Source of the DNA: an uncultured Candidatus Pelagibacter sp.
Lineage (GTDB): Bacteria; Pseudomonadota; Alphaproteobacteria; Pelagibacterales; Pelagibacteraceae
Length of the DNA stretch: 64,000 bases
Assembly (NCBI GenBank): GCA_905616465.1
Contig: CAJQSX010000023.1
Coordinates: forward strand, 1 to 64,000
Direction of reading: 5' to 3'
The notes beneath the pieces are model-generated. The model made no database searches. It saw nothing but the letters and a program-made list of their open reading frames with translations, and was not told the origin of the DNA. Of this stretch, positions 1-64,000 are shown one piece after another; within the stretch, counting starts at the first letter, position 1; every line of letters starts with the position of its first letter. Position numbers and translations under genes: made by a program.

Positions 1-594
1 AATGGTAAAGAAAAAATTATAGTACTTTTTTCACATGAAGCTAAACCTCTTGTAGATAGATATAAATTTATAAAAGGTTTCGAAGAGGGTGATCTTGATT
101 TTTATTCAGTAAAAAAAAATGGTATTACTAATTCCACTTTAAAGATTGATAATTTTAAGATTCAAGAAATCCCAGTATTAGCGAAACTATTAACCCTGGC
201 ATCACTTCAGGGAATTGCTGATCTATTAACAGGAGAGGGGATAAGGTTTACAGATTTTGAAATGAAATTTTCAACTAAAGATAAGTTAATGACCATAGAA
301 GAAATGTATGCAATTGGCCCTGCAATATCAATTTTGATGGATGGTTATATTGAGAGCAATAATTTGATTAGTTTAAGAGGTACATTAGTTCCAGCAACCA
401 CTGTGAATAGAACAATTTCATCAATACCAATAATTGGAGATATATTGGTAGGAAAAAAAATTGGCGAGGGAGTTTTTGGTGTTAGCTTTAAGATTAAGGG
501 ATCACCTAAAGATTTAGAAACTACTGTAAATCCAATTAAAACTTTAACACCCAGGTTTATTACAAGAACTTTAGAAAAGATTAAAAGGAATTAA
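1..594 (+). CDS. AsmA-like / DUF3971-type envelope protein, C-terminal part (5' truncated by window)
   Basis: The reading frame is open from the first base, so only the last 197 residues of a larger protein are seen. The visible part has the look of the C-terminal region of AsmA/YhdP-like proteins: alternating short beta strands, a stretch around residues 58-75 (LAKLLTLASLQGIADLLTGEG) and a Gly-rich tail that ends in a basic helix. Such proteins are large periplasmic bridge-like proteins thought to move lipids to the outer membrane; that role is family knowledge, not shown here. Its stop codon overlaps the convergent tyrS stop by 4 nt. Family call is moderate because the N-terminus is outside the window. 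Confidence 0.6.
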   Translation, partial: NGKEKIIVLFSHEAKPLVDRYKFIKGFEEGDLDFYSVKKNGITNSTLKIDNFKIQEIPVLAKLLTLASLQGIADLLTGEGIRFTDFEMKFSTKDKLMTIEEMYAIGPAISILMDGYIESNNLISLRGTLVPATTVNRTISSIPIIGDILVGKKIGEGVFGVSFKIKGSPKDLETTVNPIKTLTPRFITRTLEKIKRN

Positions 595-1820
595 ATAAGT
601 TCAATTTTGATATGTCTTTTTTTTCCTAAAGATAATTTTAAGAAATTATTTTTAAAAAAATCCTTAGAAATTTTTTGTTTTTCATTTGAAATTATCTCAT
701 TGTTTATTTTAATAGCTTTACCTTTTATTAGTCTTCGAACCTCACTCTTTGAGCTCTCCAGTTTAGATAGGATTATTAGATCTAAAATATTAATTTCTTC
801 TTTAATATTATCTTGTTTAATTTTGACAGATGGTAAATTCGAGCCACTTGAGTTTTCAGTAAATGCCTCTTTTGCAGTACTTTCCGAATTTTGAGCATCT
901 TCATCACCATGAAGCATGGATGTAGCTTTATTAGCTAATAAAATTTTTAGTTCATTAATATCTTTATCTTTAATGTTTTCTATTTCTTCAATATTTAGGT
1001 CAGTAAATATATTTATGAATTTTATTACATCACGATCATCTGTATTTCTCCAAAATTGCCAATAGTCATAAGCAGATAAAAACTTTTTATCTAACCATAC
1101 AGCACCGTTTTCTGTTTTTCCCATTTTTGTGCCAGATGCAAGAGTAATTAATGGAGTTGTTAATCCATAAGTTTGATTATTTGAATATCTTTTAATCAAA
1201 TCAACACCATTAACAATGTTTCCCCATTGATCGGATCCACCGATTTGAAGCATACAATTTTCTTTTTGGTTTAATTCTAAAAAATCATAGGCTTGTAAAA
1301 TCATATAGTTGAACTCCATGTAGCTTAAAGATTGCTCTCTATCTAATCGTGTTTTAACACTATCAAATGTTAACATTTTGTTAATTGTAAAATGTTTTCC
1401 AATATTTCTTAAAAATGAAATATAGTTCAAGTTTTTTAACCAAGTAAAATTATTTACAAATATTGGTTTAGTTTTCTCATTTTTAGAGTGTAAATAATTT
1501 TTTAAGATATTTTTGATATTTTTAGTATTTTTTTCAATTTCATCTTCTGTCAATATTTTTCTAGTTTTATCTTTTCCTGAAGGATCTCCAATTCTAGTGG
1601 TTCCGCCACCCAGAAGTACAATTGGTTGGTGACCATGTTTTTGTAATAATCTAAGACACATTATTTGAAGTAAGCTTCCAACATGTAAGCTTTCAGCGGT
1701 ACAATCAAACCCAATATATGCTTTTATCTTTTTTTTATCTAATAATTCAGATAATTCATTTTCATTAGTACATTGATAGAAGAAACCTCTATCTTTAAAT
1801 TCTTTTAAAAATTTATTCAT
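591..1820 (-). CDS. tyrS: Tyrosyl-tRNA synthetase
   Basis: Cytoplasmic class I aminoacyl-tRNA synthetase that charges tRNA-Tyr. 409 residues, the usual bacterial length. The Rossmann catalytic core starts near residue 35 (YIGFDCTAESLHVGSL, the HIGH-like motif, here HVG). A GGSDQWGNI tyrosine-binding segment lies near residue 190, and the KMSKS loop is present as KMGKT near residue 230. The last ~70 residues form an S4 RNA-binding domain (SKSEVRRLIKGKAIKIN). ATG start at 1820. Divergent from anmK with only 47 nt between, so both promoters must lie in that A/T-rich gap. Convergent 4-nt overlap with the upstream AsmA-like gene. Confidence 0.97.
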   Translation of the reverse strand: MNKFLKEFKDRGFFYQCTNENELSELLDKKKIKAYIGFDCTAESLHVGSLLQIMCLRLLQKHGHQPIVLLGGGTTRIGDPSGKDKTRKILTEDEIEKNTKNIKNILKNYLHSKNEKTKPIFVNNFTWLKNLNYISFLRNIGKHFTINKMLTFDSVKTRLDREQSLSYMEFNYMILQAYDFLELNQKENCMLQIGGSDQWGNIVNGVDLIKRYSNNQTYGLTTPLITLASGTKMGKTENGAVWLDKKFLSAYDYWQFWRNTDDRDVIKFINIFTDLNIEEIENIKDKDINELKILLANKATSMLHGDEDAQNSESTAKEAFTENSSGSNLPSVKIKQDNIKEEINILDLIILSKLESSKSEVRRLIKGKAIKINNEIISNEKQKISKDFFKNNFLKLSLGKKRHIKIELI

Positions 1821-1867
1821 AAGTTTATAGTTCTACAATATACAAATTTTTTTTAAAAAAAATAAAT

Positions 1868-3013
1868 ATGAAAAAAAAGATTTTTACATCTTTAGGCTTG
1901 ATGAGTGGAACATCGATGGATGGAGTGGATTTATCTATAATTAAATCTGATGGATTTAGTGAAGTTGAGCAATTGCACGACAAATACTATGAATTTGAGG
2001 ACAATTTGCAAGATGAATTGATCAATTTAAGAGAGAATTTAAATACATCTGAAGATTTAAAGAAGTATTCTAAAAAAATTAAAGATATTGAGAAAAAATT
2101 TACATTATTTAATAGTAAAATTGTTAATGAAGCTGCCAATCAAACTGGTCTTAAAGTAGATCTAATAGGGTTTCATGGACAGACAATTTTACATTTAGCT
2201 AAAAAAAAAATTTCAGAACAATTAGGAGATGGAAATCTTTTGTCTCAACTTTCAAAATGTTTAGTTGTAAACAACTTTAGACAAAACGATTTAGACAATA
2301 ATGGGCAAGGAGCACCTCTGACCCCAATATTTCATAATTTAATTACAAAAAAGTTAAATAAAAGTTTCAATCTAAATTACCCAATGAATATTATAAATAT
2401 AGGTGGAATCACAAATGTATCGCAGGTCATTAAGGACGGAGATGTGGAGCAAAATGTTTTTGCATTTGATGTGGCACCGGGAAACTGTTTAATTGATGAA
2501 TGGTTAAGAAAAAATAGTAATAAAAAGTATGACAAAAATGGAGAAATAGCAAATTCAGGGAAAGTTGATAAGTTTATTTTTAATCAAGCAGTAGAAAATT
2601 TTGAAATAAATTCAATTAAAGAGTCGTTAGATGTAAAAAATTTTGATTTATCATTTGTAAAAGGTTTAACTTTGGAGAATGGATGTGCAACTTTGACTAA
2701 GTTTACAGCTTATTTAATTTCACAGGGTTTAAAAAAGATTGATCAAGCCAATAACTTGGAAACAAAAAATTATATTGTATGTGGAGGCGGAAGAAAAAAC
2801 AAAACCTTAATCAAAGATATCAATCAATTTATGGGTAAAGAAGAAATGATTTTAGACAATATTGATGAGTATCAAATAAATGGAGATTTTGTTGAGTCTC
2901 AAGCATTTGCTTATCTTGCAATAAGATCTTTTTTGAATTTACCAATTTCTTTTCCAAACACCACCAGGTGTAAAAAACCAAGTGTGGGTGGAGTAATTAT
3001 TAAAAATTTTTAA
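1868..3013 (+). CDS. anmK: Anhydro-N-acetylmuramic acid kinase
   Basis: Phosphorylates and opens 1,6-anhydro-MurNAc to MurNAc-6-P in peptidoglycan recycling. 381 residues, close to the usual length. The sugar-kinase fold signatures are clear: the N-terminal phosphate loop GLMSGTSMDGVD (residues 10-21), GFHGQT near 100, NIGGITNVS near 178, DVAPGNCLID near 200, and a C-terminal VCGGGRKN. ATG start; no Shine-Dalgarno is visible in the poly-A leader. The divergent tyrS-anmK pairing is common in alphaproteobacteria. It ends 4 nt inside the convergent hydrolase gene. Confidence 0.95.
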   Translation: MKKKIFTSLGLMSGTSMDGVDLSIIKSDGFSEVEQLHDKYYEFEDNLQDELINLRENLNTSEDLKKYSKKIKDIEKKFTLFNSKIVNEAANQTGLKVDLIGFHGQTILHLAKKKISEQLGDGNLLSQLSKCLVVNNFRQNDLDNNGQGAPLTPIFHNLITKKLNKSFNLNYPMNIINIGGITNVSQVIKDGDVEQNVFAFDVAPGNCLIDEWLRKNSNKKYDKNGEIANSGKVDKFIFNQAVENFEINSIKESLDVKNFDLSFVKGLTLENGCATLTKFTAYLISQGLKKIDQANNLETKNYIVCGGGRKNKTLIKDINQFMGKEEMILDNIDEYQINGDFVESQAFAYLAIRSFLNLPISFPNTTRCKKPSVGGVIIKNF

Positions 3014-3666
3014 TAAAGAGCAGTTTCTTTTTTTATATATTTATCTAAGTGTTCAATTAATTTATCTTCACTTCTCGAAAAGAAATGATTTGCATCTGGT
3101 ACAGATTGAAACTCTACATTAATACCTTTTTGTGCACTTAATCTTTTATCCATTTCTGAAATATACTCTAAAGGAACTAATTCATCTTTTTTCCCATAAA
3201 TCATTAATCCAGAAGTGGGACATGGGGATAGAAAAGAAAAGTCATATGCATTGGGTTGTGGAGATATAGCTATAAATCTATTAATTTCAGGTCTACGCAT
3301 TAACAACTGCATTGCAATTAACGAACCAAAAGAAAATCCAGACACCCAACATTGAGAATTATCAAAATTTTCTCTTTCTAACCAATCTAAAGCAGCAGCA
3401 GCATCTGCCAATTCACCTTGACCATTGTCAAATTCTCCATCACTTTTACCAACACCTCTAAAATTAACCCTGCATACAGAAAAATCATTTTCCATAAACG
3501 TTTTAAAAGTTTCAACAACGACCTTATTATTCATCGTTCCACCGTACTGAGGGTGTGGCTGTAACACTAAGGCAATAGGTGATGTATTTTTTTTACTTTT
3601 ATAATATTTTGTTTCAAGCCTTCCGGCAGGACCAGGTATGAAAATCTCTAAAATTTTATTATCCAT
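3010..3666 (-). CDS. Alpha/beta hydrolase, dienelactone-hydrolase/YsgA-like
   Basis: Serine hydrolase of 218 residues with the nucleophile elbow GFSFGS near residue 106, an HPHPQYGGTMNN-like segment near residue 36 and a late DANHFF carrying the likely catalytic His. Members of this group (PF20408/DUF-type alpha/beta hydrolases starting with FIPGPAGRLE) are widespread in alphaproteobacteria but have no fixed substrate. Cytoplasmic, no signal peptide. It is divergent from the iscR-suf operon across a 138-bp gap that holds the IscR-type operator and a perfect ACTTAT-C-ATAAGT dyad (3703-3715) just upstream of this gene. Confidence 0.85.
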   Translation of the reverse strand: MDNKILEIFIPGPAGRLETKYYKSKKNTSPIALVLQPHPQYGGTMNNKVVVETFKTFMENDFSVCRVNFRGVGKSDGEFDNGQGELADAAAALDWLERENFDNSQCWVSGFSFGSLIAMQLLMRRPEINRFIAISPQPNAYDFSFLSPCPTSGLMIYGKKDELVPLEYISEMDKRLSAQKGINVEFQSVPDANHFFSRSEDKLIEHLDKYIKKETALY

Positions 3667-3702
3667 AAGTGCTATTGATTATTATTCTCAAAAAAAAATT
3701 AC

Positions 3703-3715
3703 ACTTATCATAAGT
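3703..3715. promoter_or_regulatory. Perfect 6-1-6 inverted repeat upstream of the hydrolase
   Basis: ACTTAT-C-ATAAGT lies 37 bp before the hydrolase start codon, in the divergent gap with iscR. The same half-site (ATAAGT/ACTTAT) occurs in two dyads upstream of glnA at 11651-11730. Could bind a transcription factor; in this base composition chance is possible. Confidence 0.3.
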
Positions 3716-3749
3716 CAGCGACAATATGTGATTTTTTTTATTACAATCT

Positions 3750-3781
3750 ATACTTGACCAATTTAGTCAGGTATGTATAAA
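3750..3781 (+). promoter_or_regulatory. suf operon promoter overlapping an IscR type-1-like operator
   Basis: A 25-bp dyad at 3750-3774 (left arm ATACTTGAC, right arm AGTCAGGTAT, centre CAATTT) matches the published Escherichia coli IscR type-1 consensus at 24 of 25 positions by eye. A sigma-70 promoter is embedded: -35 TTGACC at 3754-3759, 16-nt spacer, -10 TATAAA at 3776-3781. The operator covers the -35 box and most of the spacer, so a bound [2Fe-2S] regulator would block transcription of iscR-suf, i.e. negative autoregulation. The binding protein is inferred to be the IscR encoded immediately downstream. Confidence 0.8.
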
Positions 3782-3804
3782 AAGCATTGAAATCAAAGGG
3801 TAAT

Positions 3805-4230
3805 ATGAAATTAACATCTAAAGGCAGATATGCTGTAATGGCATTAGTAGATTTAGCGAGGTTTGACAGCATCAATCCCGTATCTCTTAGAGATATATCT
3901 CTAAGACAAGGAATTTCACTAGACTATTTAGAGCAAATTTTTTCTAAATTAAAAAAAAACGAAATTGTTAAAAGTATTAGGGGAACTAATGGAGGATACA
4001 TTTTATCAAAGAAGCCAAATGAAATTAAACTTACAAACATTTTCCATGCTGTGGATGAGAAAGTTAAAACTGTGCAATGTAAAAAAGAATCTAAAAAAAG
4101 TTGCAATGGAAAAGCAACCAAATGTGTTACTCACAACCTCTGGGATGAATTAGAAACTCACATTAATAGTTTTTTTGAAAAAAAAAGCTTAGAAGATTTA
4201 TTAAAAAGCAACAATGAACGAAGAGTATAA
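3805..4230 (+). CDS. iscR: Rrf2-family Fe-S transcription regulator IscR
   Basis: DNA-binding repressor that senses Fe-S cluster status and heads the SUF operon. Starting at ATG 3805 gives 141 residues opening [11 protein letters not shown], aligning with E. coli IscR; an in-frame TTG at 3787 lies only 5 nt past the -10 box and lacks a ribosome site, while ATG 3805 has AAAGGG 5 nt upstream. The winged helix-turn-helix covers residues 1-75 ([22 protein letters not shown]). The cluster ligands are all present: Cys92, Cys100, Cys107 and His110. Its end overlaps the sufB ORF start. The operator just upstream implies autoregulation. Confidence 0.93.
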
Positions 4231-5674
4231 AATGGATAACAGGCAAAAAGAAATTGATAATTTAAAAGATTATAAATATGGTTTTTCAACTGATATTGAA
4301 AGTACTACAGCTCCAAAAGGATTAAATGAGGATGTTATAAAATTTATTTCTAATATTAAAAAAGAACCTCAGTGGATGCTTGATTTTAGATTAAAAGCTT
4401 TTGAAAGATTTAAACAATTAAAAGAACCAGATTGGCAAAAACCAAAATATCCAAAAATAGATTACCAAGATTTATATTACTATTCTGCTCCTAAAAGCAT
4501 GGATGACAAACCTAAAAGTTTAGATGAATTAGATCCAAAACTTTTAGAAACTTACAAGAAACTCGGCATTCCTCTTCAAGAACAGGCAAGATTAAATGGT
4601 ATTGCAGTTGATGCAGTGTTTGACTCAGTTTCAGTTGCAACTACTTTTAGAGAAGAATTAGCTAAACATGGAATTATTTTTTGCCCTATATCAGAAGCTA
4701 TTCGAAAACACCCTGAACTAGTTAAGAAATATTTAGGATCTGTAATACCAACAACAGATCATTTTTTTGCAACGCTCAATTCTGCAGTTTTTACTGATGG
4801 TTCGTTTGCTTACATACCAGAAGGTGTAAGATGTCCAATGGAACTATCAACTTACTTCAGAATAAATGCTTCTAACACCGGTCAGTTTGAAAGAACTTTA
4901 ATTATTGCTGATAAAGGAAGTTATGTAAGTTATTTAGAAGGTTGCACTGCCCCAATGAGAGATGAAAACCAATTACATGCTGCCAATGTAGAATTGATAG
5001 CACTGGATGATGCTGAAATAAAATATTCAACTGTACAAAACTGGTATCCAGGTGACAAAAATGGAAAAGGTGGAATATATAATTTTGTTACCAAGCGTGG
5101 TTTATGTAAAGGCAAGAATTCCAAAATTTCATGGACGCAAGTAGAAACAGGATCTGCTATCACATGGAAATACCCGAGTTGCATCCTAAAAGGAGATAAT
5201 TCTGTTGGAGAATTTTACTCGATTGCAATAACAAATAACCATCAAAAAGCAGACACGGGAACAAAAATGATTCATTTAGGTAAAAACACTAAGAGTAAAA
5301 TTATTTCTAAAGGAATAAGTGCAGGATTTTCAGACATGACTTATAGAGGCCTGGTAGATATCTCAGCTAGGGCCTCAAATTCAAACAATTACACTCAATG
5401 CGATTCATTATTAATGGGTAATAAGTGTGGGGCACATACCGTTCCATATATCAAAAATAAAAACTCCGAGTCAAATATTGCTCATGAAGCAACAACTTCA
5501 AAAATAAGTGAAGAGCAATTACATTATTGTCAACAAAGAGGTTTGAGTCAAGAGGAGGCTGTTGGATTAATTGTAAATGGATTTTGTAAAGAAGTGCTAC
5601 AGCAATTGCCAATGGAATTTGCAGTAGAAGCCCAAAAACTTGTTGGTATTAGCTTGGAAGGAAGTGTTGGTTAA
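4214..5674 (+). CDS. sufB: Fe-S cluster scaffold complex subunit SufB
   Basis: Core scaffold of the SUF machine (SufB-SufC2-SufD) on which [4Fe-4S] clusters are assembled in the cytoplasm. 486 residues, typical. Conserved blocks include the [22 protein letters not shown] segment near the C-terminus and the beta-helix core with [16 protein letters not shown]. The ORF start at 4214 lies inside iscR; an ATG at 4232, one base after the iscR stop and 6 nt behind AAGAG, is an equally good start (480 residues). Second gene of the operon iscR-sufBCDSU-T-A. Joined to sufC by TAATG. Confidence 0.95.
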
Positions 5675-6405
5675 TGTTAAGAATTAATAAATTGTATGCA
5701 AAGATAGAAAACAAGGAAATTTTAAAAGGGCTCTCTCTCAATATAAATCCTGGTGAGGTACATGCTATAATGGGTCCAAATGGATCTGGGAAAAGTACAT
5801 TATCAAATATTTTATCAGGTAAAAAAGGATATGAGATTTCAGGAGAAGTTTTTTTTGAAGGAAAAAATTTATTTGATCTTGAAATAGAAGAAAGAGCACA
5901 TGAAGGTATTTTTTTAGCCTTTCAATATCCCCTTGAAATCCCAGGGGTTAACACAAATATATTTTTGAAAACTTCATTAAATGCAGTGAGAAAAGCACGA
6001 GGTGAAAAAGAGCTTGATGCTATAGAATTTTTGAAATTAGTAAAAAAAAAGTCAAAAGAATTAAAATTCGATGAAGAAAAATTAAATAGACAATTAAATG
6101 TTGGCTTTTCTGGTGGAGAAAAAAAGAAAAATGAAATTCTACAAATGTCAATGTTAGCCCCTAAATTATCAATTTTAGACGAAACAGATTCAGGTCTGGA
6201 TATTGATGCTTTAAAGATTGTTGCTGATGGAGTTAACACTTTAAGAGATAATAAAAATTCTTTTTTAATAATTACTCATTATCAAAGATTACTTGATTAT
6301 ATTAAACCTGACTTTGTCCATGTGTTAATTGATGGAAAAATAATCAAATCTGGTGGACCAGAATTAGCTTTAGAGTTAGAAAAAAAAGGTTATGAAAAAT
6401 TTTAA
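5674..6405 (+). CDS. sufC: Fe-S assembly ATPase SufC
   Basis: ABC-type ATPase that drives conformational change in SufBCD; soluble, no membrane partner. 243 residues. Walker A GPNGSGKST near residue 35, ABC signature GFSGGEKKKNE near 146 (the variant with KKK is usual for SufC), Walker B LSILDETDSGLD near 168, and H-loop ITHYQRLL near 203. Starts on the last base of the sufB stop (TAATG), so translation is probably coupled. Confidence 0.97.
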   Translation: MLRINKLYAKIENKEILKGLSLNINPGEVHAIMGPNGSGKSTLSNILSGKKGYEISGEVFFEGKNLFDLEIEERAHEGIFLAFQYPLEIPGVNTNIFLKTSLNAVRKARGEKELDAIEFLKLVKKKSKELKFDEEKLNRQLNVGFSGGEKKKNEILQMSMLAPKLSILDETDSGLDIDALKIVADGVNTLRDNKNSFLIITHYQRLLDYIKPDFVHVLIDGKIIKSGGPELALELEKKGYEKF

Positions 6406-6409
6406 TTAG

Positions 6410-7657
6410 ATGAAAGAACAACTACAAATAGATTTTGATAATATTGTAAAAACATCAAGTTTTTCACAAAAAGATATTAAGCAAAAACAAAACTGCTTAA
6501 ACGATTTTATAAAAATAGGATTCCCAAGTAGAAGACAAGAAAACTGGAAATTTTCAGACTTAAACCAAATTATTAAAAAAAATATTGGAGAACTTAGTTT
6601 TTATAACGATTATTCGTTTACTAATAAAATTGATACATCTGTCTATATCAATGGGTTAGAGCATAATAAGATTGTATTTATAAACGGTAGGATTGAAAAA
6701 ATCGATTTTAGTTATGAAAAAAAAGAGAAAGTAGAAATAATTGAAGGGTCAGAAACAATCGATAAATCAAATAATTTCAACTCTTTAATTGATTTAAATA
6801 GGGCATTCACAAATAAAAGTTACAAAATTTTAGTTAAAAAAGATTATAAATTAGAAAAACCATTAATAATTTATCATACGACAAATAACAAGATTGAGTC
6901 CAAAAACATTAATTTAAGCCTAGATTTTCAGTTAGAAAAAAATAGCTCATTAAGATTGGTAGATTTATTTAATGATAAATCAGAAAAAAATTTTTTAAAT
7001 ATTGTTTATAATTTTGAATTAAATCAAGATGCGATTTTAAAAAATTATAAAGTTGATAAAGTAGAAAATAGGAATATCAAATATTGTTTAAATAATATTG
7101 AACAAGAGACTAATAGTTTTTCAGAAACGTTTATTTTATCTTCTGGATCATATTTTTCTAAAAATGAAATTAATTGTAATTTAAAAGGGAAACATTCATC
7201 AGCATTTATTAATGGTATTTTTTCACTTTCTGAGGACAGGCATCATGAAATCAGAACAACTATAAATCACTTAACAGAAAAAACTAAAAGTTATCAATTA
7301 ATCAAAAGTGTTTTAAACGGCGGTTCTAAAGCTGTATATCAAGGAAAAATATTTGTTAATTCAGAAGCACAGAAAACTGATGGTTATCAATTAAGCAAGG
7401 CAATTTTATTGAATGAGGCTTCAGAATTTAACGCAAAACCAGAATTAGAAATTTATGCAGATGATGTGAAATGTTCACACGGCTCTTCGTCAGGTAGTTT
7501 AAATGAAGAATCAATATTTTATTTAATGTCAAGAGGTTTAAATTATCAGCAATCAAGAGAACTACTTATCAATGGATTTTTGCTTGAAGTGGTTGAAAAA
7601 ATAACAGATTCAGAAATAAAGAATTTAATTAAAAATATGATTGGAATTAAAGAATGA
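6410..7657 (+). CDS. sufD: Fe-S assembly protein SufD
   Basis: SufB paralogue in the SufBC2D scaffold, important for iron entry. 415 residues. The N-terminal helical part carries GFPSRRQENWKFSD, a SufD hallmark, and the C-terminal core has EIYADDVKCSHGSSSG with the conserved His, then SRGLNYQQSRELLINGF. The middle is less conserved and rich in Asn/Lys, as expected for A+T-rich coding. Starts 4 nt after sufC and overlaps sufS by ATGA. Confidence 0.94.
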   Translation: MKEQLQIDFDNIVKTSSFSQKDIKQKQNCLNDFIKIGFPSRRQENWKFSDLNQIIKKNIGELSFYNDYSFTNKIDTSVYINGLEHNKIVFINGRIEKIDFSYEKKEKVEIIEGSETIDKSNNFNSLIDLNRAFTNKSYKILVKKDYKLEKPLIIYHTTNNKIESKNINLSLDFQLEKNSSLRLVDLFNDKSEKNFLNIVYNFELNQDAILKNYKVDKVENRNIKYCLNNIEQETNSFSETFILSSGSYFSKNEINCNLKGKHSSAFINGIFSLSEDRHHEIRTTINHLTEKTKSYQLIKSVLNGGSKAVYQGKIFVNSEAQKTDGYQLSKAILLNEASEFNAKPELEIYADDVKCSHGSSSGSLNEESIFYLMSRGLNYQQSRELLINGFLLEVVEKITDSEIKNLIKNMIGIKE

Positions 7658-8871
7658 ATGTAGACAAAATTAAAAAAGAATTTCCTATTTTTGATGAAAA
7701 AATTCAAAATAATGATTTAGTTTATCTAGATAGTGCAAACTCTTCACAAAAACCAAAAGTTGTAATTGATAGAATTAATGAATTTTATACCAAACAATTT
7801 TCTAATGTAGGAAGAAGTGTTCACTATCTTGCGGTAGCAGCCACCAATTTATATGAAAATACAAGAACATCAGTTCAAAGATATATCAACGCTAAAGATA
7901 AAAATGAAATTGTTTTTACTAAAGGGGCGACAGAAGCACTTAACCTAGTTGCCAATACCTTAGGTCAAGATTATTTACAGGAAGGTGATGAGATACTTAT
8001 AACAGAGCTAGAACATCATTCTAATTATGTACCATGGCATTTTTTAAGAAAATCAAAAAATATAAAAATTAATTTTGCAGAAGTTAACGATGATGGTGAA
8101 ATTTCGTTAGAAGAGATTGAAAAAAAAATAACATCTAAAACAAGAATTATTTCAATTACTCATTTATCTAATGTTACCGGAGCCATATTGCCTGTTAAAG
8201 AAATAACAGAGTTAGCTCATTCAAAGGGCATAATTGTTGTAGTTGATGGTTGTCAGGGGGCACCTCATTTAAGGTTGGATATGCAAGATTTAGATTGCGA
8301 TTTTTATGCTATTTCATGTCATAAAATGTACGGTCCAACTGGATTAGGAATTTTATATGGAAAAAAAAAATGGTTAGAAGAATTGCCACCATATCAAGGT
8401 GGTGGAGGAATGATTAATGAAGTTAAAAAAGATAGAATTTCATATGGCAGCCTACCTAATAAATATGAAGCTGGAACAATGGCTACTGCACAAGTCATAG
8501 CTTTTGATCAATCTATTAAATTCATAGAAAGCGTAGGGATAGATAATATTATGAAACATGAGGCTGATTTAGTTGAATATGGTCAAGAACTATTGCAAAA
8601 AAATAATTCAGTTAAATTAATTGGCAACCCTAAAAACAAAGGTGGTGTTCTATCTTTCACTATTGAGGGCATTCACCCACATGATATAGCAACTATATTA
8701 GATGAAGATGGCGTTGCCATAAGAGCAGGACATCATTGTTGCCAAATTCTTCATGATAAATTAAATATACCCGCTAGTGCAAGAGCATCAGTTGGAATTT
8801 ATAATACAAAAGAAGATTTAGATCAGCTTAATAGCTCAATAAATAACTGTAAAAAAATTTTTAATTTATAA
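7654..8871 (+). CDS. sufS: Cysteine desulfurase SufS
   Basis: PLP enzyme that takes sulfur from L-cysteine and passes it as persulfide to SufU. 405 residues, class V aminotransferase fold (group II desulfurase). PLP lysine is Lys224 in SCHKMYGPTGLG; the catalytic cysteine is Cys362 in RAGHHCC, here followed by a second Cys. ITHLSNVTG (residues 168-176) and DGCQGAPH (198-205) are typical. Placed between sufD and sufU with 4-nt and 1-nt overlaps. Confidence 0.96.
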   Translation: MNVDKIKKEFPIFDEKIQNNDLVYLDSANSSQKPKVVIDRINEFYTKQFSNVGRSVHYLAVAATNLYENTRTSVQRYINAKDKNEIVFTKGATEALNLVANTLGQDYLQEGDEILITELEHHSNYVPWHFLRKSKNIKINFAEVNDDGEISLEEIEKKITSKTRIISITHLSNVTGAILPVKEITELAHSKGIIVVVDGCQGAPHLRLDMQDLDCDFYAISCHKMYGPTGLGILYGKKKWLEELPPYQGGGGMINEVKKDRISYGSLPNKYEAGTMATAQVIAFDQSIKFIESVGIDNIMKHEADLVEYGQELLQKNNSVKLIGNPKNKGGVLSFTIEGIHPHDIATILDEDGVAIRAGHHCCQILHDKLNIPASARASVGIYNTKEDLDQLNSSINNCKKIFNL

Positions 8872-9341
8872 TGAATATTAAGGAACTTTATCAAGAAATC
8901 ATCTTAGAGCACGGAAAAAATCCTCGTAATTTAAGAAAGACACAAAATTTTAATAAAGATGCAAAAGGTAATAACCCATTGTGTGGTGATAATGTTCATA
9001 TTTTTTTAAAACTAGATGAAGATAAAAATGTACAGGATGTTTCATTTGAAGGTAGTGGTTGTGCAATTTCAATGGCGTCAGCATCAATTATGACTGATTT
9101 AATGAAAGGAAAAGCTGAAGTTGAAGTTAAAGAAATTGTGAATGATTTTTTAGGGATGATTAAGGAAAACCCTGAGTTAAAATCTAAAAATTTAGAAGAG
9201 GATGAAAAAACTAAATTAATGTGCTTATCAGGTGTAAAACAATACCCAATGAGAGTTAAATGTGCCACTCTGTCATGGCATACTTTAATTTCTGCAATTG
9301 ACAACACTCAAGAAGAAATAAATACTGAAGCTAAAGGTTAA
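8871..9341 (+). CDS. sufU: SufU-type sulfur-transfer protein
   Basis: IscU-fold protein of 156 residues. The ligand residues are Cys38 and Asp40 (LCGDN), Cys64 (GSGCAIS) and Cys131 (VKCATLSW). An insertion of roughly 18 residues between the second and third ligands, with KAEVEVKEIVNDFLGM, is the mark of SufU rather than IscU. SufU accepts persulfide from SufS in systems that lack SufE, consistent with no sufE in this operon. Overlaps sufS by one base (TAATG). Confidence 0.93.
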   Translation: MNIKELYQEIILEHGKNPRNLRKTQNFNKDAKGNNPLCGDNVHIFLKLDEDKNVQDVSFEGSGCAISMASASIMTDLMKGKAEVEVKEIVNDFLGMIKENPELKSKNLEEDEKTKLMCLSGVKQYPMRVKCATLSWHTLISAIDNTQEEINTEAKG

Positions 9342-9344
9342 ATT

Positions 9345-9641
9345 ATGGATTTAAGAGAACAGGTAATAGCTGAAATTAGAAAAATTTATGATCCAGAAAT
9401 TCCAGTCAATATTTATGAATTGGGTTTAATTTACGATGTTAAGGTAGAAGAAAATAAAGCCAAAATAATAATGACACTAACTACACCCAACTGCCCTGTA
9501 GCTGAAAGTTTACCACAAGAAGTTAAAGATACTGCAATGCAAGTAGAAGGTATCGAGGAAGTGGATCTAGATTTAGTTTTTGAGCCACCTTGGAATAAAG
9601 ACATGATGTCAGAAGCAGCGAAATTGGAATTGAACTTATAA
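9345..9641 (+). CDS. SufT-like DUF59/MIP18-family protein
   Basis: 98-residue DUF59 protein with the core IRKIYDPEIPVNIYELGLIYDV and TTPNCPVAESLP, which holds the single conserved Cys of the family. DUF59 proteins act late in Fe-S maturation (SufT in bacteria, CIA2/MIP18 in eukaryotes). It sits between sufU and the A-type carrier and shares TAATG with the next gene, supporting a SUF role. Often named SufT or PaaD-like; the PaaD name would be misleading here. Confidence 0.88.
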   Translation: MDLREQVIAEIRKIYDPEIPVNIYELGLIYDVKVEENKAKIIMTLTTPNCPVAESLPQEVKDTAMQVEGIEEVDLDLVFEPPWNKDMMSEAAKLELNL

Positions 9642-9976
9642 TGAATCCTGTAATTAAATTAAGTAATAATGCTGCATTGAGAATTAAAGAAATTATGTCT
9701 GGTGCTGAAAAAGATTCACAAGGTGTAAGGGTATCAGTAAAAACAGGTGGTTGTGCCGGAATGTCATATGTTATGGAGTATACTAAGGAAGTTAATCCAA
9801 ATGATGAAGTAATAGAAGACAAAGGTGTAAAGGTGTTTGTTGACTCTGCAGCTGTAATGTATCTTCTTGGAACTGAGATGGACTATAAAAAAGAGGAGTT
9901 ATCTTCCTCATTTGTCTTTAACAACCCTAATGAAACTGAGCGTTGTGGTTGTGGAGAGTCTTTCAAAGTAGAGTAG
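9641..9976 (+). CDS. sufA: A-type iron-sulfur carrier (SufA/ErpA/IscA family)
   Basis: 111-residue HesB/IscA-fold carrier that receives clusters from SufBCD and hands them to targets. The three conserved cysteines are Cys38 (KTGGCAGMSY), Cys102 and Cys104 (ERCGCGESF). Last gene of the SUF operon. The exact subfamily (SufA versus ErpA) cannot be fixed without a tree; the symbol follows operon context. Confidence 0.9.
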   Translation: MNPVIKLSNNAALRIKEIMSGAEKDSQGVRVSVKTGGCAGMSYVMEYTKEVNPNDEVIEDKGVKVFVDSAAVMYLLGTEMDYKKEELSSSFVFNNPNETERCGCGESFKVE

Positions 9977-10007
9977 GCCGGATTAACTTATTATTTGCAT
10001 ATCAGCA

Positions 10008-10036
10008 TTGCGTTTTATGCATATCTAGTATATAAA
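10008..10036 (+). promoter_or_regulatory. Candidate sigma-70 promoter for the small protein
   Basis: -35 TTGCGT at 10008-10013, 17-nt spacer, -10 TATAAA at 10031-10036. Transcription would begin close to 10043, which is the ATG of the next gene, and no Shine-Dalgarno precedes that ATG. This suggests a leaderless or near-leaderless mRNA. Confidence 0.55.
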
Positions 10037-10042
10037 ATAATT

Positions 10043-10213
10043 ATGAATACGTTTGAATTTAAAAATCTTGTTAAAAACCTAAAAAATTCTTTAAAACAAA
10101 GAACTTTTTTTAAAACCTTACGTAAGGAAGTAGAGACTGGTGCTAACGGCACGCAGGACTACGTTGTTAAAAAAGGTATTAACAAAGATACAATTGCAAC
10201 AACTAAACAGTAA
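10043..10213 (+). CDS. Small basic protein, unknown function
   Basis: 56 residues from ATG 10043 (MNTFEFKNLVKNLKNSL...). The frame is open back to an ATG at 9995, but those 16 residues overlap the promoter, so the shorter form is preferred. The sequence is Lys-rich with no signal peptide, membrane segment or cysteine, and ends in VKKGINKDTIATTKQ. I do not recognise the family. It is convergent with glnA (8 bp apart) across a palindrome at 10209-10222. Its own promoter separates it from the SUF operon. Confidence 0.6.
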   Translation: MNTFEFKNLVKNLKNSLKQRTFFKTLRKEVETGANGTQDYVVKKGINKDTIATTKQ

Positions 10214-10222
10214 TTAATTACT
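10209..10222. repeat. 14-bp perfect palindrome at the convergent junction with glnA
   Basis: AGTAATTAATTACT spans the stop codons of the small protein (plus) and glnA (minus). It could act as a weak shared 3'-end hairpin, but there is no U tract, so it is not a standard terminator. Confidence 0.3.
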
Positions 10223-11627
10223 AACTACTATAATACATCTCAAACTCAACTGGATGAGGTGCGTGTTCAAATTTATGAATTTCTTCAAACTTAAGTGCAA
10301 TGTAAGCATCAATTTGATCATCTGTAAATACATCACCTTGAGTTAAAAACTCCCTGTCTTTATCTAAACTTTCCATAGCTTCTCTAAGAGAACCACAAAC
10401 AGTTGGGATTTCACTAACTTCTTCTGGTGGTAATTCATATAAATCCTTATCAAAAGATTCACCTGGATGAATTTTATTTTTAATTCCATCAAGCCCAGCC
10501 ATAAGCATTGCAGCAAAAGTTAGATACGGATTTCCAGATGCATCTGGAAATCTTATTTCACATCTTGCACCATTTTTACTTAATGTAATTGGTATACGAC
10601 ATGAAGCTGATCTGTTTCTTGCAGAATAAGCAAGAAGAACTGGTGCCTCAAAACCTGGAATTAATCTTTTATAACTATTAGTAGTTGAGTTAGCAAAAGC
10701 ATTAATTGCTTTAGCGTGCTTTAGAATTCCCCCAATATAATGAAGTGCTGTTTCTGACAATCCGGCGTAAGCATCACCAGAAAATACTGGAGTCTTGCCC
10801 TTCCAGATAGATTGGTGAATGTGCATACCTGAGCCGTTGTCACCTGCCACAGGTTTTGGCATGAACGTTGCTGTCTTACCAAATGAATGTGTAACCATTT
10901 GAACAACATATTTATATAATTGAACATTATCCGCTGTCTCAACCAAAGTTCCAAAAACCATACCTAGCTCATGTTGACTTGGTGCAACTTCATGATGATG
11001 TTTTTCAACTTTTACACCCACTTCTTTTAGATTTTTTAAATATTCGCCTCTCATATCTTGTTCACTATCAACTGGGGGAACTGGAAAATACCCACCTTTT
11101 ACAGGAGGTCTGTGACCCATGTTTCCATTTTCATAAACTTTGCCAGAGTTGTAAGGACCTTCTTTACTATCAAGGACAAACCCAGTGTTGTTTGGATCAT
11201 TGCTAATTCTGACATCATCAAAAACAAAAAATTCTGGTTCAGGACCAAAGAAAGCTTTATCACCAACACCTGAAGATTTTAAATATTCCTCAGCTTTTTT
11301 TGCAACACCTCTAGGATCTCTTTCATAGGGTGTTTTCTTTACAGCATCTAAAATATCACAAAATAAAATAACTGTATTATGAGACGTAAAAGGATCTATT
11401 ATCATTCTTGAAGTGTCAGGTTTCAAAATCATGTCTGATTCATTAATAGCTTTCCAGCCAGCGATTGATGAGCCATCAAAAAAAACACCTTCGTTAAGCA
11501 TTTCTTCATCAACAACAGAGTGATCCATTGTTAAATGTTGAAGTTTACCTCTTGGGTCAGTAAATCTTAGATCTACAAATTCAGCCTCTTTTTCTTTGAT
11601 AAATTCTAAAACTTTTGCTGCGCTCAT
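10221..11627 (-). CDS. glnA: Glutamine synthetase, type I
   Basis: ATP-dependent amidation of glutamate; the main ammonium assimilation enzyme. 468 residues, standard GSI-beta length. Key blocks are [11 protein letters not shown] (residues 22-32), [33 protein letters not shown], the NRSASCRIP phosphate site, and DLYELPPEE, which carries the Tyr adenylylated by GlnE in enzymes of this type. Strong ribosome site AGGAG 7 nt before ATG 11627. Upstream (11640-11730) are two inverted repeats that may be nitrogen-control operators. Confidence 0.97.
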
Positions 11628-11650
11628 TTTGTCTCCTATATAATTTTTTT

Positions 11651-11665
11651 ATAAGTGGTACTTAT
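11651..11665. promoter_or_regulatory. glnA-proximal inverted repeat ATAAGT-GGT-ACTTAT
   Basis: Perfect 6-3-6 dyad 24 bp upstream of the glnA start codon, i.e. in the leader or just downstream of the promoter. It shares its half-site with the dyad at 11704-11730. Confidence 0.4.
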
Positions 11666-11703
11666 CAAAATAATTCTAATAAATATTGCTTATTTAATAA
11701 ATA

Positions 11704-11730
11704 ACACCTATGCAATTTTCACATAAGTGT
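11704..11730. promoter_or_regulatory. glnA-distal inverted repeat, 9-9-9
   Basis: ACACCTATG and CATAAGTGT are complementary at 8 of 9 positions and are separated by 9 bp. Spacing between arm centres is about two helical turns, as for a dimeric activator. SAR11-type genomes are reported to keep few nitrogen regulators (NtrY/NtrX), so an NtrX-like site is one possibility; this is inference only. Confidence 0.4.
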
Positions 11731-11778
11731 TGTATTTATGCAATATTATTAAACAACTATTTTAAATTTGTGAACCCA

Positions 11779-11871
11779 ATGCCAAATAAAGAGCCAGTTA
11801 AAAGAGTTAAAAAATCAATTAAACAATTAACCAATCTAACATCTGGTAAAATTAAAGAAATAACAGAATGA
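11779..11871 (+). CDS. 30-residue basic ORF coupled to the DMT permease
   Basis: ATG at 11779 opens a 30-codon frame (MPNKEPVKRVKKSIKQL..., ending SGKIKEITE) whose TGA overlaps the permease ATG as ATGA. An in-frame GTG at 11770 could add three residues. It is rich in Lys and predicted mostly helical, with no membrane segment. The 4-nt stop/start overlap argues for translation, either as a real micro-protein or as a device that delivers ribosomes to the permease gene, which has no Shine-Dalgarno of its own. No known family. Confidence 0.45.
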   Translation: MPNKEPVKRVKKSIKQLTNLTSGKIKEITE

Positions 11872-12755
11872 GACAACCAAAGTTAGTTGATTATATTTTG
11901 TTAACTGTATTAGCTCTAATTTGGGCTTCTGCTTTTTTTAATATTAAAATAGCTACATATTCTTTTGGACCTGTGACAATTGCTTTTTTGAGAGTATTCT
12001 TTGGAGCAATCCCAGTATTATTGCTTTGCTATTACAAAAATATAAAAATTGAAGCTTTTTCAAAAGACTGGCACTGGTTTGCAATGATAGGATTTATTAA
12101 CTTAGTGGCACCTTTCTTTTTAATTGCTTATGGAGTTAAATCTGTTCAAAGTAATTTAGCAGCTATTTTAATGTCCACTACACCATTGAGCTCAACAGTA
12201 TTAGGTCATTTTTATACAAAAAATGAAAAATTTAATTTAATTAAAACATTTGGAATTTTAATTGGTTTTTCAGGAATTGTATTTTTATTTTCTGATAATA
12301 TATTAATTAATGAAAATAATTTTACCTCAGCTTTATTAATATTACTGGGCTCTACCTGTTATGTAGTTGGAGGAGTTCTAACTTTAAAAATTAGTAAGAA
12401 AAAAAATGAAAATGTAACAGGCTCAATACTCATATGGGCAATTATAATTTTATTGCCATTAGTAAGTTTTATTGAGCAGCCTTGGAAATCTATTCCACGA
12501 ACCGACTCATTAATTTCAGTTATTTACCTTGGAATTGTTCCAACTGGAATTGCTTGGTTATTAAGATTTAGAATTTTAAAAAACAATGGCTTAATTTTTC
12601 AATCTCAAGTTTCTTACTTAATACCAATATTTGGAACTATTTTAGGTTACGTATTTTTAAAAGAGCTAATAACAATTAAAGTTTTAATATCTTTAATTGC
12701 CGTTTGTATCGGTATTTATTTTGTAAAGAAGGCTGATAATAAAAAGATTATTTAA
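11868..12755 (+). CDS. EamA/DMT-family permease
   Basis: 295 residues with ten hydrophobic segments in two EamA repeats (about residues 8-140 and 150-288), as in drug/metabolite transporters such as RhaT/YdcZ-like exporters. Signature-like ALIWASAFFNIKIA in helix 1 and SYLIPIFGTILGYVFLKE near the end. Inner membrane, substrate unknown. Its ATG overlaps the stop of the 30-aa ORF; it ends 8 nt inside the convergent homocysteine methyltransferase gene. Confidence 0.88.
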   Translation: MRQPKLVDYILLTVLALIWASAFFNIKIATYSFGPVTIAFLRVFFGAIPVLLLCYYKNIKIEAFSKDWHWFAMIGFINLVAPFFLIAYGVKSVQSNLAAILMSTTPLSSTVLGHFYTKNEKFNLIKTFGILIGFSGIVFLFSDNILINENNFTSALLILLGSTCYVVGGVLTLKISKKKNENVTGSILIWAIIILLPLVSFIEQPWKSIPRTDSLISVIYLGIVPTGIAWLLRFRILKNNGLIFQSQVSYLIPIFGTILGYVFLKELITIKVLISLIAVCIGIYFVKKADNKKII

Positions 12756-13650
12756 CAGTTGCCATCGCACTAATATGTGAAGGTCTTGTTTCACAACAAC
12801 CACCTAGTATTGTTGCTCCACTTTCTTTGAATCTTTTCACAATTTTACCGATTTTCTTAGGTGTTAGATCCTCTCTATGCCCTAAAAATTCATTTGGATT
12901 ACCATTTAATTTTGTAAAAGTTGAAGAGTAGCCATTTCTTGGTTTAGTGGTAATAAATCCATTTATCTTGAATCCAAATGGTACTTTTAAACTTTTTAAT
13001 TCGTTAAGATTAATTTCGTAATTTTCAGGTGAAACACACGAAAGTATAATACCAATCAACTTTTCATCAATTATATTCTTAATATCTGAAATGTTTTCTC
13101 CACTAGGTAATTTTGTGCCTTCAGATATATGAATGCCAACTAAATAAGGCTTGCCAAACTCTTTAATTGCTTTGATCCCACATTTAAATTCTTTAATGCT
13201 GCTCCACACATCAAAATAAAAAAAATCCACATAAGGATTTAATAGCTTAGCTTGTTCTTTTATATTTTTAATGATCTCTTCTTCGCTTCTGTCATCTGCC
13301 TCGTATGTTAAATTTTGGGGAGGTAAACCGCCTGCCACAAAAATATTCGGAAATTCTTTTTTAACAGCAAAAGCTATTTGACCTGCTTTTTTATTCAAAT
13401 ATTCAAACTTATCCTCAACATTATTGTCTCTTAATCTTTTGCGTCTAGTTGTAAAAGTTGTTGTAACAATTACTTCTGCCCCAGCTTTTACAAAATCTCT
13501 ATGCGTATCCAATACTAGTTGATGATAATTTTCATCCAACAATGCATTGGCACTCCATAATGTTCCATTGGGCTTCATACCTCTTGCTAGAAGTTCTTGT
13601 CCCATACCACCATCCAAAATTCTCGTTTGTTTGAAAAAATTTAAATTCAT
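12748..13650 (-). CDS. Homocysteine S-methyltransferase (BhmT/MmuM family)
   Basis: Transfers a methyl group from a donor such as betaine or S-methylmethionine to homocysteine, giving methionine. 300 residues from ATG 13650, which has AGGA 5 nt upstream; the frame extends to 13707 but that part lies inside the riboswitch. Zinc ligands are visible: Cys in IILSCVSPE and the Cys pair in GGCCETRPSHI near the C-terminus; the N-terminus has ILDGGMGQEL. Tandem SAM-II/SAM-V-like RNAs and a promoter occupy the leader, implying shut-off when S-adenosylmethionine is high. Whether the donor is betaine (bhmT) cannot be read from sequence alone. Confidence 0.9.
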   Translation of the reverse strand: MNLNFFKQTRILDGGMGQELLARGMKPNGTLWSANALLDENYHQLVLDTHRDFVKAGAEVIVTTTFTTRRKRLRDNNVEDKFEYLNKKAGQIAFAVKKEFPNIFVAGGLPPQNLTYEADDRSEEEIIKNIKEQAKLLNPYVDFFYFDVWSSIKEFKCGIKAIKEFGKPYLVGIHISEGTKLPSGENISDIKNIIDEKLIGIILSCVSPENYEINLNELKSLKVPFGFKINGFITTKPRNGYSSTFTKLNGNPNEFLGHREDLTPKKIGKIVKRFKESGATILGGCCETRPSHISAMATVK

Positions 13651-13655
13651 TATAT

Positions 13656-13716
13656 TCCTAACTTTTTTAGTGCTTTTGCTTAATGCTAGGTGCACAATAT
13701 AGTTCAACTACCCTTT
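13656..13716 (-). ncRNA. SAM-V-like riboswitch (gene-proximal of a tandem)
   Basis: On the minus strand the leader contains GUUGAACUAUAUUG, a possible P1 stem GGGU/ACCU (13710-13713 with 13688-13691), and CUAAAAAAGUUAGGA. The loop AACU (13701-13704) can pair with AGUU (13660-13663), forming the H-type pseudoknot of SAM-II/SAM-V, and the 3' strand abuts the AGGA ribosome site (13656-13659). Ligand binding would hide the ribosome site and stop translation. The core residues (UUGA, AUUG, CUAAAAA) match the family; the loop between the stems is longer than in SAM-II. Confidence 0.7.
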
Positions 13717-13733
13717 ACTAATTTATTTAATGA

Positions 13734-13782
13734 TTTCCTTTTTAGCAGCTTTAGAGTGCAATATGGATCAAATCAGCTGAGA
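13734..13782 (-). ncRNA. SAM-II/SAM-V-like riboswitch (promoter-proximal of a tandem)
   Basis: Minus-strand sequence has P1 strands CAGCU and AGCUG, the core GAUUUGAUCCAUAUUGC, and the near-invariant GCUAAAAAGGA. UCC of the loop pairs with GGA at the 3' end to form the pseudoknot. The second element at 13656-13716 keeps the same core but has AACU/AGUU in place of UCC/GGA, a covariation that supports the fold. The predicted transcript starts at about the first base of this element. Confidence 0.75.
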
Positions 13783-13786
13783 TAAG

Positions 13787-13813
13787 ATTATAACTATCAG
13801 ATTAGATTGTAAA
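13787..13813 (-). promoter_or_regulatory. Promoter of the riboswitch-methyltransferase unit
   Basis: Minus-strand -10 TATAAT (13787-13792) is a perfect consensus; a -35 candidate TTTACA lies 15 nt upstream (13808-13813). The start site would fall near 13780, directly at the first aptamer. Confidence 0.65.
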
Positions 13814-13816
13814 CTA

Positions 13817-14404
13817 TTATTTAAGTATAATTTTTACATTAAAAGAGAAGGATCTTCTTTCTCCCTCTATATTAAATGGATATGCGGTGTGCATCAAATA
13901 ATTTGGAAAAATCAATAAGTCTTTAATCTTTGGTACTACATTATAAATACTTTTACTTAGAAATCCTCTTTGACCATTTATAAAATCTATAGTTCCATTA
14001 GTTTCTAGTTTCTTATTTTTTACCATTTTATTTTTGGTCATACCTTTTGGTAGCTTCAAATAACCAACCCCAGATAAATCTCCTTCGTGATAATGTATAG
14101 GATTATACTCTCCTTTAAACTGTCGAACTACCCAAAGATTTAAGATTTTAATTTCTTTAATATTTCTAATATTTTCGTTAGATAAAAATTTTTTAATGTT
14201 AATTTTTAATTCTCTCTCTAAATTATGCCTTATGAACTTATCTGAAATTTTTAGTTCTTTTCTAATTTGACTAGCTAATTTTGAACTGTAATCAATTTTT
14301 TTTGATATAGATTTAACATCAAACTCCTTATTTAATTTATCAAAAAATTTATTTGATATTTTGGTTTTACCAATCGAAGGTCCAAAGGGTTTAATATTTT
14401 TCAT
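13817..14404 (-). CDS. Putative 2-oxoglutarate/Fe(II)-dependent oxygenase (TIGR02466-like)
   Basis: 195 residues. The C-terminal half looks like the double-stranded beta helix of small 2OG-Fe(II) oxygenases: FKGEYNPIHYHEGDLSGVGYLKLP holds a His-X-Glu/Asp-type pair, and LLIFPNYLMHTAYPF holds the distal His, with GERRSFSFNVKI as the 2OG-anchoring Arg region. The N-terminal 80 residues are charged and helical. Substrate unknown. It ends 4 bp before the riboswitch promoter, so it is transcribed separately, towards it. ATG start at 14404. Confidence 0.7.
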   Translation of the reverse strand: MKNIKPFGPSIGKTKISNKFFDKLNKEFDVKSISKKIDYSSKLASQIRKELKISDKFIRHNLERELKINIKKFLSNENIRNIKEIKILNLWVVRQFKGEYNPIHYHEGDLSGVGYLKLPKGMTKNKMVKNKKLETNGTIDFINGQRGFLSKSIYNVVPKIKDLLIFPNYLMHTAYPFNIEGERRSFSFNVKIILK

Positions 14405-14442
14405 TATAATATTAGATATAGTAAAAGTTAATTAAATCAACA

Positions 14443-15189
14443 TTATGGTAAAATCCTAAAACCCATTCTTGCAGCAACAAATATGACCAATAAAGAAGTT
14501 ATTAATGCCAATATTTTGTTAGTTAAAAATTTTATATTTAAGAAATTTCCAACTTGCCCGCCAGTAAGTACAACCAAAAAAAGAGGCCAATAATTTAAAA
14601 ACTCATTAAATACAATATTTTTTGTTAGCTGTCCTGCTACACCAAAAATTGAATTTATTAAAATAAAAAGAGAAGCTGTGGTTGCAATATGTTTTGGGTA
14701 TCCTGCTTTCATTAAAAATAATAATGGGCTTAAGAATATTCCACCCCCAATTCCAACAATACCTGAAATAAATCCAATTACTGAACCTATAGAAATAGAT
14801 AAAATTTTTGGTATTTGTTTTATTTTGATTTGATCTTTATTGAATGATTTACTTCCAATTAATAAAAATATTCCCGCAATAACCAGGATAAAGAATAATA
14901 ATATTTCAAAGATTTCTTTTTCGATTGAAATTGAAGCTCCTAAAAAAGCAAAAGGTATAGATCCAACGAGATATGGTGTGAGCAACTTAATATTAAGATT
15001 GCCAGATCTAATATAGTTTATTGAGTTTCCAGATACAACGATGATGTTACAAAATAAAGCTATTATTGGAAAAATATAATACGGAATATCCCAAATCAAC
15101 ATTAATGCAAGATAGGTAGACCCTCCACCAAAGCCAACGCTAGAATATAATATTGCTGTTATAAAAAAAAATGCTGATAATATAATCAT
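14443..15189 (-). CDS. TauE/SafE-family sulfite/sulfoacetate exporter-like permease
   Basis: 248 residues, about eight hydrophobic helices, with the two TauE/SafE half-repeats starting at SSVGFGGGSTYLALML (residue 17) and GIVGIGGGIFLSPLLFLMKAG (residue 143). Family members export sulfite or other small anions released by sulfonate breakdown; others have different cargo. Inner membrane. The taurine genes at 53.8-60.3 kb make sulfite export attractive, but the two loci are 39 kb apart. Divergent from moaB with 12 bp between. Confidence 0.85.
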   Translation of the reverse strand: MIILSAFFFITAILYSSVGFGGGSTYLALMLIWDIPYYIFPIIALFCNIIVVSGNSINYIRSGNLNIKLLTPYLVGSIPFAFLGASISIEKEIFEILLFFILVIAGIFLLIGSKSFNKDQIKIKQIPKILSISIGSVIGFISGIVGIGGGIFLSPLLFLMKAGYPKHIATTASLFILINSIFGVAGQLTKNIVFNEFLNYWPLFLVVLTGGQVGNFLNIKFLTNKILALITSLLVIFVAARMGFRILP

Positions 15190-15201
15190 TTAAAAATTAT
15201 T

Positions 15202-15702
15202 ATGATTGTAAACATAGCTTTATTAACTGTAACAGATACTAGAACTTTTGATAACGATAAATCTGGTGCAATTCTCGTTGAAAAAATTAAAGAAGCTAAT
15301 CATAATTTAATTGATAGAAAAATTTGCAAAGATAACAAAGAAGATATTGTACTAATCCTAAAAGAGTGGATTAATAAAAATGATATTGATGTTGTGATAA
15401 CCACTGGTGGGACTGGTTTAACTGGAAGAGACATAACTCCAGAAGCAATTGATGAAATTGCTGATAAACAAATACCTGGCTTTGGAGAGGTTTTTAGAAA
15501 CTTAAGTCTTAAAACAGTGGGAACTTCAGCAATACAATCTAGAGCTTGTGCGGTTTTAGCAAATGGTAAATATGTTTTTGCTTTACCTGGATCATCAGGG
15601 GGAGTTACTGATGCTTGGGAAGGTATTTTAAAACATCAATTGGATATTAATCATAAGCCATGCAATTTTGTAGAATTATTTCCAAGGCTTAAAGAAAAAT
15701 AA
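15202..15702 (+). CDS. moaB: Molybdenum cofactor biosynthesis protein MoaB/MogA family
   Basis: 166 residues of the MoCF-binding fold. TTGGTGLTGRD (near residue 70) is the MPT-binding motif, followed by LPGSSGGVTDAWEGIL. The enzyme adenylylates molybdopterin before molybdate insertion; in several bacteria MoaB replaces MogA for this. The other moa genes lie 5-8 kb downstream on the opposite strand. Ends just before the convergent DUF1244 gene. Confidence 0.9.
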   Translation: MIVNIALLTVTDTRTFDNDKSGAILVEKIKEANHNLIDRKICKDNKEDIVLILKEWINKNDIDVVITTGGTGLTGRDITPEAIDEIADKQIPGFGEVFRNLSLKTVGTSAIQSRACAVLANGKYVFALPGSSGGVTDAWEGILKHQLDINHKPCNFVELFPRLKEK

Positions 15703-15948
15703 TTATTTTTGATATTTTTCCTTCCATTTTAAGTAAGGCATACCGTAAACATGTTCTCTTGCCTCAGGATCTGCAATAGAGATACCTTTTTTTTCAGCCT
15801 CTTCCCTATACCATCTTGATAAGCAGTTTCTGCAAAAACCAGCTAAGTTCATAAGATCAATGTTTTGAACATCTTTTCTTTCATCTAAATGTTTTAGTAA
15901 TCTTTCAAGAGTAGCTGATTGTATTTCTTTTTTTTTATCTTCATTCAT
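15703..15948 (-). CDS. DUF1244 family protein
   Basis: 81 residues. Matches the DUF1244 core: NLAGFCRNCLSRWYREEAEKKGI, DPEAREHVYGMPYLKWKEKYQ. The FCRNCL pair of cysteines is constant in the family. Cytoplasmic, function unknown; common in proteobacteria. Its stop abuts the moaB stop without overlap. Confidence 0.9.
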   Translation of the reverse strand: MNEDKKKEIQSATLERLLKHLDERKDVQNIDLMNLAGFCRNCLSRWYREEAEKKGISIADPEAREHVYGMPYLKWKEKYQK

Positions 15949-16065
15949 AAATAAAATATTAAACAGATTTCAATTAAGCACAAGATGTAGGTTAAATTCA
16001 ATCATTAGTAGAAATAAAATTGTTATATCTGTAGATCTTTCCAGTGTTCTTTGGTCAACTTAATC

Positions 16066-17820
16066 ATGGCTATTAAAAAGAGAAAACAAGCCAAAAAGTC
16101 AAAGCGTAAGACCAAAAAAAAAATTAAGAATAAATTGGTCAAACGATCTTCTAAAAAAAATAAAATCATTAAAAAGACTAAAAAGAAAAGAAGTGTAATT
16201 AAAAAAAAGCCAAGAAAATCAACAAAAAAAAATAAACTTAAGAATAGCAACAAAAAAGAAAGGGTAAAAATGAGTACTGAAAGCATAAAGGGTGGACGAT
16301 CCCCACTACTGGATACGTCTCACTTAAAAGTGAAATTTCCATTTAAAGAACAATATGGAAATTTTATAGGTGGAAAATTCGTTAAACCAAAATCAGGAAA
16401 ATATTTTGATAACGTAAGCCCAATTAACAATGAAGTTATATGTTCTATTCCAAGATCAGACGCAAAAGATGTTGATGCTGCATTAGATGCTGCACATGCT
16501 GCTTTTCCTACTTGGGGAGTTACATCTATAACTGAAAGGTCAAACATTCTGCTAAAAATAGCTGATGTTATTGAAAAAAATCTAGAACTATTAGCTACTG
16601 CTGAATGTCTAGATAATGGAAAGCCAATCAGAGAATGTATGGCAGCTGACTTACCGCTAGTTGTCGATCACTGGAGATATTTTGCTGGAGCAATAAGAGC
16701 AGAAGAAGGTTCTGTTTCAGAGATAAGTAACAGTGAGTATTCTTATCATATACCCGAACCACTTGGTGTAGTTGCACAGATTATACCCTGGAACTTCCCA
16801 TTATTAATGGCAACATGGAAACTTGCACCAGCATTAGCCGCAGGAAACTGTGTAGTTTTAAAGCCAGCCGAACAAACACCGGCATCAATATTACTTTTAA
16901 TGGAACTTATTGGAGATCTATTACCTCCAGGAGTTCTTAATGTTGTAAGTGGTTTTGGATTGGAAGCAGGAAAACCTTTGGCGTCATCTAAAAGAATTAG
17001 AAAGATTGCTTTTACGGGCGAGACAACCACTGGGCGTTTGATTATGCAGTATGCTGCTCAAAACTTAATTCCAATAACTTTAGAATTAGGTGGAAAATCT
17101 CCAAATGTTTTCTTTGAAGATGTCATGGATCAAGATGATGACTTCTTTGACAAATGTCTTGAGGGTTTTACAATGTTTGCTCTTAATCAGGGAGAAGTTT
17201 GTACTTGTCCTAGTAGAGCATTAATCCAAGAATCTATCTATGATAAATTTATGGAAAGAGCAATTGCTAGAACAAAAGCTGTAACACAAGACAATCCTTT
17301 AAAAATGGAAACCATGATTGGTGCTCAAGTATCATTAGAGCAAATGGAAAAAATAAAATCTTACCTAGATTTAGGCAAGAAAGAGGGTGCTAAAATTTTA
17401 TGTGGAGGTGAAGTTGCTAACTTAAACAGTGGTTTGGAAAAAGGTAATTATATCCAACCTACTATTTTTGAAGGTGATAACTCTATGAGAGTTTTCCAAG
17501 AGGAAATTTTTGGTCCAGTAGTTTCTGTTACTAAATTTAAAGATGAAGCGCATGCATTAGAAATTGCAAATGATACTCTTTATGGTTTAGGAGCAGGTGT
17601 TTGGACTAGAAATGGAAATATTGCTTATAGAATGGGAAGAGGAATCCAAGCAGGAAGAGTTTGGACTAACTGTTACCATGCTTACCCAGCTCATGCTGCT
17701 TTTGGAGGTTATAAACAATCTGGAATTGGTAGAGAAACACATAAAATGATGCTTGATCATTATAGACAGGTGAAAAACTTACACGTGTCATACAGCGAGA
17801 AAAAATTAGGCTTCTTTTAA
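16066..17820 (+). CDS. Aldehyde dehydrogenase, ExaC/AldB type, with lysine-rich N-terminal tail
   Basis: NAD-dependent oxidation of aldehydes, probably acetaldehyde-like given the DUF779 neighbour and the C-terminal [13 protein letters not shown]. Domain residues: [13 protein letters not shown] (general base Glu) and [11 protein letters not shown] (catalytic Cys). From ATG 16066 the protein has 584 residues. The first 68 are almost only Lys, Arg, Ser, Thr, Asn and Ile ([27 protein letters not shown]), like a histone-H1 tail. A second start at ATG 16270, with GAAAGGG 6 nt upstream, gives a normal 516-residue enzyme. No stop separates the two parts. Confidence 0.88.
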
Positions 17821-17829
17821 CAGATATAT

Positions 17830-17862
17830 TATAGTGGCCTGTATTAAACTACAGGCCATATA
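17830..17862 (+). promoter_or_regulatory. Strong intercistronic hairpin
   Basis: TGGCCTGTA (17835-17843), six-base loop, TACAGGCCA (17850-17858): a perfect 9-bp stem that extends by four A-T pairs past one bulged G. There is no U tract, so it is not a standard terminator. The 3' arm holds the only AGG near the DUF779 start, so it may block that ribosome site or protect the upstream mRNA end. Confidence 0.6.
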
Positions 17863-17865
17863 ACT

Positions 17866-18213
17866 ATGAAAGTTACAGCAACACCCTTAGCATTAGAATT
17901 AATCGAAGATCTTAAAAAAGATCATGGTAAAGATTTACTATTTCATCAATCTGGTGGATGTTGTGATGGTAGTGCTCCTATGTGCTATCCAGTTAAAGAA
18001 TTTCTGGTAAGTGATGATGATGTTTTAGTTGGAAAAATTGGTGGTATTCCTTTTTATATAAGCGAAACCCAACATGAAGCATGGAAAAATACAGATTTAA
18101 TCATTGATTGCATTAAAGGTATGGGAGGAATGTTTTCGCTAGATAACGGGACCGGAAGAAGATTTCTAACAAGGTCTGAAGTTTGCACACCCAAGGCTAC
18201 TAGTATTAATTAA
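17866..18213 (+). CDS. DUF779 family protein, partner of the aldehyde dehydrogenase
   Basis: 115 residues with the DUF779 features FHQSGGCCDGSAPMCYP (residues 27-43) and a C-terminal RFLTRSEVCTP. The conserved CC...C arrangement suggests a metal or redox role, not proven. In many bacteria this gene follows an ExaC/AldB-type acetaldehyde dehydrogenase, as here, 45 bp downstream. Convergent with msrQ. Confidence 0.9.
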   Translation: MKVTATPLALELIEDLKKDHGKDLLFHQSGGCCDGSAPMCYPVKEFLVSDDDVLVGKIGGIPFYISETQHEAWKNTDLIIDCIKGMGGMFSLDNGTGRRFLTRSEVCTPKATSIN

Positions 18214-18216
18214 TTT

Positions 18217-18786
18217 TTATATTTTCTTAAATTTAAATCTAAACAACATAAGTGCTATAACAATTACAGCATAAATTAGTGGTTCTGTTAAATCTTTTTT
18301 TACTAACCAGATAAAATGTAAGACACCAAGTATTGCAATTATATAAATTAGTCTATGTAGCTTTTTCCATTTATCTTTTAAAAAAATCATTGCTTTTTTT
18401 GAGGAAGTAAGTGCTAGTGGTACTAATAATAACCAAGCAGCAAATCCTACAAAAATAAATTTTTTTGTTAAAATATCTTTTGAGATGCTTTCAAAATCAA
18501 GGCGGTAATCAATGATCACATAAGTTAACATATGAAGTGTTGCATAAAAAAAAATAAACAAACCCAACATTCGTCTAAATGATATCCAAATAAAAAAATT
18601 AGTTAATCTTTTAAGTGGACTCATTGCTAGGGTTAAGCAGATAAAAATTAATGTCCATTCACCTGTATGATGTGTAATTTCTTTAACAGGTTCGGGACCC
18701 AATTGGTTAAATAAAATTTTATAAAAAATTATTAAAAAAGGAATTAAGCTTAAAATAAAAACACAAGGTTTTAAATATTTTTTCAT
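18217..18786 (-). CDS. msrQ: MsrQ, haem-binding membrane subunit of the MsrPQ methionine sulfoxide reductase
   Basis: 189 residues with about six membrane helices of the ferric-reductase-like (YedZ) fold. His in THHTGEW, FYATLHMLTY and KLHRLIYIIAILGVLHFIW are the haem-ligand candidates. It takes electrons from the quinone pool or a flavin reductase to MsrP in the periplasm. TAATG overlap with msrP. Confidence 0.93.
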   Translation of the reverse strand: MKKYLKPCVFILSLIPFLIIFYKILFNQLGPEPVKEITHHTGEWTLIFICLTLAMSPLKRLTNFFIWISFRRMLGLFIFFYATLHMLTYVIIDYRLDFESISKDILTKKFIFVGFAAWLLLVPLALTSSKKAMIFLKDKWKKLHRLIYIIAILGVLHFIWLVKKDLTEPLIYAVIVIALMLFRFKFKKI

Positions 18787-19691
18787 TAAAAAAACTTTTT
18801 TAAATCCATACCAGCATATAAATTAGCTACTTCTTCTCCGTACCCATTAAACATTAATGTTTTTACTCTTGGTGCAAAAATATTGTTTCCTATAACTCTT
18901 TCTGTAGCTTGAGACCATCTCGGATGATTAACATTTGGATTAACATTCGAGTAAAAACCATATTCTCTTGGTGACGCCCACATCCATGAAGAGGTTGGCA
19001 TTTTTTCTACTAATTCTATTTTTACAATAGCTTTTGCACTTTTAAAACCATACTTCCATGGAACAAAAATTCTAAGAGGAGCACCATTTTGGTTAGGTAG
19101 TTTTTTATTATACAAGCCAGTTACCACTGTTGTTAATGGATGCATTGCCTCATCAATTCTTAGCCCTTCCTTATAAGGCCAATTTAAAACAGGATATCTT
19201 TGACCTTTCATTTGGTCAGGATCATAAACACTTTCAAATTTAACAAATTTTGCTTTTGATGTGAGAGTAACTTTAGATAGCAATTTACTTAAAGAAAAAC
19301 CCATCCAAGGAATTACCATCGACCATCCTTCAACACATCTTAAACGTAACACTCTTTCTTCTGATACAAGCGTTTCTGAAATTTCTTCCATCGATATTTT
19401 TATAGGATTGTCAACCTCACCTTCGATACTTATATTCCAAGGGTTCGTTTTAAAATTTTGGGATTTTATATATGGATCACTTTTAGAAGTGCCAAACTCA
19501 TAATAGTTATTATAAGTAGTAATATCTTTAAAACTCGTATGTTTATCGTCTTCTTTCGATAAAGCACTATTTGTAAAAGGAAGTGAAGTCACTGCAATAG
19601 AACCAGCACCTATACCAATCGATTTAATAAAAGATCTTCTATTAATATAAATTTTTTCTGGTGTAATTTCTGAATATCTAATTTTTTTCAT
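18786..19691 (-). CDS. msrP: MsrP, periplasmic molybdenum-containing methionine sulfoxide reductase
   Basis: 301 residues. Tat signal with twin Arg at 18-19 (NRRSFIKSIGIGAG), so it is exported folded with its cofactor. Sulfite-oxidase-like core; Cys119 in LRLRCVEGWSM is the Mo-thiolate ligand. RYPVLNWPYKEGLRIDEAMHPL and APLRIFVPWKYGFKSAK are typical of YedY/MsrP. It repairs oxidised methionines in periplasmic proteins. Downstream of moaE in the same operon, overlapping its end by 14 nt: cofactor synthesis and its client are transcribed together. Confidence 0.95.
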   Translation of the reverse strand: MKKIRYSEITPEKIYINRRSFIKSIGIGAGSIAVTSLPFTNSALSKEDDKHTSFKDITTYNNYYEFGTSKSDPYIKSQNFKTNPWNISIEGEVDNPIKISMEEISETLVSEERVLRLRCVEGWSMVIPWMGFSLSKLLSKVTLTSKAKFVKFESVYDPDQMKGQRYPVLNWPYKEGLRIDEAMHPLTTVVTGLYNKKLPNQNGAPLRIFVPWKYGFKSAKAIVKIELVEKMPTSSWMWASPREYGFYSNVNPNVNHPRWSQATERVIGNNIFAPRVKTLMFNGYGEEVANLYAGMDLKKFF

Positions 19692-20130
19692 GAACTATAG
19701 GATTACCTTTTAACCAATTGCTTTCATTATTTGAATAATGTTCTTTTTTCCAAATTGGAGACCTCTTCTTAATTTCCTCAATTATATATCTTGATAAGAT
19801 GTACGCTTCATCACGATGTTTACAAGCTACAGCAATGATAATACTAATTTCTCCAAGATTTAAGTAACCTTTTGCATGTTCAACAAACACTGCTTTATCT
19901 TTAATATTTAACTTTTGATCAGCTTCATTATAGATTTCCTTAAAACTTTTTATAACAAGTGCGTCATGGCTATCATAGGTTATTCCAATTACACTTTTAT
20001 TATCATTTTGATTTCTTACTGTCCCAGAAAAAAAAATTGATGCTCCAAAAACAGATGATGAGATAAAATCTTCAGCCTCTGCGATCGAAAGCCTCTTTTC
20101 TTTTACGTCGATTACTTTTGTATAAAGCAT
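19678..20130 (-). CDS. moaE: Molybdopterin synthase catalytic subunit MoaE
   Basis: 150 residues. FFSGTVRNQN (near residue 34), EHAKGYLNLGEISIIIAVACKHRDEAY (near 83), and the C-terminal KKRSPIWKKEHY with the active-site Lys residues are standard. Converts precursor Z to molybdopterin together with thiocarboxylated MoaD. Directly follows moaD (TAATG). Confidence 0.95.
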   Translation of the reverse strand: MLYTKVIDVKEKRLSIAEAEDFISSSVFGASIFFSGTVRNQNDNKSVIGITYDSHDALVIKSFKEIYNEADQKLNIKDKAVFVEHAKGYLNLGEISIIIAVACKHRDEAYILSRYIIEEIKKRSPIWKKEHYSNNESNWLKGNPIVHEKN

Positions 20131-20399
20131 TAACCTCCCCCAATAGGAGGTATAATACCAATTTTTTGTTCTTTTTGGATTTTATAATTGTCGCTTATAA
20201 TTTCATTTTTTTCAGAACAAAATGCAGAAGATTCTATAATTTTCTTAAAATCTGTATTTCCTTTAAATTTTTTATCAACAAATGTTAATAATATTTCTCT
20301 GAATTCTTTAATAGAAGTTTGACCATTTATTTCAAACTCCAGATAATCATTCTTACTAAAATCTCTACTAGCGCCAAATAATTCTAAAATTATCTTCAT
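20130..20399 (-). CDS. moaD: Molybdopterin synthase sulfur carrier MoaD
   Basis: 89-residue ubiquitin-fold protein that ends in IIPPIGGG. The family's C-terminal Gly-Gly becomes a thiocarboxylate; here there are three Gly. The N-terminal strand KIILELFGASRDF is typical. Overlaps its neighbours by ATGA and TAATG. Confidence 0.93.
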   Translation of the reverse strand: MKIILELFGASRDFSKNDYLEFEINGQTSIKEFREILLTFVDKKFKGNTDFKKIIESSAFCSEKNEIISDNYKIQKEQKIGIIPPIGGG

Positions 20400-20866
20400 T
20401 TTTTTAATTTTGAAGTGAACTTTAAGTCTTCAGCACTAAAGTCTGACTTATTTTTTATAATAAAATCATCCATGATCTTAACTTTTTCTTCTTCAAACTC
20501 TTTTACTTTACGACTGTTTAAATCTACATAAAGAGCTAAAGCTTCAAAAGTAGATGCTAAATATTTTTTATCTTTGTGAACCATTTCAAATTTATACTGT
20601 AGACGTTTTTTATCATGATCAAAATATATCAGGTTTATATCTACTTCTTCATCAAGTTTAAGTTCATTGTTATATGTAATATTTGTTTCAACCATCATTG
20701 TGCTCATACCTGTAGTTTTTGCAGAATGTTCACCCATATTAAAAATAGTATTAAGATTGTCGGCACCAAATTTGTCAAATATTAAAAGATAATAAGCAAC
20801 ATTCATATGACCGTTGTAATCGATCCAATCTTTTATAATTTTTTGAGAACTTAGATTTACTGACAT
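20396..20866 (-). CDS. Hot-dog fold acyl-CoA thioesterase
   Basis: 156 residues of the 4HBT type: DWIDYNGHMNVAYYLLIFDKF near residue 15 has the Asp/Asn-Gly-His-Met motif with the family's active-site region, followed by ETNITYNNEL. Similar to the thioesterase fused to or near carnitine/betaine dehydrogenases in alphaproteobacteria, so a betainyl- or other small acyl-CoA substrate is possible. Its place between moaD and moaC is odd, since it has no known role in cofactor synthesis. Confidence 0.85.
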   Translation of the reverse strand: MSVNLSSQKIIKDWIDYNGHMNVAYYLLIFDKFGADNLNTIFNMGEHSAKTTGMSTMMVETNITYNNELKLDEEVDINLIYFDHDKKRLQYKFEMVHKDKKYLASTFEALALYVDLNSRKVKEFEEEKVKIMDDFIIKNKSDFSAEDLKFTSKLKK

Positions 20867-20869
20867 TAT

Positions 20870-21415
20870 TTAAAATATGTTTTTTAAAAACTCTGGAAGC
20901 CCGTCCGGGTTAGTCCATAATCCACTTTTACCACCTTCTTTAATTAATAATTTAATATTATCTATTTTAAGGTGTGGATTTACAATTTTGCTTAAATCAT
21001 AAATTGTAATTAGTGCAGCATTAACACCCATTATTGCTTCCATCTCAACTCCAGTTTTAGCAACAGCTGACACGACACAAAAGACTTCTAAAGAATTATC
21101 AGCTTCATCCATTATTATTTTTGTTGCTGTATGATCAATTGGAAGTGGGTGACACAAAGGAATCAATTCACTCGTTTTTTTTACACCCAAAACAGCTGAC
21201 ACCTCAGCTAAAGTAATTGGATCTCCTTTAGGCATTTTTTTATTTTTAATTAGATTAAAAACTTCTTTTCCAACAAAAATTTTACCTGATGCTAAAGCTC
21301 TTCTAAAAGTTTCTTTTTTTGACGATACATCAACCATATTAAAAGAGTTTTTCTTAAAGATTTCTTTAGCCCAATCCTTCAATTCTTTTTGATTAACGAC
21401 CTTTAAACTTTTCAT
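20870..21415 (-). CDS. moaC: Cyclic pyranopterin monophosphate synthase MoaC
   Basis: 181 residues. The family core runs from NMVDVSSKKETFRRALASG to the end, with LIPLCHPLPIDH and VSAVAKTGVEMEAIMGVNAALITIYD, which bind the substrate. About 20 extra residues precede the usual start (MKSLKVVNQKELKDWAKEIF), with no good alternative Met until the middle of the core. Works after MoaA on GTP-derived 3',8-cyclo-GTP. Confidence 0.93.
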   Translation of the reverse strand: MKSLKVVNQKELKDWAKEIFKKNSFNMVDVSSKKETFRRALASGKIFVGKEVFNLIKNKKMPKGDPITLAEVSAVLGVKKTSELIPLCHPLPIDHTATKIIMDEADNSLEVFCVVSAVAKTGVEMEAIMGVNAALITIYDLSKIVNPHLKIDNIKLLIKEGGKSGLWTNPDGLPEFLKNIF

Positions 21416-22557
21416 TATAATAAATTTTCCTTAAAGAAGTTTATAAATTGGGGCATGTATTCATCCATATTTTTACCCCCAATTGTTACTCCTTTTTTAA
21501 TACACTTTTCTCCCTTAAAGACTTTAAACATTGTTTTAAATGATTTTCTTGGTTCGTCCCGCATAGATTGATTAACGGCCTCCATAGATGGCCAAAGTTT
21601 ATATTTATTCAATACTAGATCAGCCATTTCACCAATAGTATTTCCCTCACTATCAACAGTTATTGCTGGGCATCCATGAAAAGTCTGTGCACCTCCAATT
21701 CTATTAGGTTTACTACCTGAATGCCATTCATGATACCAACCTTTCTTAACATCAAATTTTACCTGGTCCGGTTTTGCTTTAATTTTTTTTACATACTCAA
21801 CACATTGTTTTGCCAAAGTGTAATCATCTAATTCACCATGGACTAATAGTAATTTTGTATTAGATGTTAATTCTGGTTCTTCAAATAAGCCTGACATCCT
21901 ACATTCTGGTGCTTCTGAAAGAATTGCATCAAACCCTTTGGTTCCTTCAACAAATTTAGATGTAAATTTAACATCTGCTAAGAAAAGACCGTTAGTACCA
22001 CCTCTTGAATGTCCAGTGGTTCCAAATTTACCATTAGACCTTGGGTGCGATTTTAATAATTCTAAAGCCATCATTGCATCAATAGCACCATTAATTAAAG
22101 GAACTCTAGATTGATCTCTCCAAGTTTCTTTTGCTCCGCGATGACAAAAATTATCTACAAACATTACACCTATTCCAGCATCTAAGAGATTATTATAGCC
22201 ATGGTATGTAAAATCATTCCAGATATAAATTGCCGGTCCTCCACTGCTGTGTGTCCAAATTACAATTGGCACCTTACCATTTCCTTCTGGTAAAGAAAGA
22301 TATCCTGTTACTTCAATTGGATTTTTTTTAATACCGTCTGTAAGAACAGATCTTTGGCCAAATCCAGTGTATGAATTAAATTTAACTATTTCACCTTTAC
22401 CCCTAAACAATCTGTGCTTTGAAATAAAATTTAACACTGATCTTTTTTTTGTACATTGTGCGTTGATATCCAAGTTAGGAGTATGACCCTTAGTAGAATG
22501 TGCGTATATATTTGTTGTGAAAAAAATTGTAATTAATATTAAAATTATCTTTCTCAT
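21415..22557 (-). CDS. Secreted dienelactone-hydrolase-like alpha/beta hydrolase
   Basis: 380 residues with an N-terminal signal peptide (about residues 1-19, cleavage after IYA). The nucleophile elbow is GHSRGG near residue 182 and late His residues lie in GWYHEWHSG. Several cysteines (CTKKR, FCHRG, PECRM, GCPAI, KCIKKG) could form disulfides in the periplasm. Substrate unknown. It shares TAATG with moaC and ends/starts one base from moaA, so it is co-transcribed with the moa genes without an obvious link. Confidence 0.82.
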   Translation of the reverse strand: MRKIILILITIFFTTNIYAHSTKGHTPNLDINAQCTKKRSVLNFISKHRLFRGKGEIVKFNSYTGFGQRSVLTDGIKKNPIEVTGYLSLPEGNGKVPIVIWTHSSGGPAIYIWNDFTYHGYNNLLDAGIGVMFVDNFCHRGAKETWRDQSRVPLINGAIDAMMALELLKSHPRSNGKFGTTGHSRGGTNGLFLADVKFTSKFVEGTKGFDAILSEAPECRMSGLFEEPELTSNTKLLLVHGELDDYTLAKQCVEYVKKIKAKPDQVKFDVKKGWYHEWHSGSKPNRIGGAQTFHGCPAITVDSEGNTIGEMADLVLNKYKLWPSMEAVNQSMRDEPRKSFKTMFKVFKGEKCIKKGVTIGGKNMDEYMPQFINFFKENLL

Positions 22558-23550
22558 TTATCCTCCTGTTGTGGATAAGTTTTTTGTTAATCCAGTTTGA
22601 CCAAGCTCTAAATAATGAGACTCTTTTTTAAGGTGTAGTTGATTAATTATAAGATCTACAAGCTCTTCCTTTTGATTATCATTTTGTAGTAAATGTCTGA
22701 TACTAATTCCTGTGTTTCCAAATAAGCATAACCTTAAATCACCTCTAGAAGTAATTCTTAATCTGTTACATGTTTTACAAAAATCTTTTGAGTAGGGAGC
22801 AATTAATCCAAATTTACCCTCATATTCAGGATGAATATAGTTTAATGATGGACCAGCGTCCTTACCATGTGTTTGATATATCCAATTATTTTCTTCCAAG
22901 TAATCTCTAAATATTTTTGAAGAAACATGGTTTTCATTAAAATAATCTAAATTATCACCTGTTTGCATTAACTCAATAAATCTAAAATCAATTTTATTAT
23001 TTTTTATAAAATTTCCAAATTTTTCAAAATCTTCATAAGTATCATTGATACCTTTTAGCAAAACAGCATTAACTTTTATGTTTTTAAAATTTAAACTTTG
23101 TAAAATTTTAATCCCTTCTAAAATTTCTAAAAGCCTATCGTGTCCAGTCAGTTTTTTAAATGTTTCTCTATTTAAGCTATCTATACTTATGTTAATTCCA
23201 TCTAAACCTGAATCATGTAACTGTTGGGCAATTTTGTTTAGACGATATCCATTAGTAGTCATTGTAACTTTAGGAATATTTGAGTTTTGCTTCATATCTT
23301 TAAGGATATCAAAAAAATCTTTTCTAACTGTTGGCTCTCCACCAGTTAACCTTATTTTACAAACACCAAGTTCAGTTAAAGCTTTTGCCAGTCTTGATAT
23401 TTCTTCGCCTGACATAAAACTTCTCATATCCCCAGGTTTTTTTTTGTAACCTTGAGGCAAGCAATAAGTGCACCTATAGTTACAAACGTCTGTAATAGAT
23501 AATCTTATATATGGGAATTTTCTTCCAAATGTATCGGTAAGTGTTTTCAT
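22558..23550 (-). CDS. moaA: GTP 3',8-cyclase MoaA (radical SAM)
   Basis: First enzyme of molybdenum-cofactor synthesis. 330 residues. The radical-SAM [4Fe-4S] ligands are Cys23, Cys27 and Cys30 (CNYRCTYC); the second cluster uses the C-terminal Cys in DFCKTCNRLRI and LRLCLFG. The chain ends TTGG, and the C-terminal Gly-Gly is needed in MoaA. Promoter-proximal gene of the moaA-msrQ operon, divergent from an aldehyde dehydrogenase across 85 bp. Confidence 0.96.
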   Translation of the reverse strand: MKTLTDTFGRKFPYIRLSITDVCNYRCTYCLPQGYKKKPGDMRSFMSGEEISRLAKALTELGVCKIRLTGGEPTVRKDFFDILKDMKQNSNIPKVTMTTNGYRLNKIAQQLHDSGLDGINISIDSLNRETFKKLTGHDRLLEILEGIKILQSLNFKNIKVNAVLLKGINDTYEDFEKFGNFIKNNKIDFRFIELMQTGDNLDYFNENHVSSKIFRDYLEENNWIYQTHGKDAGPSLNYIHPEYEGKFGLIAPYSKDFCKTCNRLRITSRGDLRLCLFGNTGISIRHLLQNDNQKEELVDLIINQLHLKKESHYLELGQTGLTKNLSTTGG

Positions 23551-23635
23551 CTGATTATTATTATATTATATTACAATAGTTAAAATGTAAAAATTACATA
23601 GTAGACACAACCTAAAGTAATGTTAAATTAAAAAA

Positions 23636-25078
23636 ATGTACGAAAAACTTGGTCAATTTATTGATGGTAAGTGGCAGCAATCTTCAGACAAAGGAACTTA
23701 TGATGTTATCAATCCAGCGACAGAAGAAGTTATTGGTCAAGCTTCTAAAGCAACTTCACAAGATGTTGATAAAGCATTAAAGTCAGCAGAAAAAGGATTA
23801 CAAGTTTGGAAAAAAACTCCACCTTGGCAAAGATCTTACATAATAAGAAAAATTGCAGACAAAATAAGAGAGAAGCAAGATGTGCTCGCAAAGTGGATGA
23901 CACTTGAAGTTGGAAAACCCTTATCTGAGGCTAAAGGTGAGATTGCTGGAGCTGCTGATATTTTCGAATGGAATGCTGAGGAAACAAAAAGAATTTATGG
24001 ACAAACTATTGAAAGTAGATTTGAAGACACAAGAGTGCATGTTTATTATCAACCAGTTGGTGTTGTAGCTGCTTTGTCACCATGGAATTTTCCAGCTGTA
24101 TTATCTGCAAGAAAAATTTCAACAGCTTTAGCTGCTGGATGCTCTGTAATAATTAAACCTGATGTAATTACACCTGGTGTTGTGATGGAGATGGTCGATA
24201 TTTGTAGAGAATGTGGTGTACCCGCTGGTGTAGTAAATCTTTTATCAGGAGACCCACCAAGCATAGCCCAACAATTAATAGCCTCTGATATAGTTAAAAA
24301 AATTTCAATTACAGGATCTTCAAGAGTAGGAAAATTAATTTTAAAACAAGCTGCTGACAAAGTTCAAAGAGTAACAATGGAGCTTTCAGGTCATTCACCT
24401 TTTATTGTTTTTGATGATGCCGATATAAAAAAAGCAGCTGATATGGCAATCACCGCAAAGTTTAGAAATAATGGCCAAGTTTGCATCTCTCCTAATAGAT
24501 TTTATATTCATGAATCAAAAAAAGAAGAATTCATAAACTTATTTATCGAAAAAACTAAAAAATTAAAAATTGGTAATGGAATGGATCCTGATACTCAATT
24601 AGGTCCATTAACAACTCAAAAAAGATTGGATGAAATTGAAGAATTAGTTGAAAAAACCAAACAAGAAGGAGCCAAAGTCTTATTAGGTGGAAAAAGACCA
24701 GCAGGTTTTAATAAAGGATTTTTCTATGAACCAACTATTTTTGATAATGTTAAAGACGATTACACAATAATGAAGCAAGAACCTTTTGGACCTTTAGCAC
24801 CAATGTTATCATTTAAATCTTTTGATGAAGTTATTGAAAGAGCGAATAACCACGAGCTTGGATTATGTAGTTATGTTTGTACAAATTCTATGGAAATTGC
24901 ACATCTAGCTTCAGAGCAATTAGAAACAGGTTCTGTAGCAGTTAATACAGGAGTTGTTGCAATCGCTGAAGCACCATTTGGTGGAATTAAACAAAGCGGA
25001 TATGGAAGAGAAGGTGGGTCTAATGCAATTAAAGATTACTTAAATGTTAAATATACACATTTAGGTATTAAAGGTTAA
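23636..25078 (+). CDS. NAD(P)-dependent aldehyde dehydrogenase (succinate-semialdehyde DH-like)
   Basis: 480 residues. PWNFP near residue 146, the general-base motif MELSGHSPFIVFDDAD (usual ELGG reads ELSG) near 248, catalytic Cys in NNGQVCISPNRF near 282, and C-terminal GGIKQSGYGREGG. Best fit is the GabD-like succinate-semialdehyde group, but short-chain aldehyde substrates cannot be told apart by eye. First of a plus-strand run to 28165. Confidence 0.87.
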   Translation: MYEKLGQFIDGKWQQSSDKGTYDVINPATEEVIGQASKATSQDVDKALKSAEKGLQVWKKTPPWQRSYIIRKIADKIREKQDVLAKWMTLEVGKPLSEAKGEIAGAADIFEWNAEETKRIYGQTIESRFEDTRVHVYYQPVGVVAALSPWNFPAVLSARKISTALAAGCSVIIKPDVITPGVVMEMVDICRECGVPAGVVNLLSGDPPSIAQQLIASDIVKKISITGSSRVGKLILKQAADKVQRVTMELSGHSPFIVFDDADIKKAADMAITAKFRNNGQVCISPNRFYIHESKKEEFINLFIEKTKKLKIGNGMDPDTQLGPLTTQKRLDEIEELVEKTKQEGAKVLLGGKRPAGFNKGFFYEPTIFDNVKDDYTIMKQEPFGPLAPMLSFKSFDEVIERANNHELGLCSYVCTNSMEIAHLASEQLETGSVAVNTGVVAIAEAPFGGIKQSGYGREGGSNAIKDYLNVKYTHLGIKG

Positions 25079-25103
25079 AACTCTTAAGATATAAATTATC
25101 AAA

Positions 25104-25811
25104 ATGTTAGAATACTTTATCGCTATCGGAGCAGGTCTAATAAGTTTTTTATCACCTTGTGTTTTACCACTTATTCCAGGCTACGTTTCTTTTGTATCAG
25201 GTCAATCATTACAAGAGATTATAAATCAAAAAAAAAACAACCTGTTGCCACTTATTTTATTTTGCTTAGGTTTTTCAACTGTCTTTATTATTTTTGGTGC
25301 AACAGCATCAGTAATAGGACAAGTTTTTTTACAAAACTCAAATATTTTAAGAATAATTGCGGGAGTTATTATTATTATTTTTTCACTTCAATTAATTGGA
25401 ATATTTAACTTTAGTTTTTTAAATTATGAAAAAAGATTTGAAGCAAAAAAAACAAACAATATTTATTTTCCTTATTTAATTGGGCTTGCTTTTGGTTTTG
25501 GTTGGACACCTTGTATTGGTCCAATCTTAGGATCAATTTTAACTTTAGCTGCTATAGAGGAAACGTTAAGTAAGGCTATAATTCTATTATCTTTATACTC
25601 AATAGGTTTGGCTGTACCATTTGTTTTATCGGGGCTTCTTGTTCAAAAGTTTTTAATATTTTCTAAAAATTTTAAAAAAAATATAAATCTAATATCTAAA
25701 ATTGGTGGAATAATTTTGTTAATTACTGGTGTATTGATATTAACAAACCAACTACAAATTCTAGGATTTTATATACTTAATTTTTTGCCTTTTTTACAGA
25801 ATATAGGTTAA
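25104..25811 (+). CDS. ccdA: CcdA-type thiol-electron transporter
   Basis: 235 residues, about six membrane helices. LSPCVLPLIPGYVSF (residues 16-30) and GWTPCIGPILGSIL (near 133) each hold a Pro-Cys of the CcdA/DsbD core that passes reducing power from cytoplasmic thioredoxin to the periplasm, mostly for cytochrome c maturation. Inner membrane. Just upstream of an azoreductase-like flavoprotein (9-bp gap). Confidence 0.92.
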   Translation: MLEYFIAIGAGLISFLSPCVLPLIPGYVSFVSGQSLQEIINQKKNNLLPLILFCLGFSTVFIIFGATASVIGQVFLQNSNILRIIAGVIIIIFSLQLIGIFNFSFLNYEKRFEAKKTNNIYFPYLIGLAFGFGWTPCIGPILGSILTLAAIEETLSKAIILLSLYSIGLAVPFVLSGLLVQKFLIFSKNFKKNINLISKIGGIILLITGVLILTNQLQILGFYILNFLPFLQNIG

Positions 25812-25820
25812 GTTAACTTA

Positions 25821-26408
25821 ATGAAGATATATCAAATAGATTCTAGTGCTAGAAAAGAAGGATCAACATCAAGATTATTAGCAAAAAAACTTTTAGACAA
25901 AATTAAAAAGCTAGAGGACGAAATTATTTATAGAGATTTAGATGATGAAATGGTTTTTGTTTCAGGTCTCACTGAATCCGGAATGAAAATTGAAGAAAAG
26001 GATAGATCAGAACATCATAAAAAAATGTTTGAATTATCAGATACACTTGTAAATGAATTAAAAGAGAGTGATATTATTATTATTTCTGCTCCCATTTATA
26101 ATTATGGTCCACCAGCAACTTTAAAAGCATGGGCAGATCTTGCGGCTAGAGTTGGTGAGACTTTTAGATTTAAACCAAACGGCAGAAGAGAAGGTTTATT
26201 AAAAAATAAAAGTGCCTATCTTGTAATTACTTCTGGTGGCACAAAACTTAATAGTAGTGAGGACTTTTTAACACCATGGCTTAAATTTATTTTGAATTTT
26301 TTTGGTATTGAAAAAGTAGAAGTTGTTAGTGCCGATCAAATGGCACTAGATTACGAAAAATCAATTAAAGGTGCCGAAGCACAAATTGAAAAAATCTATA
26401 GAAGTTAA
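25821..26408 (+). CDS. FMN-dependent NADH-azoreductase-like flavodoxin-fold protein
   Basis: 195 residues. DSSARKEGSTSRLLAKKL at the N-terminus binds FMN phosphate, ISAPIYNYGPPATLKAWAD (near 92) is the AzoR-type FMN loop, and LVITSGGT lies near 134. Such enzymes reduce quinones or azo bonds with two electrons; the natural substrate is probably a quinone. Cytoplasmic. Confidence 0.88.
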   Translation: MKIYQIDSSARKEGSTSRLLAKKLLDKIKKLEDEIIYRDLDDEMVFVSGLTESGMKIEEKDRSEHHKKMFELSDTLVNELKESDIIIISAPIYNYGPPATLKAWADLAARVGETFRFKPNGRREGLLKNKSAYLVITSGGTKLNSSEDFLTPWLKFILNFFGIEKVEVVSADQMALDYEKSIKGAEAQIEKIYRS

Positions 26409-26451
26409 ATTTTTCCTTTAATCAATAGTAATAAAATAGTATTAGTTCTAT

Positions 26452-27258
26452 GTGACTACACTGAGATTATCAGATTACAAAGTTTACTCTAAGTTTATTG
26501 AAAACTTAGCAAAAAAATTAACACGTCATTATTATTTAAAGTTAAATAAAAAGTTCAAAACATCTAATAAGTTAAAAGGAAAAGGCTACGACCCAGTAAC
26601 TTCTGCTGACAAGGCATTTGAAAAATTTATTAGAAAAGAAGTAAACTCTAAGTTTCCGAGTCATCAGATAATAGGTGAAGAATTTGGCCACCAGAAATCA
26701 AAAAGTGACTTTACCTGGGTAATAGACCCAATTGATGGAACAAGATCATTTGTTATAGGAAATCCAACATGGAGTAATTTGATTTCACTTAATTACAAAG
26801 GTGCCCCAGTTGTTGGTTTGGCTAATTTTCCAATACTTAAGAAGTATTATTTTAATTCATCTAATAAAGCCGCACATGTAGTTGAAAATGGAAAAAAAAG
26901 AAAAATTAAAGTAAATATCAATGCAAAATTTTCTAATATGAAAATGTCAGCAGCATTCCATGGTGGATTAACCCTTAACCAACAAAAAAAAATACCTAAA
27001 ATTTTAAAATTAATGCAGTTTCCTTGTGCGGATGCCCTTAGTTATTCTCATTTTGCAGAAGGTAAAGTAGATGTTGTTTTACAATGTTCAAATAAAATTT
27101 GGGATATTCATCCTCTAATTCCAATTATTAATGCTGCGGGGGGAGTAGCAAGTACATGGGGAAACCAAAACCCCATTAAAGCTGGAAATATAGTTTGTTC
27201 GGCAAATAAAACTATTCACAATAAAATTTTAAAAATTTTAAAACCTGTTTCAAAATGA
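26452..27258 (+). CDS. Inositol monophosphatase-family phosphatase (histidinol-phosphatase-like)
   Basis: 268 residues from a GTG start. The Mg-binding signatures are complete: GEEFG (Glu near 77), WVIDPIDGTRSF (near 90) and IWDIHPLIPIINAAGG near the C-terminus, which contains the last metal Asp. In alphaproteobacteria this branch includes HisN histidinol-phosphate phosphatase, but inositol or sugar phosphates are also possible. Overlaps DUF924 by ATGA. Confidence 0.87.
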   Translation: MTTLRLSDYKVYSKFIENLAKKLTRHYYLKLNKKFKTSNKLKGKGYDPVTSADKAFEKFIRKEVNSKFPSHQIIGEEFGHQKSKSDFTWVIDPIDGTRSFVIGNPTWSNLISLNYKGAPVVGLANFPILKKYYFNSSNKAAHVVENGKKRKIKVNINAKFSNMKMSAAFHGGLTLNQQKKIPKILKLMQFPCADALSYSHFAEGKVDVVLQCSNKIWDIHPLIPIINAAGGVASTWGNQNPIKAGNIVCSANKTIHNKILKILKPVSK

Positions 27259-27818
27259 TTCCAGATAAAGCACAAGAAATTTTAGATTTTTGGTTAAAAG
27301 AAACTCCTGAAGAAAAAAGATTCAAAAAAGATGATGCTTTAGATAAAAAAATACAAGAGAAATTTTTAAAAGATCATGAGCTTGCAAGTCAAAATGAATA
27401 CGATGATTGGCAAGATCAACCAATGAGTGCTTTAGCTTTAGTTATTCTTTTTGATCAATTTTCTAGAAACATGTTTAGAAATGATAAAAAAGCTTTTGCC
27501 CAAGATCATAAAGCTAGATTAATCGTAAACGATTCTGTTTATGCTGGCTACCTTGAGGCGATGAATGAAAGTCAAAGATTTTTCATGATCTTACCCCTTA
27601 TTCATAGTGAAGAGATTACAGATCATGATATGGCATATTATTTACTTAATAAATATCTTAGAGAGCATGAGGGATATGTAAAAATAAAAAAATTTTGGAA
27701 AGACCACACAAAAGCAATTAGACAATTTCACAGATATCCCCATAGAAATAAAGTTTTAGGAAGAGAGTCTACAGAAGAAGAGATTTTATTTCTCAATGGA
27801 CCTAACTCATCTTGGTAG
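27255..27818 (+). CDS. DUF924 family protein
   Basis: 187 residues, all-helical TPR-like fold. Begins ILDFWLKETPEEKRFKKD and has ALALVILFDQFSRNMFRND and RFFMILPLIHSEEI, which are characteristic. Function unknown. Followed closely by the DUF952 gene, a pairing that may reflect only dense packing. Confidence 0.92.
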   Translation: MIPDKAQEILDFWLKETPEEKRFKKDDALDKKIQEKFLKDHELASQNEYDDWQDQPMSALALVILFDQFSRNMFRNDKKAFAQDHKARLIVNDSVYAGYLEAMNESQRFFMILPLIHSEEITDHDMAYYLLNKYLREHEGYVKIKKFWKDHTKAIRQFHRYPHRNKVLGRESTEEEILFLNGPNSSW

Positions 27819-27820
27819 CT

Positions 27821-28165
27821 GTGAATTTTAAGCATATTTATAAAATCATTGATAAAATTGAGTGGGAACAAGCTAAAGATAAAGGCTCTTATCCAGGCTC
27901 TTCAAAAGATACAAAAGATGGATATATTCATTTTTCAGATCTAGAACAAGTAAAGGGAACACTTAAAAAGTTTTTTACAAATCAAAAAAATTTAATTCTA
28001 TTAAAAGTTGATACTTTAAACCTAGATCATTTAGTTTGGGAGCAGGCATCAGATGGAACTATGTTTCCACATCTATACTCACCATTAGACACTTCTAATG
28101 TAGTCGATGAATTTGATGTTATTTTAGATGATGAAGGCAATCATGTTTTGCCAGCTATTTTTTAA
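27821..28165 (+). CDS. DUF952 family protein
   Basis: 114 residues if it starts at GTG 27821, right after the DUF924 stop; a TTG at 27812 would overlap that gene and is less likely. Family core: KHIYKIIDKIEWEQAKDKG, DGYIHFSDLEQV, LLKVDTLNLDHLVWE, FPHLYSPL. DUF952 resembles the ADP-ribosyltransferase/KptA-like fold, but no activity is assigned. Last plus-strand gene before the RNA-bearing gap. Confidence 0.9.
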   Translation: MNFKHIYKIIDKIEWEQAKDKGSYPGSSKDTKDGYIHFSDLEQVKGTLKKFFTNQKNLILLKVDTLNLDHLVWEQASDGTMFPHLYSPLDTSNVVDEFDVILDDEGNHVLPAIF

Positions 28166-28176
28166 CTAATCTTTAA

Positions 28177-28264
28177 GGGGGTCACCCTTTCGGTAAACTC
28201 CAAAAGAGTTCCCCTATAAGTCAGCGGTTTACGCTAAAATCTATAATAATAGATTTTTTATTTT
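28177..28264 (+). ncRNA. Candidate structured RNA ending in an intrinsic terminator
   Basis: Read on the plus strand: GGGG (28177-28180) pairs with CCCC (28211-28214) and encloses two hairpins, ACC/GGU (28184-28194) and AACUC/GAGUU (28196-28210), making a compact three-way junction. It is followed by AGCG/CGCU (28223-28235) and a 9-bp hairpin AAAATCTAT/ATAGATTTT with a T tract (28236-28264). No tRNA, SRP, tmRNA or known riboswitch signature is recognised. The junction also folds on the minus strand, where one loop reads GAAA. Could be a 3'-UTR element or a small RNA. Confidence 0.5.
28236..28264 (+). terminator. Intrinsic terminator after DUF952 and the structured element
   Basis: Nine-bp stem AAAATCTAT/ATAGATTTT, AATA loop, then a T-rich tail. 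The T tract is on the plus strand only, so it ends the 23.6-28.2 kb plus-strand run. The stem is A-U rich and therefore weak. Confidence 0.6.
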
Positions 28265-28283
28265 CTATGGTCTTATTAAGTCT

Positions 28284-28337
28284 TTGATTATTAAATCACA
28301 CCAGTTATGTGTCAGGTGGTGATAAGTTCATAATCAA
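28284..28337. repeat. Long imperfect inverted repeat
   Basis: Outer arms TTGATTAT (28284-28291) and ATAATCAA (28330-28337) are perfectly complementary. Inner arms ATCACACC (28295-28302) and GGTGGTGAT (28315-28323) pair with one bulge, and the inner loop contains a further ACAC/GTGT. On the minus strand the start codon of an 8-codon ORF sits inside the outer stem. Confidence 0.6.
28305..28331 (-). CDS. 8-codon micro-ORF behind a perfect Shine-Dalgarno
   Basis: Minus strand: AAAGGAGG (28338-28345), six bases, then an ATG at 28331 coding MNLSPPDT and a TAA. The ribosome site is the best match to the anti-SD in the whole window, in a genome where most genes have weak ones. The start codon lies in the outer stem of the inverted repeat. 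May be a leader peptide; no downstream gene follows on this strand before the antisense DUF952 gene. Confidence 0.35.
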   Translation of the reverse strand: MNLSPPDT

Positions 28338-28357
28338 CCTCCTTTATTGGTATTTTG

Positions 28358-28386
28358 ATAATATCATTTCTAAAAATTGTATTCAA
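28358..28386 (-). promoter_or_regulatory. Candidate minus-strand promoter for the hairpin RNA
   Basis: -35 TTGAAT (plus 28381-28386), 17-nt spacer, -10 TATTAT (plus 28358-28363). Predicted start near 28351 would give an RNA that begins just before the AAAGGAGG site and runs through the inverted repeat and the three-way junction, about 175 nt. Confidence 0.5.
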
Positions 28387-28509
28387 AACATTTATTTCAC
28401 TTTATGTTAAATAAACTTATTGAATACAACCTAGTGCAATTATAGAGTCTCGATAATTTAAGAAACTCATCTTACAACATTTTTTTCCGTAAAATTTTTA
28501 AAACTCTTT
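28387..28509. other. Rest of the 344-bp gene-poor gap
   Basis: This part, up to the SMR gene stop, is A+T-rich. I see no ORF, strong hairpin or promoter pair in it. The 28166-28509 gap as a whole is the only stretch over 300 bp without an ordinary gene. Confidence 0.5.
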
Positions 28510-28845
28510 TTAAGTAAGCTTACCTAAATAGTTAACCATAATTACCCCAATTATAATTAATAAAATTCCTATAATTCCATATAGATTTGGAATTTGATTA
28601 TATTTAATCATAGCAAATGCTACGACACCCACAACGGTTAATCCGCTGTAAGTAGAATAAGCGAATCCTACTGGAAGTGCATGCATAGCTTTTGCAATGC
28701 AAAACAAGCAAACCATCATTAATAGATACATGCAAATTATTGGCAAAGTCTTTGTGAAACCTTCAGATATTTTTGCAAAACTATTAGCAGCTATTCCAGC
28801 AAAAATACCAACAGCTAAAAACAAATATCCAAATAAAGGTTTCAT
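28510..28845 (-). CDS. Small multidrug resistance (SMR/EmrE-like) transporter, second of pair
   Basis: 111 residues, four membrane helices. Starts PLFGYLFLAVGIFAGIAANSFAKISEGFTK, where Glu28 corresponds to the essential membrane-embedded Glu14 region of EmrE. YSTYSGLTVVGVVAFAMIKYNQ follows the SMR pattern. Likely forms an antiparallel dimer, perhaps with the paralogue at 29080. Exports small cations or unknown metabolites. Confidence 0.87.
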   Translation of the reverse strand: MKPLFGYLFLAVGIFAGIAANSFAKISEGFTKTLPIICMYLLMMVCLFCIAKAMHALPVGFAYSTYSGLTVVGVVAFAMIKYNQIPNLYGIIGILLIIIGVIMVNYLGKLT

Positions 28846-28847
28846 AA

Positions 28848-29075
28848 TTAATCCTTAGTTGCAATTCTATTAACAATTAACTTAGCAATTGGCCCCATAA
28901 TGAAAGCTGCAACTATTGCTACAGGAAAAGCAAAAGTGAATGCATTAAAATACCTATCAAAAAATCCATCATTAAAACCTGTATTAACTAAGGTAACAAC
29001 ACAACTCATAATTATACTCATACCAAAAGACATTATAATGAGAAACATTGGTTGAGAAAATTTTTTAGGAAACAT
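28848..29075 (-). CDS. DUF2798 family membrane protein
   Basis: 75 residues, two membrane helices (about 10-30 and 42-65). FLIIMSFGMSIIMSCVVTLVNTGF and FPVAIVAAFIMGPIAKLIVNRI match DUF2798. Function unknown. It sits between two SMR genes with 2- and 4-bp gaps, so it is surely co-transcribed with them. Confidence 0.85.
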   Translation of the reverse strand: MFPKKFSQPMFLIIMSFGMSIIMSCVVTLVNTGFNDGFFDRYFNAFTFAFPVAIVAAFIMGPIAKLIVNRIATKD

Positions 29076-29079
29076 GATC

Positions 29080-29412
29080 TTATTTATTACTAAGCAAGTT
29101 TACCATTAACACACCAGTAATAATAAAAATTAATCCAATCACTGAATAAAGGTTTGGTATTTGTTTAAATCTAATAACACCAACAGCGACTGTTGCAAGT
29201 ATAGTTAATCCTGCAAAAGAAGCATAAGTAATACCCATTGGGATATTTTTCATAACCATCGATAAAGCATACATACATAATACAATTGTTATTGCTGTTA
29301 TAATACTTGGAACAAAAAGAGTAAAACCCTCAGCACTTTTTGCAAAACTATTTGAGGTAACACCTAAGAAAACAGCTAAAGCTAAAAATAAGTATGAAGT
29401 TGTCATATTCAT
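29080..29412 (-). CDS. Small multidrug resistance (SMR/EmrE-like) transporter, first of pair
   Basis: 110 residues, four membrane helices. Similar in layout to the 28510 gene: SYLFLALAVFLGVTSNSFAKSAEGFTL, then GITYASFAGLTILATVAVGVIRFKQIPNLYSVIG. Paired SMR genes often make heterodimers. An internal ATG two codons in (29406) is an alternative start. No guanidine-riboswitch (ykkC-type) sequence was seen in the 30-bp leader. Confidence 0.88.
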   Translation of the reverse strand: MNMTTSYLFLALAVFLGVTSNSFAKSAEGFTLFVPSIITAITIVLCMYALSMVMKNIPMGITYASFAGLTILATVAVGVIRFKQIPNLYSVIGLIFIITGVLMVNLLSNK

Positions 29413-29442
29413 GTAACTATATTAAATGAATATTATTTTAAA

Positions 29443-29745
29443 TTATATAATTACTTCAAAACCCTCATAATCAGGGGGTCCTAGGTATAAATCTCTATGA
29501 GAAGCAGCGTCTTTATGGGCTAATCTAAACGACTCTGACTTAGTCCAATCCCAAAAATCTTTTTCAGAACTCCATTTACTGTGAGAAACATAAAGAGAAA
29601 ATTCTTCATTTGTTGCACCTTTAATAAGATTAAATTTTTTAAAGCCTTTTACACCTTCAAGGTGGGTTTCTCGACTTTTCCATACAGTTTCAAAATCATC
29701 TTCTCTACCTAATACAATTTTAAATCTGTTCATTGCTAAATACAT
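29443..29745 (-). CDS. ABM-domain monooxygenase (HmoA/IsdG-like)
   Basis: 100 residues. AMNRFKIVLGREDDFETVWKSRE, then EGVKGFKKFNLIKG and EFSLYVSHSKWSSEKDFWDWTKSESFRLAHKDA fit the antibiotic-biosynthesis-monooxygenase fold of dimeric haem-degrading or quinol oxygenases. The invariant Trp of the sheet is present; the haem-ligating His could be in RLAHKDA. Exact reaction unknown. Confidence 0.82.
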   Translation of the reverse strand: MYLAMNRFKIVLGREDDFETVWKSRETHLEGVKGFKKFNLIKGATNEEFSLYVSHSKWSSEKDFWDWTKSESFRLAHKDAASHRDLYLGPPDYEGFEVII

Positions 29746-29762
29746 AAATTTCTTTCTAAACT

Positions 29763-29794
29763 AAAAAAGCCGAGATAAATATTACCTCGGCTTT
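29763..29794 (-). terminator. Intrinsic terminator after the small secreted protein gene
   Basis: Minus strand: AAAGCCGAG (29786-29794), 11-nt loop, CTCGGCTTT (29766-29774), continuing into T6. A perfect 9-bp stem with G+C core and U tract; the clearest terminator in the window. Confidence 0.9.
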
Positions 29795-29812
29795 AAATCT
29801 TGTAATTATTTA

Positions 29813-30019
29813 TTAACTTTTAAAAAGCTCCATAGCTTTACCTAATAGCTCTTCTGATTTAGCATGGTCACCAGCATCATGAGCTGCCATACCTTGATCT
29901 CTTAGTGTTTGAGCTTCTACAATTTTATCATCTAAGCTTTTTGCCATCATTGGGCAAGAACCTGCATAAACAGAACTTGTGAAAAGTACTAAGAATAATG
30001 TTATTACTATTTTTTTCAT
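29813..30019 (-). CDS. Small secreted helical protein, unknown function
   Basis: 68 residues from ATG 30019, which has AAAGGAA 5 nt upstream; the longer frame to 30097 has no ribosome site. Signal peptide MKKIVITLFLVLFTSSVYA, cleavage near residue 19. The mature ~49 residues (GSCPMMAKSLDDKIVEAQ..., then KSEELLGKAMELFKS) form two helices with one Cys. Similar to small periplasmic proteins with a TPR-like repeat. Closed by a strong terminator, so it is probably well expressed by itself. Confidence 0.78.
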   Translation of the reverse strand: MKKIVITLFLVLFTSSVYAGSCPMMAKSLDDKIVEAQTLRDQGMAAHDAGDHAKSEELLGKAMELFKS

Positions 30020-30140
30020 ATGTTTCCTTTGTTTTGTAATTAAAGTAAATAAGACAATATGAATTTCTAATACTTTTAACATAATCATTATTGTCACTTA
30101 ATATGTGCAAAATGTCTCAAGTAAATTTATAGATAGTTAT

Positions 30141-31478
30141 CTAGTTTAAGGTAACAAATTCCTCAGAAGATGTTGGATGTATGGCTGTTGTGTTGTCAAA
30201 GTCTTTTTTAGTAACCCCAGCAGTTAAAGCAACAGCTAAACTTTGAATAATTTCAGGACTGTCTTGCCCTAACATATGAATTCCTAAAACTTTGTCAGTT
30301 TTCTCATCAACTAATAGCTTCATTAAAATTTTAGGTTTTTTATCAGCAAAGGTATATTTCATCGGCGAAAATTGAGTTTTAAATGTTTTAACTTTAATTC
30401 CTAGCTTTAAAGCTTCTTCACTAGTTATACCAACTGTAGACAATGGTGGGTCTGTGAAAACAGTGGAGGGTATATTTTTATGTGAAGCAGATCTTTTATT
30501 GTTACCAAATTCAGTATCTGCAAACGCATGACCTTCTCTAATTGCAACAGGAGTTAAGTTGATCCTATCAGTTACGTCACCTATTGCATAAATATGATCA
30601 ATATTTGTTTTTGAAAAATCATCAACAACAATAGCCCCATTTTTTTTCTGCAGAATACCAATCTTATCAAGATTGAGTTGATTAACATTTGGGGATCTTC
30701 CTAGGGCTGATAAAACACAGGCTACTTTTATACTAGGTCCTTGTTTAATTTTGATTTCTAATCCTTTATTTATATCAACAATATCTTCAATATTTGTATT
30801 AAATTTAATATCAATTCCTTTTTTGGTCATTTCATCCTGTAGTAAGTTAGTTAAGTCTTGATCAAAACTTTTTAAAATTCTTTCACCACGGTAAATTAAA
30901 GTTGTTTTAACTCCTAAACCATTCATTATGCATGCAAATTCAACTGCAATATAACCAGCACCTAGAATACAAATATCCTTAGGTAGTTTCTTGATATGAA
31001 AAATATCATCTGATGTCAAAACTTTATCTTTTGCAGTATAAGCAGGCTTGTTACAAACTCCACCTGATGCTATTAGAATTTTTTTTCCTTTAAACACCTC
31101 ATCGTTTATCTGTATTATTTCAGAATCTTTAAATGATGCGTAGCCATCTATTCGATCAACTTTATTTTTTTCTAAAATAGACTTGTAAATATTATTTAAT
31201 CGTTCAATTTCTTGATCTTTGTTTTTAATTAATGTTTGCCAGTTAAAAGAAATTTGATCTGGAACTTCCCAACCATAAGATTTAGCAGTATCAAAGTCAC
31301 TATTAAATTGAGCTGCGTAAGTGAAAAGTTTTTTTGGAACACACCCTCTATTAACACAAGTGCCTCCATAATTTAAACCTTCTGCAATTAAAACTGTAGC
31401 TCCATGATTGGCTGCTATTCTTGCAGCTCTTACGCCACCAGATCCAGCACCAATAACAATTAAGTCGTATTCTTTCAT
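30141..31478 (-). CDS. gor: Glutathione-disulfide reductase
   Basis: Flavoprotein that keeps glutathione reduced with NADPH. 445 residues, class I pyridine nucleotide-disulfide oxidoreductase. FAD motif GAGSGGVRAA (10-19); redox disulfide GGTCVNRGCVPKK (Cys42/Cys47 region); NADPH fold GAGYIAVEFACIMNGLG near 173; second FAD motif YAIGDVTDRI near 300; C-terminal HPTSSEEFV with the catalytic His. Cytoplasmic. Confidence 0.93.
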   Translation of the reverse strand: MKEYDLIVIGAGSGGVRAARIAANHGATVLIAEGLNYGGTCVNRGCVPKKLFTYAAQFNSDFDTAKSYGWEVPDQISFNWQTLIKNKDQEIERLNNIYKSILEKNKVDRIDGYASFKDSEIIQINDEVFKGKKILIASGGVCNKPAYTAKDKVLTSDDIFHIKKLPKDICILGAGYIAVEFACIMNGLGVKTTLIYRGERILKSFDQDLTNLLQDEMTKKGIDIKFNTNIEDIVDINKGLEIKIKQGPSIKVACVLSALGRSPNVNQLNLDKIGILQKKNGAIVVDDFSKTNIDHIYAIGDVTDRINLTPVAIREGHAFADTEFGNNKRSASHKNIPSTVFTDPPLSTVGITSEEALKLGIKVKTFKTQFSPMKYTFADKKPKILMKLLVDEKTDKVLGIHMLGQDSPEIIQSLAVALTAGVTKKDFDNTTAIHPTSSEEFVTLN

Positions 31479-31670
31479 ATAAGATTATTATTCTAACCTA
31501 AATGATGTTCTAATTTTATAAAATATTATTTTTGTCGCGTTTGAAGTTTTAGTTATTGAGGCTCTTTCTTATATAAATTACTGAATACTTTAACTTTTTG
31601 CTGCGCGCTTTAAGCTTACGAGATTTAATAAAAGTGCGGTATTATAAAAGTATTTTAAAATACCAAATTT

Positions 31671-32102
31671 ATGATTGAACACTTTAATGGAATTATTTAT
31701 CTAATTATTTTTACTATGCATTTTCTAGCTTACGCAGTCTATGGATACAGATGCATTGTTTCTACTAAATCTTTCCTAGATCAATATGGTGTTGATCACT
31801 CAGCAGCTACAATGACTAGATTTTTTGGAGCTATGTTTTTAGGTTCAGTGATAATGGCATTATATATTATTTTTATAAGACCAATGATTCATGATGATAT
31901 TGGCTTAGAGAATACTTGGGCATTTTTTAACTTAATCTTCTTACAAAATTTATCAGCTTTCTTGGTTGGATTTTATAGTATTAAAATAAGTAAACTTGGT
32001 AATAATGAAAAGACTTCTGTAGAAGGTATTATAGCTCCAGGGATATTAACTTTGCTTAGTGCAATCCTTTGTTATGGATTAGCAGATAAAATATACCCTT
32101 AA
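31671..32102 (+). CDS. Four-helix membrane protein, unknown function
   Basis: 143 residues. Four hydrophobic segments at about residues 8-24, 49-68, 83-103 and 118-138. Short loops contain YGYRCIVSTKSFLDQYGVDHS and a charged KISKLGNNEKTS. I do not recognise the family. ATG start at 31671; a GTATTTTAAAATAC palindrome lies at 31650-31663. Its stop overlaps the convergent cysteine synthase by 4 nt. Confidence 0.7.
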   Translation: MIEHFNGIIYLIIFTMHFLAYAVYGYRCIVSTKSFLDQYGVDHSAATMTRFFGAMFLGSVIMALYIIFIRPMIHDDIGLENTWAFFNLIFLQNLSAFLVGFYSIKISKLGNNEKTSVEGIIAPGILTLLSAILCYGLADKIYP

Positions 32103-33100
32103 ATCCAATGAGGAAAGGGTAGCCCTTTTTCTTGTAAAAATTTCTTATTAAACATTTTAGTTGAGTATTTATCGCTTCTATCACAAAGGATTGTGACGAT
32201 AGTTTTACCAGGCCCAAGTTCTTTGCCCATTTTAATGGCTCCAGCAATATTAATTCCACAGCTAGTACCAAGGCTTAAACCTTCATTTTCAATTAAATCA
32301 TACAGTATTGGAAGTGCTTCTTGATCATCAATAGAGTAGGCGTCATCAATTTTGGCATCACCAAAGTTTTTTGTAACTCTACTTGAACCTATGCCTTCTG
32401 TAATTGATCCACCTTCAGATTTTAATTCACCATTCTTTATATAATTATAAAGAGCAGAACCTTTTGGATCTGATAGAAATATTTTAATATCTTTATTCTT
32501 TTCTTTAAGAGCATTACTCACACCTGAAATTGTTCCACCAGTTCCAGATGAGCAAACAAAACCATCTACCTTACCTTCAGTTTGTTCCCAAATTTCTTGT
32601 CCAGTTCCATCGTAATGACCCTTAGCATTTGCAACATTATCAAATTGATTAGCCCAAACAACTCCATAATTATTTGATGGTCTTAGTTCATCAGCAAGCT
32701 TTGCTGCAACTTTTACAAAGTTTGCATCATCCTTATATGGTTTTGCTGGAACTAATCTTAAATCAGCACCCATATTTCTAAGTAAGTCTTTTTTTTCTTG
32801 GGTTTGGTTGTCATTCATTACAATTATTGTTTTATAACCAAGCGAATTACCAAGTAGACATAAGCCAATACCAGTATTTCCAGCTGTTCCTTCAACAATT
32901 GTTCCACCTTTTGAAATTAGTTTTTTACTTTCAGCATCTTTAATTAAAGCAAGTGCAGCTCTATCTTTAACAGAACCACCTGGATTCATAAACTCAGCTT
33001 TACCATAAATATTGCAACCAGTAATTTCTGAAGCAGCTTTTAATTTGATGAGTGGTGTATTACCAATGCCTGAAATAAAATTATCATGAAAATTTTTCAT
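32099..33100 (-). CDS. cysK: Cysteine synthase (O-acetylserine sulfhydrylase)
   Basis: PLP enzyme making cysteine from O-acetylserine and sulfide. 333 residues. PLP lysine in NPGGSVKDRAA (near 44), Asn loop VEGTAGNTGIGL (near 68), phosphate-binding SSGTGGTISG (near 178). Sulfide rather than sulfate is the sulfur source in lineages lacking assimilatory sulfate reduction, which fits SAR11. Follows cysE with a TAATG overlap. Confidence 0.92.
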   Translation of the reverse strand: MKNFHDNFISGIGNTPLIKLKAASEITGCNIYGKAEFMNPGGSVKDRAALALIKDAESKKLISKGGTIVEGTAGNTGIGLCLLGNSLGYKTIIVMNDNQTQEKKDLLRNMGADLRLVPAKPYKDDANFVKVAAKLADELRPSNNYGVVWANQFDNVANAKGHYDGTGQEIWEQTEGKVDGFVCSSGTGGTISGVSNALKEKNKDIKIFLSDPKGSALYNYIKNGELKSEGGSITEGIGSSRVTKNFGDAKIDDAYSIDDQEALPILYDLIENEGLSLGTSCGINIAGAIKMGKELGPGKTIVTILCDRSDKYSTKMFNKKFLQEKGLPFPHWI

Positions 33101-33678
33101 TAATTAGAAGTGTTTTTATCCACTTCTTCAACGGCATAAGGTTTAAATTCCTTTGTGGCTGTTCCAACATTTTTCGCAGGTATTCCAACCATTACCGCAT
33201 TTTCAGGAACGTCTTTAGTAACCACAGCATTAGCTCCAACTTTAGCGTTAGCACCAATTACTACTGGTCCTAAGATTTGAGCACCAGAGCCAACTACAAC
33301 ACAGTCATTTAATGTTGGGTGTCTTTTAACCATTCTTTGTTGGTTTGAGTTAATGCTTGGAGCTATTCCACCTAGTGTTGCCATATGATATATGGTTACA
33401 TTATCTCCAATTTCAGAAGTTTCACCAATTACAACACCCATACCATGATCGATAAATAAATTTTTACCAATTTTTGCACCTGGATGAATTTCTATACCTG
33501 TTAAAAATCTTGATAATTGAGAAATAAATCTTGCAACAAGATCAAATTTTGCTTGATAAAAAAAGTTAGCGATTTTATGAAAAAAAACAGCCTTAACACC
33601 TGGGTAAGTTAATATTAAGCTTAACTTAGATTTAGCAGCAGGGTCTCGGTCAATTATAGATTGTAAAAAGTTATTCAT
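33100..33678 (-). CDS. cysE: Serine O-acetyltransferase (EpsC/CysE type)
   Basis: Acetylates serine from acetyl-CoA for cysteine synthesis. 192 residues, the short EpsC-like form. Left-handed beta-helix hexapeptides from about residue 65: [25 protein letters not shown], with the catalytic His in FIDHGMG, then [24 protein letters not shown]. It ends VDKNTSN, without the terminal Ile that lets E. coli CysE dock in CysK, so the regulatory complex may be absent. Operon with cysK. Confidence 0.93.
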
Positions 33679-33748
33679 GTTATTTTGCTAGCTTGATTAT
33701 AAATTCAAAGTTTATATAGTCATTAAATCAAGTATTTAAAGGAGTATT

Positions 33749-34159
33749 ATGTACAAAAACACAAACTGTTTTCATTTGGCTGTGCCATGTGGAGATTTAG
33801 AAATAGCAAAAAAATTTTATAGTGAATCTTTAGGGTGTAGATTGGATAATTCAGCACAAGAATGGGCAGATGTTGATTTTTGGGGAAATGAATTAACCCT
33901 TCATGCAAGTGAACACAAAATGGATAATGAAAGACACGACGTTGATATGGGGAATGTTTCAGTTCCTCATTTTGGAGTTCATCTTTCAAGAAAAGATTTT
34001 GATTCACTAAAAAAAAGATTAAAGGGCAATGGTACTAAATATTATGATGAACCTTATTTAAGATTTAAGGGAACCAAATATGAGCAAGAAACTTTTTTTG
34101 TAAAAGATCCTAATGAAAATGTTTTAGAAATTAAAACATTAACTGCTAATTCAGAGTAA
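33749..34159 (+). CDS. VOC-family (glyoxalase/dioxygenase-like) protein
   Basis: 136 residues with two beta-alpha-beta-beta-beta motifs. Metal-ligand candidates are His in CFHLAVPCGD (N-terminal), His in PHFGVHLS and Glu in NVLEIKT. Typical of small VOC enzymes; reaction unknown. Ends 3 nt before an aldehyde dehydrogenase start, so the two are co-transcribed and may act on the same aldehyde or on methylglyoxal-like compounds. Confidence 0.85.
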   Translation: MYKNTNCFHLAVPCGDLEIAKKFYSESLGCRLDNSAQEWADVDFWGNELTLHASEHKMDNERHDVDMGNVSVPHFGVHLSRKDFDSLKKRLKGNGTKYYDEPYLRFKGTKYEQETFFVKDPNENVLEIKTLTANSE

Positions 34160-34162
34160 TTG

Positions 34163-35644
34163 ATGGCAATTAATTATAAAGTTATTGCTAAAGATTTAAA
34201 ATTTGAAGGTAGAGCCTTTATTAATGGTAAATATGTTAATGCCATTGATGGTAAGAAGTTTGAAACTATAAATCCTGCAACGGGTGATAAACTTTGTATG
34301 GTTGCTAAATGTAATCATAAAGATGTTGATTTAGCAGTTAAGGCTTCAAGAAAAGCTTTTAATAGCGGGGTTTGGTCTAGAAGTTCTCCAGAACACAGAA
34401 AAGAAGTTTTATTAAAATTTGCTGAACTACTTAGAAAGCATGGTGATGTAAATTCAGTTCTTGAATGCGTGGATACTGGTAAGCTTATAACTGATTGCAT
34501 TAATGAAGTTGCCAATGATGCTCCAATGCACTTTCAATGGTATGGAGAATTAATTGATAAAGTTTTTGGTAAAGTAGGACCAACAGAACCTTCGATTACA
34601 AGTCTAATAGTTAAAGAGCCAATAGGCGTTGTTGCAGGAATTGTTCCTTGGAACTTTCCTTTAATGATGGCAGTTTGGAAAATGGCACCATCTCTTGCTG
34701 CAGGATGTTCAGTGATTATCAAACCAGCAGAGGACACACCACTTACAGCAATTAGAGTTGCTCAAATTGGAAAAGAAGCTGGTATTCCAGATGGAGTTTT
34801 AAATGTTTTACCAGGTTATGGAGATGTTGGTGAAGCATTGGGTAGACACAAAGATGTTGATGCAATTTCTTTTACAGGATCCACTGAAGTTGGTGGATAC
34901 TTTATGAGGTATTCAGGCGAAAGTAATTTAAAAACTGTTGCTCTTGAAATGGGTGGAAAAAGTCCTTTCATAGTCTTAGAAGATGCTAAGATTAACGATG
35001 ATTTAATTGATAACGCAATAAATTCTGCATTTTGGAATGGCGGACAAAACTGCTCTGCAAATATGAGACAGATAGTTCATAAAAATGTTAAAGATGAATT
35101 TTTAGATAAGGTAATTAAAAGAGTAGAAAAATTAAAAGTAGGAGATCCCTTAGATCTAAAATCTAATATGGGATCAATGATTTCAAAAGGACACTTAAAA
35201 ACAGTTGATGGATTTATCCAAAAAGGAATTGATGAAGGAGCCAAATTACTATTAGGAGGTGTTTCAGATAATAAACAAAAAGGTTTTTATGCAAGGCCAA
35301 CTCTGTTTGATGGATTAAAAGAAAAAATGACAATTGCGCAAGATGAAATTTTTGGTCCAGTTCTTGGTGTGTTAACTGTTAAAGATGACGAGGAAGCTCT
35401 AAAAGTTGGAAGTAATTCTAAATATGGATTGCATGCCAGTGTGTTTACTCAAGATATTGATAAAGCATTTCACTTAGCAAAAAGCCTACCTTGCGGAACA
35501 GTGTCAGTTAATACTTTTTCAGAAGGGGATATAAAAACTCCATTTGGTGGTTACAAACAATCGGGATCCCTTTCAAGAGACCAGGGTACTGAAGCTTTAA
35601 ATTCTTTTCTTCAAACAAAAACTATTTGGATCAGCCATTCGTAA
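34163..35644 (+). CDS. NAD-dependent aldehyde dehydrogenase (PuuC/betaine-aldehyde type)
   Basis: 493 residues from ATG 34163. PWNFP near 155, GSTEVGG near 232, general base in ALEMGGKSPF near 255, catalytic Cys in NGGQNCSANMR near 290, and C-terminal [14 protein letters not shown]. Group-level resemblance is to aminoaldehyde and gamma-glutamyl-aminobutyraldehyde dehydrogenases. Third aldehyde dehydrogenase in the window. Preceded by the VOC gene. Confidence 0.88.
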   Translation: MAINYKVIAKDLKFEGRAFINGKYVNAIDGKKFETINPATGDKLCMVAKCNHKDVDLAVKASRKAFNSGVWSRSSPEHRKEVLLKFAELLRKHGDVNSVLECVDTGKLITDCINEVANDAPMHFQWYGELIDKVFGKVGPTEPSITSLIVKEPIGVVAGIVPWNFPLMMAVWKMAPSLAAGCSVIIKPAEDTPLTAIRVAQIGKEAGIPDGVLNVLPGYGDVGEALGRHKDVDAISFTGSTEVGGYFMRYSGESNLKTVALEMGGKSPFIVLEDAKINDDLIDNAINSAFWNGGQNCSANMRQIVHKNVKDEFLDKVIKRVEKLKVGDPLDLKSNMGSMISKGHLKTVDGFIQKGIDEGAKLLLGGVSDNKQKGFYARPTLFDGLKEKMTIAQDEIFGPVLGVLTVKDDEEALKVGSNSKYGLHASVFTQDIDKAFHLAKSLPCGTVSVNTFSEGDIKTPFGGYKQSGSLSRDQGTEALNSFLQTKTIWISHS

Positions 35645-35752
35645 TTTTGCAAGTATATTGAATGAAAAAGAACAAAGTAAAATACCCTTCTGATTAAAAA
35701 ATGCTAAATCTTTAGAATTAAAGTAGAAATAATAATTCTTTATTAACAAATT

Positions 35753-36370
35753 ATGAGCTACCTATTTTTAGGTTTTTTTACAGGTCTTAGTCTTATTTTA
35801 GCTATTGGAGCACAAAATATTTTTGTCATTGAGCAAGGTTTGAAAAAACAACATATATTTCTAATTTGCTTACTTTGTTCATTATCCGATTTTTTACTTA
35901 TTTTTTTTGGTATTTTCTTATTTCATTATTATGATGAATATTTTAACCCTACAATAGTATTAATACTTAATATTCTTTTAATAATTTTTCTACTTCATTT
36001 TATTTATTCTAAAATAAAAATACTTAATATAAAAATTAATTTTAATAGTGAAGTTATATATATTTCAAAAGTTAATATCTTTTTAAAGACACTTGCATTT
36101 ACTTATTTGAATCCTCACGTCTATTCAGATACAGTTTTTTTTCTTGGTAATTTTTCAAAAAATTTTTTTTTTAATGAAAAGATTTATTTTGGAGTAGGTG
36201 CATCAATGGCCTCTTTTTTATTCTTTTTTTTAATTGGATACCTGTCTAAGTATTTTTCAAAATTTGCTAAAAATCAAAAAGTTTGGAAAGTAATTAATTT
36301 ATTAATAGTTACTTTTATGGTCATATTGATATTTTCAGTTGTGAACCAGTCTTTAATTTATTTCAAATAG
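35753..36370 (+). CDS. LysE/ArgO-family amino-acid exporter
   Basis: 205 residues, six hydrophobic helices. LFLGFFTGLSLILAIGAQNIFVIEQGL (residues 4-30) is the LysE/ArgO signature, and YLNPHVYSDTVFFLG near 118 is the conserved NPxxY/D element of the basic amino-acid branch. Inner membrane export of Arg/Lys-like substrates. Unusually Phe-, Ile- and Lys-rich. Convergent with the CotH-like gene. Confidence 0.88.
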   Translation: MSYLFLGFFTGLSLILAIGAQNIFVIEQGLKKQHIFLICLLCSLSDFLLIFFGIFLFHYYDEYFNPTIVLILNILLIIFLLHFIYSKIKILNIKINFNSEVIYISKVNIFLKTLAFTYLNPHVYSDTVFFLGNFSKNFFFNEKIYFGVGASMASFLFFFLIGYLSKYFSKFAKNQKVWKVINLLIVTFMVILIFSVVNQSLIYFK

Positions 36371-36382
36371 ATATTTAAAATT

Positions 36383-38992
36383 TTATTCTTCAAGAACATA
36401 GCTACAAATTTTTTCTTTATTTGCACAACTTATATTATCTATTTCTTTATTATTGATATTTACTTTTGAAAGCTCCTGATTAAAAATATTAATTTTGTTT
36501 TTTTCTAATTTTGAATTAGTTAATTTAATCTTTGCAGGTCCGTATTCACTTTTTTTGATATAAGCAGCTATACCAATATCATTGTCTATAATAGTAATAT
36601 TACTACCTTCTACTAATGATTTATCTTTTGCAACTATACCAAAATGACTTTTTTGAATATAGGAATTATTTATTTTTATTTTACTCTCTTCCCCAACACT
36701 TATAGCTTTGTCACCAGCATAAAATATTTTAATATTATTTAACAAAACATCGGAGCCAGAAAGATCAATAGAGTCATTAAGTGAATTATTGAAAGTGGTA
36801 TTGACAATTTTTCCATTACTAAAGTCAACATCAAGAGCATCGGCATTAGTGTTTTCAAAATAACTATCTTCAATAGTAAAATTAGATTTTATTATATTGA
36901 CATAGTCGTCACCATAAATGTTATCAAAAAATTTAGAATTGGATATTTCTACTTTAGTATTATAAAAATTTAATGCACCAGAGAGGCCACTAGAAGACTC
37001 TGCGTTTGGAGACGATAAATTTCTAAAAATAGTATTAATAAATAAAGATTTTTCATCACTATTTAACACCAAAATTCCTTCACCATATTCATCCGAATAA
37101 ACACTTTTTTTCCTGAAATCATTTAAAGATTTTTGAAAATTTGTTTTAATTATTATAGGTTTTTCCTCTGAGCCAACGGAAATTATTGGAGAATAAGATA
37201 TGAGACTTGAGTTTTTCTCAAAAATTAATTTTGTTCCTGGATTAATTATTAATCGAAAACCTTTTGGAATTACTATCTTTTCCTTTATGAGCATTTCATT
37301 TGTGTTGATGAAAATATCATTCTCTTTTATTAAAAAATTATTGTTATCAGTAATTCTTTTAAAATAATCAATTTTTTTATTATTTATTTTGAGTGCAGAA
37401 TTTTTCCAAAACCTTATAGAAATATATCTATCTTTTTTATCACCAAAAATTCTATAAATTAATTTAATTTGATCTAAATTATTTTTTTCACAAACCATCT
37501 GGCAGTCAAATTTTAATACTTCAGGGGTGCTTGGTTTATTTTGTTTTTTTCCGGGTAAAATTTTAAAATTTTCAAGTAGAACCCTTTTATTTTTAATTTT
37601 TAATCCAATTACCTTAACTGGTAAAATTTGTTTATTTAAAATATTGACAATTATACTTTCATTTTTAATCTCTAATAAATTTGCACTTATGGTGATGATT
37701 GGATTAAGTGTATCATTAATATACTTCCTATTAACTAAAAAATGTTTTTTTGAATAAATTTCAACATTAGGATAACTTTTTTTTAAAAGAATTTTATATT
37801 TTTTAAATTCTTCATTATTATTTTGAATTATTTTATCCCAATAATCATCAGAAGAAATCTTCTTTAATTCTTCCAGGTATTTTTCATAAAAATTTAAGTC
37901 CTCAAATAAAATGTTTAAAAATTCTCTTTGCCATACCAAATTTATTTTACTTGTGTCAAAAGCCCAGGAGCTTACAGGTGCAGAGTCACCGTAATACGCG
38001 TGGACTTCACGTGATATTGGCTCTAGTAATTTTGTAACCGGATTGTAGTAAAATTTTAAATCTTTCCAGTCAAACTCTGAAGTAGCAAAAACAGTTTTTA
38101 TAGCTAAAAGCTTTGCTAGTTGATTATCATCAAATGTTTCTTTTATGGATAATTCTTTATTCCTAAATAAATTAATTTTTGTAACAGCCTCATCTAAATA
38201 TTTTTTATATTTAGTACCTTTATATTCGGTTTTAAAACGCACAGGTTTTATAGGCGTTCTCCAAAAATTTTGATGTATTTGATTTGCACCAAGATCGAAT
38301 TGATTTTGTATTTCTTCAATCCAAACATTTTTATCAAAGCCAATTATTACACCTTCTTTTCTTTTGTTTCTTTCAACTAAAATTTTACTTGGTTGTTCAA
38401 TTAACGAGTAAACACCAAAACTATCTCCATTAACCTTTAAATTAACAAATTTCATTTTGTATGAAATTAATTCCTCGTTTTCTAAAAATTTCATAAAAAG
38501 CCACTCATAAAGATAAGATAGTGTTTTTGGATGTTGTAGTGCAAAATATTTCAAGTTAAAAATATTTTTGTCACCCCTTACTTTAATATTAAATGACCAC
38601 TTTTTTTGATCTTCCCAATGATCACTATGAGTGCCTTTTAATTTAATTTTTACTTTATAGGTTTTATTTTCATCATTTAATTTTGCTGGAACCCATTTAA
38701 CAAAATCATCTTTAAGTCTTCCATATTCAATTGCTTTTTTTCTAGAGTTTTTCATAGAATCCAAATATTTTTGCTTAATATCAAGATTAATTGTTTCAAC
38801 TTTATAAAAATTAGAAAAAATTAAATTAGACGTATTTTGTATAGATTCAGAAATAAAGAATTCAAATTTCCCTCTAAAATCGTATCTTTCTACCCAGGTT
38901 CCTAAAACAAAAAAGATCAATATAAAAAATAAAAAAAAGAATGACCTTAAATTAAATTTTTTTTTTATTTTTTTTTTATTTTGTACAATCAT
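36383..38992 (-). CDS. CotH-kinase-like protein with C-terminal beta-helix
   Basis: 869 residues. One membrane anchor (about 15-33), then a CotH-like domain (about 70-400; VKIKLKGTHSDHW, VNGDSFGVYSLIEQ, DWKDLKFYYNP). The usual IPWDLD metal motif is not seen; EPISREVH stands there, so kinase activity is uncertain. A linker precedes a right-handed parallel beta-helix (about 570-840) of short Asn/Asp/Ser-rich turns. Probably membrane-tethered outside the cytoplasm. TAATG overlap with the VTC gene; CotH-VTC-DUF4956 trios are known in other bacteria. Confidence 0.78.
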   Translation of the reverse strand: MIVQNKKKIKKKFNLRSFFFLFFILIFFVLGTWVERYDFRGKFEFFISESIQNTSNLIFSNFYKVETINLDIKQKYLDSMKNSRKKAIEYGRLKDDFVKWVPAKLNDENKTYKVKIKLKGTHSDHWEDQKKWSFNIKVRGDKNIFNLKYFALQHPKTLSYLYEWLFMKFLENEELISYKMKFVNLKVNGDSFGVYSLIEQPSKILVERNKRKEGVIIGFDKNVWIEEIQNQFDLGANQIHQNFWRTPIKPVRFKTEYKGTKYKKYLDEAVTKINLFRNKELSIKETFDDNQLAKLLAIKTVFATSEFDWKDLKFYYNPVTKLLEPISREVHAYYGDSAPVSSWAFDTSKINLVWQREFLNILFEDLNFYEKYLEELKKISSDDYWDKIIQNNNEEFKKYKILLKKSYPNVEIYSKKHFLVNRKYINDTLNPIITISANLLEIKNESIIVNILNKQILPVKVIGLKIKNKRVLLENFKILPGKKQNKPSTPEVLKFDCQMVCEKNNLDQIKLIYRIFGDKKDRYISIRFWKNSALKINNKKIDYFKRITDNNNFLIKENDIFINTNEMLIKEKIVIPKGFRLIINPGTKLIFEKNSSLISYSPIISVGSEEKPIIIKTNFQKSLNDFRKKSVYSDEYGEGILVLNSDEKSLFINTIFRNLSSPNAESSSGLSGALNFYNTKVEISNSKFFDNIYGDDYVNIIKSNFTIEDSYFENTNADALDVDFSNGKIVNTTFNNSLNDSIDLSGSDVLLNNIKIFYAGDKAISVGEESKIKINNSYIQKSHFGIVAKDKSLVEGSNITIIDNDIGIAAYIKKSEYGPAKIKLTNSKLEKNKINIFNQELSKVNINNKEIDNISCANKEKICSYVLEE

Positions 38993-39663
38993 TAAAAGCC
39001 TAGTGATAATCTTTGGCCATCTACATATTTAGAATTTTTACTGGCCCTTAAGGGGAAATCATTAAACAAATTTATAACCTGTTTATGATCAAGTTTTTTA
39101 CATTTTATTTCTACAACCATCTTATCTTGTGAGAAAAATTTATGCGTTAAATTTAAAGAACCACTTTTTTTTTGATCAAAAGTTTGTATATTTTTATCAA
39201 TTGTAATTCTAAATTTTTTATCAGAACTTAAATAATATCTCCTATCATAACTATTCACTAGTTGTATAAATTTAAATCTATCAAACCTAATACTAATATC
39301 TCTTGGCAGCTTTTTCTCAATTAAACTAATTAAATGATTTTTTGATATGCCATGATAAACAGGTAAATCGTTTATTTTGTAAATTTTTTTGTATCCAAAA
39401 ATATTTTTTTTAATTTTAATCTCAAAAAATAGTTTATCAAAATTATCATCATACCATCTTAATCTTATTTTAAATCTATTACTATCTCCATGAAGATTTG
39501 CCATTAAGCATTGTAAATTAAGGTCATCAAAATATATATTATTAATATGTCTTTTTTTAAAAGTCTCGTGAAAATTGTTTAAAGCAAGCCAATTTAAAAT
39601 ATTATTTTCATAAATTGAGTAGGTATTAAATTTTATTTCTTGTCTTAGCTTTTCAGATTCCAT
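38992..39663 (-). CDS. VTC-domain (polyphosphate-polymerase-like) protein
   Basis: 223 residues from ATG 39663 (the frame continues to a TTG at 39702 inside the next gene). The VTC tunnel-fold basics appear: EIKFNTYS, RHINNIYFDD, RFKIRLRWYDD, LFFEIKIKK, DISIRFDR, RRYYLSSDKKFRITIDKN and MVVEIKCK. In yeast Vtc4 such Arg/Lys residues line a tunnel that makes polyphosphate from ATP. Cytoplasmic. Middle gene of DUF4956-VTC-CotH. Confidence 0.82.
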   Translation of the reverse strand: MESEKLRQEIKFNTYSIYENNILNWLALNNFHETFKKRHINNIYFDDLNLQCLMANLHGDSNRFKIRLRWYDDNFDKLFFEIKIKKNIFGYKKIYKINDLPVYHGISKNHLISLIEKKLPRDISIRFDRFKFIQLVNSYDRRYYLSSDKKFRITIDKNIQTFDQKKSGSLNLTHKFFSQDKMVVEIKCKKLDHKQVINLFNDFPLRASKNSKYVDGQRLSLGF

Positions 39664-39673
39664 AAAGCATAGA

Positions 39674-40360
39674 CTATAAGCTTGGTACCTGTCGTTGGTC
39701 AATATACGACACTGAAATACTTGGATATTTTGCCTCTAATACACTTATAATACTTTGTAATTTTTCAATTTCATCAAAGTGAATAATAAAAGAGGCATGA
39801 TAATAGTTACCCCTTGTTGTTACTTGCCTTAAGTCACTTCCTTCAAATTCTTTTGTAACTGTATTGATAATAAAGTTATGTATTTGGTCTTTTTTTAAAT
39901 CTTTAATGTTCTCAAATTCAATATTTAGAAACATATTTTTATTATTTTTTACTATCATTCTTTTTTTTAATATTGATAAAAACGCCAGTATTAAGATAAC
40001 AGCAAGAATTGTAACGACAGTTTGATTGGCACCAAGACCTAAACCTGTAGCTATACAAAGAAATAAGTATGCTAGCTCTTCAGGCTCTTTAATAGGAGTT
40101 CGGAATCTGACTATAGATAATGCCCCCACTAAACCAAGTGATAAAGCTAATGAAGATTTGACCACCGAGATAATCAAAATAGTGGTTAGGGTTATAAATG
40201 GAAAAATATTTGCAAAATCATTTCTATTAGTAATTGTTGAGCCAAATTTTGTATAATGGTATCTAATTAGTAAAGATAAAACCATTCCACAAAAAAAATT
40301 TATAAAAAATGATGATAGGGAAAACACTTCATTCTGAGTTTGCAATAAATCGTTTAACAT
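39674..40360 (-). CDS. DUF4956 membrane protein
   Basis: 228 residues. Three to four N-terminal membrane helices (about 15-32, 52-72, 100-130), with SLALSLGLVGALSIVRFRTPIKEPEELAYLFLCIATGLGLGAN, the DUF4956 hallmark, then a C-terminal cytoplasmic domain (130-228). Almost always found beside VTC-domain genes. First gene of the trio. Confidence 0.88.
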   Translation of the reverse strand: MLNDLLQTQNEVFSLSSFFINFFCGMVLSLLIRYHYTKFGSTITNRNDFANIFPFITLTTILIISVVKSSLALSLGLVGALSIVRFRTPIKEPEELAYLFLCIATGLGLGANQTVVTILAVILILAFLSILKKRMIVKNNKNMFLNIEFENIKDLKKDQIHNFIINTVTKEFEGSDLRQVTTRGNYYHASFIIHFDEIEKLQSIISVLEAKYPSISVSYIDQRQVPSL

Positions 40361-40374
40361 TTAATTTAATACTA

Positions 40375-41667
40375 TCATTTTTTTGATTGGTATCCATACT
40401 TAACAAGCCTTACATCCCCAGTCCTCGCATGTGCTTCCATACCTTCATATCGTGAAATTCTAGCAGCAGCTGCACCAACAAGCTCAGTAGCTTCTTTAGT
40501 CATTCTTTGAAAACTTAATGTTTTTATAAATTTTCCAACAAATAAACCACCTGTATATCTTCCAGCACCTTTAGTCGGTAAGATGTGATTTGTTCCAGAA
40601 CACTTGTCACCATAAGCAACAGTTGTTTCTTCACCAATAAATAAAGAACCATAATTAGTAAGTCTTTCATGGAACCACTTTAAATTTTCAGTTTGAACTT
40701 CTAAGTGTTCTGGAGCGAACTCGTCACTAATTTTAACCATTTCCTCATCAGTATCACAAAGAATTACCTCACCGTAATCTCTCCATGCAGCATCAGCATT
40801 AGTCCTTGGAACCTCTGGTAGTTTAGCAATTAATTCTGGAACTCTTTTTATTACTTTTTCTGCAAGCTCTTTACTGGTTGTATAAAGCCAACAAGGTGAA
40901 TTGTAACCATGTTCTGCTTGACCTACCAGGTCAACAGCAACTATTTCAGGATCTGCTTTGGCATCTGCAATAATTCCAATTTCTGTTGGACCAGCAAATA
41001 AATCAATGCCAACTTTGCCAAATAAAATTCTTTTAGCTTCAGCAACAAACTGATTGCCAGGGCCTACAATAATATCTGCAGGAGGATTTTTAAATAAACC
41101 ATTAGTCATAGATGCGATAGCTGGTACACCACCTAAATTTAATATTACATCAGCACCACACAAATCGGCAGTGTAAACAATTGTTGGATGCGCACCCATA
41201 CCTTCTTTTGGAGGACTACAAGCAATAATGTTTTTAACACCGGCAACTTTTGCAGTAGTAACGCTCATAACAGCTGAGGCTATATGGGCGTATCTTCCAC
41301 CAGGTATATAACAACCAGCGGTGTTTATGGGCACTAATTTTTGTCCTGCAAATAATCCTTTAGATAGCTCTACTTCAAAATCTTGACCATAGTTTTTAAG
41401 TTGTGCTTCAGCAAATTTTTTTACCCTTTCATGAGAAAATTGAACATCATCTTTTGTTTTTTGATCTAAAGTTTTTTTAATTTCTTCAATTCTTTCTTTT
41501 GAAATAATAATCTCACCATCATATTTATCAAATTTTTTTGTTAAATTGATACAGCCTTGTTCTTTTGAATTTTCTATTTCATTTAATAAATCTTGAACAA
41601 TACCAGTTGTTTTGGTGTCATCTGTAGATGAAGTCTTTGGTGATTTTTTTAAATAAGTGATTGACAT
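40375..41667 (-). CDS. HisD-family dehydrogenase (sulfopropanediol dehydrogenase HpsN-like)
   Basis: 430 residues of the histidinol-dehydrogenase fold. Zinc-site motif VGQAEHGYNS (near 250), PGNQFVAEAKR (near 210), EHLEVQTEN and SGTNHILPTKGAGRYTGGL. Biosynthetic HisD normally lies in a his operon; here the context is catabolic. The C-terminal EGMEAHARTGDVRLVKYG resembles HpsN, which oxidises 2,3-dihydroxypropane-1-sulfonate to sulfolactate. HpsN is a good guess, not proven. Confidence 0.8.
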   Translation of the reverse strand: MSITYLKKSPKTSSTDDTKTTGIVQDLLNEIENSKEQGCINLTKKFDKYDGEIIISKERIEEIKKTLDQKTKDDVQFSHERVKKFAEAQLKNYGQDFEVELSKGLFAGQKLVPINTAGCYIPGGRYAHIASAVMSVTTAKVAGVKNIIACSPPKEGMGAHPTIVYTADLCGADVILNLGGVPAIASMTNGLFKNPPADIIVGPGNQFVAEAKRILFGKVGIDLFAGPTEIGIIADAKADPEIVAVDLVGQAEHGYNSPCWLYTTSKELAEKVIKRVPELIAKLPEVPRTNADAAWRDYGEVILCDTDEEMVKISDEFAPEHLEVQTENLKWFHERLTNYGSLFIGEETTVAYGDKCSGTNHILPTKGAGRYTGGLFVGKFIKTLSFQRMTKEATELVGAAAARISRYEGMEAHARTGDVRLVKYGYQSKK

Positions 41668-41733
41668 TATAATTGCTAATAAATTTTTTGATAAGTTTTA
41701 ATAGATTAAAAGCTTAAATTTTTCAACGAATAA

Positions 41734-41823
41734 TTAAAAGTATATTCTGTATAAAGCATTAACACTTACAAGACACAGTATAGTTACAAATAAATAGAGA
41801 CTTATATAATCAATTGGTTTCAT
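41734..41823 (-). CDS. 29-residue single-helix membrane peptide candidate
   Basis: ATG at 41823 begins five bases after the phosphotransacetylase stop. It codes MKPIDYISLYLFVTILCLVSVNALYRIYF: a short polar start, one 18-20 residue hydrophobic helix and an aromatic end. No Shine-Dalgarno. In A+T-rich DNA such frames can arise by chance, so this is tentative. Confidence 0.3.
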   Translation of the reverse strand: MKPIDYISLYLFVTILCLVSVNALYRIYF

Positions 41824-41828
41824 GAATT

Positions 41829-42740
41829 TTAATCTAGAGCGACAACAGCTGCAGCTATCGAAGCTAATCTTGCTTGAGCCTCATCAGAACGGCTAGTTAT
41901 AACAACTGGAACTTTTCCTCCTATAACAACTCCCGCAGCACATGCTCCACAAAAATAAATCATCATTTTAACTAAACTGTTTCCTGTTTCAACATTTGGA
42001 ACTAACAATATATCAGCAATACCAGCAACTTCATTTTTTATTCCTTTTATAGCAGACGATTTTTTCGAAATACAATTGTCGAAAGCCAAAGGACCAAAAA
42101 CTTCTGCATCTATATTTTCATCTTTAACTAGTTTTGTAATTTCAGCAGCATCTTTTGAACTAGGAACACTATCTAAAATTTCCTCGGTAGCCGATAACAA
42201 AGCAACTTTTGGTCTTTTAATTTTAATTCTTTTTGCAAAATTAATTACATTTTTTAAAATGTGCATTTTAGTTTTTACATTCGGCAAAACATTTAAAGCA
42301 CCATCAGTTATAATTAAAGGTTTGTCATTTTTGCTGATAGTCATGTGCCAAATATGACTTAATCTTGTTTTTCCAAGTAAATCATATTGTCTTTTTAAAA
42401 CTTCTTTCATCAAAACATCTGTATGAATATGACCTTTAACAATAATTCTTATTTTGCCTTCCGAAGCTAGTTTGGCTGCTACTGCTGCTGTATTATTTTC
42501 TATTGGCTCATGAATAATTACAAAATTAGAAATATCCCATTTTAAATCTTCAGCACATTTAATGATCTCAACTTTATTTCCTATAAAAATTGGCTCTATA
42601 AGATTTTCATTTACTGCATCTTGAATTGAAAGCATTGGTAGAGGTTTTCCCGCATTAACTACTGCAGCTTTTATTCCTTTTTTTTTATGAGCATATTCTA
42701 ACAAGCTATTAGGACAGACAATTTCTTTGTTTGAAAGCAT
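41829..42740 (-). CDS. Phosphate acetyl/butyryltransferase family enzyme
   Basis: 303 residues from ATG 42740 (a TTG at 42746 is less likely). Pta/Ptb fold: AAVVNAGKPLP near the N-terminus, FGPLAFDNCISKKSSAIKGI, DILLVPNVETGNSLVKMMIYFCGA near 235, and PVVITSRSDEAQARLASIAAAV at the end. Converts acyl-phosphate and CoA to acyl-CoA. If Xsc acts elsewhere, this could process acetyl-phosphate from sulfoacetaldehyde; no acetate kinase is adjacent. Confidence 0.87.
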   Translation of the reverse strand: MLSNKEIVCPNSLLEYAHKKKGIKAAVVNAGKPLPMLSIQDAVNENLIEPIFIGNKVEIIKCAEDLKWDISNFVIIHEPIENNTAAVAAKLASEGKIRIIVKGHIHTDVLMKEVLKRQYDLLGKTRLSHIWHMTISKNDKPLIITDGALNVLPNVKTKMHILKNVINFAKRIKIKRPKVALLSATEEILDSVPSSKDAAEITKLVKDENIDAEVFGPLAFDNCISKKSSAIKGIKNEVAGIADILLVPNVETGNSLVKMMIYFCGACAAGVVIGGKVPVVITSRSDEAQARLASIAAAVVALD

Positions 42741-42810
42741 AAACAATAATTATAACTAAATTTTAAAATGTATATAGTCCATTTTATGGTTAAATATAGT
42801 AAATTATATT

Positions 42811-43959
42811 ATGTTAATTAAAAAATTTAAAATAAATATTCAAGAAAAAAAAATTTTTAGCATTTATCAAAAAATTAAAGAATACAACTGGGATGTTATA
42901 GCTAATTTAGATGACTGGGAGCATGGAACTAATAAAGAATACTTAAAACAACTATGTAATTACTGGGTTGACGAATATGATTGGAGAAAATATGAAATTG
43001 TTTTAAATAATTTTTCAAATTTCAAAACTAAAGTAGACGATATCGATATTCATTTTATAAAAGAAATAGGAAGTGGAAGGAATCCAAAAACACTATTATT
43101 AATGCATGGATGGCCTGGCTCAGTACTTGAATTTATTAATGTTATAGATCAACTGGCTCACCCAGAAAAATATGGAGGATTAAAAGAAGACGGATTAACT
43201 GTTATAGCTCCATCACTACCTGGGTTTGGTTTTTCGAGTGCACCCAAGAGTCCTTATGGACCAAGAAAGATTGCAAAAATATTAAATCAATTAATGATCA
43301 AAAACTTAGCTTGCAAAAGCTATATTAGTCAAGGAGGTGATTGGGGTGCAACTATTGCTAATTGGCTTGGTTATGATCATTCAGATTATTGTAAAGCTAT
43401 TCATATAAATTGCTTAACTATGAGACATCCAGATGGTCCACAAACTGATGAAGAAAAAAAGTGGCTTGTAAAATTTGACCAAGATCAAATCATACAAGAT
43501 GGATACAGAACTCAACAAGCAACAAAACCACAAACATTAAGTTATGCGATGATGGACAGTCCAGTTGGTATTGCGGCATGGATCTTAGAAAAAATACATG
43601 GTTGGTCTGATTTAAAAGATCAAAATATTGAAAGTGTGTATTCTAAAGATGAATTATTAACCAATATCATGCTTTATCTTTGTACAGATAGTTTTAGCAC
43701 CTCAACATGGATTTATTTTGGTAGACGAGAGGAGGGGGGAAGATTTTTTCCTAGGGATTTTAAAAAAATAGAAATACCAACAGGTATAGTTGTTTTTCCT
43801 AAAGAAATGTCAGAATGGCCTCCTAAAAGTTATGTAGACAGAATTTTTAACGTTCAACACTGGACTATAATGGATGGTGGTGGTCATTTTGCTGCTTTAG
43901 AAAAACCAAAACTTTTAGTTAAAGATATTTTAGATTTTTTTAGATCGATAAAGGTCTAA
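42811..43959 (+). CDS. Epoxide hydrolase, EHN-domain type
   Basis: 382 residues. N-terminal EHN domain (residues 1-95), then an alpha/beta-hydrolase core with HGWPGS (near 103; oxyanion hole), nucleophile Asp in SQGGDWGA (near 178), and catalytic His in GGGHFAALEKP (near 360). Similar to juvenile-hormone/microsomal-type bacterial enzymes. Hydrolyses epoxides to diols; natural substrate unknown. No membrane anchor. Convergent 4-nt overlap with the Ldh2-type gene. Confidence 0.9.
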   Translation: MLIKKFKINIQEKKIFSIYQKIKEYNWDVIANLDDWEHGTNKEYLKQLCNYWVDEYDWRKYEIVLNNFSNFKTKVDDIDIHFIKEIGSGRNPKTLLLMHGWPGSVLEFINVIDQLAHPEKYGGLKEDGLTVIAPSLPGFGFSSAPKSPYGPRKIAKILNQLMIKNLACKSYISQGGDWGATIANWLGYDHSDYCKAIHINCLTMRHPDGPQTDEEKKWLVKFDQDQIIQDGYRTQQATKPQTLSYAMMDSPVGIAAWILEKIHGWSDLKDQNIESVYSKDELLTNIMLYLCTDSFSTSTWIYFGRREEGGRFFPRDFKKIEIPTGIVVFPKEMSEWPPKSYVDRIFNVQHWTIMDGGGHFAALEKPKLLVKDILDFFRSIKV

Positions 43960-44960
43960 GAATTAAGAATTTCTAAATCTTTTTTAATTATTTCTGAGAT
44001 ATTGATGTCTCTTTTAGAATTTTCTTTAAATCGTTTATATTTGTTTTGACCGGGGTACATAATTTCTTTTACTCCTTTGATTTTAGGTAATTTTTTAATT
44101 GTTTTGATGTTTTCTTTAATTCTTTGATTGTAATTTTTTTGAAATAGATTTGCTTTAAAAGTGATAAATAAATGTCCAATGTTTTGTGGTCCTGAAAAAT
44201 CGTCAAAAGGATCTTTGACTTTTCCACCATGATTTCCACCAGTTAAAACACCACTTAAAATATCAACCATCCAAGCAAGACCTGAGCCTCTGAAACCCGC
44301 TATAGGTAATTGAACACCCTCTAAAGCTTTTTTCGCATCAGTAGTTGGATTTCCATATTTATCTAACGCAACACCTTTTGGAATTTTTAGATTTTTACGA
44401 GCAGCCACCCTTATTTTACCTCTATTAATCATTGATATAGAGGTATCTAAAATAAATGGTATTTTAGAACCTGTTGGCGTCCCAAAACAAATTGGATTTG
44501 TTCCAAATAAACTTTTTAAAGCTCCATGAGGAGCAACAGCTGGAGGAGCGTTAGTATAAATCATTGTAATTAAATTTTTCTTAACAGCTTGCTCCGCATA
44601 ATAACCAGATAATCCATAGTGCCCACTATTTTTAACTGCAACCATTCCAATACCTGTTTTTTGAGCATGTTTAATTGCAGTTTTAATTCCAATATCTGCC
44701 GCTACAAATCCAATACTATTATTGGCGTCTATGTGTGAAATAGATGATGAAATTTTTTTAATTTTTATCTTTGGTCTTGGATTAATCACTTTTTTTGAAA
44801 TTCGGTCACAGTACATTTTTAATCTTGCAAGGCCATGGCCATAAGCTCCAACTAATTCTGCATTGATTAAGGCATTTGCTGAAATTGTTGCATGAGCTTT
44901 ATTTACACCAAATTTTTTAAAAATTTCGATTATTTTATTTTTTAAAATACCACTTTTCAT
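43956..44960 (-). CDS. Ldh2-type malate/lactate/sulfolactate dehydrogenase
   Basis: 334 residues of the NAD(P)-dependent Ldh2/MDH2 fold (not the Rossmann LDH). Motifs: GAYGHGLARL (near 34), GMVAVKNSGHYGLSGYYAEQAVKK (near 96), NAPPAVAPHGALKSLFGTNPICFG, and FRGSGLAWMVDILSGVLTGGNHG (near 222). Family members use malate, ureidoglycolate, sulfolactate (ComC/SlcC) or Delta1-piperidine carboxylate. The C-terminal ~70 residues are very Lys-rich. Sulfolactate would fit an HpsN-like neighbour; inference only. Confidence 0.88.
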   Translation of the reverse strand: MKSGILKNKIIEIFKKFGVNKAHATISANALINAELVGAYGHGLARLKMYCDRISKKVINPRPKIKIKKISSSISHIDANNSIGFVAADIGIKTAIKHAQKTGIGMVAVKNSGHYGLSGYYAEQAVKKNLITMIYTNAPPAVAPHGALKSLFGTNPICFGTPTGSKIPFILDTSISMINRGKIRVAARKNLKIPKGVALDKYGNPTTDAKKALEGVQLPIAGFRGSGLAWMVDILSGVLTGGNHGGKVKDPFDDFSGPQNIGHLFITFKANLFQKNYNQRIKENIKTIKKLPKIKGVKEIMYPGQNKYKRFKENSKRDINISEIIKKDLEILNS

Positions 44961-44969
44961 TATGCAAAA

Positions 44970-45995
44970 TTATTTAAAATATTTTAAAATTTTTGAATAA
45001 TCTTTCTTCATCCACTCGTAAGTATCATTTACAATTTGATTAATATTCTTTTTTGGTTTCCATTTATAAGTTTTTGAAACCTTATTGTTATTCATTTTAA
45101 AATAAGGAATATCGTATATAGAGGTTTTTTTATTTTTAGTAATATTCAATTTGTTTCCAGTAACTTCATTGCAAAGCTTAGTTAATTTTTTTAGAGAGAT
45201 ATAACTAAAATTAGAGCCACCTACTGTAAAAGTTTTATTATAAATCTTTTTTAAATTATTGATTTGAATTTCAATTAGTCCACAAAAATCATCAATATGC
45301 AGCACATCTCTAACTTGGTTTCCAGTTCCATTATAGCCTATATACTGTAATTTTTGTTTTGTTAAATGTTTCCAAATCCACAGACTAACAAAACCTTGGT
45401 CTTGTTTTCCAAATTGTAATGGTCCTGACAGTACCCCGCAACGATTAATTATATATTTGACGTTAAAAGCATAGGCAAATTCCTCTATAAACATTTCAGA
45501 TGAAAGTTTTGTTAATCCGTATATTGTTCTCGGACCTATTAGTTTTGAATTTTCGTTAAAAAGTTTTTTTATTTTAACATCTTTTTTAAGTAAATTTTTT
45601 TTTATAATTTTGTTAATTTCATCAATAGGGTAAACTCTACTAGAAGATATAAAAACTATTTTTGTATTGTCATTTTTACATTTTTTCAAAATATTTATTG
45701 TTCCTAAAAGATTGGTATTAATAACTTCATCAATATTTTTTTTTGATATTTCAACCGCCGCTTCTGCACAACAGTCAATAATAAGATCGAATTTTGGAAG
45801 TTGTAAAACTTTATTATAATCTGAAATATTAACCTTGTAATTTCTGATCTTATTTTTTTTTAAGAGCTTCAAATTATATTGAGAGCCCAATCTAACAGTA
45901 TTATCTAAGGAAGATACTCTGAATTTTTTTTTCTTCAAATAAATTGCTAAGTTTGCACCTACAAAACCACAACCACCTGTTATCAAAATTTTCAT
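44970..45995 (-). CDS. NAD-dependent sugar epimerase/dehydratase (CDP-paratose-epimerase-like)
   Basis: 341 residues, short-chain dehydrogenase. NAD motif GGCGFVGANLA (7-17); SSRVYP and YGLTKLSSE give the Ser/Tyr-X3-Lys catalytic set; INRCGVLSGPLQFGKQDQGFVSLW resembles RfbE-type CDP-paratose 2-epimerases. Makes a nucleotide sugar for surface polysaccharide. ATGA overlap with the glycosyltransferase upstream. Marks the left end of the glycan island; strongly Lys/Asn/Ile-rich. Confidence 0.85.
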   Translation of the reverse strand: MKILITGGCGFVGANLAIYLKKKKFRVSSLDNTVRLGSQYNLKLLKKNKIRNYKVNISDYNKVLQLPKFDLIIDCCAEAAVEISKKNIDEVINTNLLGTINILKKCKNDNTKIVFISSSRVYPIDEINKIIKKNLLKKDVKIKKLFNENSKLIGPRTIYGLTKLSSEMFIEEFAYAFNVKYIINRCGVLSGPLQFGKQDQGFVSLWIWKHLTKQKLQYIGYNGTGNQVRDVLHIDDFCGLIEIQINNLKKIYNKTFTVGGSNFSYISLKKLTKLCNEVTGNKLNITKNKKTSIYDIPYFKMNNNKVSKTYKWKPKKNINQIVNDTYEWMKKDYSKILKYFK

Positions 45996-46714
45996 ATTTT
46001 TTTATTTAAAAGAATTTTTTCAAGAAAACAATACAACAAAGTGAAAATATACTTTGATCCAACTTCTTTAATTTTAAATTTAGATACTCCAATTTTTCTC
46101 CCATTCCAATTTATTGATACAATTTTATAATTAAGTTTTCTTGTGATAATTTTTAGTGGTAATTCTAAAAATACATTAAAATTTTCTGACACAATTGGAA
46201 ATAATTTTAACAAAACAGTTTTCTTATAAATTTTAAATGCATTTGTAAAATCATTATATTTGGAGAAAAATAAAAGTCTTATTATATTATTTGCAACTCG
46301 ATTTATAATAAGTTTGAAATAAGGATAATTTTTAACTTTAGAGTTTTTTACAAACCGTGATCCGAAGACAGCATCCAGATTTTGATTACTCTTCATAATT
46401 TTATAGTATTTTTGAATATCGTTTACGTCATCAGACAAATCACACATAAATATACACACGTACTTTTTTTTTGATTTTTCTATACCAAGTTTGATCGCAC
46501 CTCCCAATCCTTTTTTAATGTTTTTATATATTTTAATTTGTGAGTATTTTTTTTTAAAAGTTGTTAATTTTTTATAAGAGCCATCATTACTTAAGTCGTC
46601 AATAAAAATTAATTCATAATTATGTATTTTTTTTTTTAAAGTTTGAAGTTTTTTGATAGTATAATTTAATTGTTTAACCTCATTATAAATTGGAATTATT
46701 ATTGATAAACTCAT
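45992..46714 (-). CDS. Family 2 glycosyltransferase (polyprenol-phosphate sugar synthase-like)
   Basis: 240 residues from ATG 46714, preceded by AAAGG; a TTG at 46720 is not needed. GT-A fold: MSLSIIIPIYNEVKQL, FIDDLSNDGSYK (near 40), and CDLSDD (near 93) for the metal-nucleotide site. Like dolichol-phosphate mannose synthases, it likely loads a sugar onto undecaprenyl phosphate. Divergent from a membrane protein whose start is only 23 bp away. Confidence 0.87.
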   Translation of the reverse strand: MSLSIIIPIYNEVKQLNYTIKKLQTLKKKIHNYELIFIDDLSNDGSYKKLTTFKKKYSQIKIYKNIKKGLGGAIKLGIEKSKKKYVCIFMCDLSDDVNDIQKYYKIMKSNQNLDAVFGSRFVKNSKVKNYPYFKLIINRVANNIIRLLFFSKYNDFTNAFKIYKKTVLLKLFPIVSENFNVFLELPLKIITRKLNYKIVSINWNGRKIGVSKFKIKEVGSKYIFTLLYCFLEKILLNKKI

Positions 46715-46737
46715 TATCAACCTTTAAGATAGTATTA

Positions 46738-48531
46738 ATGAAAATTCAAAGACAAAAATTAATTTTTGCTATTTTTTTTGTGATTTCAATTATAACAGCT
46801 TATTTTTTTTGGGATTTAATAAATTTAAAATTTAGAAATCCAAATATAATTGGTCAATATTCAATTAATAATTACAATGCAACTAATGATATTTTAAGAT
46901 ATTTATTTTTTTTAATATTACCCTGTAGTGTATTTATAATTTACAAATATTTTACCCAAAATTCTTTTTTTTATAAGATAAATAATTTCATAAAATTTAG
47001 AGAAAAAAATACATCCAATGAAAAGAAAATACTATTAGTGTTTTTTTTAGCATTTCTTATTTTTATGTTTTTTGAATTTTTATCAGTACAATTTCCAATG
47101 TATAAAGTTGATAGTTACCATGAAGGTCAAAAATTAAGTGCTGCTTATAAATATTTTACGGAAGGAGTATTATGGTCTGGTTCATATATCACTGTTGGCG
47201 TTTATTATGAAGCTTTGTCGTCATCTATATTTTGGAATTTATTTGATCATATAAGCATTGGTTTGGCAAGATTTGCCGAAATTATATACCTATTTAGTTT
47301 TAAGGTATTATTTATTCTATTTATATATTTAATAACAAAAACATTACAGCTTGATTTAAAAAAAAAAATTATTTTTTTTATTTTTAACTCTATTATTTTT
47401 GTATCATTAATTGATTATAGTTTGCCGACAAGTGACAATATCAGTTTTAGGGAAATACCCATTATAATTTTATTGATATTGTTTACTTTGTTATTATCCA
47501 AACAAAAGACAACAAAGTATATTTTATCAATTTCAATATTAAGCCCCGCCTCAATGTTTTGGGGAGTGGATAGAGGGTTAATTTGTAATATTTTAATTTT
47601 GATTATTTTTCTTTATCTTCTTTTATCAAAAAGGAAAAATGAAAGTTTATTATTATTTTTATTTATCTGTATCAGTTGGTTTTTTTCTTACTTGTATCTA
47701 GGTGAAGAGTTTCAGTATTTTTTAAATAATACATATTTAATATTCAAAGAAATGCCTTATGTTCATGGATTGATCCATCCTAAAATTTTTAGTGATGATC
47801 CAAATTCAACTAGGGCAACAAAAACAATTATATTAATTTTAATTAATTTATTAATTTCTATTAGTCTATTTTTCAAAAAAAAATATCCAATTAATTTTTC
47901 TAAAATTATAATTTTTTTATCCTTAATTTCTGCTGGTAGTTACTTGTATGCTCTTGGGAGATCTGATGGTGGACACATAAAAAATTCTTTTGGATTTCCA
48001 TTAATGACAATTTCATTATTTGTTTCTTACATAATATTGAGAAAATATCTTAAAAATTTATCTAATAATAAAAGCAATATATTAAGTGGTTTATTACTTA
48101 TTTTTTTTATTTTCAATATTGAGCTGAACACTAAAAAAATTTTTAGTTTTAGTAAAAGACTTAATAATTACATTTATTTGCCTGATTATTATTTTTTAAA
48201 TGATAAAGAGGAAAATCTTGTTAAATTTTTAAAACCTAAACTAAAAGATTTTTCGTGTGTACAACTTTTTAGTAATGATGCAATTTTTAATTATGTTTTA
48301 AGAAAAAATAGTTGTACTAAATATTATTTTGTCTGGAGTGCGGCCTCTAAATTTAATCAACTTCAATTTATTAAAGAGTTGCCCAAGGCAAAATTTATAA
48401 TTGCTGGTGGCGAAAAAAATAACTGGGATTACCCATTAAAAGTAAAAATTCATTATGTATATGAATATATTATAGAAAATTATACATTAACTGAGAGTCT
48501 TGGAAAATGGAATATATTTGTAAGAAAATAA
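46738..48531 (+). CDS. Multi-pass membrane protein of the glycan island (GT-C-like)
   Basis: 597 residues from ATG 46738 (frame open to 46690, inside the divergent gene). About eleven hydrophobic helices up to residue ~440, then a ~140-residue soluble C-terminal domain. The first large extracytoplasmic loop has YKVDSYHEGQKLSAAYKYFTEG, where Asp/Glu after helix 2 recalls GT-C glycosyltransferases. Probably uses a polyprenyl-phosphate sugar made by the adjacent GT2. Phe-, Ile-, Lys- and Asn-rich. No close family recognised. Confidence 0.6.
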   Translation: MKIQRQKLIFAIFFVISIITAYFFWDLINLKFRNPNIIGQYSINNYNATNDILRYLFFLILPCSVFIIYKYFTQNSFFYKINNFIKFREKNTSNEKKILLVFFLAFLIFMFFEFLSVQFPMYKVDSYHEGQKLSAAYKYFTEGVLWSGSYITVGVYYEALSSSIFWNLFDHISIGLARFAEIIYLFSFKVLFILFIYLITKTLQLDLKKKIIFFIFNSIIFVSLIDYSLPTSDNISFREIPIIILLILFTLLLSKQKTTKYILSISILSPASMFWGVDRGLICNILILIIFLYLLLSKRKNESLLLFLFICISWFFSYLYLGEEFQYFLNNTYLIFKEMPYVHGLIHPKIFSDDPNSTRATKTIILILINLLISISLFFKKKYPINFSKIIIFLSLISAGSYLYALGRSDGGHIKNSFGFPLMTISLFVSYIILRKYLKNLSNNKSNILSGLLLIFFIFNIELNTKKIFSFSKRLNNYIYLPDYYFLNDKEENLVKFLKPKLKDFSCVQLFSNDAIFNYVLRKNSCTKYYFVWSAASKFNQLQFIKELPKAKFIIAGGEKNNWDYPLKVKIHYVYEYIIENYTLTESLGKWNIFVRK

Positions 48532-48554
48532 AATTTAGATATGTATATTAATTT

Positions 48555-49373
48555 TTATTTTGGCTCACAATAAACCCATTGCATTTTCTTTGGTCTACCT
48601 TCAGACATTAATATCCATTTTTCATTATCATGAATTTCATCTAAAATTTTAAAATCACTAGGATTTCTTTGTTCAGTAGAAATGATTGATATTCTAAAAT
48701 ATTTTTTTAACAATATTAAAAGTTTTTTAGGACTTTTATAAAAATCGTGAATTTCAATTATTAATTTTGACTCTTTTAATAGTTTTAAATTAGAATCATC
48801 CAAAATATCAAATTCACCGCCCTCAATATCAATTAAAAAAAAACAGTCTTTAAATTTTAGCTTTTTAAAAACATCTTTTTTTAAAAAATTAATATCAGCA
48901 TTAGCAAACATAATTGCTTTATTCTTAAGGTTATTTGCATCTAAATTTTTATTAAAAAAAGATTGTGCGATTTTATCACTTTCAAATCCAACAGTTTTTT
49001 TAAATATCTTTTTTTTGAGCAGACTTATAGAATGATACCCTTCACCACATCCCAAATTTATAAAATATTTTTTCTTTTTCTTTTTTTGAGAAGTGATTAT
49101 TAAATTTTGAACTTCAAGTTCATAAGTACCCAGGTATTTAGAAGGTAAATCAAAATTATTCCATGATTTATTTATGAAGATTTTTGTTCCTTTATAATTT
49201 CCATATATTATTTTATTTTTAGAAACTTTTTCAATTTCATCAGAATAATATTTAATAGTTTTTGTAAAATGGTTTTCTATTCTGTATTTTATACCAATTT
49301 TACCAAAAAAAACATTAATAAAGCCTGTCACTCCATACTTTTTATAAGAGTATTTAAATTTTCCTAAATTCAT
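48555..49373 (-). CDS. FkbM-like SAM-dependent methyltransferase
   Basis: 272 residues. SAM motif I INLGCGEGYHSISLL (near 106), VGFESD (motif II near 130) and FFLIDIEGGEFDIL (near 180), the last being typical of FkbM enzymes. N-terminal ~75 residues are a separate Lys/Tyr-rich part. Likely O-methylates a sugar of the surface glycan. 2 bp from the GT2 gene upstream. Confidence 0.8.
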   Translation of the reverse strand: MNLGKFKYSYKKYGVTGFINVFFGKIGIKYRIENHFTKTIKYYSDEIEKVSKNKIIYGNYKGTKIFINKSWNNFDLPSKYLGTYELEVQNLIITSQKKKKKKYFINLGCGEGYHSISLLKKKIFKKTVGFESDKIAQSFFNKNLDANNLKNKAIMFANADINFLKKDVFKKLKFKDCFFLIDIEGGEFDILDDSNLKLLKESKLIIEIHDFYKSPKKLLILLKKYFRISIISTEQRNPSDFKILDEIHDNEKWILMSEGRPKKMQWVYCEPK

Positions 49374-49375
49374 AA

Positions 49376-50212
49376 TTATTTATTTATATGGACATTCTTT
49401 AACTCAAATTTGATAAAATATAAAAGTATTTTAAAATTAATTAAGATAAATTTAAAGTTAAGATTTAATAGTGCTTTAGCAGATCTTACAGCAAAAAATT
49501 TGAATTGTTTAGTAATTAATTTTATAAATCTATAATAACCTATCTTTTTTATTTTATAACCAAACGAGTGATATCTCCAAACTCTTGTTGAAAGAGATTT
49601 TAGATCATCATTCTGTAGATGAAGACATTTTGCTTCATAACAATAAAAAAGATCATGACCTTCTCTTCTTAGTCTAAAACTATAATCAATATCTTCTCCA
49701 TTTAATTTTAAGCTCTCATCGTAACCTTTGATCTTTTCCCAAGCTGCCTTTTTTTGGATTGTATTGCACCCAAACAAAAAGGCTGGGTTAACTATATTTT
49801 GATTACCCCAATTTTGTTTATAATAAATTGACCTCCACTTATTATAGATATTATTTGTGTATTTTTCTTCCAAATTTCCACCACACATAGTTACATTGTC
49901 TTTTAGATGAAAAGAAACTTTTTCAAGCCAAAACTTATCTAAAACTACATCGGCATCAATTGAAGCAACTACATCATTTTTTGAATTTTTAATCCCAATA
50001 TTTCTACAAAAACTTAGTCCTTTATTTTCACTATTGCTAAAAATCTTTAAATTTTTAAATGATTCAAGATAATTTATTGTTTTATCTGTAGAGCAATCAT
50101 TGATAACTATAATTTCATCAAATGGAACTGATTGAGCGTAGATGGAATCTAACACTTCTGTAATCGTTTTTTCTGCATTATAAACAGGGATAAAAATTGA
50201 AGCTTTGATCAT
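49376..50212 (-). CDS. Family 2 glycosyltransferase
   Basis: 278 residues. GT-A core: SIFIPVYNAEKTITEVLDSIYAQ (5-27), IVINDCSTDKT (near 35), ASIDADVVLDKFW (DXD near 89), and the acceptor-side GEDIDYSFRLRREG (near 172). Adds one sugar to a growing glycan on the cytoplasmic face. Starts 12 bp from the divergent GT17-like frame. Confidence 0.9.
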   Translation of the reverse strand: MIKASIFIPVYNAEKTITEVLDSIYAQSVPFDEIIVINDCSTDKTINYLESFKNLKIFSNSENKGLSFCRNIGIKNSKNDVVASIDADVVLDKFWLEKVSFHLKDNVTMCGGNLEEKYTNNIYNKWRSIYYKQNWGNQNIVNPAFLFGCNTIQKKAAWEKIKGYDESLKLNGEDIDYSFRLRREGHDLFYCYEAKCLHLQNDDLKSLSTRVWRYHSFGYKIKKIGYYRFIKLITKQFKFFAVRSAKALLNLNFKFILINFKILLYFIKFELKNVHINK

Positions 50213-50287
50213 TTTATCTAATATATGTTAATTGATTTTTTAAATGAAGGTGTATCAAAATTTAATAATGTTAAGATAAATAAATAT

Positions 50288-51166
50288 ATGAAAATAATTG
50301 ATTCAACAACTTATTTTGAAGAAGATTTAATGATGGATCTAAGATTTAATGTTTTAGATAGTCATGTTGATGAATTTATTGTTTCTGAAGCCATTTTTTC
50401 TCATAGCGGAAGAGAAAAAAAAATAAATTTTGATAAAAAAAATTTTCCAAAATTTGAAAAAAAAATTAATCATATAATTATTGATAAAGAGCCTGATGAT
50501 ATAATTAAAAACAAAAGTCTTAATAGTGGTGATAAAAGACATAATAGTATTTCAAGAATAAGAGAACAAAGAAATTATGTATCAAAATTTTTAGAAAAAT
50601 ATAATCCTAATGATTATATAATCTATAGCGATAATGATGAAATTCCTAATTTAAAAAATATTGATTTTGAAAATAATAAGAACGAAATTATAATTTTTAA
50701 ACAAAAAATATTTTATTACAAGTTTAACTTAATTCTCCCAAAAACTGATTGGTTTGGTTCAAAAGCATGTAAGATTAAAAATTTGAAAAGTATTGACTCA
50801 TTAAGAAACTCAAAAAACAAGAAATACCCGTTTTATAGAATAGATGCTTTTTTTTCAGACATTAAACATCAGAGTTTAGAGATAATTAATGATGGTGGCT
50901 GGCACTTTTCTAATTTAAAAAATTTTGAAGATCTGCAAAAAAAATATTTAAATGACGAAAATCACTCAGAGTACGAAACGCTTGGTCTTTCTATAGATAG
51001 AGTCAAATATAACATAGAAAATAGATCTATAGACTATGATCATAAAGCAAAAAAAGACTCTCCTCAAAAATTTACTGAAACTAAACTTCAAGAAGTTGAT
51101 CTTGAACTCTTACCTGATTATATTCAAAATAATATTGAAAAATATAAAGATTGGATAGCAAAATAA
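50288..51166 (+). CDS. GT17-like glycosyltransferase
   Basis: 292 residues from ATG 50288 (MKIIDSTTYFEEDLMMDLR); the frame reaches 50225, but that part does not match the family start. Features of GT17 (beta-1,4-N-acetylglucosaminyl-type transferases): FNVLDSHVDEFIVSEA, REQRNYVSKFL, YIIYSDNDEIPNL and a late GGWHFSNLKNFEDL. Likely adds a GlcNAc-like residue. TAATG overlap with the next gene. Confidence 0.8.
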   Translation: MKIIDSTTYFEEDLMMDLRFNVLDSHVDEFIVSEAIFSHSGREKKINFDKKNFPKFEKKINHIIIDKEPDDIIKNKSLNSGDKRHNSISRIREQRNYVSKFLEKYNPNDYIIYSDNDEIPNLKNIDFENNKNEIIIFKQKIFYYKFNLILPKTDWFGSKACKIKNLKSIDSLRNSKNKKYPFYRIDAFFSDIKHQSLEIINDGGWHFSNLKNFEDLQKKYLNDENHSEYETLGLSIDRVKYNIENRSIDYDHKAKKDSPQKFTETKLQEVDLELLPDYIQNNIEKYKDWIAK

Positions 51167-52200
51167 TGCATAAAAATATTGTTTATGTCAGCCATGCAGA
51201 AAAAGGACCATCTGGAGGAGCTAAAATAATTTACCACCACTCAGAAATTATTAATACTTTGAATAATTTTTCATCTGAAGTACTTCATCTAAAAAAAAAT
51301 AGATTATCCAAAATAAAAATTTCAATTAGAAAAAAATTTAGAATTAATAATAAAAATAATGAGTCAGGATGGCAACTTAATGAACTTCAAGCGGTAAAAA
51401 AATTCAATTATAAATGGTTTGATCATAAAATAAAAACTAGAAATGAATTATCTTTCGATAAAAAAAAAGATTTTTTAATTTTGCCAGAAATTTTTGCACA
51501 TCTTGCCGAAGACTTATGCATTAAAAATGATATCGACTATGCAATTTTCGTTCAAAATGGCTATGTAATCTCATCTACAAATAATGAAAGAAAATTAAGT
51601 TTAGCTTATAAAAAAGCAAAATTTATCATTTCATATTCAGAAGATATTACAAATTGTATAAAGTTGAAATTTCCAAATATTAAGACAAAAATAATCAAAA
51701 TTTCTTATGCACTAGATTTAAATAACTTCAAAATGGACCAAAAAAAAAATGTAATTACTTATATGAGTAGAAAACTTCCACAACATAGCTATTTAGTTAC
51801 AAACTATTTAAAACCCCACTTACCAAACAATTGGTTAATTAGAGATTTAAATAATTTAAATGAAAAAAAAACATATGATCACCTAAAAGAATCAAAAATA
51901 TTTTTGTCTTTTTCTAATATGGAGGGTCTGCCTTTACCACCAGCAGAAGCTGCTCTAGCGGGTAATTTTGTAGTTGGTTATACAGGGGAGGGTGGAAACG
52001 AATATTGGAAAAAACCTTTATTTACAAAAATAAATTCTGGAGAAATAAAGACTTTTGTAAAAGAAATTCTCAAAAAAATACTAGAAATTAAATCTGGTAA
52101 AAAGCCACCAAAGAAAAATATTTCTAATCTAAAAATAAAATTTTCAAAAAAAAGAGAATTAAATAATATAAAAAATTTTTTGAAATATATAAATAATTAG
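51166..52200 (+). CDS. Glycosyltransferase, GT-B-like
   Basis: 344 residues from ATG 51166, overlapping the previous stop. N-terminal Rossmann-like KNIVYVSHAEKGPSGGAKIIYHH; C-terminal SKIFLSFSNMEGLPLPPAEAALAGNFVVGYTGEGGNEYW, where the conserved Glu of the E-X7-E donor site is seen. No strong match to GT4 beyond this. Works in the same glycan pathway, judged by its neighbours. Confidence 0.75.
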   Translation: MHKNIVYVSHAEKGPSGGAKIIYHHSEIINTLNNFSSEVLHLKKNRLSKIKISIRKKFRINNKNNESGWQLNELQAVKKFNYKWFDHKIKTRNELSFDKKKDFLILPEIFAHLAEDLCIKNDIDYAIFVQNGYVISSTNNERKLSLAYKKAKFIISYSEDITNCIKLKFPNIKTKIIKISYALDLNNFKMDQKKNVITYMSRKLPQHSYLVTNYLKPHLPNNWLIRDLNNLNEKKTYDHLKESKIFLSFSNMEGLPLPPAEAALAGNFVVGYTGEGGNEYWKKPLFTKINSGEIKTFVKEILKKILEIKSGKKPPKKNISNLKIKFSKKRELNNIKNFLKYINN

Positions 52201-52202
52201 TG

Positions 52203-53021
52203 TTAATTTTTAATTAAAACTAGAATCTTTTCACACTTCCAGCTCGCTGTATAATTACTTAAGTTATGAAATTCTACAAAATATATCTTATGAAAATTTT
52301 TCTTGAGACTTAGTAATCGATCATAATATTCTTGTTCAGAATGATTCTTTCTTTTTTTAAAAATATCTTCAATTATTAAAATTCCATTTTTTTTTAGGAA
52401 TGGAAGAGTTTCTTTAATTATATTTATTTGATGATCTATATAATGAGTACTATCATCAATAATAACATCAAATTTTTTGTTAATTCTTAAAAAGGTTTTT
52501 TTGATACTCTTTTGACTTGAAACGTCTATTTCCTTATAAAAAGTATTTTTTAAACCATCTTTTTTTGCTTGAATTATTTTTTGATTATCAAACTCCAAGC
52601 CATAAATTTTAGCTTTTGAAAAAAATTTTCTCCACATTCTAGTTGATGCATTTAGCTCAATCCCAATTTCGGCTAACAAAATTTTTTGATTTTTAATATG
52701 CCTGAATAATATATCATAGTAGGGTGTGTATCCGCTTCTATGTCCTTGACTATTTAAAGCAGACTTATTAGTTCCATATTTTGCTCCAAACGTACAAAGC
52801 TCTGAATTGTAATGTGAGGTGTCTATAATTAATTTTGAAATTTTCTTTTGTGATGGTTTATAAATAAGTCTTCTGCTATTTTTCGAATATTTGAAATCAG
52901 AAGATTTCGCCTCAACATATGAAGGAATAACCTTGTAGTCAAAAAAATTTAGCAGTCGTGATGAATACGAAAAAAAGATTAATGCAAATTTTTTAGATAA
53001 TGTTCTGTAAATTTTTTTCAA
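52203..53021 (-). CDS. Class I SAM-dependent methyltransferase (MycE/rhamnosyl O-methyltransferase-like)
   Basis: 272 residues from a TTG start (no upstream ATG in frame). CTFGAKYGTNKSALN and HRSGYTPYYDILF, then LAEIGIELNASTRMWRKFF (SAM motif I), VIIDDSTHY (metal-binding Asp pair) and GILIIEDIF. This matches metal-dependent sugar O-methyltransferases. 16 bp from the TylF-like gene upstream; the two probably make a methylated sugar. Confidence 0.8.
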   Translation of the reverse strand: MKKIYRTLSKKFALIFFSYSSRLLNFFDYKVIPSYVEAKSSDFKYSKNSRRLIYKPSQKKISKLIIDTSHYNSELCTFGAKYGTNKSALNSQGHRSGYTPYYDILFRHIKNQKILLAEIGIELNASTRMWRKFFSKAKIYGLEFDNQKIIQAKKDGLKNTFYKEIDVSSQKSIKKTFLRINKKFDVIIDDSTHYIDHQINIIKETLPFLKKNGILIIEDIFKKRKNHSEQEYYDRLLSLKKNFHKIYFVEFHNLSNYTASWKCEKILVLIKN

Positions 53022-53037
53022 TTAAGTAAACCTTTAT

Positions 53038-53814
53038 TTATTTTGAATTAATAATCATTCTTGCTGTAAAATCAATTTTAAACATGGTAACTTTTTTATC
53101 TTTAAAAAATTCATCAACAGCTTTTCTAGCTCCTTGCCAATAACCATAATCATCAATATATAAAATCCCATTTTTTTCTAATAAAGGGTATAAAATTTCT
53201 AACTCTTTTTTAGTACTTGAGTACCAGTCAGTATCTAATCTTAAAATTGATATTTTATTAGGTAAGTTTTTTTTATTTATTAACGTATCTTCAACCTTCC
53301 CTTTAATAGAAGTTAGATTGGTGCTAGTTGTATATTTTTCTAAATTATTTTTTACCTCTTCTAGTGAACAATCTGCAACAAGAATATTTTTTTTTCTATC
53401 TACTTTTTTTTTTTCAAGTTTATCCAATTGTAGGGATGCACTTTCCCCTTCGAAAGTCTTATCTATTTCGGCTGGTTCTGACATTCCTTCAAAAGTATCA
53501 TAGGCATAAATCTTTTTATTTAGATTATATTTTTCAATATATTTTTGAAACATTATTAGATTTCCACCTTTCCAGACACCACATTCCACAAAATCACCAT
53601 CTACATTATTTTGAATAATAAAATCTAGTGATTTCATGAGTGAAAACATTCCATCAAAACTTGTCATCGAATAATTTGAACAAATATCAAATAATTCTTT
53701 TTCAAACTCTGAAATTTCAGGAAAATTTTTAGACACATCATAAGGTTTTTTTTTAATCAAATCATAATTAATTTTCTTAAATAGTGATTTGAGTAATCTT
53801 AAAATTGGATTCAT
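53038..53814 (-). CDS. TylF/MycF-family sugar O-methyltransferase
   Basis: 258 residues. DGDFVECGVWKGGNLIMFQ (SAM motif near 75), YAYDTFEGMSEP (near 104), ILRLDTDWYSSTKKELEILYPLL (metal Asp near 192) and DDYGYWQGARKAVDEFF are the family marks. TylF methylates a deoxysugar hydroxyl in tylosin; here a surface glycan is the likely acceptor. Right border of the glycan island; 21 bp from the tauC-like stop. Confidence 0.88.
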   Translation of the reverse strand: MNPILRLLKSLFKKINYDLIKKKPYDVSKNFPEISEFEKELFDICSNYSMTSFDGMFSLMKSLDFIIQNNVDGDFVECGVWKGGNLIMFQKYIEKYNLNKKIYAYDTFEGMSEPAEIDKTFEGESASLQLDKLEKKKVDRKKNILVADCSLEEVKNNLEKYTTSTNLTSIKGKVEDTLINKKNLPNKISILRLDTDWYSSTKKELEILYPLLEKNGILYIDDYGYWQGARKAVDEFFKDKKVTMFKIDFTARMIINSK

Positions 53815-53835
53815 TTAATGTTTAGTATTTTTAAA

Positions 53836-55731
53836 TTAACCTTTGCCACGCCATGGGATAGTTTTGTCTATAATTTTTCTTATTGTTACATCAAACAGCA
53901 GTCCAAGCATTCCCATAACAAATATTGTTATCCAAATCACTTCATATTGCATATATTTTCTTGCAACATTTTCAACAAATCCAATACCAGTAGTACCAGC
54001 CAAGAATTCAGCTGCAACCAAAGTTCCCCAGCACATACCAACTGCCACCCTAATTCCTGTTAAAATTTCCGGTAGTGAATTAGGAAATATAACATGCCTT
54101 AATATTTGCCATCTTGATGCCCCAAGTGAATGAGAGGCATGGATTTTAGATAGTTGAGTTCCTGAAGCACCAGCTCTTGCTGAGATGATCATGATAGAAA
54201 AGGAAACCATGAATAACAGGAATACTTTTCCAACGTTATCAATTCCAAATACGGTAATTACAAGAGGAGCCCAAGCTAATGGTGGTACAGGTCTGTATAA
54301 TTCAACTATTGGATCAAAGAATCCTTTAGCAAATCTATTTAAACCCATAAATAGCCCCAAAGGTACACCAAGTAAAATTCCTATAGTTAAACCCATGAAT
54401 ACTCTTAAAAAAGAATCCCATATATGACCATAGGGGATAGGTATTTTAAAAAGTTTAAATTCACCTGTTACAACATTTAAAACTTTACTTTTAAAATTTG
54501 GAGTAACAGTTCCATCTTGATTGTGAACTGGGTATTTACCGGGCATAGCATCTGCAATCCAATCTGGAAGTATGAAACCAACTATTTTACTAACATCCAT
54601 CATTTCATACCAAATCATAGGTACATATTTAAATCCTACACTTGGTCTTAAAAGATCTTTAAAAATTCTAAAAGTATCTGATGGTTTTGGTAGCCATCTT
54701 CCCGGGCCATCTTCTGAACAAGTAGGGCCACTTGAAAGGATTGTTCCACCTGGAAAGAATGCTGCATCAATAAACTTTAAATTTCCTTGAGCTTCATTCT
54801 GAACTGCATCAAATTCTATAATAGATTGCTCTATGTCATCCAGTGTTTTAGGAGGAAAAATACTTGCATACTCAATTCTTCTAGCAAGCTTATCTATTTC
54901 TTTTGCTAATTGTGTTTCAACCTCTTTTTCTTCTGATAATTCTTTTCTATAAGCTTTGATCTCATCTCTTAGCTCTGTTACAGCTCTTGTGTATGCAGCG
55001 TTGTGATTTCTTAATGCAAAAAATTCATCACTTATTTGATTTAAAGTTTTTGCTGAAGCAGCAAATTTTAAGCCCATAGGTGTTTCTGCTAATGTTGGAA
55101 CTTCTTCACCAGTAAAACCCCATCCTTTTTGTTTTTTTAAAGCTTCTAATCTTTCATTTTCTTCCTCTATACTCTTTATTGGTGGATAAGAATTTTTTTG
55201 AAAATCTTCTGTTAGCTGAGTGATTCTGTTGGTTAAATCTCTAATCTTATTCTTAGTCTCATTTTCTAAATATTTTTCATTAGTTAAATATGGAATTGTA
55301 AGCCCAGCTCTCTCAACAAACTTTATTAGTGTTGTCTTATCTTGACCACTTAACTCGGTGTGATTTTTTATTTCATTTATATATTTAGTTATATTTTTAT
55401 TTTCTCGATCAATAATGTCAGTACTTTTGTGTTGACGCTCATCAATTGGAAAAAGATATTTTAAAGACATCAATGAATCTGTGACTTTTCCAACTTGGCA
55501 AAGTTCATTTGCAGATTTTGGATAAAAAGCTTTAGCTATATCCCATGAATAATAGAGCCATGATAGAATAAGAAAACTTGCACCAACTACAACCCAGTGC
55601 GCCCCTCCTTTTGCTCTTTCTGGATTACCAAAAACAGCATCAGTTTTTTCGGTTTTAACTAATTTTCTTCCATATAAAATGGCTCCTATTACAGCTATAA
55701 TAATTCCAATTGTTAAAAAACCGATAGCCAT
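53836..55731 (-). CDS. tauC: Taurine-type ABC permease with a large N-terminal domain
   Basis: 631 residues, over twice the usual ~270. The C-terminal ~215 residues are the normal SsuC/TauC permease, with HASHSLGASRWQILRHVIFPNSLPEI as the EAA loop. In front are two membrane helices (about 2-20, 47-66) and about 340 residues that probably face the periplasm: two charged coiled-coil stretches (near 150-200 and 260-300) and one or two Cys (NELCQVG, GPTCSED). Role of the extra part unknown. Substrate is inferred from the adjacent aminotransferase and Ald genes. Confidence 0.85.
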   Translation of the reverse strand: MAIGFLTIGIIIAVIGAILYGRKLVKTEKTDAVFGNPERAKGGAHWVVVGASFLILSWLYYSWDIAKAFYPKSANELCQVGKVTDSLMSLKYLFPIDERQHKSTDIIDRENKNITKYINEIKNHTELSGQDKTTLIKFVERAGLTIPYLTNEKYLENETKNKIRDLTNRITQLTEDFQKNSYPPIKSIEEENERLEALKKQKGWGFTGEEVPTLAETPMGLKFAASAKTLNQISDEFFALRNHNAAYTRAVTELRDEIKAYRKELSEEKEVETQLAKEIDKLARRIEYASIFPPKTLDDIEQSIIEFDAVQNEAQGNLKFIDAAFFPGGTILSSGPTCSEDGPGRWLPKPSDTFRIFKDLLRPSVGFKYVPMIWYEMMDVSKIVGFILPDWIADAMPGKYPVHNQDGTVTPNFKSKVLNVVTGEFKLFKIPIPYGHIWDSFLRVFMGLTIGILLGVPLGLFMGLNRFAKGFFDPIVELYRPVPPLAWAPLVITVFGIDNVGKVFLLFMVSFSIMIISARAGASGTQLSKIHASHSLGASRWQILRHVIFPNSLPEILTGIRVAVGMCWGTLVAAEFLAGTTGIGFVENVARKYMQYEVIWITIFVMGMLGLLFDVTIRKIIDKTIPWRGKG

Positions 55732-55732
55732 T

Positions 55733-56530
55733 TTAAATATCTTTTCCCATTATTTCTTCTTCCATATCCCATATCATAGTAAGAATTTCTTCTCTTTTGC
55801 TGACAAAATCTTTGTCATTTTTTATTTCTCTTAAATCTTGCTTTAAACCCATTGTGGCAAAGGGAAGTTTATATTCTTTGTGTATTCGACCTGGTCTTGG
55901 TGCCATTACATAAACTCTTTCGCCCAATAGAAGCGCTTCTTCAACTGAGTGAGTAATTAGAATAATTGTTTTTCCTGTTTCTTTCCAAATCTTTAAAACT
56001 AAAGATTGCATTTTTTCTCTTGTTAATGCATCTAACGCACCCAAAGGCTCATCCATTAAAATTAAATCTGGATCATTAATTAAACATCTTGCTAGAGCAA
56101 CTCTTTGCTGCATACCCCCAGATAATTGATAAGTAGGGGTGTTTCCAAAACCTTGTAAACCAACTATATCCAACCATTCTTCAACTTTTTTTGCAGTTTG
56201 AATTGGATCTTCTTTTTTCATTCGCAAACCAAAGTTTACATTTTCAGCAACTGTTAACCATTCGAACAATGCACCTTGTTGAAAAACCATGCCTCTTTCA
56301 ACACCAGGTCCATTAATTTCATTACCACCCAAACTAATTATTCCAGATGTTGGTCTTAAAAAACCTGCTGTAATATTTAATAAAGTTGTTTTTCCACAAC
56401 CTGATGGTCCAAGAACAGTTAAAAGCTCTCCTTTTTTAAGTGTGAAGTTTACATCTTTAAGTGCATGAACAGTCTCTCCTTTGGGAGATTTAAAGATCAT
56501 GTTTAAGTTTTGAGAAATTAACTCACTCAT
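55733..56530 (-). CDS. tauB: Taurine-type ABC transporter ATPase
   Basis: 265 residues. Walker A GPSGCGKTT (near 38), Q-loop VFQQGALFEWLTV, signature LSGGMQQRVALARCL (near 137), Walker B LILMDEPLGALD, and H-loop ITHSVEEALLL. Cytoplasmic ATPase of the NrtD/SsuB/TauB group. Separated from tauA by an intrinsic terminator, from tauC by 1 bp. Confidence 0.92.
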   Translation of the reverse strand: MSELISQNLNMIFKSPKGETVHALKDVNFTLKKGELLTVLGPSGCGKTTLLNITAGFLRPTSGIISLGGNEINGPGVERGMVFQQGALFEWLTVAENVNFGLRMKKEDPIQTAKKVEEWLDIVGLQGFGNTPTYQLSGGMQQRVALARCLINDPDLILMDEPLGALDALTREKMQSLVLKIWKETGKTIILITHSVEEALLLGERVYVMAPRPGRIHKEYKLPFATMGLKQDLREIKNDKDFVSKREEILTMIWDMEEEIMGKDI

Positions 56531-56559
56531 AAATGAAATTTTATATAAGAATTTTAATT

Positions 56560-56596
56560 AAAAAAAAGGCACCAATTCTAAAAATTGACGCCTTTT
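56560..56596 (-). terminator. Intercistronic terminator between tauA and tauB
   Basis: Minus strand: AAAAGGC-G-TCAATT, five-base loop, AATTGG-T-GCCTTTT, then T8. Fourteen pairs including G-U. It lies inside the operon, so it should let only part of the transcripts reach tauB and tauC. Confidence 0.85.
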
Positions 56597-56611
56597 AATT
56601 TTTTTTAACTA

Positions 56612-57598
56612 TTAATTTCCTGGTAGGAAACTAGTATTAACTACTTTTGAATAATCCTTAAGCATAGGATTTTCAGATGTAGCAAACATTTCACCCATAA
56701 TTGCTAAATACTTCATAAGTATTCCATTTTTAGCAAAATAGTCGTTCATTTGCTGATCTACAGATGGGAAACCGAAGCTTGCCATTTGGTCTTTAGTAGA
56801 TGCAACATCCATAGTCGCGTCTTTAGAGATTACGTTAAAGTCTGACTTACCAGCTTTGTATCTATCATTTGCTTCGTGAGTAATTTCTAAGAAAGTTCTA
56901 ACCATACCTGGGTTCTCTTTCATAAATTTATTAGTCACTGAAGTGATATCAATACCAGCGATACCATTATCAGAAGCTTCTTTAACAGTTAACATTAGTT
57001 TACCTGATTTAAGAGCTGTTGCGATTGACTTTTTACCAAACAAACATGACATAGCAACGTCACCGTTAGCTAAAGCAACTGCTGAATCTTCAGGTACCAT
57101 GTCAACGATAGTCATTTTTGAAGCATCTGCTCCAACAACTTTCATTGTTTCTCTGAATACGTAATCAGCCATAGTTCCTAAAGCAACTGCAACTTTTTTA
57201 CCCTCTAATGAAGAAGCGTTTGCTTTTGTGATTCCAGAAGCATTCGATACAACACAAGTAGTTCCTTTCATTCCGTAAAGAATTGAAACGTCAACTAGAG
57301 TAATTGGTTTTTTACTGTTTGCAGCATTTACAAATGGAGTAAGACCTTGTGAGTAAGAGATATCAATGTCTCCTGACATCATAGCTTCAGTCATTTCACC
57401 ACCTGTTGCAAAGTTTGTCCATTTAACAGGAACACCGAAAGCTTTTTCGAACGTTCCTTTTACTTTATCTTCTTGGTTTGGACTTGCCCACTCTAAAAAG
57501 AATGCAATTCTAACTTCTTTAGCAGCTGCATTAGCAACTGATACAGATAAGTTAAGAGCAACTATCGAACCAAGAATAAAACTAATTATTTTTTTCAT
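56612..57598 (-). CDS. tauA: Taurine-type ABC substrate-binding protein
   Basis: 328 residues. Signal peptide (1-24; AxA site at VANAAA). Periplasmic NMT1/TauA fold: VRIAFFLEWASPNQ, FATGGEMTEAMMSGDIDISYSQGLTPF, GKKVAVALGTMADYVFRE. Ribosome site GAGG 6 nt before ATG. First gene of tauABC, with the terminator after it to raise its share. Binding of taurine is inferred from the divergent gene pair 57796-60292; other sulfonates or amines remain possible. Confidence 0.9.
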   Translation of the reverse strand: MKKIISFILGSIVALNLSVSVANAAAKEVRIAFFLEWASPNQEDKVKGTFEKAFGVPVKWTNFATGGEMTEAMMSGDIDISYSQGLTPFVNAANSKKPITLVDVSILYGMKGTTCVVSNASGITKANASSLEGKKVAVALGTMADYVFRETMKVVGADASKMTIVDMVPEDSAVALANGDVAMSCLFGKKSIATALKSGKLMLTVKEASDNGIAGIDITSVTNKFMKENPGMVRTFLEITHEANDRYKAGKSDFNVISKDATMDVASTKDQMASFGFPSVDQQMNDYFAKNGILMKYLAIMGEMFATSENPMLKDYSKVVNTSFLPGN

Positions 57599-57612
57599 TA
57601 TTATCCTCTTGT

Positions 57613-57628
57613 TAATTTAATTAAATTA
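57613..57628. promoter_or_regulatory. 16-bp perfect palindrome upstream of tauA
   Basis: TAATTTAATTAAATTA, 15 bp before the tauA start codon on the divergent tauA / aminotransferase gap (57599-57795). Minus-strand TTTACT-N17-TTTAAT upstream could be the tauA promoter. All A/T, so it may be chance. Confidence 0.3.
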
Positions 57629-57795
57629 GCGACATTAAAATTCAATTTTAGATAGAAGTAAAACAAATATTTATTATACACCCTTAGGTTGTAGACTTTT
57701 AAGCTATACATAACTAAGAAAAAAGTTGTGGCAAACAAAATATTTTAGTCTATTAGTTTTTAAATATTTATTTAAACAATAGAGAGAAAATATTT

Positions 57796-59142
57796 ATGAG
57801 CTCAGAAAATAGAACTTCAGTTCCCAATTCATTAAATGAACATTGGATGCCTTTTACATCTAATAAAGACTTCAAAGCAAACCCAAGGTTAATTACAGAA
57901 GCTAAAGGAGTTTATTTAAAAACTCATCATGGAAAAACACAAATAGATGCGAGCTCAGGTTTATTTTGTAATCCACTTGGTCATGGAAGAAGAGAAATTA
58001 CTGAAGCTGTTACAAAACAATTAGAAACATTAGATTATGCCCAACCATTTCAACAAGGGTTTGGTGGTTCATTTGAACTTGCTTCAAGAATTGCAAAACA
58101 TACACCAGGTGATTTAAATAAAATGTTTTACACAATTTGTGGATCTACTGCGGTAGAGACTGCAATTAAAATTGCTATCGCTTACCATAGAGCAAAAGGT
58201 CATGGAGAAAGATACAGATTTGTTGGACGTGAACGGGGATATCATGGAATGAACATTGGGTGCATTTCAGTAGGTGGAATGGTTAATAATATTAAAACGT
58301 TTGCAAGTGTTTTGATGCCAGGTGTCCAACACATTAGACATACTCATTTACCAGAACATAAGTTTGTCAGTGGTCAGCCTGAGACAGGTGATTATTTAGC
58401 AAATGATTTGGAGACTATTTGTGCAAACTTTGGTGGTGAAAATATTGCTGCTTGTATTGTTGAACCAATTGCTGGATCAACTGGAACATTAGTCCCACCA
58501 AAAGGATATCTGCAAAAACTTAGAAAAATTTGTGACAAGCATGGAATACTTTTAATTTTTGATGAAGTGATAACAGGTTGGGGCAGGACAGGATCTAAGT
58601 TTGGTGCTGATGAATTTGGAGTAATACCCGACATTATGACTATGGCAAAAGCTACAACCAATGGTGTTGTGCCAATGGGCGTTGTTGCTTGTAATGATTT
58701 TATTTATGATGCAGTAATGGATGCCTCCCCAACGGGAGCTGTTGAATTATTTCATGGCTATACTTATTCAGGAATTCCAGTTGCAGTTGCTGCGGCCTTA
58801 GCTGTGCAAGATATTTTTGAAAAAGATGATATTTTTAATAGAGCAAAAAATTTAGCTCCTTACTTCCAAAAAGGCTTATTTTCTCTTAAAGACCTAGATT
58901 CAGTTGATAATATTAGAGGCTACGGAATGATGGGTGGAATTGACATGAAATTAAATACAAAGCCAGGTAAGGCTGGATTGGAATGTTTCAAAGCTTGTTA
59001 TGAAGCTGGAGTTAATTTTAAAGCTACAGGTGACTGTTTAATTATTGCTCCTCAGTTTATTTGTGAAGAAAAACATATTGATGAGATTATTGATAAGTTA
59101 AGGACAGGCATTACTAACTATCAAAAAAATCAAAAGAACTAG
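57796..59142 (+). CDS. Class III omega-amino-acid:pyruvate aminotransferase (taurine-pyruvate candidate)
   Basis: 448 residues. HWMPFTSNKDFKANPRLI at the start is the pattern of beta-alanine/omega-amino-acid:pyruvate transaminases. PLP region: CGSTAVETAIKIA, RERGYHGMNIG, IFDEVITGWGRTG, and Lys in MTMAKATTNG. Transfers the amino group of taurine, beta-alanine or similar to pyruvate, giving alanine. Between tauABC and alanine dehydrogenase, taurine is the favoured substrate (Tpa role). Ribosome site AGAGAGAAA. Confidence 0.88.
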   Translation: MSSENRTSVPNSLNEHWMPFTSNKDFKANPRLITEAKGVYLKTHHGKTQIDASSGLFCNPLGHGRREITEAVTKQLETLDYAQPFQQGFGGSFELASRIAKHTPGDLNKMFYTICGSTAVETAIKIAIAYHRAKGHGERYRFVGRERGYHGMNIGCISVGGMVNNIKTFASVLMPGVQHIRHTHLPEHKFVSGQPETGDYLANDLETICANFGGENIAACIVEPIAGSTGTLVPPKGYLQKLRKICDKHGILLIFDEVITGWGRTGSKFGADEFGVIPDIMTMAKATTNGVVPMGVVACNDFIYDAVMDASPTGAVELFHGYTYSGIPVAVAAALAVQDIFEKDDIFNRAKNLAPYFQKGLFSLKDLDSVDNIRGYGMMGGIDMKLNTKPGKAGLECFKACYEAGVNFKATGDCLIIAPQFICEEKHIDEIIDKLRTGITNYQKNQKN

Positions 59143-59179
59143 TTTTTAAAATTATTATTCAAAGAAAATAAAGTTAATT

Positions 59180-60292
59180 ATGAAAATAGGTGTACCTAAA
59201 GAAATAAAACCACAAGAAAACAGAATAGGATTAACTCCTGAAAGTGTAAAAACTTTAGTATCAGGAGGCCATGAAGTTCTAGTTGAAAATAACGGTGGAT
59301 TTGAAGCTGGGTTTGAAAACGATCAATACATTAAAGCTGGTGCAAAAATTGTAAACAAAGCTGAAGATATTTTTAATGATGCAGAGATAATTGTTAAGGT
59401 AAAAGAGCCTCAAAAAGCTGAAGTAGATATGATTAGAGAAAATCAAATTATATACACCTATCTTCATTTAGCCGCTGCAAAAGAATTAACCGAGGGATTA
59501 ATTAAATCTAAGAGTATAAATATTGCCTATGAAACAGTAACAGATGATAATGGCAGACTTCCTCTACTTGCGCCTATGAGTGCAGTTGCAGGTCGTATGT
59601 CAGTGCAAGCTGGAGCACATTGTTTAGAAAAAAATCAAAAAGGAAGAGGCTTATTATTAGGTGGCGCACCTGGTGTTACAGGTGGAACTGTTGTAATTTT
59701 AGGTGGCGGTGTTGTTGGTGAAAATGCAGCTGTGATAGCAACCGGAATGCAGGCGAAAGTTCACATTGTAGATAAATCTGAAGCAAGACTTAAACAATTA
59801 GTTAAAATGTTTGGAGACAAAATTATTCCAGAACAAAGTGATAAAATAGATTTAAATAAATTGGTTGCTGAAGCTGATTTATTAATTGGTGGGGTTTTAA
59901 TCCCGGGAGCTGAAGCGCCAAAATTAGTAACTAAAGATATGTTAAAATTAATGAAAAGAGGTTCGGTAATTGTTGACGTTGCGATTGATCAAGGCGGATG
60001 TGTTGAAACAAGCAAGCCAACAACACATGGTGATCCAACTTATATCGTTGATGATGTGGTTCATTACTGTGTAGCTAATATGCCGGGTGGTGTTCCAAGA
60101 ACTTCAACAATAGCTTTAAATAACGCAACATTACCTTTTTTAGTAAAACTTGCGAACAAAGGTTATCAAAAAGCTTTAGGTGAAGATAAAAATTTTTTAG
60201 CAGGACTTAACGTCCATAAAGGCCAAGTAACTTATAAAGCTGTTGCAGATGTTTTTGGTCATGAGTTTGTTGACCCTACATCAGCATTCTAA
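59180..60292 (+). CDS. ald: Alanine dehydrogenase
   Basis: NAD-dependent deamination of L-alanine to pyruvate and ammonium. 370 residues, standard. MKIGVPKEIKPQENRIGLTP at the start, Lys in KVKEPQKAE, His in TYLHLAAAKEL, NAD fold VVILGGGVVGENAAVIATGM (near 172), and NMPGGVPRTSTIALNNAT near 290. Regenerates the pyruvate used by the preceding transaminase. Convergent 4-nt overlap with a sugar epimerase. Confidence 0.97.
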   Translation: MKIGVPKEIKPQENRIGLTPESVKTLVSGGHEVLVENNGGFEAGFENDQYIKAGAKIVNKAEDIFNDAEIIVKVKEPQKAEVDMIRENQIIYTYLHLAAAKELTEGLIKSKSINIAYETVTDDNGRLPLLAPMSAVAGRMSVQAGAHCLEKNQKGRGLLLGGAPGVTGGTVVILGGGVVGENAAVIATGMQAKVHIVDKSEARLKQLVKMFGDKIIPEQSDKIDLNKLVAEADLLIGGVLIPGAEAPKLVTKDMLKLMKRGSVIVDVAIDQGGCVETSKPTTHGDPTYIVDDVVHYCVANMPGGVPRTSTIALNNATLPFLVKLANKGYQKALGEDKNFLAGLNVHKGQVTYKAVADVFGHEFVDPTSAF

Positions 60293-61290
60293 TTATAATA
60301 TTTTAAATACCAATTTATAAATTTTTTAATCCCAGCCTTATAGCTAGTTTTAGGATTATAACCTGTTATTCTTTTTAATAGAGAGCTATCAGACAAAGTT
60401 GAATGAACATCACCTTTTTGCATTGGCATATAATTTCTTTTAATTTTTTTATTTAACTCTTTTTCTAAAGTATTAATAAAATCTAATAAATATACCTTTT
60501 TAGTATTTCCAATATTTAAAATTCTAAAAGGTGCAACTGGTGATAAGCTATCATTTTTAAATTTCTTTTTTGAATTTAAAGAAGGTGTTTTGTTTAATAA
60601 TTTATAAATACCATCAACAATATCATCAATATAAGTATAATCTCTGTACATCTTACCTTTATTGTAGATATCAATTTTTTGTCCTTTTAAAATTTTTTTG
60701 GTAAATTTAAAATAAGCCATATCTGGTCTTCCCCATGGACCATAAACTGTAAAAAATCTTAACATAGTGATGGGTAGTTTCCATAAACTTGAATATGAAT
60801 GAGCCAAGCTCTCAGAAGATTTTTTTGTTGCAGCGTAGAAACTAACTTGATGGTCTGTTTTATCTATTTCTTGAAAAGGAAACTTCTTATTGGCTCCATA
60901 AACAGATGAACTAGAACCAATTATTAAGTGCTTTACTCTAATTTTATGGGCAATTTTTATAATATTAAAAGTTCCCAATATATTCGAATTAAGATACGCG
61001 TCAGGATTTTCAATACTGTATCTAACACCAGCTTGAGCTGCTAAATGTATCAATATTAAAGGTTTGAACTTTAATATTGAGTGATTTAAAACTTTTGGGT
61101 TTTCAATATTTCCCTTAGTGAAGGAAAATTTTTTATATTTTCTTAATATGTTTAAACGAGATTTTTTTAACCCAACATCATAATAATTGTTCATTGAGTC
61201 AAATCCATGAATTTTAATACCTTTATCTAGAAATTTCTTTGCCACATGAAACCCAATAAAACCCGAAGACCCTGTAATAAATATTTTCAT
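60289..61290 (-). CDS. NAD-dependent epimerase (UDP-glucuronate 4-epimerase-like)
   Basis: 333 residues. NAD motif GSSGFIGFHVA (7-17), AAQAGVRYSIENPDAYLNSN (typical for UDP-glucuronate epimerases), Ser in GSSSSVYG, Tyr-X3-Lys in YAATKKSSE, and TVYGPWGRPDMAYF. Makes UDP-galacturonate or a related sugar for the cell surface. Functionally it belongs with the 45-54 kb island but is separated by the taurine genes. Confidence 0.9.
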   Translation of the reverse strand: MKIFITGSSGFIGFHVAKKFLDKGIKIHGFDSMNNYYDVGLKKSRLNILRKYKKFSFTKGNIENPKVLNHSILKFKPLILIHLAAQAGVRYSIENPDAYLNSNILGTFNIIKIAHKIRVKHLIIGSSSSVYGANKKFPFQEIDKTDHQVSFYAATKKSSESLAHSYSSLWKLPITMLRFFTVYGPWGRPDMAYFKFTKKILKGQKIDIYNKGKMYRDYTYIDDIVDGIYKLLNKTPSLNSKKKFKNDSLSPVAPFRILNIGNTKKVYLLDFINTLEKELNKKIKRNYMPMQKGDVHSTLSDSSLLKRITGYNPKTSYKAGIKKFINWYLKYYN

Positions 61291-61360
61291 AAAGTATTTT
61301 TGTTTATAAATTTATATTTTAGAATATACATTAGTTAAAATTTATCAAATAACTTATAAT

Positions 61361-62416
61361 ATGATTTTAATCACCGGTTCTACAGGTTTAATTGGTTCAG
61401 CTGCTTGTTTTTTTTATTTAAAAGAAAACCAACCAGTAGTTGGTATTGACAATGATTTAAGAAGTTATTTTTTTGGAAAAAATGGTAGCAACAAGTGGAA
61501 AGAGAAAATATTAAAAAAAGATAAAAATTATAAACATTTTTCGATAGATATAAGAAATAAAAAAAAAATTTTTTATATTTTTGAAAAATATAAGAAAAAA
61601 ATTAAATCAATAATACATACAGCAGCACAACCCTCTCATGACTGGGCAGCCAAAGAACCTTTTACAGACTTTGAAGTTAATGCAAATGGAACATTAAATC
61701 TTTTAGAAGCATTCAGAACTTATTGTCCTGAGGCATCATTTGTTTTTACATCCACAAATAAAGTGTATGGGGATAGGCCAAATTATCTTCCTTTAAAAGA
61801 AAAAAAATTAAGATATGAGTTGAGTAAAAAACATACTTTTTACAAAAGAGGTATTAATGAAACAATGTCTTTAGATCAGACTACACATTCAATATTTGGT
61901 TCATCAAAAGTTTCAGCAGATATACTTGTTCAAGAATATGGGAGATATTTTAATCTTAAAACAGTAACCTTTAGAGGAGGTTGTCTGACTGGAGAAAATC
62001 ATTCAGGCGCACAACTGCATGGTTTTTTGTCTTTTCTAGTTAAATCAATTATTCATGATAAAAATTATTCAATTTTTGGTTACAAGGGAAAACAAGTCAG
62101 AGACAACATACATAGCACTGACGTGATAAGTGCATTTCATGAATTTATAAAAAGACCTAAGCCTGGAGGTAAAGTATACAATATAGGTGGTGGTAGAGAT
62201 AATAGTTGTTCTATTTTAGAGGCAATTAGTTTAATTGAAAAAATAAGTGGTAAAAAAAGTAAGTATAAAATTCTAAAATCGAATCGAATTGGTGACCATA
62301 TTTGGTGGATTTCAGATAATTCAAAATTTAAAAAAGATTACCCAAAATGGAATGTTAATGTTTCATTAAATCAATCATTAAAGCAGATGGTTGAATTTGA
62401 ACTTAAAAATAAATAA
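61361..62416 (+). CDS. NAD-dependent sugar epimerase (CDP-paratose/CDP-tyvelose-epimerase-like)
   Basis: 351 residues. GSTGLIGSAACFFYL NAD motif, HTAAQPSHDWAAKEP (near 88), FTSTNKVYGDRPNYLPL (near 128), SADILVQEYGRYF and FRGGCLTGENHSGAQLHGFL, all typical of RfbE-like 2-epimerases. Shares type with the 44970 gene. Divergent from the neighbouring epimerase across 70 bp. Followed 47 bp later by the flavoprotein gene. Confidence 0.88.
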   Translation: MILITGSTGLIGSAACFFYLKENQPVVGIDNDLRSYFFGKNGSNKWKEKILKKDKNYKHFSIDIRNKKKIFYIFEKYKKKIKSIIHTAAQPSHDWAAKEPFTDFEVNANGTLNLLEAFRTYCPEASFVFTSTNKVYGDRPNYLPLKEKKLRYELSKKHTFYKRGINETMSLDQTTHSIFGSSKVSADILVQEYGRYFNLKTVTFRGGCLTGENHSGAQLHGFLSFLVKSIIHDKNYSIFGYKGKQVRDNIHSTDVISAFHEFIKRPKPGGKVYNIGGGRDNSCSILEAISLIEKISGKKSKYKILKSNRIGDHIWWISDNSKFKKDYPKWNVNVSLNQSLKQMVEFELKNK

Positions 62417-62463
62417 TTTTAAATTAAAAATTTAAATTTAAAAATCAAATATAAGTTGTTAGT

Positions 62464-64000
62464 ATGAGGGATATGTCAAAAACTATCCCGAAAAGCTCAA
62501 AAGTTATTGTTATTGGGGGTGGTGTAATTGGCTGTTCAGTTGCTTATCACTTAGCTAAGTTCGGTTGGAAAGATACAATTCTTTTGGAGAGAGATCAGTT
62601 AACATCGGGTACTACTTGGCATGCCGCAGGGCTTGTTAGTCAATTGGGACCAACTGCTGCAATAACTAAAATAAGAAAATATTCATTAGATTTATATAAA
62701 GAGCTTGAAAAAAAAGTCGATCATTCAGCAGGACTAAGATTAAACGGTGCACTTTCGATTGCTCAAAATAAAGGAAGGTGGCAAGAACTCCAAAGACAGG
62801 CAACAACAGCGCAACTTTATGATGTTGATGTTAGAATCCTAGATAAAAACCAAATTAAAAAAGATTATCCAATAATAAATACAGATGAAATAATTGGTGG
62901 AATTTTAACGCCAGGAGATGGTGCGGCTGACCCATCTGGGGTTACACATATGTTAGCTAAAGCTGCCAAACAAGAGGGGGCAAAAATTTTCGAAAAATCT
63001 CCTGTCGAAAAAATTTTAACTAAGAATGGAAAAATTTCAGGAGTAAAAGTTAATGGTCAAGAAATTGAATGTGAGTATATTGTTTTAGCATCAGGAATGT
63101 GGTCGAGACAAATTGGGGAAAAAGCAGGAGTTAGCGTTCCACTTTATCCCGCAGAGCATTTTTATATTATTACTGAGCCAATAAAAGATCTTTCTAAAAC
63201 TATGCCAGTGATAAGAGATTATGATAATCGAACTTATATTAAAGAAGATGCTGGTAAAATATTAGTAGGGATTTTTGAAGGTAATTCTATTCCTGCTTGG
63301 GATAAAACAAATGTTGTACCGGAAGATTTTTCTTTTGGTGAATTTCAAGAAAATTTTGAACATTTTGAGCCTTACTTAAGCGCAGCAATAAAAAGATTTC
63401 CAGCATTAGAAACCGCAGGTATTAGAAAATTTTTTTCAGGTCCCGAGTCATTTACCCCTGATACCAATACCTTATTAGGAGAAGTGCCAGAAATAAAAAA
63501 TTTCTTTGTTTGTTGCGGGTTAAATAGTATTGGAATCGGAAGTGGTGGGGGAGTTGGCAAAGTTACTGCTGAATGGCTAATTAATGGTCATATCAATGAA
63601 GATATTTTTAGTTACGACATTAAAAGGTTTCAAAAGTTTCATTCTGAATTGGGGTTTATAAAAAAAAGAATAACAGAATCTTTAGGTGACCTCTATGGTA
63701 TGCACTGGCCATTCAAACAACACAAGACTTCTAGAAATGTTAAAAATCTACCTTACCATGAAAATTTAAAAAATTTTGGAGCATGTTTTGGTACTTCAGG
63801 TGGATATGAAAGACCCATGTGGTTTGCTTTGAACGGAGAAAAGGCAGAGTATGAATATAGTTATAATTATCAAAATTGGTATCCATCTGCAGAATACGAA
63901 ACCAACAATACTACTAAAAATGTTGGTTTATTTGACTTAACAGCTTTTTCTAAATTTGAAATTAAGTCTGATAAAGCTCATCAAGAATTACAAAAAATTT
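62464..64000 (+). CDS. Dimethylglycine/sarcosine dehydrogenase-like flavoprotein (3' truncated by window)
   Basis: 512 codons are visible and the frame is still open at the window end. N-terminal DAO/FAD oxidase domain: VIVIGGGVIGCSVAYHLAKFG, TSGTTWHAAGLVSQLGP (His for covalent FAD in DMGDH), FCPEF-like FSGPESFTPDTNTLLGE, and GIGSGGGVG. Then the FAO_M and start of a GcvT-like folate domain (ACFGTSGGYERPMWFA, GLFDLTAFSKFEI). Such enzymes demethylate dimethylglycine or sarcosine with folate. ATG 62464; ATG 62473 is an alternative. Confidence 0.88.
   Translation, partial: MRDMSKTIPKSSKVIVIGGGVIGCSVAYHLAKFGWKDTILLERDQLTSGTTWHAAGLVSQLGPTAAITKIRKYSLDLYKELEKKVDHSAGLRLNGALSIAQNKGRWQELQRQATTAQLYDVDVRILDKNQIKKDYPIINTDEIIGGILTPGDGAADPSGVTHMLAKAAKQEGAKIFEKSPVEKILTKNGKISGVKVNGQEIECEYIVLASGMWSRQIGEKAGVSVPLYPAEHFYIITEPIKDLSKTMPVIRDYDNRTYIKEDAGKILVGIFEGNSIPAWDKTNVVPEDFSFGEFQENFEHFEPYLSAAIKRFPALETAGIRKFFSGPESFTPDTNTLLGEVPEIKNFFVCCGLNSIGIGSGGGVGKVTAEWLINGHINEDIFSYDIKRFQKFHSELGFIKKRITESLGDLYGMHWPFKQHKTSRNVKNLPYHENLKNFGACFGTSGGYERPMWFALNGEKAEYEYSYNYQNWYPSAEYETNNTTKNVGLFDLTAFSKFEIKSDKAHQELQKI

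Follow-up and report, generated by a model that had tools for sequence, protein, structure and literature searches.

A predicted structured RNA gene with a conserved Pro-Pro-Asp/Glu mini-ORF in Pelagibacteraceae

In the 64,000-nt window analysed here, a single stretch of DNA from an uncultured Candidatus Pelagibacter, a convergent gap of 344 nt separates a DUF952 protein gene from a Small Multidrug Resistance (SMR) gene. A preliminary description, made from the sequence alone, had placed in this gap a compact three-way-junction RNA with its own terminator, at 28166-28264 on the plus strand. All the segments that it named are present at the positions given, namely GGGG (28178-28181) facing CCCC (28211-28214), ACC/GGU, AACUC/GAGUU and AGCG/CGCU, as are the hairpin with its T-run at 28237-28264 and the complementary GGUAAAC (28192-28198) and GUUUACG (28227-28233). 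The conserved feature, however, lies on the other strand and extends over approximately 28173-28432; the pattern of G-U pairs in the long hairpin favours the minus strand, and the -10-like box, the Shine-Dalgarno (SD) site and the ORF all lie on it. The gap, taken to be gene-free, proves not to be entirely so, since its minus strand carries a conserved SD site and an eight-codon ORF at 28305-28331. The features of the locus are as follows.

27812-28165, plus strand: DUF952 protein gene (PF06108, Pfam match), convergent neighbour
28237-28264, plus strand: terminator-like hairpin and T-run, downstream of the DUF952 gene (from the sequence)
28173-28432, minus strand: whole predicted RNA gene, about 260 nt, from the predicted +1 at 28432 to the end of the 3' hairpin (alignment of 43 diverse loci)
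28448-28457, minus strand: conserved upstream motif ATTATCGAGA, in the family roughly GATATCGRGA (column conservation)
28439-28444, minus strand: -10-like TATAAT, 6 nt ahead of the predicted +1 (from the sequence)
28420-28431, minus strand: 5' arm GGTTGTATTCAA, with strong conservation in genus g1
28378-28387, minus strand: second arm of the 5' hairpin, TTGAATACAA (helix 82.6% paired)
28338-28342, minus strand: Shine-Dalgarno GGAGG (from the sequence; conserved in alignments A2-A4)
28305-28331, minus strand: mini-ORF ATG AAC TTA TCA CCA CCT GAC ACA TAA, encoding MNLSPPDT and a stop (sequence and homologues)
28299-28321, minus strand: small helix CACCA (28317-28321)/UGGUG (28299-28303) around the stop codon, in part of the family only
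28237-28256, minus strand: hairpin P1 (AAATCTATTATTATAGATTT), two-sided changes in 2 of 6 pairs
28223-28235, minus strand: hairpin P2 (AGCG UAAAC CGCU; GCC/GGC in most relatives), two-sided change in one pair on A2 and in none on A3
28177-28214, minus strand: hairpin P3, the conserved 3' hairpin (GGGG AACUCUUUUGG ... CCGAAAGGGU GA CCCC), two-sided changes in 6 of 14 pairs
28510-28845, minus strand: Small Multidrug Resistance protein gene (PF00893, Pfam match), upstream neighbour

Read along the minus strand, the predicted gene thus consists of a -10-like box, the 5' GGUUGUAUUCAA, the GGAGG site, the ORF and three hairpins, and we hold this anatomy to be very probably correct. A covariance model of the family, R1, matches 28173-28345 on the minus strand with an E value of 1.3e-29, the window being one of its training sequences. 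Further upstream, at 28510-29412 on the minus strand, a DUF2798 protein sits between two SMR proteins, and the copy number and order of the SMR and DUF2798 genes differ among relatives. The sole match at the Rfam gathering score in the 64-kb window is a SAM-V riboswitch at 13659-13722 on the minus strand (70.4 bits), and ARAGORN detects neither tRNA nor tmRNA in the whole window.

The 99 nt at 28166-28264 fold better than chance as plus-strand RNA (-25.7 kcal/mol, z -4.0) and still more so as minus-strand RNA (-32.1 kcal/mol, z -5.1). The preliminary description had recognised no known family and had suggested searching Rfam and aligning the corresponding gaps of related SAR11 genomes. The RNA matches no Rfam 15 family at the gathering score. 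At E <= 10, seven families matched in region 28100-28520, none of them near its gathering score, and among six homologous loci searched at E <= 1 the only match inside the RNA was mir-1422 (E 0.72, 26.1 of 60 bits). At one locus, L046, a TPP-riboswitch-like match lies at 2205-2292 on the plus strand, under the gathering score (41.3 of 54.3 bits).

Alignment of related gaps showed that the RNA is conserved and that covariation supports a minus-strand structure, whereas the three-way junction breaks beyond the nearest relatives. In the nine closest relatives (the first nine rows of alignment A2), its AACUC/GAGUU helix pairs in 44 of 44 cells with letters and its ACC/GGU helix in 24 of 27, but the junction is not the minimum-free-energy fold of the plus strand and it fails over 43 diverse homologues (alignment A3), in which AACUC/GAGUU is unable to pair on either strand in 93 of 215 cells. 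Of the 13 copies found first, only 4 can form the alternative GGUAAAC/GUUUACG pairing, offered as a possible switch, without a mismatch. In contrast, 394 of the 410 cells with letters are paired in the long hairpin ACUCUUUUGG/CCGAAAGGGU of the minus strand across the 43 homologues, where it contains 42 G-U cells on the minus strand against 5 if read as plus. Over P1-P3 together the G-U counts are 32 versus 27, a small difference that comes partly from rows judged misaligned. Single-sequence free energies favour the minus strand in 32 of 43 homologues and the plus strand in 11. The reported junction is the last hairpin, P3, of the minus-strand RNA read backwards. As for the terminator ascribed to it, the terminator-like hairpin with its T-run belongs to the plus strand and may there act for the DUF952 gene, and the minus strand reads the same palindrome as hairpin P1.

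We then scored the 5' hairpin and P1-P3 on the 43 full-length loci of A3, a structure that was itself drawn from the sequences of A3. The rows of this alignment were picked among loci matching the PPDT core and the G[GA]TTG[CT]ATTCAA arm, so that these columns are conserved by construction. Overall, 89.3% of cells are paired, with 94.0 and 95.9% in the two helices of P3. Two-sided compensatory changes occur in 84 cells, compared with 30.0 +- 6.5 in shuffled alignments (none of 500 shuffles reaches 84) and with 4-19 cells when the partners are slid by 1-3 columns. The number of pairs with a two-sided change is less striking (10 versus 7.4 +- 1.4; 34 of 500 shuffles reach 10), and further pair types on A3 do not exceed the shuffles (30 versus 32.3). 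The AGGAGG site and the CCNCCU of the proline codons are complementary save for the varying N; no two-sided change is found there in the alignment, and this possible pairing, strong only in some single-sequence folds, was rejected as a proven switch.

The mini-ORF was followed through sets of loci that were collected in different ways. A pattern containing CCNCCTGAYACWTARCTG retrieved at least 118 loci, for which the PPDT tail, the CCT codon and the TAR stop are given by construction and only the reading frame, the N-termini and the neighbours count as evidence. All 118 of the loci listed have an ATG that opens to the PPDT frame, and for each other frame the count is 0 of 118; the pattern does not impose this frame, but the loci are related. 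These 118 loci encode 24 different peptides with variable N-termini, and across the family the ORF measures roughly 6-11 codons. No statistic was drawn from the codon usage of the convergent neighbours (CCT 31% of Pro codons, GAC 13% of Asp codons, TAG 20% of stops), the pattern having fixed some of those bases.

Loci found independently of this pattern bear on the tail itself. A search with the 3' hairpin led to 13 places, 12 of which carry the second conserved block, GGAGG and the short ORF on the minus strand, and the tail is PPDT in each of the 12 (the start in G342a falls outside its contig); examples are MNLSPPDT, MSKLTPPDT and MINSLSPPDT, each closed by a stop and preceded by a GGAGG site, and the exception is a hairpin-only copy in the same genome, G342. 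The covariance models R1 and R2 gave 59 loci, mostly their best-scoring matches (30 and 29, with 16 places in both, hence 43 distinct places); 57 of them yielded a short ORF (41 of the 43 places), always PPDT, the models themselves including the ORF region. The remaining two lie near contig starts and were lost to a position filter. Of another set of loci read, the 16 genuine ones comprise ten PPDT, three PPET (MSPPET) and three LPDT (L118-L120), and four more from genera g5 and g7 read MSPPEI twice and MSPPET twice. Hence Pro-[Asp/Glu] is present in every locus read that was found without the ORF pattern, and Pro-Pro-[Asp/Glu] in all but the three LPD loci. The changes seen in other genera, GAC to GAA and ACT to ATT, respect codons. 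The sequence CCTGA is retained in L119 and L120, and L118 has CCAGA; in L118 (genome G136) the copy of the RNA looks decayed, with an in-frame LPDT tail that lacks both ATG and GGAGG. Part of the conservation signal of the ORF may be RNA-level. A conserved pause motif within the ORF is what a ribosome-arrest peptide would contain, and it is found here as PP[D/E] with the three LPD exceptions: in the excerpt of PMC4140641 that we used, PPD and PPE are EF-P-dependent motifs at which E. coli ribosomes pause without EF-P.

Upstream of the ORF, TANNAAA-type columns are conserved at the same distance as the -10-like box (111 loci, among the matches listed). The 5' arm NGTTG[CT]ATTCAA occurs in 111 of the 114 listed matches with enough sequence, and only 53 of these 111 have a perfect 11-nt partner for it; the primary sequence of the arm therefore seems important beyond the hairpin in genus g1. 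The arm was not seen, by eye, upstream of the g5 and g7 copies, and so is not family-wide. Searches for targets of the 5' 12-mer in nine genomes found none that is conserved: exact 12-mers have 0-1 extra sites per genome, none of them consistent, and sites with at most one mismatch never exceed the reversed control. At the other end, the last hairpin of the minus strand has no U-run immediately behind it in the window, and some relatives have only weak T-rich stretches there.

To what extent is the gene shared? DNA similarity to 28166-28237 was found at the 13 places above, in 12 of 399 genomes of the genus. The ORF block alone, searched as a pattern with at most one mismatch, occurs in 81 of the 399, at one place each, and the 30 block loci that were read contain promoter-like bases, a AGGTTGTATTCAA...TTGAATACAACCT hairpin, an SD site, the PPDT ORF with its stop and three hairpins. 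The pattern scan over named genomes returned at least 118 loci, and the titles among the matches listed are all Pelagibacteraceae, Pelagibacterales or Pelagibacter. At the level of the order, R1 matched 100 of 247 genomes at E <= 0.05. Three of these, from the order's other family (f2), were rejected: the weak matches in G446 (E 0.011) and G049 (E 0.048) are to a single protein-like sequence present in both, without the RNA, and the match in G165 (E 0.044) looks protein-coding by eye. A second weak R1 match (E 0.001-0.05) was present in 14 of the 100 matching genomes, in 13 overlapping the first on the opposite strand, and is taken to reflect the palindromic 3' hairpin.

Model R2 found the RNA in 83 of 143 near-complete genomes of the family (completeness >= 90, the window's own genome excepted) with E values up to 0.01; these belong to genera g1, g5 and g7 and have one match each, of which the two weakest (G009 and G514) are doubtful. 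Over the class, it matched 3 of 289 genomes, all members of Pelagibacteraceae. These large covariance-model searches were run with stricter filters, by which weak matches are lost, and the RNA gene was not recognised in 60 of the 143 near-complete genomes. When 20 non-matching genomes were searched at looser settings, 14 of them had weak matches, 24 in all (E 0.05-1); the mini-ORF was absent from all 13 weak-match loci inspected, 12 of which lie under ORFs of at least 178 aa. Carriage by phages was considered and dismissed: the 18-nt core has six matches in viral contigs, taken as chance, on contigs of 41-62% GC where the rest of the RNA is absent by eye.

Among the 118 loci listed, the next downstream gene is convergent in all 101 with at least 900 nt of downstream sequence. 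These genes form eight BLAST clusters, which include cytochrome c', a class I/II aminotransferase, a methyltransferase and a sodium:solute symporter, and one of which has no Pfam match. The upstream ORFs (102 loci) fall into 13 clusters, 54 on the plus and 48 on the minus strand, with four singletons that are possibly spurious ORFs. With all 101 downstream genes convergent and the neighbours variable, we infer that the RNA belongs to no particular neighbour and, in these loci, is not a cis-leader. Promoter-like columns at a fixed distance and variable neighbours would suit a free-standing unit, and the RNA gene probably has its own, predicted promoter.

Comparison of sequences supports the existence and strand of the gene, the structure of its 3' part and selection on its ORF, and the locus would be a tiny mRNA and a structured RNA in one in Pelagibacteraceae. 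Its function is probably regulatory, a role that stays putative. Our best explanation, which we give an even chance, is that of a regulatory RNA that stands free, is translated, probably acts in trans and has a ribosome-pausing motif in its mini-ORF. On this reading, transcription would start at the -10-like box (28439-28444), the strong ribosome-binding site would load ribosomes on the mini-ORF, these would slow at Pro-Pro-Asp/Glu beside the stop codon, the paused ribosomes would set the fold or the lifetime of the RNA, and the RNA would then act in trans, in genus g1 possibly through its 5' GGUUGUAUUCAA. Stalling and the trans mechanism, taken jointly, are a more tentative proposition. More doubtful still is a specific version in which this minimal mRNA would hold or sense ribosomes at Pro-Pro-Asp/Glu and pass the signal on in trans, as a stand-alone ribosome-pausing RNA; it could then report EF-P activity or the supply of prolyl-tRNA or ribosomes, a leader peptide without an operon. 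Conservation of the frame, the SD site and the tail, the Asp/Glu exchange in other genera and an N-terminus that varies as if the tail alone mattered would also fit a very short peptide as the product, with its C-terminal PP[D/E]T as a ligand or signal and hairpins that merely protect the mRNA. We regard this as rather unlikely, as the 5' 12-mer of genus g1 and the covarying hairpins are kept beyond the needs of a mere mRNA, and Thr is replaced by Ile in one genus. A non-coding trans-acting sRNA, in which the ORF is incidental and the CCNCCTGA block is an RNA-level element that pairs, for instance, with the SD sequence AGGAGG, would account for the conserved 5' sequence in genus g1, for the complementarity of AGGAGG and CCNCCU apart from the N, and for CCTGA at the end of the block, which L119 and L120, though not the third LPDT locus, retain. 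It is about as unlikely as the peptide: all 118 loci listed have the ATG in the correct frame and none has one in the other frames, and the GAC to GAA and ACT to ATT changes are codon-respecting.

The other explanations dispense with a free-standing minus-strand RNA. An SD site, a leader-peptide-like ORF and tandem hairpins resemble an attenuator, but a cis-regulatory leader, attenuator or riboswitch requires a co-directional gene downstream, and none follows in the 101 readable loci of the 118 listed, across eight neighbour clusters; this reading is refuted for these loci and is the least probable of all. Could the conserved RNA instead be the DUF952 transcript's 3' UTR with its terminator? 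The plus strand folds well, a hairpin with a T-run follows the DUF952 stop, and the pairs of the three-way junction are retained in the nine closest relatives; elsewhere, however, the same RNA adjoins other genes, the G-U pattern of the long hairpin favours the minus strand, and the promoter-like box, the SD site and the ORF are on it, which makes a plus-strand RNA very improbable. Equally improbable is a DNA element, that is, an attachment or recombination site at the 3' ends of genes, since covariation and the ORF indicate an RNA and no second copy of the hairpin exists at any of the 118 loci listed; it draws on genome G342, with two direct copies of the 3' hairpin around about 2 kb of extra genes. 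On contig C21 of that genome, the copies (L043 and L036, at 86-151 and 2165-2220) flank genes for a 170-aa protein without Pfam match and for a CBS-domain protein, with the RNA gene and its ORF tail on one side. It looks as if the extra genes had inserted at the RNA gene's 3' end. Insertions at gene 3' ends are known for tRNA genes.

SAR11 bacteria rank with the most abundant cells on Earth, and their streamlined genomes have few known regulators. A structured RNA gene that three genera with such genomes have retained is probably important, and a conserved pause-motif mini-ORF coupled to a free-standing RNA would, if true, be an unusual design. The gene is directly testable, since it is present in the cultured strain HTCC1062, where it spans approximately 762688-762946 on the minus strand. 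In genome G427, the gap between the DUF952-type and SMR-type genes occupies 762678-763012, the very coordinates that Meyer et al. 2009 (PMC2704228, Table 1) give for an HTCC1062 region between SAR11_0785 and qacH, with 76 BLAST hits and no RNA. According to the portion of that paper used here, further screening was applied to regions with over 200 hits; the region of the RNA was therefore, it appears, catalogued and left unanalysed. Nothing like this gene is mentioned in the portions of PMC5069720, PMC11109978 and PMC8632094 that were covered, and a literature search over titles and the openings of abstracts of the papers listed found no description of it. We conclude that the structured RNA gene with its mini-ORF, as predicted by comparative analysis, is real, and that this search returned no prior description.

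Known systems share some of these properties. The SAR11_0636 element, as described in the parts of PMC2704228 covered, is also a SAR11 RNA candidate from a GC-rich intergenic region, with variable neighbours and thought to be separately transcribed; it lies at HTCC1062 622388-622552, forms a three-stem junction and is set apart from the present RNA by that description. The tmRNA of HTCC1062 lies elsewhere, at 10302-10518 (PMC2704228, Table 1). Like tmRNA, the present RNA is structured and has an internal short ORF closing in a stop; unlike tmRNA, it has an SD site and an ATG start and no tRNA-like part (ARAGORN, 0). SgrS/SgrT is a dual-function sRNA. With such RNAs (SgrS/SgrT; RyhB/RyhP, PMC5331693) the present gene would share the layout of a small RNA that stands free and carries a short ORF, but, comparing by description, its ORF has only about 6-11 codons and is kept mainly at the C-terminus, and no target was found. 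Finally, ribosome-arrest leader peptides and uORF attenuators, which differ in having a downstream gene to regulate in cis, resemble it, in the part of PMC8632094 covered, in their strong SD site, followed by a very short conserved ORF with a pause-type motif and then by hairpins.
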